A program made the translations under genes and the position numbers. A stretch of DNA of 25,249 nucleotides. It comes from a virus. The stretch covers positions 1 through 25,249 of the IMG/VR virus record IMGVR_UViG_3300038701_000199, one strand, 5' to 3'. Below the pieces are notes generated by a model that was not told the DNA's origin, made no database searches, and saw only the letters and a list, made by a program, of their open reading frames with translations. Below, piece by piece: positions 1 through 25,249 of this stretch. The number at the start of each line of letters is the position of its first letter. Positions within the stretch are counted from its first letter, which is position 1.

Positions 1-1
1 G

Positions 2-1477
2 AACCCCGACGACATGGGCGGTATCATGGACAAGGTCAAAGAGGCTGCTCTGACCATGAAGCTCGGAGGAGGTATCGGGTATAACTTCGGTACGATCCGC
101 CCGCGTGGCTCTATGATTGAAAGCCTGCGCTCGTCAGCCTCTGGTGCTGTCTCCTTTATGCACCCCTTCGACGCTGTGTGCGGAACTGTGTCCAGCGCTG
201 GTGATCGCCGTGGTGCTCAGATGGCCGTGATGCCGGTCACTCACCCTGACATCGAAGAGTTCATTGAGGCGAAGACCGTGCAGGGCGTCCTGCTGAACTT
301 CAACATCTCTGTGGGTGTGACTGACAAGTTCATGGAAGCAGTCCTCAAGGACCATGAGTTCGACCTCAAGTGGGGCGGTAAGTGGTACAAGACCGTTAAG
401 GCTCGTGAGCTTTGGGAAAAGATTATGCAGGCCACATGGGACTGGGCCGAGCCTGGCGTCCTGTTCATGGACCGCATCAACGAGGACAACAACCTCTACT
501 ACTGCGAGACCATCGAAGCCACGAACCCCTGCGGTGAACAGCCGTTGCCGCCCTATGGTGCATGCCTTCTGGGTAGCTTCAATTGGGTCAAGTATGTCCG
601 TTGGCATGGAACAGAGCATAACAAGAGCAATGCTTGGTTCGACCTCGTGCAGTTCGAGAATGACATCCACGACGTTGTCCGTGCTGTAGACAATGTTATT
701 GATCGCACGCCTTACCCGCTGCCTGAGCAAGAGAAGGAAGCGAAGGACAAGCGTCGGATGGGCCTAGGGGCCACGGGCGTAGCTAATGCACTGGAAGCAC
801 TTGGGTATCCTTATGGTACGCCTGCGTGTGCTGAATACTTCTCGAAGATCTTGGAGGTGTTCACTAACGAATGCTACATGGCGTCCGTTGAACTGGCGCG
901 TGAGAAGGGTGCCTTCCCTCTGTATGAGCATGAGGCGTACCTGAACAGTAACTTCGTCAAGGCGCTCGATCCGTGGACCCGTGACGCGATCCGTATCTGG
1001 GGTATCCGCAACAGCCACCTCGTGAGCATGGCCCCTTGTGGTTCTATCTCGCTGGCCGCTGACAACATCAGCTCAAGCATCGAGCCTCCGTTCATGCTGG
1101 AGTATGAGCGCACGGTCAACACTGGCTTCGGCAAGACCAAGGTCGAGAAGGTCACCGACTACGCGTATCGCGAATGGGGTATCGAAGGGCGCACAGCCAA
1201 TGAGCTGTCTCCTGAGGAACACGTCCGCATGCTTGTGACTGCCCAACGGTGGACCGACAGCGCAGTGTCCAAGACCTGCAACATCGGGGACCACGTGACG
1301 TTCGAAGAGTTCAAGGACGTCTACATGTCTGCATGGAAACAGGGTGCTAAAGGCTGCACGACATTCCGAGCTGCAGGCAAACGCTTTGGGATTATGAACG
1401 CTGTTCAAAAACCTGAAGAGGACACACCTCAGTCCTGCACATGGGATCCCCAGACAGGCAAGAAGACATGTGAGTAG
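2..1477 (+). CDS. nrdJ: Ribonucleotide reductase, class II (B12-dependent) type, 5'-truncated
   Basis: This is the C-terminal 491 residues of a ribonucleotide reductase catalytic subunit, which makes deoxynucleotides for phage DNA synthesis. The frame is open to the left edge, so the true start lies outside the window; the first ATG at 14 is internal. The GDRRGAQM...HPDIEEFI block and the active-site motif NPCGEQ are visible, with N175, C177 and E179 (numbered from base 2) as the expected catalytic Asn, thiyl-radical Cys and Glu. SKTCN supplies a redox-type cysteine, and the protein ends in a Cys-X9-Cys pair one residue before the stop, as expected for a thioredoxin-reducible enzyme. The SKTCN and KGCTTFRA signatures favour class II (adenosylcobalamin) over class Ia, and no small subunit is seen here. 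Such enzymes are common in marine T7-like phages, usually upstream of the structural genes. Class II assignment is fairly sure; the cofactor is inferred. Confidence 0.93.
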
Positions 1478-1492
1478 GGCTTCGGCCCTCTC
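1472..1492 (+). other. UUCG-capped stem-loop at the 3' end of the reductase gene
   Basis: The stem AGGGC/GCCCT (1476-1480 with 1485-1489) closes a TTCG tetraloop. It extends by GAG/CTC (1472-1474 with 1490-1492) after a one-base bulge at 1475. The reductase stop codon lies inside the 5' arm. No U-tract follows, so this is not a canonical intrinsic terminator. It may stabilise the 3' end of the upstream mRNA or be an RNase site just before the promoter-like repeat. Confidence 0.5.
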
Positions 1493-1502
1493 CACTCCAG
1501 CC

Positions 1503-1520
1503 AATTAAGTTCCACCATCC
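1503..1520 (+). promoter_or_regulatory. Promoter-like repeat, copy 1 (AATTAAGTTCCACCATCC)
   Basis: This 18-bp sequence recurs exactly at 4967-4984 and 21833-21850, always on the + strand and always at a gene boundary. It resembles T7-family promoters in layout: an AATTAA start and a CAC.A block at the same spacing as in the T3 consensus (AATTAACCCTCACTAAAGG). If transcription begins near its 3' end, the leader to the gene at 1537 would be only about 17 nt and would still contain a TAGGA ribosome site at 1521. Promoter function is inferred. Confidence 0.55.
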
Positions 1521-1536
1521 TAGGATTACTGAAAAA

Positions 1537-1719
1537 ATGACACCTAACACACCTTATGTAAGTCCAGAGTTGGTCGAGCATCTTGCCAAAATGTGGCCCG
1601 ATATTTGCGCTGACCCTGACAAGATCAACCCACACCGCGCTCTAGGCCGTGCTGATGTTATTCGGCACCTGAGAGCTGTGGTCCGCTTCCAAGAGGAAAA
1701 CATGAATGTGCGCACCTAA
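1537..1719 (+). CDS. Small hypothetical protein (60 aa), first gene after promoter-like repeat
   Basis: A 60-residue protein that I do not recognise. It begins 16 bp after the first promoter-like repeat, with TAGGA at 1521-1525 as a plausible ribosome site about 11 nt before the ATG. The composition is mixed and probably helical, with a conserved-looking segment LGRADVIRHLRAVVRFQEE near the C terminus and no membrane segment. Its last codons overlap the start of the next gene by 14 bp in another frame, a sign of translational coupling. The position between the reductase and the portal suggests a small late or virion-associated protein, but no function can be assigned. The alternative, a non-coding leader, is less likely given the good start context and tight coupling. 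Confidence 0.7.
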   Translation: MTPNTPYVSPELVEHLAKMWPDICADPDKINPHRALGRADVIRHLRAVVRFQEENMNVRT

Positions 1720-1918
1720 GTTCAAATCAGGGGCAAAGCGCGTGAAGGTTGCAGAGGCTCCTCCTGCTCCTTCTGAGACAGCTACGCGTGTCCAGCGTGT
1801 GACTCCTGATGCGACCAACACAACTTCAAACACATCCGCAGCAGATGGCCTTGACCGCCTGCGTGTGACCCTTGCCATCCCTGATGAGGGTGCTGGGCTG
1901 AACGTGCCGGGGACATAA
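1706..1918 (+). CDS. Small basic/proline-rich protein upstream of portal (T7 gp7.3-like position)
   Basis: A 70-residue protein starting MCAPKFKSGAKRVKVAEA, followed by a low-complexity Pro/Ala/Thr region and an ending LRVTLAIPDEGAGLNVPG. Many T7-like phages carry a small protein of this style (Met-Cys near the start, basic N terminus, proline-rich middle, a hydrophobic and Gly-rich end) directly before the portal. In T7 the gene at this position is 7.3, a virion/tail assembly protein. It overlaps the previous gene by 14 bp and ends 4 bp before the portal ATG, so it belongs to the portal operon. The ATG at 1706 has AGAGGAAA about 8 nt upstream. The link to gp7.3 rests on position and general character, not on detailed similarity. 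Confidence 0.72.
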   Translation: MCAPKFKSGAKRVKVAEAPPAPSETATRVQRVTPDATNTTSNTSAADGLDRLRVTLAIPDEGAGLNVPGT

Positions 1919-1922
1919 GCAG

Positions 1923-3512
1923 ATGGATACACCTTCGCCAATGGAAACTGCGAAGTCACGCTACCACACACTGGTCAGCTACCGTCAGCATTTCGTTGAC
2001 CGAGGTGCAAAGTGTGCAGACCTAACCCTGCCTATGCTGTTCCAGTCTAACCCTGTGCACGGCAACACAATCAAGGACCCTTCCCAGAGCGTAGGCTCAA
2101 GGGGCGTCAACAACCTCGCCTCCAAGATGGTCCTGTCCCTCCTGCCGATGAACACTCCGTTCTTCAAGCTCAACATCTCCATGCTCGACCTCCAGAACGA
2201 GGGCTATGAGGATGCCAAAGCTGAGATCGAGAAGGGCCTCGGTGTAATCGAACGGGGCGTCCTGAAGTCCATTGAGGACAGCGGAGACGTGACCGTTGCT
2301 TTCGAAGTCTTGAAGCATCTGATCATCACCGGGAACTGTTTGATGTTCGTCGGCGAGAACGGTAGCCGCATGTTCGACCTGAACAAGTATGTGGTCATTC
2401 GTTCGCCTGAAGGTGAAGCACAAGAGATCGTCCTCCTTGAGATGATGTCCCCTGCAGCGCTCACCGATGAGCAGCGCCCCCTTGTCACCCAAGGTCCCTC
2501 CCAGAACCGTGAAGGTGCTGAGAAAGAGATCGAGGTCTACACCCACATCATCATCGGCAAGGACCGCGTGAAGTGGCACCAAGAGATCAATGGTCACAAG
2601 GTCCCTGGCACAAGCGGCGACGTGCCACCTGAGGCTAACCCTTGGCTGGCCCTGCGTTTCCTTCGTGTCGATGGAGAGGACTATGGTCGCTCCTATGTCG
2701 AGATGTACCTGGGTGACCTGCAGAGCCTTGAGGTCCTGACCACTGCTGTCTGTGACGCTGCTATTGCTGCCTCCAAGGTGATCTGGCTTGTGAACCCCAA
2801 CGGTACTACACAGGCCCGTGCAGTGTCGAAGGCCCCCAACAACTCAGTGCTGGCAGGCAACGCGGATGACGTGACTGTCCTGCGTATGGACAAGCAGAGC
2901 GACTTCCGTATCGCTGAGGCTATGCTGACGAAACTTGAGCGGCGGCTTGCGTATGCCTTCATGATCAACGCTGAGGTCACCCGTGACGCTGAGCGTGTGA
3001 CAGCCGAAGAGATCCGCTTTATCGCTCAAGAGCTTGATGACAGCCTCGGGGGTATCTACTCGATCCTCTCGAAAGACTTCCAGCTCCCTTATGTGAAGCG
3101 CCGGATGCACCTGCTGAAAAAGCAAGGGGCTATCCCTACGCTGCCTGAATGGGTGCAACCTGTGATCGTCGCAGGCTTCGCTGCCCTCGGACGTGGACAT
3201 GACCTTGAGAAACTGATGCGCTTCATTGAGGCGATTAAGGCAGTCTTCGGTCCTGAGATGGTGACACAGTTCATCCAAGCCGACGAGCTTATCTCTCGCA
3301 TCGCCGTGTCTCTCGGCATCGACCTCCAAGGGCTGATGATCACCGCAGAGGAACGAGCGGCTTCCCAAGAGCAAGCTCAGAACTCCAACATGACAGAACA
3401 ACTGGCCCCTGAAGTGCTGAAGCATATGGGTCCAGTAATCGCTAACCAACTCCAAGGACAATCAACAGATGGCCCCTCGCAAACCCAAAGCCTCGCAACA
3501 GGCGCAGCCTGA
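1923..3512 (+). CDS. Head-tail connector (portal) protein, T7 gp8 family
   Basis: The portal forms the dodecameric ring at the capsid vertex through which DNA is packaged and ejected. At 529 residues it is close to T7 gp8 (536). Recognisable gp8-family blocks occur in order: GSRGVNNLASKMVLSLLPM near residue 60, a long central domain with DGEDYGRSYVEMYLGDL near residue 250, and VTAEEIRFIAQELDDSLGG near residue 360, followed by the helical C terminus. The ATG lies 4 bp after the preceding stop and the N terminus (SRYHTLVSYRQHFVDRGAKCADLTLP) matches the family start, so this start is favoured. The last 44 bp overlap a small gene in another frame. It works with the scaffold and capsid genes downstream and the terminase at 20074. 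Confidence 0.97.
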   Translation: MDTPSPMETAKSRYHTLVSYRQHFVDRGAKCADLTLPMLFQSNPVHGNTIKDPSQSVGSRGVNNLASKMVLSLLPMNTPFFKLNISMLDLQNEGYEDAKAEIEKGLGVIERGVLKSIEDSGDVTVAFEVLKHLIITGNCLMFVGENGSRMFDLNKYVVIRSPEGEAQEIVLLEMMSPAALTDEQRPLVTQGPSQNREGAEKEIEVYTHIIIGKDRVKWHQEINGHKVPGTSGDVPPEANPWLALRFLRVDGEDYGRSYVEMYLGDLQSLEVLTTAVCDAAIAASKVIWLVNPNGTTQARAVSKAPNNSVLAGNADDVTVLRMDKQSDFRIAEAMLTKLERRLAYAFMINAEVTRDAERVTAEEIRFIAQELDDSLGGIYSILSKDFQLPYVKRRMHLLKKQGAIPTLPEWVQPVIVAGFAALGRGHDLEKLMRFIEAIKAVFGPEMVTQFIQADELISRIAVSLGIDLQGLMITAEERAASQEQAQNSNMTEQLAPEVLKHMGPVIANQLQGQSTDGPSQTQSLATGAA

Positions 3513-3648
3513 AACTGACGCCGCTGACACCCCTGTCACCAAGATCGAAGACAGTACAACACCTACGTCCATCGGTGAACCCTCCAAAGGTGTCCGCCCG
3601 AAGTCGAAGGTCGAACGCCCTGATGGCACAACTTTTGAGAGCTTCTGA
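3469..3648 (+). CDS. Small hypothetical protein (59 aa) overlapping portal 3' end
   Basis: An ATG at 3469 opens a 59-codon frame ending in TGA at 3646-3648. It begins MAPRKPKASQQAQPETDAAD and ends RPDGTTFESF. It starts inside the last 44 bp of the portal gene in a different frame and stops 2 bp before the scaffold ATG, so it exactly fills what would otherwise be a 138-bp gap in a tightly packed operon. AAGGA at 3453-3457 is a plausible ribosome site. The product is basic at the start, rich in Pro/Thr/Ser/Lys and probably disordered. I do not recognise it. Small genes between portal and scaffold occur in other T7-like phages. Confidence comes from packing and codon use, not from homology. Confidence 0.7.
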   Translation: MAPRKPKASQQAQPETDAADTPVTKIEDSTTPTSIGEPSKGVRPKSKVERPDGTTFESF

Positions 3649-3650
3649 AT

Positions 3651-4556
3651 ATGACTGACGAGACAACTCAAGAAACCAATACATCCCCGACTGATGCTGC
3701 CGTTGTGCTCTCCTCCGATGGTACATCAGCTTCCGTTGATCCCAACGTGGACCGCTCGGGCGATGACACCGCCGGGGGTGATGACCTCATCCTCGGTAAG
3801 TTCAAGACCGTCGAAGACATGCAGGCGGCGTATGTAGCACTGGAGAAGAAACTTGGAACCAACACTGGCGACGATGGTAACGGATTGGGTGATGGTGCTG
3901 ATGATGCTGATCCTGGCGCTGGTGATGATGGTGATGGCAGTGGGCCTGGTGAGCCTGATGGTGAGCCTGAAGGAGGATCTGATGAAGGATCTGAATTCGT
4001 TTACAGCGAACAGCTCGACGCCGTCCTCACCAATGCCGAGATCGACCCCAAAGCCCTAGCGGAAAGCTACGAGGCTGACGGCGAGATCTCTGAAGGTGAC
4101 TACGAGAAGCTGGCCAAAGCTGGCTACCCCAAGGAAATGGTGGACGCCTACATCAGTGGCCTCCAGAAGTCTGCAGGTGAAACTGTTGCTGTCACTGAGG
4201 CCCAGATCGCAGAGATCAAAGGTCTGGCTGGTGGGGACGAAGGCTTCTCTAAGGTCCAGAAGTTCATCGCGGAGACGTACACCAAAGAAGGTGTCGATGC
4301 CTACAACGCCGTGCTCAACACCGGTGATGTGACCAAGGTCAAAGCTGCTGTCGGCGAAGCTGTTGCTGCCTACCAGAAAGCCATGGGCACTGAAGGCGAC
4401 CTCCTCGGGGGTAACAAAGCCGCCACCACAGGCTACGCTGATCAGGCTGAGTTCTTGGAGGACATGAAGAACCCTCAGTACAAGACGTCTCAAGCGTTCC
4501 GCAACGCTGTGGACCGGAAGCTGGCTGCATCGCCCAACTTGGGGATCACCCGGTGA
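3651..4556 (+). CDS. Capsid assembly scaffolding protein, T7 gp9-like
   Basis: The scaffold guides capsid protein into the procapsid and leaves before maturation. The 301-residue length matches T7 gp9 (307), and the gene sits between portal and capsid as in T7. The N-terminal half is very acidic and Asp/Gly-rich (roughly residues 25-125), with a motif LGKFKTVEDMQAAYVALEKK near residue 50 that is typical of these scaffolds. The C-terminal segment EFLEDMKNPQYKTSQAF followed by a basic tail is the usual capsid-interacting end. The ATG follows the preceding stop by 2 bp. The stop codon overlaps the GTG start of the holin gene (GTGA). The acidic middle is encoded by GATGGTGAT-like short repeats at about 3885-3960, which explains its low complexity. 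Confidence 0.93.
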   Translation: MTDETTQETNTSPTDAAVVLSSDGTSASVDPNVDRSGDDTAGGDDLILGKFKTVEDMQAAYVALEKKLGTNTGDDGNGLGDGADDADPGAGDDGDGSGPGEPDGEPEGGSDEGSEFVYSEQLDAVLTNAEIDPKALAESYEADGEISEGDYEKLAKAGYPKEMVDAYISGLQKSAGETVAVTEAQIAEIKGLAGGDEGFSKVQKFIAETYTKEGVDAYNAVLNTGDVTKVKAAVGEAVAAYQKAMGTEGDLLGGNKAATTGYADQAEFLEDMKNPQYKTSQAFRNAVDRKLAASPNLGITR

Positions 4557-4972
4557 GCACTGTAGCTGACATCAGCAAGCTCCTTCAGGGGGTAACTCCC
4601 CTGATCGACGAGCTGTACACAACGCCCGAAGAGCGCGAACAAGTCAAAGCCAACTTCATCAAGATGGCTTACCAGAGCGACATGGGGCAGATGGAGGTCA
4701 ACGCTCAAGAAGCCCGCAACCCTAGCCTGTTCGTGTCAGGCTGGCGTCCAGCCATTGGTTGGATCTGTGTGGCCGCTCTTGCGTTGAGCTTCCTGATCTT
4801 CCCAATCGTGAGGGCAGGGGCGTTGTACTACAGTGCATTCACAGGCGAGCATGTACCTATCGAAGGTATACCTGATCTGGACTGGGGAACCCTCAGCCCG
4901 ATCCTCATGGGTATGCTTGGTCTAGGTGCTCTCCGCACCTTTGAGAAGACCAAAGGCGTAGCTCGTAATTAA
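4553..4972 (+). CDS. Holin of the 3TM gene-transfer-agent type
   Basis: A 139-residue membrane protein resembling the 'holin of 3TMs, for gene-transfer release' family (GTA_holin_3TM) known from alphaproteobacterial gene transfer agents and phages. The family signature is visible: NPSLFVSGWRPAIGWICVAA at residues 56-75 leads into a transmembrane helix (about 67-86). Near the C terminus, LSPILMGMLGLGALRTFEK gives a second hydrophobic helix followed by a charged tail. The residue 1-55 region is soluble and helical. Holins open the inner membrane for lysis. The start is GTG at 4553, overlapping the scaffold stop by 4 bp, which implies coupled translation; no better ATG exists upstream. The location inside the capsid gene cluster is unusual, since T7's holin gene is near the terminase. 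The 3' end overlaps the second promoter-like repeat. Family assignment is from motif recall. Confidence 0.85.
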   Translation: MSTVADISKLLQGVTPLIDELYTTPEEREQVKANFIKMAYQSDMGQMEVNAQEARNPSLFVSGWRPAIGWICVAALALSFLIFPIVRAGALYYSAFTGEHVPIEGIPDLDWGTLSPILMGMLGLGALRTFEKTKGVARN

Positions 4973-4990
4973 GTTCCACCATCCAGATAA
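4967..4990 (+). promoter_or_regulatory. Promoter-like repeat, copy 2
   Basis: The 18-bp core (4967-4984) is identical to copy 1, and the following AGATAA extends the identity with copy 3 to 24 bp. The holin stop codon TAA (4970-4972) is embedded in it, so the element has been kept intact despite overlapping coding sequence. The MazG-like gene begins at 5002, with AAGAG at 4989-4993 as its likely ribosome site. The position ahead of the capsid cluster parallels the T7 phi-9/phi-10 promoters. Function is inferred. Confidence 0.58.
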
Positions 4991-5001
4991 GAGTACCAAA
5001 A

Positions 5002-5343
5002 ATGGACTTGAAGAACCTAATCTCCCGCATGGCTGGCTTCAGCGTTGTAACCTTTGGCCCCGGCGCACGCACCCTCGGGCTGTGTGACCACCTTTCCAAA
5101 GAGATCAAGGAGATCAAAGAGGACCCTGATGATGGTGACAAAGCTCGCGAATGGGCTGACATCGTCATCCTCGGCCTCGACGGTATGTGGCGGGAGCTTC
5201 ATTACCAAGGCGTCCCTTGGGGAGAGATCCCTCACATTGTAGAGTCTTATATTCTACACAAGCAAGGCGTCAACGAGAAGCGCAAGTGGCCCGATTGGCG
5301 TACTGCAGAACCCGGCAAGGCAATCGAGCATGTGAGGGACTGA
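5002..5343 (+). CDS. MazG-like dNTP pyrophosphohydrolase (DUF550-type)
   Basis: A 113-residue all-alpha nucleotide pyrophosphohydrolase, expected to cleave a (d)NTP to the monophosphate and pyrophosphate in the cytoplasm. RTLGLCDHLSKEIKEIKEDP (residues 23-42) followed by REWADIVILGLDGMWR (49-64) gives the metal-binding pattern ExxE (E34, E37) and ExxD (E50, D53) of the MazG superfamily; the RTLG and LGLDGMWR surroundings are typical of the DUF550 dATP/dGTP diphosphohydrolase group. The gene starts 17 bp after the second promoter-like repeat and is followed after 2 bp by a small unknown gene. Together with the ribonucleotide reductase it suggests active management of the nucleotide pool or alarmones during infection. 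The exact substrate cannot be read from sequence. Confidence 0.86.
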   Translation: MDLKNLISRMAGFSVVTFGPGARTLGLCDHLSKEIKEIKEDPDDGDKAREWADIVILGLDGMWRELHYQGVPWGEIPHIVESYILHKQGVNEKRKWPDWRTAEPGKAIEHVRD

Positions 5344-5345
5344 AG

Positions 5346-5525
5346 ATGGCTAAGTACAAACTAACCATCACTGAGAATGAAGGAAGCCAGTTCACAAAGA
5401 TCGTGGATGCTTTTGAATTTACAGGAGGCTTTCTAGGTATGATGGTGGACCGTAAGAGCGGCCACCGTATCCTCATTAATACAGACTTCATTGCAGGGGT
5501 CGAAATTACTGAGGCAGACCTCTGA
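5346..5525 (+). CDS. Small hypothetical protein (59 aa)
   Basis: The frame is open upstream to 5187, but the most likely start is the ATG at 5346: it lies 2 bp after the MazG-like stop, and the upstream part would overlap that gene extensively. The product, starting MAKYKLTITENEGSQFTKIV and ending AGVEITEADL, is predicted mostly beta strand, with alternating hydrophobic residues and no membrane segment or metal motif. It may be a small beta-barrel or ubiquitin-like fold, but I do not recognise it. It is the last protein-coding gene before the tRNA. GAGGGACTGAAG just upstream provides the ribosome site. Confidence 0.75.
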   Translation: MAKYKLTITENEGSQFTKIVDAFEFTGGFLGMMVDRKSGHRILINTDFIAGVEITEADL

Positions 5526-5577
5526 CGACATGACCGTCCCCTCTGCAACTCTGCACGGGTCGGTTCTCAACTACTGT

Positions 5578-5651
5578 TCCAAGGTAGCTCAATGGTAGAG
5601 CACCCGGCTGTTAACCGGAAGAAGGAGGTTCGATCCCTCCCCTCGGAGCCA
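5578..5651 (+). tRNA. tRNA-Asn (anticodon GTT)
   Basis: A 74-nt cloverleaf with encoded CCA. The acceptor arm is TCCAAGG/CCTCGGA (5578-5584 with 5641-5647), discriminator G at 5648 and CCA at 5649-5651. The D stem is GCTC/GAGC (5587-5590, 5598-5601), the anticodon loop CTGTTAA (5608-5614) with anticodon GTT at 5610-5612, and the T arm GGAGG-TTCGATC-CCTCC (5624-5640). The acceptor start TCC, the end GGAG and discriminator G agree with bacterial tRNA-Asn. Two non-pairs are visible: A-C at acceptor position 4-69 and C-A at 27-43. It reads AAC and AAT; AAC is heavily used in the late genes here. Whether the mismatches affect charging is unknown. Confidence 0.93.
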
Positions 5652-5819
5652 CACTAACTCTCTAAAGTTTCAAGGCAGTCACCATCGCTTCTAAGCGAGC
5701 TGGCAACCCTAAGACGATACACAAGCACGCTTGGCCCTTTGCGAAGGACAACCCTGATGTTGGCGAGTGTGAAGTCACGGGAGCAATCCCCTGAAACTTA
5801 CACAAAGAGAGAATAAGAG
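5652..5819 (+). other. Unexplained spacer between tRNA-Asn and capsid gene: possible structured leader or gene remnant
   Basis: No complete gene is seen in these 168 bp. Two readings are possible. First, RNA structure: AAGTTTCA (5665-5672) is complementary to TGAAACTT (5792-5799), enclosing several local hairpins, including TCGCT-tcta-AGCGA (5685-5698), CAAC-loop-GTTG (5749-5762) and GGGA-GCAA-TCCC with a GNRA loop (5779-5790). Second, a 42-codon frame from 5666 to a TGA at 5792-5794 has protein-like composition and phage-like codons (it includes AGNPKTIHKHAWPFAKDNP) but lacks any ATG, GTG or TTG start. The capsid ribosome site (AAGAG) is at the 3' end of the segment. I cannot decide between a leader RNA and a decayed coding fragment. 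Confidence 0.35.
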
Positions 5820-6788
5820 ATGTCCGCAACTCTTTCCCAACTGGGCGTTGTAAACGCTGCAACCCCGGCTGACTATGACGAGGCCAATGCCCTCTTCATG
5901 ACCAAGTTCACCGGCGAAGTGCTGACTGCCTTCGACGAGATGAATGTCTTCATGCCGCTGCACATGGTTCGTACCATTGACCACGGCAAATCTGCTTCGT
6001 TCGCATACACCGGCAAGGCCGCAGCTCGCTACTACACGGCGGGTGAACGCATTGGTGGTTCGAACAAGATCAAACACAACGAGACCGTCATCAAGATTGA
6101 CGACCGCCTGATCGCGGACGTTCACATCGACGACCTCGAAGAAGCCAAGAACCACTACGAAGTCCGCTCGGAATACTCCAAGCAGCTTGGTGCGGCTCTG
6201 GCCCGCGAAAGCGACAAGAAGCTGGCCCGCCTGGCCACGCTGGCTGCGCGTGAGTCCAACAAGATCGACGATCTGCCGGGCGGTTCGCGCATTACCAACG
6301 CGTCCGCAAAGACTGACGGTGAGATTCTCTCCGGCATGATCTTTGACGCTGCTCAGACCTTCGACGAGAAGGACATCTGGGAAGGCGAGCGCTATGGTAT
6401 CTTCCTGCCCGCTCAGTATTACCTGCTGGCCCGGTTCACCGACAACCTCAACAAAGACTGGGGTGGCTCGGGTTCCTACTCCAAGGCGAGCATCCCCGAG
6501 ATCGCTGGTGTCCAGCTCATGAAGTCCAACAACGTCCCGACCACTCAGGTCGCGGCTGTGACTGGTGAGCAGAACGTCTACAGCGGCGACTTCCGCACCA
6601 CTGCGGGCATCGTTATGCAGCGCTCGGCTATCGGTACTGTCAAGCTGATGGACCTCGCTGTCCAGAAGTCCGGTGCTGACTACGCGATCATGTACCAAGG
6701 TACGCTGATGGTTGCGAAGTACGCCATGGGCCACGGCATCCTGCGTCCCGAATGCGCCATTGAGTTGGCCACCGGCGCTGTTGCCTAA
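5820..6788 (+). CDS. Major capsid protein, T7 gp10-like
   Basis: The main shell subunit (HK97 fold), 322 residues against 345 for T7 gp10A. Strong family blocks: FTGEVLTAFDEMNVFMPLHM near residues 30-50, then HGKSASFAYTGKAAARYYTAGE, IKHNETVIKIDDRLIADVHI and NHYEVRSEYSKQLG, and at the end RSAIGTVKLMDLAVQKSG with AKYAMGHGILRPECAIEL. The ATG at 5820 follows an AGAGAGAATAAGAG ribosome region and gives the expected N terminus. A strong terminator follows 23 bp after the stop, as at T7 T-phi. I see no obvious slippery site or extended C-terminal reading frame equivalent to T7 10B. The codon use is more C/G-ending than in the neighbouring genes, as expected for the most expressed protein. Confidence 0.98.
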   Translation: MSATLSQLGVVNAATPADYDEANALFMTKFTGEVLTAFDEMNVFMPLHMVRTIDHGKSASFAYTGKAAARYYTAGERIGGSNKIKHNETVIKIDDRLIADVHIDDLEEAKNHYEVRSEYSKQLGAALARESDKKLARLATLAARESNKIDDLPGGSRITNASAKTDGEILSGMIFDAAQTFDEKDIWEGERYGIFLPAQYYLLARFTDNLNKDWGGSGSYSKASIPEIAGVQLMKSNNVPTTQVAAVTGEQNVYSGDFRTTAGIVMQRSAIGTVKLMDLAVQKSGADYAIMYQGTLMVAKYAMGHGILRPECAIELATGAVA

Positions 6789-6811
6789 CCAACCCTACTA
6801 ACTTCAACCTT

Positions 6812-6846
6812 AGGTCGATGCTCTAACGAGTGTCGGCCTTTTTTTT
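6812..6846 (+). terminator. Rho-independent terminator after capsid gene
   Basis: A 12-bp stem pairs 6812-6823 (AGGTCGATGCTC) with 6828-6839 (GAGTGTCGGCCT), including three G-U pairs, around a TAAC loop and followed by an 8-T run (6839-6846). Its position directly after the capsid gene matches the T-phi terminator of T7, which limits transcription into the tail genes. Confidence 0.93.
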
Positions 6847-6860
6847 CAGCTTGAGCAGAT

Positions 6861-7448
6861 ATGTCACACACCCCCACAACTCGCCTCGAAGCCGTGAACC
6901 TCATGCTAGAGGTCATCGGTGAGACCCCGGTCTCTAACCTGACGAACGTCGCAGGCCCTGATGCTATTGATGCTCTACGCCGCCTCGACAAGACCCTTGT
7001 TGACGTCCTGACTGAAGGCTGGGAATTCAACACCGAATACGAATATCCGCTGACAAGAGATGTCAACGGCCACATCTATGTCCCCACCAATGTACTCGAA
7101 TTGGATTGGGTGAAGACTACTTATGGTATCGATCCGGTCCAACGGGGCAACCGCTTGTATGACCGAAAGAACCACACGTACGTCTTCGATGACGACCTGA
7201 AGGTCACCATAATCGTTTCTCTGAACTTCGATGAGCTGCCTCAATCGGCACGCGCATACATCGCCATCCGCGCTGCTCGCACCTTCCAACAGGACAAGGT
7301 GGGGTCGGAGCAGATGCAGAAGTTCTCCATCCGCGATGAAGCAATGGCACGCACAACTCTCGTGTCTCGTCATGTGGAACAGCAGGGCCTGAACATGGTC
7401 CGCGATACCCCTGACTTCCTCGACTACAACGTAACCGTGAAGAGGTAA
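6861..7448 (+). CDS. Tail tubular protein A, T7 gp11-like
   Basis: A 195-residue protein (T7 gp11 is 196) that forms the upper tail tube ring between portal and nozzle. The N-terminal signature TTRLEAVNLMLEVIGETPVS, followed by LDKTLVDVLTEGWEFNTEYE with the WEFN element, is characteristic of this family. It starts 15 bp after the capsid terminator's T-run; TTGAGCAG just upstream is only a weak ribosome site. It is followed after 2 bp by tail tubular B, which it contacts in the virion. Expression probably depends on read-through of the capsid terminator, because no promoter-like repeat occurs between. Confidence 0.95.
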   Translation: MSHTPTTRLEAVNLMLEVIGETPVSNLTNVAGPDAIDALRRLDKTLVDVLTEGWEFNTEYEYPLTRDVNGHIYVPTNVLELDWVKTTYGIDPVQRGNRLYDRKNHTYVFDDDLKVTIIVSLNFDELPQSARAYIAIRAARTFQQDKVGSEQMQKFSIRDEAMARTTLVSRHVEQQGLNMVRDTPDFLDYNVTVKR

Positions 7449-7450
7449 CC

Positions 7451-10045
7451 ATGTCTCTCGTATCTGGGCAATTGCCCAACCTTCTGAATGGCGTAAGCCA
7501 ACAGGCAGTGACGTCCCGGCTGCGATCACAGGCTGAGGTACAGGTCAATGGCCTGTCCTCAATTCTCGACGGTAACACCAAGCGCCCTCCTTTCCGTCAC
7601 ATCACTGAGCTGTCTGAGGATCCTTTCGGGGATAACAAGACGCACGTGATCAACAGGGATACCGAAGAGCGCTACATCGTGTCTCTGGGCAATGGGACAA
7701 TCCGTGTGTGGGACACTGAGGGTGACGAGAAGACTGTCACTTTCCCTGACGGAACCGATTATCTGAACTGCACGTCGCCGCGTAAAGAGCTTTCAGCTTT
7801 GACCGTGGCTGACTACACGTTCATCTCTAACAACACTGTGACGGTCGAGAAGGATGACTACCTGTCCCCTGCACAGAACTTCTTTGGCCAGACCTTCCTG
7901 AAGACCCTCAGCTACGCCACGCAGTACACCATCAAGATCGATGGAGAGTACCGGGCGGAGTATACGTCACTGACGACCAATGCTGCCGCAAACAACAACT
8001 ACGATCTGAGCTATGACCGTATCAACGGGAACCTCTATTCGTACCTGATCGACGACCCTATCGACCTCTTTAAGAACCCTGCGGTCTGGTATTTCATTCC
8101 TGTAGAGTTCCTTCAGAAGAACCTTGAGGATCCTCTACGGCCTGAGACTGTGGAGGATACTGATGGGCAAGGCGGAACGTTCGACAGACCAGCTCTCTAT
8201 GAGGAAAGCGATGACCTGATCAACATGGTCGCCCTTGACCAGAATGCGTTCACGGTCGAGCAGCACGGCCCAGTGATCCACATCGAGCGCAACGATGGCG
8301 GCGAGTTCGACATCGACACTTACGACAGTGAAGGGTCCACCAGCTTCATCACCATCCGTCCCCAGATGCCTAACTTCACGGACCTACCTGTGATCGGCAA
8401 GAACGGGACTGTGGTCGAGATTGTAGGCGAGCTGGAGAGCACTGGTCAGAACACGTACTTCCTGAAGTTCATCACGAACAACGGTGAAGAAGGCCTCAAT
8501 GAGGGCTACTGGAAAGAGACTGTGGCTCCGGGTATCCAGACCCGCCTCGACGCTTCCACAATGCCTCACGTCCTAGTCCGCCAACCAGACGGCTCCTTTG
8601 AGTTCCGTCAGGCTGATTGGGGTGAACGCCTAGTGGGTGACGAGAGTTCTTCCCCGTGGCCGTCCTTTGTCGGCAAGAAGATCAACGACATGTACTTCGA
8701 CCGGAGACGCCTGTGTATCCTCGCAGACGACAACGTCATCATGTCCCGCGCTGGTGCGTTCTTCTCGTTCTTCGCACAGACAGTCACAACAGTCCTCGAT
8801 GATGGACCTATCGATGTGTCCTCGTCCTCCAAGACTGTGTCGGTTCTCCGCCATGCGATCCCTTACAACGGGCGGATCCTGCTGTTCTCTGATCAGAAGC
8901 AATTCGAGATCAGGGTAGATACACTCCTCGCGTCTGTCCCTCCTGCTATCAAAGAGGTGACAGCTTTCGAGAGTGCTATCGGGGCAGCTCCAGTGTCCAG
9001 TGGTAAGACTATCTTTTTTGCGTCGGAGCAGGGCGCGTGGTCCAGTATTATGGAATATTACAGTCTGGACAACACAGACGTGAACATGGACGCCAACAAC
9101 GTCACTGAGCATGTGCCTAAGTATATCCCTGCAGGTATCCACAAGATGTCTGTCTCGGAGATTGGCAACATGCTGATCGCCTGCACAGAAGACAACAGCA
9201 ACGAGGTGTACGTCTACAAGTATCACTGGCGGAATACTGAGATCATCCAAGCGAGCTGGTCTACGTGGGCACTAGGGGACAACGCCTCGATCTACAGTGT
9301 GGACTTCATCAAGGACGAAGCATACGCCATCGTCGAATACCCACGCGGTGTCTACCTGATGAAACTGCAGGTGGGCGAGAACAGTGACACTGGGATCGAA
9401 CCTCTGGATACACGTCTTGACCGGCGGCTGACAGAGAGCGAAGGCATCTCCGCTAACTATGATGCTGACGACAACCTGACGACCATCTATGTTCCTTACC
9501 GGTTCCACAGTGACAAGGTCTGTGTGGTTTCCCGACGTGGGGATCTGTCAGGCACTCGACGCTATGGCACACGGGCACGCATCGTGAGCACTGCAACCAT
9601 CCCTTATGGCGAGCAGATCAAGGTCTCCGGGGACTGGTCAACAGAACAGTTCTTTGTGGGCGTTGAGTATGAACACTCGTACACCTTCTCTGAGCAGGTC
9701 GTGAGGATCTCCTCTGGCGGAGGTGGATCGGCTGCAATTGCGGCTGGGCGTCTGCAGTACAAGAAGTGGCACGTGTTCTACAAGGACACCTACGGCTTTG
9801 ACGTGGATGTCGACATCCTCGGTTACGACACGATCACCCATACGTTCCGTGCACCTACTCTGGGTGTCACAAAGAACATCATCGGTGACCCTAAAGTGAC
9901 TGATGGTAAGTTCTCCTTCCCTGTCAAGTCGCGGTCTGACCGTGTGTTTATCACCCTCAAGAACAGCAGCTTCTACCCTTCGACCTTCATGGCCGCTGAG
10001 TGGGAGGGAATGTTCACGAGGAACAGCTCGAAAGTAGGAATATGA
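7451..10045 (+). CDS. Tail tubular protein B (nozzle), T7 gp12-like
   Basis: The tail nozzle protein, 864 residues against 794 for T7 gp12. The N terminus LPNLLNGVSQQAVTSRLRSQ with VQVNGLSSILDGNTKRPP is the family start (Gly-Val/Ile-Ser-Gln-Gln, then KRPP). TVADYTFISNN near residue 115, WPSFVGKKINDMYFDRRRL near residue 400, HVPKYIPAGI near residue 555 and the C-terminal WEGMFTRNSS are further family landmarks. The extra length appears to lie in residues about 120-330, a region with little recognisable similarity that could carry an inserted domain. The start has GAGGTAACC directly before it. The stop TGA overlaps the next ATG (ATGA). Confidence 0.96.
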   Translation: MSLVSGQLPNLLNGVSQQAVTSRLRSQAEVQVNGLSSILDGNTKRPPFRHITELSEDPFGDNKTHVINRDTEERYIVSLGNGTIRVWDTEGDEKTVTFPDGTDYLNCTSPRKELSALTVADYTFISNNTVTVEKDDYLSPAQNFFGQTFLKTLSYATQYTIKIDGEYRAEYTSLTTNAAANNNYDLSYDRINGNLYSYLIDDPIDLFKNPAVWYFIPVEFLQKNLEDPLRPETVEDTDGQGGTFDRPALYEESDDLINMVALDQNAFTVEQHGPVIHIERNDGGEFDIDTYDSEGSTSFITIRPQMPNFTDLPVIGKNGTVVEIVGELESTGQNTYFLKFITNNGEEGLNEGYWKETVAPGIQTRLDASTMPHVLVRQPDGSFEFRQADWGERLVGDESSSPWPSFVGKKINDMYFDRRRLCILADDNVIMSRAGAFFSFFAQTVTTVLDDGPIDVSSSSKTVSVLRHAIPYNGRILLFSDQKQFEIRVDTLLASVPPAIKEVTAFESAIGAAPVSSGKTIFFASEQGAWSSIMEYYSLDNTDVNMDANNVTEHVPKYIPAGIHKMSVSEIGNMLIACTEDNSNEVYVYKYHWRNTEIIQASWSTWALGDNASIYSVDFIKDEAYAIVEYPRGVYLMKLQVGENSDTGIEPLDTRLDRRLTESEGISANYDADDNLTTIYVPYRFHSDKVCVVSRRGDLSGTRRYGTRARIVSTATIPYGEQIKVSGDWSTEQFFVGVEYEHSYTFSEQVVRISSGGGGSAAIAAGRLQYKKWHVFYKDTYGFDVDVDILGYDTITHTFRAPTLGVTKNIIGDPKVTDGKFSFPVKSRSDRVFITLKNSSFYPSTFMAAEWEGMFTRNSSKVGI

Positions 10046-10491
10046 TCCGACCATCGGTATCTGAGGACGTCGCTCTTGTGGCGTCCAACATCAGGGACGA
10101 AGACCGGGCTGAGGTAGAAATGCTCACAGGGATGACGCCAATGGAGGCGTTGTCCTTGGGGTTCCTCGGTTCCCCTGACTGTATCACAGGTGTCGGCAAA
10201 GGAGGCGCTATCGTCTGCATGGCAGGCGTTGCTCCTACAGACACCAAAGGCTTTGCATCGGTCTGGATGCTATCGACCCCAGCCATCATAGACAACAAAA
10301 GGGAAGCCTTAGTGGAAGGCCGGAAGTGGCTTAAGCGTATGCGCTTGAAATACGGAAGGCTCGCCAATGTCGTGTCTTCTGCCAACCACGTCCACCTCTC
10401 ATTAATCCAGCATATGGGTTTCAGGCTTGGACGTGAAATCCAACAAGCGGGTGTCCACAGGATCCCTGTAACCCCTTTTCAAATGAGGTAA
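10042..10491 (+). CDS. Internal virion protein A, T7 gp13-like (GNAT-like fold)
   Basis: The frame can be read from an ATG at 10000, but the ATG at 10042 is preferred: it overlaps the nozzle stop by 4 bp, has TAGGAAT directly upstream, and gives the N terminus MIRPSVSEDVALVASNIRDE, similar in type to T7 gp13 (MMTIRPTKSTDFEVF...). The 149-residue product is close to T7 gp13 (138). RKWLKRMRLKYGRLANVVSS followed by HVHLSLIQHMGFRLGREIQ is like the acetyl-CoA-binding part of GNAT acetyltransferases, as known for gp13 homologues; enzymatic activity is not implied. It is expected to help assemble the internal core. Position between gp12 and gp14 equivalents supports the call. Confidence 0.85.
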   Translation: MIRPSVSEDVALVASNIRDEDRAEVEMLTGMTPMEALSLGFLGSPDCITGVGKGGAIVCMAGVAPTDTKGFASVWMLSTPAIIDNKREALVEGRKWLKRMRLKYGRLANVVSSANHVHLSLIQHMGFRLGREIQQAGVHRIPVTPFQMR

Positions 10492-10494
10492 CAT

Positions 10495-11082
10495 ATGTGT
10501 GCTATTGCAGGGCTGGCCGCGCTGTCGTCCAGTGCGATGTTCGCGGTATCCCTAGGTGTGTCCGCAGTGACCACCGGTATCCAATACATGGCGCAGAAGG
10601 CTCAGGCCGAGGCCCAAGTAGAAGCCCAAGAGACGAACCTTAAGAACACCGCAGACGCGGCCAATGCTGCCATGGTCCAATCCGTGGAAGACCTCCAACA
10701 GCGCACACTGCAGACCCGAGCCGCAACAGCACTCCGCGTGAGTAACGCTGAGACGCGGACCCTGCAGGCCAAGGGGACCTTCAACGCTGCGAATGAAGCA
10801 TCAGGTCTCTCTGTAGCTGCGCTCATGGATGACTATGACCGGCAGTTCGAAGACTACGCTGATGCTCAATACCGGCAGCTCGGCTTTGATATCGATCAGA
10901 TCGACCGTCAAGTTGAGGGTGTCCAGGCGCAGGCTAAGAGCCGCGTCAACTCCGTGCCTATCGCACCTGTCTCAGGGCCTAGCCTTGGCGGTGCCTTGGC
11001 TGACTTCGGTGCCACTGCGGTCGGTGCTTTCAATCAATACTCCGTGCGGGATCCTCTGACAGGTAACCGTACACTTACATAA
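10495..11082 (+). CDS. Internal virion protein B, T7 gp14-like
   Basis: A 195-residue protein (T7 gp14 is 196) of the ejected core that is thought to enter the host outer membrane during DNA delivery. It starts with Met-Cys like T7 gp14 (MCW...), has a hydrophobic, Ala/Gly/Ser-rich segment in residues 4-35, then a long Ala/Gln-rich helical, coiled-coil-like region (about 37-150) and a short Gly-rich C terminus. The ATG comes 3 bp after the gp13-like stop, with ATGAGGTAAC as ribosome site. Order and length make the assignment good even though sequence identity of this family is low. Confidence 0.87.
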   Translation: MCAIAGLAALSSSAMFAVSLGVSAVTTGIQYMAQKAQAEAQVEAQETNLKNTADAANAAMVQSVEDLQQRTLQTRAATALRVSNAETRTLQAKGTFNAANEASGLSVAALMDDYDRQFEDYADAQYRQLGFDIDQIDRQVEGVQAQAKSRVNSVPIAPVSGPSLGGALADFGATAVGAFNQYSVRDPLTGNRTLT

Positions 11083-11092
11083 GAGGAACGCC

Positions 11093-13312
11093 ATGGTTGA
11101 CCGTGTCGTAGAAGAAGCAGGATTGACGCCCTCAGCGTCTCCTGTGGATCGCTTTATCCAACCACGTGTGGCCGCGCCTAAGGTCTCTCCTTTGGAAGAA
11201 TTGGCACGCTCTCTGCAGAGTGTGAACCCGAAGGTGCAAGCTGTTCTAGCTGGCATGAATGATGACCGGGCGCGGCAGGACGAGGCGGCTGGTGCCCTAG
11301 CTGAAAGCCGTCTCCCTAATGACACAAACCTTCTGGCCAACAAAGAGAAGTGGCTTGAGGTGATTATGCAGGTCCGCAAGGACGATGCAGCAAACGGCAC
11401 GAACAACGCTGCAGCTATCACTGGTGTATCCCCTCACTTCCGCAGAGGTCTCGTTCAGGCCCGCGCAGAGCGGCTTGGAAGGGGGCTACAGCAGCATCTC
11501 TCCAGTGTGTGGAATGATAACGCTGACGGCATCCAAGACGTTGACGACCCTGAACAGGTCCAGTCGTGGGTCGCTAAGGTGGCTCAAGAGTATGCCCAAG
11601 ACGTCGGCATCAACGGTATCGACCCTATCATCGCACGGGACGCCTACCTGCCATACGTCGCGCAGTCTCAAGATAGGCTGATCGGTCATCACGCGAAGCA
11701 CCGTGCAGAGCAACGAGCTGCGGCCTACGAGGCTGAGCTGTACTCCTCGGTGGGCTGGTTGACCAATGGAGGCGGCACAGGTGACAGCACTGTGAATGAC
11801 TTCCTGAGACGTCTTACAGGCAGCGAGAGTAGCGGCAACAAGAAGGCCTTCCGTACCAACAAGGATGGGCGCTCCTTCGGGGGCCTGGTCCAGATGGGTA
11901 AGGCTCGTCTCGATCAGTGGGCTGCAGCGACAGGCAACAAGAAGATCACTGTCCAGCAATACAAGCAGCTCAGTGCAGAGGAACAACTGCGCATCGCTGA
12001 CTGGCACATCAGAGACATTGACCGCGTCATTGACGAGAACGGCTATATCTCTCAAGGCTGGTCCCGCGATGGTCTCCGCTCGGTTGCCCACTTGGGTGGC
12101 ATTGGAGGCATGAAGCAGTTCGTCAAGACCAACGGTGGGTACAACCCTGCAGATGAACTAGGGACGCACCTCTCGACCTACTACAAGCGCTTCTCTTCGT
12201 CGGCCTCGGCCATTCAGAAGGAAGTGGACACAGCAGTCGCCAACGGTATGGACCCTAAGCGTGCCAACGAGATCGCTGTGCAGGGTGTCCTGAGCCAAGC
12301 TGTGGCTACCAAGAACCCTAAAGTCCTCGACCAGCTCATGGAGATCGACACAGGCTTTGGTGTCCTCGGCAACGTGGGCTGGGTCCGTGACTTGGTCAAT
12401 GAGACGCGTGAGGCTATCGAAGACGACCTGTGGGAAGATGAAGATCGAAACCGTAAGGTGGAGAAGTGGGAGCGTGACGCCGTTGCTCAGGACCTCAAGA
12501 TTGAGGGCTACGCACGTGTCATGGATGACCCGCGAGCTGACCACAGTGAGTTCATCGGTACAATCCGGGATGCTGGCTTCCCTGATCTGGCGAATGCTAT
12601 CTCGACCATGCAGCAGAACCTCCAGGATCGGTCCTACAAGATCCGTACGAATGACCAAGCTGTCCTTCAACTGCGGCGTATGATCGAAGAAGGTGAGGCC
12701 TCTCCAAGCGAGCTTATGGACTTCATCGCATGGGGCGTGAACAACGGGGACTTCTCCAGTAGTGTTGCGGTATCCCTCATGGATGACCTGCGGACAGCTA
12801 AGGAGAAACCTCCTGCGGCCACTGACAGCCTTGTCCAACGGGCTATCAAGGAGTCGGCGGCAATCGTCGAACAGCGCTACATCGGTTCTGACGGGTTCTT
12901 CAGTGTTACCTCAGCACAGCGAGCACGTGGTGCAGAGAAGGCTTTGGAGTTTGAGAATGAGCTGCAGGATGACCTGACAGTCTACCTCGAAGACAACCCT
13001 AATGCTTCCCCGGCAAGGCTGCGACAGTTCATGCGCCAGAAGGCCTCCGAGCTGCTGAAGCTGGACCGCTACAACCAAGTGGCTGAACCTGAGGCGACTT
13101 CCACAGCCCTCGATGGGGACACTCCAGCCCCTGCTGCAGCCGCTCCTGAGAGCAATCCTGCAGACATCCTCCCGTCTCTGGGTATCTCCCGTGAACGGGC
13201 TGAGCTGGGCCGCACACAATACAACGAAACATATGGGACTAACCTCTCTCTCGATGAGTTCATCCGTCTTCTTGAAGATGGCCGGAACAGGCTCAGCGAG
13301 GAATCTCAATAG
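11093..13312 (+). CDS. Internal virion protein C (T7 gp15-like) carrying a lytic transglycosylase-like domain
   Basis: A 739-residue internal core protein, close to T7 gp15 (747), in the gp15 position. The flanking parts are helical and otherwise featureless. Residues about 238-365 look like an SLT-type murein transglycosylase: RRLTGSESSGNKKAF puts the expected catalytic Glu at E245, followed by FGGLVQMGKARLDQW (the usual G-L-x-Q-M motif) and SVAHLGGIGGMKQFVKTNGG (the AYNAG-like segment). In T7 this activity sits at the N terminus of gp16, so it has a different carrier here. The domain would open peptidoglycan locally during DNA ejection. AAGAGGAACGCC precedes the ATG. The C-terminal 80 residues include a Pro/Ala linker (about 665-690) and a small helical end. 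Confidence 0.86.
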   Translation: MVDRVVEEAGLTPSASPVDRFIQPRVAAPKVSPLEELARSLQSVNPKVQAVLAGMNDDRARQDEAAGALAESRLPNDTNLLANKEKWLEVIMQVRKDDAANGTNNAAAITGVSPHFRRGLVQARAERLGRGLQQHLSSVWNDNADGIQDVDDPEQVQSWVAKVAQEYAQDVGINGIDPIIARDAYLPYVAQSQDRLIGHHAKHRAEQRAAAYEAELYSSVGWLTNGGGTGDSTVNDFLRRLTGSESSGNKKAFRTNKDGRSFGGLVQMGKARLDQWAAATGNKKITVQQYKQLSAEEQLRIADWHIRDIDRVIDENGYISQGWSRDGLRSVAHLGGIGGMKQFVKTNGGYNPADELGTHLSTYYKRFSSSASAIQKEVDTAVANGMDPKRANEIAVQGVLSQAVATKNPKVLDQLMEIDTGFGVLGNVGWVRDLVNETREAIEDDLWEDEDRNRKVEKWERDAVAQDLKIEGYARVMDDPRADHSEFIGTIRDAGFPDLANAISTMQQNLQDRSYKIRTNDQAVLQLRRMIEEGEASPSELMDFIAWGVNNGDFSSSVAVSLMDDLRTAKEKPPAATDSLVQRAIKESAAIVEQRYIGSDGFFSVTSAQRARGAEKALEFENELQDDLTVYLEDNPNASPARLRQFMRQKASELLKLDRYNQVAEPEATSTALDGDTPAPAAAAPESNPADILPSLGISRERAELGRTQYNETYGTNLSLDEFIRLLEDGRNRLSEESQ

Positions 13313-13319
13313 GTAAACA

Positions 13320-16300
13320 ATGGCAGATATTGAAGTGAACAACGGCGAGGGCGATGCAGCCCTCAACGCCTTGCGCATGATCCCTGAGCTGATGCCCCAA
13401 GAGGCAGCTCCTGCAGCTCCTGCGGCTGAAGGGATCGAAGTGGACGTGGAGGCCCCTCAAGGCTTCCTCGCCCAAGCTGGTCAAGCAGTCCTCGACGCTG
13501 GTCACGGTATCGCTGACGGTGTTCAAGAAGGTGTCACTGAGACTCTGGAGACCGTAGGATGGGCTGGTGATGAGCTGATGTTCGGAGCCACAAAGCTCCT
13601 GACAGGCGAAGCCAAGAACTACTACATCGGTGAAGGGTGGGTCACACGTGATGGCCTGAACGAAGCCAATGAGAACGGCACACAGCTCGGCTGGCAACCA
13701 CTGCAGGACATCGACAACATCACTGATGTATCAGACCCTGAGACATTGGTGGGTTCAATTTCCTCGGGTGTCTCTCAGTTCCTTGTGGGGCTGCTCGGGC
13801 CGGGTAAGGCTGCAGTACCTTTCAAGACTACGACCAAGACAGGTCAATATGGTAAGGCCATGCTGCAGGGGGCAATCGCTGACTTCGCTGCGTTTGATGA
13901 GCATGAGGCTCGCTTTGCAGACTTTCTGCAGGACACCCTCGGCCTCGACAACGCGGTGATCAATGCGCTGGCTGCTGACGAAGACGACACAGTCCTTGTA
14001 GGCAAAGCCAAGAACGCTCTCGAAGGTATGGGCCTGGGCCTCGCTGCAGACGCTCTCATGAAGACCGCTCGTATCCTGACGAAGGTGCGTAAGGTGGCTG
14101 ATGAGGCTGGCCCTGAGGCAGCTCAAGAGGTCCTCTCTGAGATTGCTGATGAAGTGCAGCTTGAGTTGTTCGACGAGATCTCTGATCCTAACCTGCGCCT
14201 GAAGAGCGGCGACAAGGTGGACATCAAGGTCGTCAATAAGGATGCACCTGCAGACAAAGCTGTGGAGGCTGCTGAGGTTGAGACCAATATCAGCCCTGTG
14301 ATGCAGGATGCCAAGCTCCGTGCTGAAGCGCGACAAAAGCGTCCTGACTTCGACACTGCAGAGTTCCAAGCGGCAATCGACCGCGAGGTGGCATTGACCC
14401 GTGGTGGTTCTATTCGGGACCCCAATGGGCGGATCGATAACGACTTCTTCAACTGGGACAAGATGGACAGTGACCTGACCTCGCGTGACTACGTGAACAT
14501 GGCTGCTGACGCTATCCCTGACCATGTCATCCAAGACACCAAGACCTTTGCGAAGATGAATGACGAAGCCATGGCGTTCCTCTCGGCCAGCATCGACAGC
14601 ACTCCTGACGACATCCTGACGTATCTCAAGCGTACCGCTAAGGACGCCGAGAAGCAGCAGGCTGCGCTGTTGGGCGGTAAGATGGTCATGCAGAGCCTTG
14701 GGCGTGAGATCGAACAGCTTGCCTACAAGATCAGCAATGGTCTCGACGATGGAGCTGAAGCGTACGCCAAGATGGTCCGCATGCAAGGGACGCTCATGGA
14801 GGTCGTGGCAAACGTCAAGAGCATCCAGAAGGGCGCTGCACAGACTACCGCAGCAGGTCGCATTCGGACAACTGATGTCGTTACCGGCCAAGAGCTGTCA
14901 CGTCTCGATGTCATCTCCCAGCTCACTGACGAGATGGATCACGCAGGTGGTCGCAAGAAGATCAAGGATCTGGCCGACGAGATCGTCCTGAACATGAAAG
15001 CCGGGAATGGTACTGCCGGTGTCCTGAACATCGCTGCAAAGCGGACAGGTGGGGTACGCAAGTTCTTCGATGTGGTCAATGAGGTACGGATCAACGGCCT
15101 CTTGTCTGGTCCTCGGACACACGCCATCAACGCTATCTCCAACACAATCCAGACGTCTCTTCTGCCTGCCGAGCGTATCGCTGGTGCTGCCCTCACTATG
15201 GACGGCCCTATGATGCGTGAAGGCTTCGCTCAGTATGTCGGCCTTGTGCGTTCCATTCGGGACGGCTTCAAGTATGCCAAGATGGCTGGCTGGAAAGGGC
15301 GCAACATCCTCGACCCTGAGGCTTCGATCCTTGAGGCCAACGGTGTGGACTACAGGGCGATCACAAGCCAACACCCAGACAAGGTGCGGCGCGGCCTCAT
15401 CAACTCTGTGGGCACTATTGTCCGTCTCCCGAGCCGCGCCTTGAGCATGGGCGACGAGTTCTACAAGCAGCTCAACTATCGCTCTGACCTGTACGCCCGT
15501 CTGTCTACTCAGGCTCGTACTATGGTCAACGAGGGGACGCTCAAGAAGGCTGACATGGCCAAGTGGATTGAGGACAATCTTCAGGCTGGTGTCGGTAAAG
15601 ACGGTACAGCTCGCGACAATAAGAGCCTGCAGTTCGCACGTGAGGCAACCTTCACAAACGAATTGCGTCAGGGTTCATTCGCTCGCGGCCTCCAGAACAT
15701 GACCAACAAGCACCCGATGCTCAAGGTCATTGTCCCATTCGTGAGGACGCCTACGAACATCATCGTGGCCTCTGCACAACGGACACCTCTGATCCGTCGC
15801 CTGAGCCAGAACCTGTCGGATGACCTGATGTCTGGTGACCCGAGCCGTATCGCTTCGGCACGCGGTAAGCTGGTCACAGGTAACCTTGTGTGGGGCACAG
15901 CGATCTACGCGGCAATGGAAGGGAACATCACTGGTGGTGGCCCTATCGACCGTGAGGCTCGCAAGAAGCTCATGGAGACTGGCTGGAGACCTTACAGCTA
16001 CAAGCGTGTGAAGGCTGACGGTGGCGTTGAATACGTCGAGTACAACCGTCTGGATCCGTTCGCGATGTTCTTTGGTATCGCTGCAGACGTCGCTGAGATC
16101 GGTGGACAGGTGAAGGACACAGATATGGACGAGCTGGCTAAGGCTGGTCTTGTGGCATTCGCTAACAACGTCGGCTCGAAGACGTGGCTCAAGGGTATCA
16201 CTGATGCTGCCGAAGCCTATGCAAATCCTGAGATGAGCATGGGTAGCTACATCAACAGCCTGACGTCGTCCTTCTTGCCTTACTCTGCGCTGTCCCGTGA

Positions 16301-16937
16301 GGCTCGCAAGGTGCAAGATCCACATCTGCGGGAAGTCCGTACGATGCTCGACGCGATCAAGAACACGATCCCCGGCTACTCTGAGCAGCTACCGGCCAAG
16401 CGTTCGATGATCACAGGTGAGCCTATTGTCTATCCGAAAGGGTGGGGCGCTGAGATGTTCTCACCTCTGGGTGAAGCATTCGCCTCAGGTAACCCGATCT
16501 ATGCCTCCGAGTGGAAGCAGGACCTGGTCCTCGACGAGCTGGCGGCACTTGGCGAAGGTGTCACAGGGTATCCCCAAAGGAAGATCGATGGGATCGAACT
16601 GACGCCTGAACAGTATTCTGTTTATGTGGAGCTGCACGGGAAAGTGCGGAGGCCCTCCACGAAGCGTACGCTCTACCAAGAGCTGGAGAAGCTGTTCAAG
16701 TCCCCGATGTACGACATCGACCGGACAAGGGCTACCGACCCAAGCGATCCTGCATTGAATGCACGTATCCGTATGACCCGCCGGGTTATGTCTGGGTATC
16801 GTGAGATGGCCAAAAGGGAGCTGCTACAGCGTTACCCTGACCTTGCTGCGCAGGTGACAAAGCGTAGGGAAGAGGCTCTGCAGCAACAGAGGTCTCTGAC
16901 CACAGGGATCACACCGATCACTGACCTCGGCGAATAA
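13320..16937 (+). CDS. Internal virion protein D, T7 gp16-like (no transglycosylase domain)
   Basis: A 1205-residue protein in the gp16 position (T7 gp16 is 1318). Gp16-type proteins are ejected with the DNA and span the inner membrane. The N terminus is acidic and Ala/Pro-rich (about residues 1-60), with no ESG/GLMQ transglycosylase signature. Residues about 590-640 contain NEVRINGLLSGPRTHAINAI followed by SNTIQTSLLPAERIAG, a block common in large internal proteins of podoviruses. Amphipathic helices and possible membrane-active segments follow at about 780-960. The C terminus is charged and helical. The start is 7 bp after the gp15-like stop with TAGGTAAAC as ribosome site. It ends 32 bp before a terminator hairpin. 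Function is from position, size and the conserved block. Confidence 0.85.
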   Translation: MADIEVNNGEGDAALNALRMIPELMPQEAAPAAPAAEGIEVDVEAPQGFLAQAGQAVLDAGHGIADGVQEGVTETLETVGWAGDELMFGATKLLTGEAKNYYIGEGWVTRDGLNEANENGTQLGWQPLQDIDNITDVSDPETLVGSISSGVSQFLVGLLGPGKAAVPFKTTTKTGQYGKAMLQGAIADFAAFDEHEARFADFLQDTLGLDNAVINALAADEDDTVLVGKAKNALEGMGLGLAADALMKTARILTKVRKVADEAGPEAAQEVLSEIADEVQLELFDEISDPNLRLKSGDKVDIKVVNKDAPADKAVEAAEVETNISPVMQDAKLRAEARQKRPDFDTAEFQAAIDREVALTRGGSIRDPNGRIDNDFFNWDKMDSDLTSRDYVNMAADAIPDHVIQDTKTFAKMNDEAMAFLSASIDSTPDDILTYLKRTAKDAEKQQAALLGGKMVMQSLGREIEQLAYKISNGLDDGAEAYAKMVRMQGTLMEVVANVKSIQKGAAQTTAAGRIRTTDVVTGQELSRLDVISQLTDEMDHAGGRKKIKDLADEIVLNMKAGNGTAGVLNIAAKRTGGVRKFFDVVNEVRINGLLSGPRTHAINAISNTIQTSLLPAERIAGAALTMDGPMMREGFAQYVGLVRSIRDGFKYAKMAGWKGRNILDPEASILEANGVDYRAITSQHPDKVRRGLINSVGTIVRLPSRALSMGDEFYKQLNYRSDLYARLSTQARTMVNEGTLKKADMAKWIEDNLQAGVGKDGTARDNKSLQFAREATFTNELRQGSFARGLQNMTNKHPMLKVIVPFVRTPTNIIVASAQRTPLIRRLSQNLSDDLMSGDPSRIASARGKLVTGNLVWGTAIYAAMEGNITGGGPIDREARKKLMETGWRPYSYKRVKADGGVEYVEYNRLDPFAMFFGIAADVAEIGGQVKDTDMDELAKAGLVAFANNVGSKTWLKGITDAAEAYANPEMSMGSYINSLTSSFLPYSALSREARKVQDPHLREVRTMLDAIKNTIPGYSEQLPAKRSMITGEPIVYPKGWGAEMFSPLGEAFASGNPIYASEWKQDLVLDELAALGEGVTGYPQRKIDGIELTPEQYSVYVELHGKVRRPSTKRTLYQELEKLFKSPMYDIDRTRATDPSDPALNARIRMTRRVMSGYREMAKRELLQRYPDLAAQVTKRREEALQQQRSLTTGITPITDLGE

Positions 16938-16964
16938 AGCGCCACAACAACTCAAACTCTAAAT

Positions 16965-17001
16965 AGGGGCCGTCAGCTTAATCGCTGGCGGTTTTTTCAT
17001 G
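16965..17001 (+). promoter_or_regulatory. Fibre gene start site with hairpin between Shine-Dalgarno and AUG
   Basis: The only Shine-Dalgarno-like sequence before the fibre ATG (16999) is AGGGG at 16965-16969, about 29 nt away and normally too far to work. The intervening hairpin occupies 16970-16991 exactly; if it folds, the remaining spacer is the 7-nt TTTTTTC, an ideal distance. The fold would therefore be needed for translation of the fibre. Similar arrangements are known in other phage genes (for example T4 gene 38). Inferred from sequence only. Confidence 0.5.
16970..16997 (+). terminator. Intrinsic terminator between gp16-like gene and fibre gene
   Basis: An 8-bp stem CCGTCAGC/GCTGGCGG (16970-16977 with 16984-16991, one G-U pair) with loop TTAATC is followed by six T residues (16992-16997). 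The fibre ATG begins two bases after the T-run, so a terminated transcript would end just before the start codon. It may reduce fibre expression relative to core proteins. Confidence 0.8.
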
Positions 17002-19746
17002 CCTGATACCTACATCGACTACACTGGCGATGGGTCCACTACCTCCTACACGTTCCCGTTTCCGTACATCTATCAGGACCACGTGGACGTTTTTGTGGAC
17101 ACTGTTGCCGTCGCTTTTGCATTCGAAAGTGGCAACACTGTAACCCTAAGTCCGCCTCCTGCAGATGGCGCTGCGATCCGTATCCAGCGTACGACCTCTC
17201 GGGATCCTGTGGTTGACTTCCAAGACAACACTCCGCTGAGCGAAGAAGAGCTTGACCTGCTGCAACTGCAGAGCGTCTACATCGCACAAGAAGGCACTGA
17301 GCGTAGCCTTGCGCTTGCTGCTGACGGCACGTGGGAAGGTGCATCCCGCCGGATTGGCTCTGTAGCTGACCCTGTGAATGACACTGACGCGGTCAACAAG
17401 CAGTACATCGAACAGGTCGCAATCATCCGTGATACTGAAACTGACCAGTGGGATGGCCAGGACCGGCGCATCGAGAACGTCGGTGCTCCTGACAAAGGGA
17501 CTGATGCGGTCAACCGTGACTACGTCGCAAGTCTTGTCACTGGTGAGAAGGTCTACGATGACGGCACACGCTTCCGCAATGAGGCCGAGTTCCTGACAGC
17601 TATCGGGGAAAACCTCGGCTGGGATGACGGCGACACTGTGTTCATCGACGGCGACCGCAAAGGTGCTGCATTCCTGTTCGACAGCAACAACACTGACACC
17701 GCCGACAACGTCTCTCTGTTCGCTCCTGCTGGGGGTGGCCGGTTCAAGGCTATGGTCGGTCGTGACATCCTCACCTCTGAGCTGGGCATCGTCGACAGCC
17801 GCTCTCTGGACCAGTCACAGAAGCTGCAGGACGCCATTACGGTGACCACTAATGAGCGGTCCACCTTGGTATTCGACAGCAACGTGGACTGTGGTGGTGC
17901 GCCGATCTGGGTGAACACTACAGGGACCTATGACAGCTACGCGGCTGGCTCTCGGTTCTCTTGGCGGTCTGCCTTCCGTACTTACTTCCGCCTGTCCAAT
18001 GTCTTCCTGACCTTCGGTAAGATGTACAAGGACGTGTCGGTTGCGGGTGACGGTTCGGACCTCCGCTGGGCACCCAACTCTGGGGCTACCTCACAGGCGA
18101 TCCTGCGGGACTTGGACATCGAAGGCGCAGTCCGCTTCCACAACATCGAAGGCACTCTTCGGGTGGATAGCTGTAAGTTCGAACCTGAGCTGCGGGACAG
18201 TAACTTCCGCTCGGCGCTGGCTACAGCAAACTGGGGGCGCAACCTGTTGAACGTCTGGGACGATAACCAGACGGTGGCCAACGGTGTGAACGCTGGTGGT
18301 GTTGACACACTGCCTGAGGCTTATCCTGAGCTGTATGCTCTGGTCGAGTTCTTGTACTGCAACCACATGCTGGTCACGGCCTGTAACTTCCAGAACGGAC
18401 AGGACTTCGTGAAGAACGACGCAGGTCTCGGCCTGACAGGTTACACGCTGTCTCAGTGTTCCAACCCGACGATCATCTCTGGTCGTACGGTCCACAACCA
18501 AGTGGGAGCTGACCTCGGCGATCACCCGATCATGGGTGGCTCTGGACTGACAAATGCCCGTATCCTCGATCAACATATTGAGGAGAACTACGACGAGGCA
18601 TACATCATCCGGCGTGGTAAGTTCGTGGAGATCAACACTCAAGGTCGTCCTCAGGATACCGGGAGCCTGATCACCAAGCCTCTGATCCGCATCGAAGACA
18701 GCGCAAACACGCCTGAAGATGTCTACATCAGTGGCTACCTGAGCGGTCCTCAGTCGGGCTGGAAGAACGTCACTGCTATCGAGATCGAAGGCGGCACTAA
18801 CGTCAACGTCAGCGCGTTCATGCAAGAGTTCGGCACAGGTGTGAAGATCTCTGGTGAGTGTGAGATTGGACGTCTGGAGCCTCACTTCGGTGAGCAGATC
18901 GACCGGCGTATCGTGTGGTCGGAGCATCCGCTGCCTCGCGTTGAAGACCTCAACCTGAGCACGTTCTCTCCGATCTCCTTCATGAACAGCTCGCGTGGTG
19001 GCTACTTTGACCTCGAAGCGCCTAAGCACCTCCTGAGGGAATACCTCGGTACAGGTGTGACAGCCGTTCCTGGTCTGACTGCAGCGATCCCCGCAAGTGG
19101 TGCTGAGGACATGACTGCAGGTGTGAAGGTGGCTACAGCCAATATCTACACTCCGACAGATGGCATCAGCACGGACTGGAACGGTGCTCTGGCGGGCGCT
19201 GGTAAGATCCATGCAGACAGTTCCGTTGTGAGCTGGTTCGTGGGTTTCTCTGACGCTGCCGATCAGGACACTATGCCTTGTGAGATCACTGCGTCGGGGG
19301 CCATCACGGCCACTGCAGCAAACTTCGCAGGATTCTGCTACACCCGCTTCGCGACAGGTGCGACGATCCATGTGGTCGCTCGTAACGACAGTGGCACGCC
19401 CACAGCTATCGACACTGGCATTGCTTTCTCAGGGTCGGACGATGCTCCGACAATGATGACCATGATCAAACGTAATGGTCAGGCTCAGTTCCGTATCGGT
19501 GGTGAGTTCGTGAATGTCTATGTCGGCCCTGATGTGGACGGTGAAGAGTGGGAGCTGGACGGTCCTATGGACGCTAACGGCGATCAGCTCGACACAGGCC
19601 CAGACTCCGCGTCGGACAAGGCAGTCGATCCGGGGGCTACCCTCGGCTTCGAAGTATCCGCCCATTCCAAAACAGCAAGCGCTGTGAACATCACGATCCC
19701 TGCGGTCGCGGTGCGAGCAGAGCGTGACCCATCGAAAGGACACTAA
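16999..19746 (+). CDS. Tail fibre/tailspike with T7 gp17-type N-terminal domain
   Basis: A 915-residue receptor-binding protein. Residues 1-110 (TYIDYTGDGSTTSYTFPFPY, then VDFQDNTPLSEEELDLLQLQ) form the T7 gp17-type virion-attachment domain, which supports the ATG at 16999. Two copies of a short motif follow (W-x-G-x-x-R-R-I-x-x-V with TDAVN-x-x-Y), beginning at W112 and W151; these probably make a stalk or collar. Residues about 260-670 have the Asn/Gly/Val turn-rich pattern of a right-handed beta-helix, suggesting a spike-like body. The C-terminal 230 residues are beta-rich and probably the tip or trimerisation part. No catalytic residues can be assigned with confidence. The ribosome site is unusual (hairpin between Shine-Dalgarno and AUG). 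The small terminase gene begins at the base after the stop. Confidence 0.93.
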   Translation: MPDTYIDYTGDGSTTSYTFPFPYIYQDHVDVFVDTVAVAFAFESGNTVTLSPPPADGAAIRIQRTTSRDPVVDFQDNTPLSEEELDLLQLQSVYIAQEGTERSLALAADGTWEGASRRIGSVADPVNDTDAVNKQYIEQVAIIRDTETDQWDGQDRRIENVGAPDKGTDAVNRDYVASLVTGEKVYDDGTRFRNEAEFLTAIGENLGWDDGDTVFIDGDRKGAAFLFDSNNTDTADNVSLFAPAGGGRFKAMVGRDILTSELGIVDSRSLDQSQKLQDAITVTTNERSTLVFDSNVDCGGAPIWVNTTGTYDSYAAGSRFSWRSAFRTYFRLSNVFLTFGKMYKDVSVAGDGSDLRWAPNSGATSQAILRDLDIEGAVRFHNIEGTLRVDSCKFEPELRDSNFRSALATANWGRNLLNVWDDNQTVANGVNAGGVDTLPEAYPELYALVEFLYCNHMLVTACNFQNGQDFVKNDAGLGLTGYTLSQCSNPTIISGRTVHNQVGADLGDHPIMGGSGLTNARILDQHIEENYDEAYIIRRGKFVEINTQGRPQDTGSLITKPLIRIEDSANTPEDVYISGYLSGPQSGWKNVTAIEIEGGTNVNVSAFMQEFGTGVKISGECEIGRLEPHFGEQIDRRIVWSEHPLPRVEDLNLSTFSPISFMNSSRGGYFDLEAPKHLLREYLGTGVTAVPGLTAAIPASGAEDMTAGVKVATANIYTPTDGISTDWNGALAGAGKIHADSSVVSWFVGFSDAADQDTMPCEITASGAITATAANFAGFCYTRFATGATIHVVARNDSGTPTAIDTGIAFSGSDDAPTMMTMIKRNGQAQFRIGGEFVNVYVGPDVDGEEWELDGPMDANGDQLDTGPDSASDKAVDPGATLGFEVSAHSKTASAVNITIPAVAVRAERDPSKGH

Positions 19747-19959
19747 ATGTCTGCTGCAACAGAAGACGCAATGGCAGAACTCCATGGAGAACTCGCCAAG
19801 GTCATGAAGGCACGTCTGGCCAACCCTGAGGCAGTCTCCTCCGCCGACATGAGCGTTATCCGTCAGTTCCTCAAGGACAACGGGATCAACGCTGATGGAA
19901 CCAAAGACCCTGCTATGCGGGATCTGGCGGATGACCTTCCTGACCACTTCGACGACTAA
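19747..19959 (+). CDS. terS: Terminase small subunit (T7 gp18-like position)
   Basis: A 70-residue protein whose ATG immediately follows the fibre stop codon; GAAAGGACAC in the end of the fibre gene is the ribosome site. ELHGELAKVMKARLANPEAV followed by SVIRQFLKDNGI matches the style of the small DNA-recognition subunits of T7-like marine phages (an ELH.xLA...R helix, then the xxR-QFLKDNGI motif, then a short acidic C terminus). It would recognise the concatemer and recruit the large subunit encoded 114 bp downstream. T7 gp18 is 89 residues, so this is a short version. The gene is closed by a terminator at 19999. Confidence 0.83.
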   Translation: MSAATEDAMAELHGELAKVMKARLANPEAVSSADMSVIRQFLKDNGINADGTKDPAMRDLADDLPDHFDD

Positions 19960-19998
19960 CCCCTGAGAGGCCCTGTAGAGGGCGCTGGAGTTCGACTG

Positions 19999-20030
19999 GC
20001 GGCTACCCTAGTGGTAGTCGCTTTTTCTTT
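19999..20030 (+). terminator. Intrinsic terminator between terminase subunits
   Basis: A 9-bp stem GCGGCTACC/GGTAGTCGC (19999-20007 with 20013-20021, one G-U pair) has loop CTAGT and is followed by TTTTTCTTT (20022-20030). A smaller hairpin GCCCT-gtag-AGGGC (19970-19983) precedes it. It separates terS from terL, so terL expression needs read-through or a promoter not recognised here. Confidence 0.85.
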
Positions 20031-20073
20031 GGATCGTACTGCAGCCCCCCTCACAGCGTGCCGGTGAGGACAC

Positions 20074-21831
20074 ATGAGTAAACTCCAAGACGACAAGACT
20101 TGGTGGCAGAAGGAGAAGCCTGCGAAGCAGTGGAAGATCTACGAAGACTTCCGTTACTTCCTAGTGATCGTATGGCGACACCTTATGCTGCCCGACCCGA
20201 CTTGGGTCCAATATGATATTGCCAATTACCTACAAGGTGGTCCCAGACGTCTGATCATCGAAGCCTTCCGAGGCGTAGGTAAAAGCTGGATCACCTCTGC
20301 ATACGTCTGCTGGCGCTTGCTGAGGAATGCGCAACTCAAGATCATGGTTGTATCAGCCTCAAAGGACCGCGCTGACCAGTTCTCGACCTTCACCAAAAGG
20401 CTCATCTTCGAGCTTCCAATCCTACAGCACCTGATCCCTAACAAGGACCAGCGTAACTCCAACATCGCCTTCGACGTAGGCCCGAGCCGTCCCGACCACA
20501 GCCCCTCAGTGAAGTCTGTGGGTATCTTCGGGCAGCTCACAGGCTCTCGCGCTGATGAGATTATCTCGGATGACGCTGAGGTCCCTAACAACTCTGAGAC
20601 ACAGGCCATGCGTGATAAGCTGGCAGAGCGTGTGAAAGAGTTCGATGCTGTTCTGAAGCCCGGTGGAAGTGTCAAATACCTCGGCACACCTCAGACTGAG
20701 GAGAGCCTCTACAACGAGCTTCCGGGACGTGGCTATGATGTCCGCATCTGGCCTGCACGTGTACCTTCTAAAGCCCAACTCGCGACACCCTACGGATCAA
20801 GGATTGCTCCTAAGATCATCAAGAAGGTGGATGACGGGGTGCTGATCGAAGGGGATCCTACAGACCCCATCCGGTTTGACGACCAAGACCTGATGGAGCG
20901 TGAGGCGTCCTATGGGCGTTCAGGCTTTGCCCTGCAGTTCATGCTGGACACCACACTGTCGGATAGGGACAAGTATCCTCTCAAGCTGTCTGACCTCCTC
21001 GTCACGGGGCTGAACCCTGAGAAGGCACCTGAGCGGATGATCTGGTCGGCTGACCCTCAGTACGTCCTTAAGGATCTCCATTGTGTGGGCATGAATGGCG
21101 ACCGCTATTACCGCCCTGCAGCTATCCTAGGCGACTGGATCGACTACACAGGCTCAGTCATGTCCATAGACCCTGCCGGTCGCGGTAAGGACGAGACGAC
21201 CTATGCTGTCGTTAAGATGCTCAACGGGTATCTCTTTGTGACTGCCACAGGAGGCTTCCAAGGAGGCTACGAGGACGACGTCATGGCGTCTCTGGCTAAG
21301 GTGGCCAAAGAGCAGAAGGTCAACAGGATCATCATCGAAGCCAACTTCGGTGACGGCATGTTCAACCGGCTGTTCGCACCTCACCTCAAGAAGACGGGGT
21401 ACACCTGCACACTTGAGGAAGTGCGTCACAACAAGCAGAAGGAGGTCCGCATCGTGGATACTCTGGAGCCTGTCTTCAACCAGCACCGGCTGATCTTCTG
21501 TCAGTCTGTGATTGAAGCTGATGTGGCGAGCACCAAGAACTACCCGGTCGAGCAGGCACTCAAGAGGCAGCTCATGTACCAGATCTCGCGGATCACCAAG
21601 GACCGTGGGGCGCTGGCGCATGACGACAGGATCGACGCTCTCGCTATCGCTGTGGCCTACTGGGTCGAGCAGATGGGTCAAGACGAAGAGGCCAAGATGG
21701 CTGAGCGTGAGCTTGAAGTTCTAGCCATGGAGCTGGAAGATTGGACCGGAGGAATGGGCTTGAGCCTTGACGCTCTGGCCCTCGGAGCTGACATCGAGAC
21801 AGCAAGAAAAGCTGCCATGATGAAGGCCTGA
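20074..21831 (+). CDS. terL: Terminase large subunit (T7 gp19-like)
   Basis: The packaging motor: an ATPase plus nuclease that fills the procapsid through the portal and cuts concatemers. The 585-residue length is near T7 gp19 (586). Walker A is EAFRGVGKS (E63-S71, Lys at 70). QLTGSRADEIISDDAEVP holds the Walker B-type acidic pair, and GGSVKYLGTPQTEESLYNEL is the coupling motif. The nuclease domain shows DPAGRGKDETTYAV (D366 metal ligand), IIIEANFGDGMF and LAHDDRIDALA (D517, D518, D521). All match T7 gp19 in order. The ATG at 20074 follows GTGAGGACAC, a good ribosome site. The third promoter-like repeat begins 1 bp after its stop. Confidence 0.98.
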   Translation: MSKLQDDKTWWQKEKPAKQWKIYEDFRYFLVIVWRHLMLPDPTWVQYDIANYLQGGPRRLIIEAFRGVGKSWITSAYVCWRLLRNAQLKIMVVSASKDRADQFSTFTKRLIFELPILQHLIPNKDQRNSNIAFDVGPSRPDHSPSVKSVGIFGQLTGSRADEIISDDAEVPNNSETQAMRDKLAERVKEFDAVLKPGGSVKYLGTPQTEESLYNELPGRGYDVRIWPARVPSKAQLATPYGSRIAPKIIKKVDDGVLIEGDPTDPIRFDDQDLMEREASYGRSGFALQFMLDTTLSDRDKYPLKLSDLLVTGLNPEKAPERMIWSADPQYVLKDLHCVGMNGDRYYRPAAILGDWIDYTGSVMSIDPAGRGKDETTYAVVKMLNGYLFVTATGGFQGGYEDDVMASLAKVAKEQKVNRIIIEANFGDGMFNRLFAPHLKKTGYTCTLEEVRHNKQKEVRIVDTLEPVFNQHRLIFCQSVIEADVASTKNYPVEQALKRQLMYQISRITKDRGALAHDDRIDALAIAVAYWVEQMGQDEEAKMAERELEVLAMELEDWTGGMGLSLDALALGADIETARKAAMMKA

Positions 21832-21832
21832 C

Positions 21833-21856
21833 AATTAAGTTCCACCATCCAGATAA
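21833..21856 (+). promoter_or_regulatory. Promoter-like repeat, copy 3
   Basis: The 18-bp core at 21833-21850 is identical to copies 1 and 2, and 24 bp in all match copy 2. It begins 1 bp after the terL stop codon. Unlike the other copies, the next gene starts about 370 bp away, so a transcript from here would have a long untranslated leader. In T7 the region after gene 19 holds the phi-OR promoter. Function is inferred. Confidence 0.58.
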
Positions 21857-21962
21857 TACAAACATCTGGGGGCCTCTCTAGTGGCACTCTAGGCTAAAGC
21901 TGCAGACGCAGATTTGGACAGAGCCGCTGCCTCCCTTATCCTTACAAAACAGCTACTTAAGT

Positions 21963-21995
21963 GGCATCTGTGGGGGGTAAGGGGGGCATCTGTGG
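21963..21995 (+). repeat. Direct repeat GGCATCTGTGG, two copies
   Basis: The 11-bp unit occurs at 21963-21973 and 21985-21995, 22 bp apart start to start. The first copy runs into a G6 run; another G6 run immediately precedes and merges with the second. A related ACATCTGGGGG lies at 21862-21872. The purpose is unknown; a binding site for terminase or another protein is possible. Confidence 0.55.
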
Positions 21996-22017
21996 ATCTG
22001 TCTAAACCCCCTCCTTA
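21978..22017 (+). other. Hairpin with 9-bp G/C-rich stem
   Basis: TAAGGGGGG (21978-21986) pairs with CCCTCCTTA (22009-22017), with one G-U pair and a 22-nt loop that contains the second copy of the direct repeat. No T-run follows closely, so it is not a normal terminator. Confidence 0.5.
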
Positions 22018-22039
22018 TGAGTTCTAATCTTATGATTAT

Positions 22040-22089
22040 ACTATAGTAGAGAGACCACCACCACGAAGTGGGGATCTCCCTCCTATAGT
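22040..22089 (+). other. Long imperfect hairpin (RNase III-like or leader structure)
   Basis: The arms 22040-22061 and 22068-22089 pair at 18 of 22 positions: 7 bp ACTATAG/CTATAGT, then 2, 4, 1 and 4 bp separated by single mismatches, closing a 6-nt loop. The size and interrupted pairing resemble phage RNase III processing sites. There is no poly-U downstream. Confidence 0.5.
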
Positions 22090-22123
22090 CTTACTTAAGT
22101 AGACCTTAGGACATCTAATCATC

Positions 22124-22143
22124 AACACCAGAAGGGAGGTGTT
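22124..22143 (+). other. Short perfect hairpin in leader
   Basis: AACACC (22124-22129) pairs perfectly with GGTGTT (22138-22143) around an 8-nt purine loop AGAAGGGA. It lies about 85 bp before the next ATG. Confidence 0.35.
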
Positions 22144-22229
22144 TAGTATCTCCCGTTCCCCGGTGCGGGTCAACACTGGGGCTACTCACTGCCCTCTCCC
22201 TAAAAGCATCATCAAGGAATATCCAACCA

Positions 22230-22517
22230 ATGGCACGTAATGCAACCGTGACAGTGAACCCCGGCACGTGGGCAGAGCTATCGAACAACGAGACGATCAG
22301 TGATGTGGTCCGTATCCAAAACTCTGGGTCCAACCCTGTCTTTATCCTCGCGGGTGGCTCGACTCAGCCTACAGACGCCAGTGGTAGCCTCAAGTTTGGC
22401 CCTTACCACACACACACAGCGACCCTTGCTGACATGTTTCCCGGCGCTGCTGGCCCAACCCGCTTGTGGGCTTATTGTCCGTCAGGCTACGGCCTCGTCT
22501 CCGTGAGCTACGCATAA
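22230..22517 (+). CDS. Small beta-rich virion-like protein (95 aa)
   Basis: The 95-residue protein starts MARNATVTVNPGTWAELSNN, alternates hydrophobic and polar residues throughout, and ends LWAYCPSGYGLVSVSYA, the pattern of a small beta-sandwich. Proteins of this look are common next to fibre genes in phages of proteobacteria and are often virion components, but I cannot name a characterised member. GPYHTHTATLADMFPGAAGP contains two His residues in a loop, with no clear enzyme motif. It begins after the long structured leader; the likely ribosome site AAGGA is 12 nt before the ATG. The next gene starts 4 bp after its stop, so the two are probably co-expressed and may form one receptor-binding assembly. 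Confidence 0.75.
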   Translation: MARNATVTVNPGTWAELSNNETISDVVRIQNSGSNPVFILAGGSTQPTDASGSLKFGPYHTHTATLADMFPGAAGPTRLWAYCPSGYGLVSVSYA

Positions 22518-22521
22518 GACC

Positions 22522-25032
22522 ATGCGCTCCCTCATGTTTGGCGGTACAGCCGCCCTAGCGTTGTTCGCAGGCTCTGTCTGGGATACAATGGCTGCTGAGA
22601 TCGTCGATGACGGTCGGCCCAAACGAGTGACTTCTCCAGCTATCACTGGGGTCTTCGAAGAGGGGGAGCTGTTGAGTGTCTCTACAGGCACCTGGACCAA
22701 CTCTCCCTCCAGCTTTGCATACCAATGGTATCGAGACGGTGTGGCCATCTCCGGCGCAACCAGCCCGACCTACACAACCACAGCGACCGACCTAGACACG
22801 GTCATTAGCTGCGTAGTCTCTGCCACCAATGCAAACGGCACAACAAATACATCGGCCACAGGTGCCTCCGCAGTTCTCTACCCAGCGCCTAGCGCTACAG
22901 GTGGACTTGCAGACGTCACCTATGACCAGAACACTGGTGTCCAGACTGTGGACGTCTCTGGTGACTTCACGAACGCTGTCGGCGGGTCGTGGTCAGTCGC
23001 AGGTGCAGGCGCTACAATCAGCACATCAGGCGTCGTCAGTCTTCCTACAGTCACAGCTCGTGATAACGCATCGGTCGTCGTGACCTATGTGAACAGCGGT
23101 GGCGTTGCCCAGAGCGGCTTCAGCGTTACTGTGGAAGCTCCTGTCGGTGTGACCAATGTCATGCTGTTGATGGTCGCTGGCCAGTCCAACAGCCGCGTTG
23201 CTGGTAACAGCTCTGCGACACCTCCGACGAAGTACACTGACGGATCTCTTGGCGATGTCTACATCTTCGTCAAAGGGTCTGGCGCGAACACCTTCGCTGA
23301 GATCACTGCAGGCTCCTTTGTGGCCTATGATGCTGCGACCAATGCTGACCCTGACAACTCAGGTACAGCCTGGGGTTCCGAAGCTGAGTTCATCTACCAG
23401 ATGCGACAGGCTGGAGATGATCGACCTGTCTACATCGTCAAGGAGAGCCAGAACGGTCAGAACCTTGCAGTGCAATGGTATCCTGACACCTCCAACGACA
23501 ACTTCGAACACCTCGAAGCTAAGGTCGTAGAGGCACGTACGCAGATCACTGACACGATCAACGATGAAGTGGTCCTGTGGAACCAAGGTGAAGCTGACGC
23601 GAATGACGATACCATGGCAGCAGCTTATGCTACCAACTGGCCGTACTTCCTCAGTGAGTTCCGGTCCCGCATCTCTACTGGCTACTTCGTTGCAGAGCGC
23701 ATCCGTCCCCTCGGCTATGAAGGTGCCTCGGTCACGGACAACTCTGCAGGTTTCCTACGCGCATGGCAAGTGCGTGAGGCGGTCTCTGCTGGCATCCTTG
23801 CTGATGGCAATGGCTATGTGGTTGACACTGACTTCATCGAAAGCAACTTCAACAGCATCCACCCTGTGGAACCATGGACCGAGGGCAAAGGTCTCCGCTG
23901 TTGGCACGCCTTCAACGGCACCTACAATGCGAACTATGGTAGCCCTTACAGACGCTCGCCTGGGCCGTTCACTGTACCTGACCTGACTGACGTCACGACC
24001 GGTACAGTGATCCTGTCTGATGCTATCTCCCTGACCTTGATCGAACGACAGGTCTATGTTGACCTTCCTGCTGGAGCTGAGTTCCGCACGCTTAACAGCC
24101 TCAAAGGCGATGAACTCGTCCTCGACTGGACCAATGCAGGATACGTGGACAAGTACCAGAAGATCCAGTTCCGGGTCACAAGCTCCGGTAATGCCTCAAC
24201 AGCTACCAATGTACTGATCGATATCCAAGGTGTCACTGACACATGGACGGTCACTACAGCCTCTGGTGCAGCCTCCTATGAAGCTGAGACTGACGCGTTC
24301 ATCGCACAGGTCGCGACCAATGGTGGCGGTACGATCTCAGGTGCTGATGCAGCAGCTCTGGACGCCTTCTATGTGACCGCTAAGGCAAGCACATGGTGGC
24401 CTAAGATGTTCCGTATGTACGCGAGCATGGGCGATGCTGTGGCTTCCAGCCTAGACCTCGTCGGGCAATCCGTGAGCATGGTTGATGCCTCTGCTGATCC
24501 GCTGAACGCGTGGACGTGGAGTTCAGGTGGTGTGGGCTGGCAAGGGCAGACTTCGGCTAACGGCGGTATGGACCTGCAGGTGAACCCGTCCACAGACCTA
24601 CCTCAGGACGACTGTGCGTTTGGTCTGTGGTACAACTCGTACGCTTCAGGAACTCAAGGGGAACTCAATAGTATCCCTGATGACCACTTCTTTATGCGTA
24701 TGACCTCGGCTGGTGCTGCACGTGTCAAGGTCGCTCAGAGTAGCAACACGACCGCTACTGGTGTGTCTACCGCTCATGTGGGTCTCCGTGTGGGACAGCG
24801 TGAGGGGGCTAACTCCGTCAAGATCTACGACTACGATGGCACGGAGCTTGATAGTGAGGCAGATGCATCCCTGCTGACTGACAACACTCAGATGGTCTTG
24901 GGTAATACTGCAGGCTCCTACTCGGATGCCACAATCGCAGGCTTCTTCGCGGCAGACGCACAGCTCACACCTGCTGAGATCTCTGCAATGAACACTGCGG
25001 TCGAGACGCTTCAGGCTCACTTCTCAGCATAA
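22522..25032 (+). CDS. Ig-like / SGNH (sialate O-acetylesterase-type) esterase / lectin-like tail protein
   Basis: An 836-residue modular protein. Residues 1-26 are hydrophobic (FGGTAALALFAGSVW) and resemble a signal peptide. About 37-115 form an Ig-like domain (ITGVFEEGELLSVSTGTW, then FAYQWYRDGVAISGATSPTY). About 130-205 are a second beta domain. Residues about 210-455 resemble the SASA carbohydrate-esterase family of SGNH hydrolases: VAGQSN with Ser222, WNQGEAD (N354-D359) and IHP with His447. The Asp normally three residues before that His is Asn444 here. The C-terminal 200 residues, ending SDATIAGFFAADAQLTP and a helix, look like a LamG/concanavalin-type module. It likely deacetylates or binds host surface polysaccharide as a second receptor-binding protein. 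The ATG is 4 bp after the previous stop, and its ribosome site is weak. Confidence 0.82.
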   Translation: MRSLMFGGTAALALFAGSVWDTMAAEIVDDGRPKRVTSPAITGVFEEGELLSVSTGTWTNSPSSFAYQWYRDGVAISGATSPTYTTTATDLDTVISCVVSATNANGTTNTSATGASAVLYPAPSATGGLADVTYDQNTGVQTVDVSGDFTNAVGGSWSVAGAGATISTSGVVSLPTVTARDNASVVVTYVNSGGVAQSGFSVTVEAPVGVTNVMLLMVAGQSNSRVAGNSSATPPTKYTDGSLGDVYIFVKGSGANTFAEITAGSFVAYDAATNADPDNSGTAWGSEAEFIYQMRQAGDDRPVYIVKESQNGQNLAVQWYPDTSNDNFEHLEAKVVEARTQITDTINDEVVLWNQGEADANDDTMAAAYATNWPYFLSEFRSRISTGYFVAERIRPLGYEGASVTDNSAGFLRAWQVREAVSAGILADGNGYVVDTDFIESNFNSIHPVEPWTEGKGLRCWHAFNGTYNANYGSPYRRSPGPFTVPDLTDVTTGTVILSDAISLTLIERQVYVDLPAGAEFRTLNSLKGDELVLDWTNAGYVDKYQKIQFRVTSSGNASTATNVLIDIQGVTDTWTVTTASGAASYEAETDAFIAQVATNGGGTISGADAAALDAFYVTAKASTWWPKMFRMYASMGDAVASSLDLVGQSVSMVDASADPLNAWTWSSGGVGWQGQTSANGGMDLQVNPSTDLPQDDCAFGLWYNSYASGTQGELNSIPDDHFFMRMTSAGAARVKVAQSSNTTATGVSTAHVGLRVGQREGANSVKIYDYDGTELDSEADASLLTDNTQMVLGNTAGSYSDATIAGFFAADAQLTPAEISAMNTAVETLQAHFSA

Positions 25033-25038
25033 CCCTAT

Positions 25039-25062
25039 AGGCGTCCCTTAAGTGGGGCGTCT
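25039..25062 (+). terminator. Hairpin after the esterase gene, weak terminator candidate
   Basis: AGGCGTCCC (25039-25047) pairs with GGGGCGTCT (25054-25062) through 9 bp, two of them G-U, with loop TTAAGT. The following CTATCTAA is not a good U-tract, so termination would be inefficient; it may instead be a 3'-end stabiliser. Confidence 0.45.
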
Positions 25063-25121
25063 CTATCTAACACTCGCTTCACTGCGTAACACTCATTAAT
25101 ACAACAGGAGCAACTGTCGCC

Positions 25122-25249
25122 ATGACTGACGACGAAAGACAAATGCTCGAAGACACACACACAAAGGCAGACCTGTTGTACAGGGCGTTCATGGAAGTAC
25201 CTCCGGGTTCTCCTAAGGACGAGAAGACCCTGCTTGAGTGGAACCGCTC
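25122..25249 (+). CDS. Hypothetical protein, 3'-truncated by window edge
   Basis: The ATG at 25122 opens a frame that stays open to the right edge (42 complete codons). CAGGAG at 25105-25110 is a plausible ribosome site, 11 nt upstream. The visible N terminus, MTDDERQMLEDTHTKADLLY followed by RAFMEVPPGSPKDEKTLLEW, is acidic and helical, of a type seen in small phage proteins with a possible downstream coiled coil or membrane helix. No function can be assigned from this fragment. By position it could be a lysis-module or structural accessory gene. Confidence 0.6.
   Translation, partial: MTDDERQMLEDTHTKADLLYRAFMEVPPGSPKDEKTLLEWNR

Follow-up and report, generated by a model that had tools for sequence, protein, structure and literature searches.

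The tail-fibre gene of a T7-like phage appears to start at a junction where one RNA hairpin may both end transcription and help to build a ribosome site. The window (the whole stretch analysed, a viral fragment of 25,249 bases with T7-like gene content) carries, directly before the ATG of this gene, a purine motif that could act as a Shine-Dalgarno (SD) sequence, a stable hairpin and a T-tract. We read this arrangement as an intrinsic terminator merged with an accommodated (split) ribosome site at the fibre start, and give this reading a probability of about 0.5. That is, the hairpin with its U6 would terminate transcription, as hairpins common between the internal virion protein D and fibre genes would do, and so lower fibre transcript levels. 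In the window lineage, the SD that usually stands 3' of the terminator would have been lost. In read-through RNA the hairpin would stay folded between AGGGG and AUG, leaving about 7 unpaired nt of a 29-nt gap, and with the hairpin folded AGGGG could work as the SD. Termination, SD use and the net effect on fibre amount are what we infer from this layout.

Anatomy of the junction and the fibre start

The order AGGGG, hairpin, TTTTTTC and ATG 16999 can be read directly from the sequence and is confirmed as originally described (table 1). All of these elements upstream of the ATG lie in a gap of 61 bases between the TAA of the internal virion protein D gene and the fibre start, and the distance from AGGGG to AUG is 29 nt along the strand and 7 nt with the hairpin folded. 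The 93-nt context of the junction folds better than its shuffles (z -2.55; 2/200).

Table 1. Features of the junction between the internal virion protein D and tail-fibre genes
Feature	Position	Strand	Remarks
Internal virion protein D gene, 1205 aa	13320..16937	+	upstream neighbour; PHROG 6651, E 6.5e-68; TAA 16935-16937
AGGGG, candidate SD adjoining the hairpin	16965..16969	+	anti-SD duplex -4.8 (9-nt flank -5.2)
Hairpin CCGTCAGC-TTAATC-GCTGGCGG	16970..16991	+	8 bp, one G.U, -13.3 kcal/mol; predicted terminator stem and proposed spacer-closing element
GGCGGU in hairpin 3' arm, alternative SD	16987..16992	+	duplex -5.4/-5.5; needs opened hairpin
TTTTTTC, putative terminator U-tract and 7-nt hairpin-to-AUG stretch	16992..16998	+	from sequence
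Tail-fibre gene, 915 aa, T7-gp17-type N-terminal domain	16999..19746	+	PHROG 2710, E 1.9e-25

The original prediction of ATG 16999 as the start codon holds. This codon is in register with the starts of all 11 of the 11 aligned sequences, an in-frame TAA lies 5' of it at 16960, and the stretch from 16960 to 17011 has no further ATG, GTG or TTG. By this comparison, ATG 16999 is the true start of the fibre gene.

A predicted terminator at a recurrent position

On its + strand the window has only three strong sites of stem plus T-tract, of which this hairpin is one; none was seen on the - strand. The other two (6812-6839 and 19999-20021) are intergenic, one lying 3' of the major head gene and one 3' of the small terminase gene. 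With 8 bp, a stability of -13.3 kcal/mol and TTTTTT directly 3', the fibre hairpin has the stable GC-rich stem and adjoining U-tract of an intrinsic terminator, and we predict that it is one. A stock terminator scan of the window misses it, probably because the TTTT of the tail can be taken up in pairing with GGGG. As an aside, the site at 6812-6839 is a 12-bp terminator directly 3' of the major head gene, the place of T7's T-phi, and the next gene (6861) has a weak SD; a tRNA-Asn (GTT) gene, the only Rfam hit over the window, lies at 5578-5651, shortly upstream of the major head gene.

To see how common such a junction is, we can turn to 131 distinct starts, nearly all of them of homologous fibre genes (a few, e.g. 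L275, belong to other genes). The AT-rich junctions among these mostly have no hairpin. Many GC-rich junctions carry a strong hairpin that in most cases has a T-rich tail; a normal SD and then the start codon follow, as in Roseobacter phages CRP-114 and CRP-125, Desulfovibrio phage ProddE, Rhizobium phage RHEph01 and Bordetella phage BB8. These hairpins share an equivalent position and are unlike in sequence. ProddE (MZ666938.1, Autographiviridae) is a close parallel, with an annotated terminator at the same junction, a strong hairpin and a T-rich tail; unlike the window, it and similar phages have a normal SD between hairpin and ATG. The terminator part of the original prediction thus gains from the recurrence of a strong, usually terminator-like hairpin in many relatives. 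Since the hairpin itself is recurrent, what is odd in the window is that no SD follows the hairpin.

In six junctions a strong hairpin closely precedes the ATG (by 2-13 nt) with no SD between the two: the window, its sister L270, and L246, L258, L276 and L280. Of these, only L270 keeps the SD-hairpin-AUG arrangement of the window, and L246, L258, L276 and L280 have an SD on neither side; in the wider set, most other hairpin junctions have their SD 3' of the hairpin. Some of these junctions have features of their own. Between the internal virion protein D and fibre genes of L276 (4516-4559) and L280 (4600-4644) there are two seemingly mutually exclusive hairpins and no SD; in L276 the alternatives are a terminator-like ACCCTCAG..CTGGGGGT and GGGGGTTC..GAATCCCC, which ends a few nt before the ATG. 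Such exclusive hairpins could form a switch. In L246 (11405-11420) the hairpin loop contains an ATG that shares its frame with the fibre start 3' of the T-tract, giving two possible starts.

Candidate ribosome sites

The original prediction held that AGGGG is the only plausible ribosome site, and this does not stand: GGCGGU in the 3' arm of the hairpin pairs with the anti-SD equally well or better (-5.4/-5.5 vs -4.8/-5.2), if the hairpin melts. An SD as strong as AGGGG occurs in 6.8% of random 9-mers from the window genome, so AGGGG alone is weak evidence; among terminator 5' flanks, 0/77 have an SD of this strength. Moreover, AGGGG is mostly paired in the isolated predicted fold (2-26% unpaired), chiefly with an upstream CUCU, and freeing it would cost an estimated 4.8 kcal/mol. 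Keeping the hairpin and using AGGGG comes to a net +0.9 kcal/mol vs +1.7 kcal/mol for an SD-less start, a gain of less than 1 kcal/mol that is within error, in estimates that leave out what it might cost to accommodate a hairpin in the ribosome.

The sister phage keeps the arrangement and lacks the tail

The case for a split site is best made by L270, the closest relative found (48% in internal virion protein D, over its C-terminal part). In the tree it is sister to the window phage with 99/95 support, on branches of 0.6+0.6 (~1.2 changes per site), a distance at which DNA free of selection should have become unrecognisable. The gap in L270 reads CACCATCAACCCCTAACTAGAGGA-GCCTGCCCCA-GAGA-TGGGGTGGGC-CAATAGTGC-ATG. 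Specifically, AGAGGAG adjoins a 10-bp hairpin, whose first stem base is the last G of this motif, and 9 nt then lead to the ATG; the linear SD-to-ATG distance of over 30 nt (about 33) becomes 9 when the hairpin is folded. No SD lies between hairpin and ATG, and the only other SD in the gap is inside the stem. At -7.9, AGAGGAG has a strength found in 0.4-0.9% of random 9-mers and in 0/77 terminator flanks. The L270 hairpin has no U-tract, which means no terminator there. An ATG in its loop was considered as the start of a small gene and rejected, as it opens only a 25-codon frame and a real gene is unlikely.

In a local alignment the window and L270 match over the 5' portion of the gap, up to and including the SD (shuffle p 0.0025); MAFFT had placed the two SDs out of register. 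The stem and 3' flank differ between the two phages. In sequence terms, what the window and L270 have in common is SD-hairpin-AUG and not termination. A ribosome-site role independent of termination is thereby supported by L270, our best evidence for a split site. L270 belongs to the six compared junctions that have no SD after the hairpin, and the case is one of two phages. The original prediction came with a check, the comparison of SD-to-hairpin and hairpin-to-AUG distances in related phages, and L270 passes it with a strong SD touching a different hairpin and 9 nt to the AUG.

The larger claim, that one hairpin is terminator and ribosome-site builder, is left with mixed fortunes. For it, L270 keeps SD-hairpin-AUG even without a U-tract; against its ribosome-site half, most hairpin relatives have a normal SD after the hairpin, four have none on either side, and AGGGG is mostly paired. 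The two opposing effects of one fold on fibre output, put forward in the original prediction, are a conjecture.

Other ways to start the fibre gene

The main rival to a split site is SD-independent starting, in which the ribosome would enter at AUG 16999 through the open U-rich stretch (e.g. by way of protein S1) and AGGGG would be a leftover of a lower stem; we consider this doubtful. Most of the AUG region is unpaired and can be freed for only 1.7 kcal/mol, the window genes at 3651, 5002 and 6861 also have weak SDs, and GGGG could pair with TTTT as a lower stem does. In L278/L107 a matching GAGGGG belongs to the lower stem of the terminator, with CGGAG 3' of the hairpin; this could point to a source of the SD and is also a reason to suspect that AGGGG is a leftover. 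The four junctions with an SD on neither side suggest that fibre genes there may start without one. In particular, L246 (GCCCCC-TTAT-GGGGGC-TTTTTTA-ATG) repeats the 7-nt distance from hairpin to AUG with no SD 5' of the hairpin; however, its fibre is cyanophage-like, and its host may for that reason depend less on SDs. Most window genes do have an SD (about -4.7 to -7.1), and L270 has a strong one at the same place, even though L270 lacks both a U-tract and a partner strand that still pairs with this SD.

Two further readings have less to recommend them. One takes the junction as a terminator only, with poor fibre translation, or translation by restarting ribosomes that have passed the stop of internal virion protein D (61 nt upstream), and the layout as unselected. 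The recurrence of strong junction hairpins in many relatives fits this, as does the abundance in phages of a T-tract and then ATG after a terminator: terminator stems with TTTTTNNATG behind them are found very commonly in viral contigs (L125-L204), with at least 120 matches to one stem sequence, and among the matches listed the ATG is mostly not a gene start, opening short or non-gene frames. This pattern is a trap for gene finders. At the fibre junction, on the other hand, the alignment marks ATG 16999 as a true gene start, and in L270 both SD and hairpin persist across about 1.2 changes per site with the terminator tail absent, so we find a terminator-only junction unlikely. Less probable still, and in our view very unlikely, is that GGCGGU is the SD, at a normal spacing of 6-7 nt to the AUG, and that the hairpin hides it and makes fibre translation low or conditional. 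Its duplex (-5.4/-5.5) is good, and L270, L246 and L258 also have G-rich 3' arms, but such arms are normal in GC-rich terminators and there is no known opener. By energy estimate, opening the stem would cost 13.5 kcal/mol in the window for a duplex gain of 5.4, and 25.7 kcal/mol in L270 for a gain of 7.0 from its 3'-arm SD; a folded split site is favoured over 3'-arm use, with a margin of 7 kcal/mol in the window and of 15 kcal/mol in L270.

A promoter role for the junction is disfavoured. The stretch CTCTAAATAGGGG slightly resembles the end of a T7 promoter and was rejected, as it does not recur in the window. The likely promoter of the phage's own RNA polymerase is AATTAAGTTCCACCATCC, present in three + strand copies without mismatch (1503-1520, 4967-4984 and 21833-21850; 0.02 expected), in or beside intergenic gaps. 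This motif is absent from the junction, and the purine stretches of the window and L270 do not recur within their own sequences; together these two results underlie our view. The start of the fragment holds a ribonucleotide reductase large-subunit gene (14-1477). A search with the junction DNA gave no match in named phages; matches among genome contigs were short and of little use. The pattern AGGGGCC..GGTTTTTTNATG was also tried in viral contigs and set aside, almost none of its 15 matches standing before a sizeable reading frame.

Relation to known split and hidden ribosome sites

Split ribosome sites have a precedent in T4. As described in PMC3014915, intervening structure brings the SD to the AUG in genes 38 (22 to 5 nt) and 25 (27 to 11 nt), on the evidence of mutants and, for gene 25, also of probing and phylogeny; the work is credited there to Nivinskas 1999 and to Malys and Nivinskas 2009. 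By its sequence, the window junction resembles these sites in geometry and is a candidate member of their class: a local hairpin between SD and AUG would restore the distance (29 to 7 in the window, about 33 to 9 in L270). It differs from them in belonging to a T7-like phage, in having a weaker SD and in a hairpin with a U-tract, a predicted terminator. A hairpin at a translation start can also hide the ribosome site, an example cited in PMC3014915 being Aeh1 mobE. Unlike that type, in which the hairpin covers the site, the window has a free AUG and its candidate SD outside the main stem. The passages returned by a full-text search of open-access papers held no further natural split ribosome sites.

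What would be new here is a split ribosome site merged with an intrinsic terminator, in a T7-like phage. Natural SD-hairpin-AUG sites are, to our knowledge, known only from T4-like phages. A fuller account of how the merger arose is offered tentatively, with less confidence than the merged site itself. A T7-like lineage would have lost the SD after its terminator and taken the purines 5' of the stem as a new one, so that one hairpin came to be terminator and ribosome-site assembler and every RNA polymerase escaping termination would carry a ready-made start site. Later, the sister lineage would have dropped the terminator tail and kept the ribosome site, or the window lineage would have gained the tail. 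If this is true, the SD-hairpin-AUG layout has more than one origin and is reached by simple means, starts of this type are misjudged by gene finders that require an SD 5-10 nt before the AUG, and a single fold can determine how much fibre transcript is made as well as its translation.
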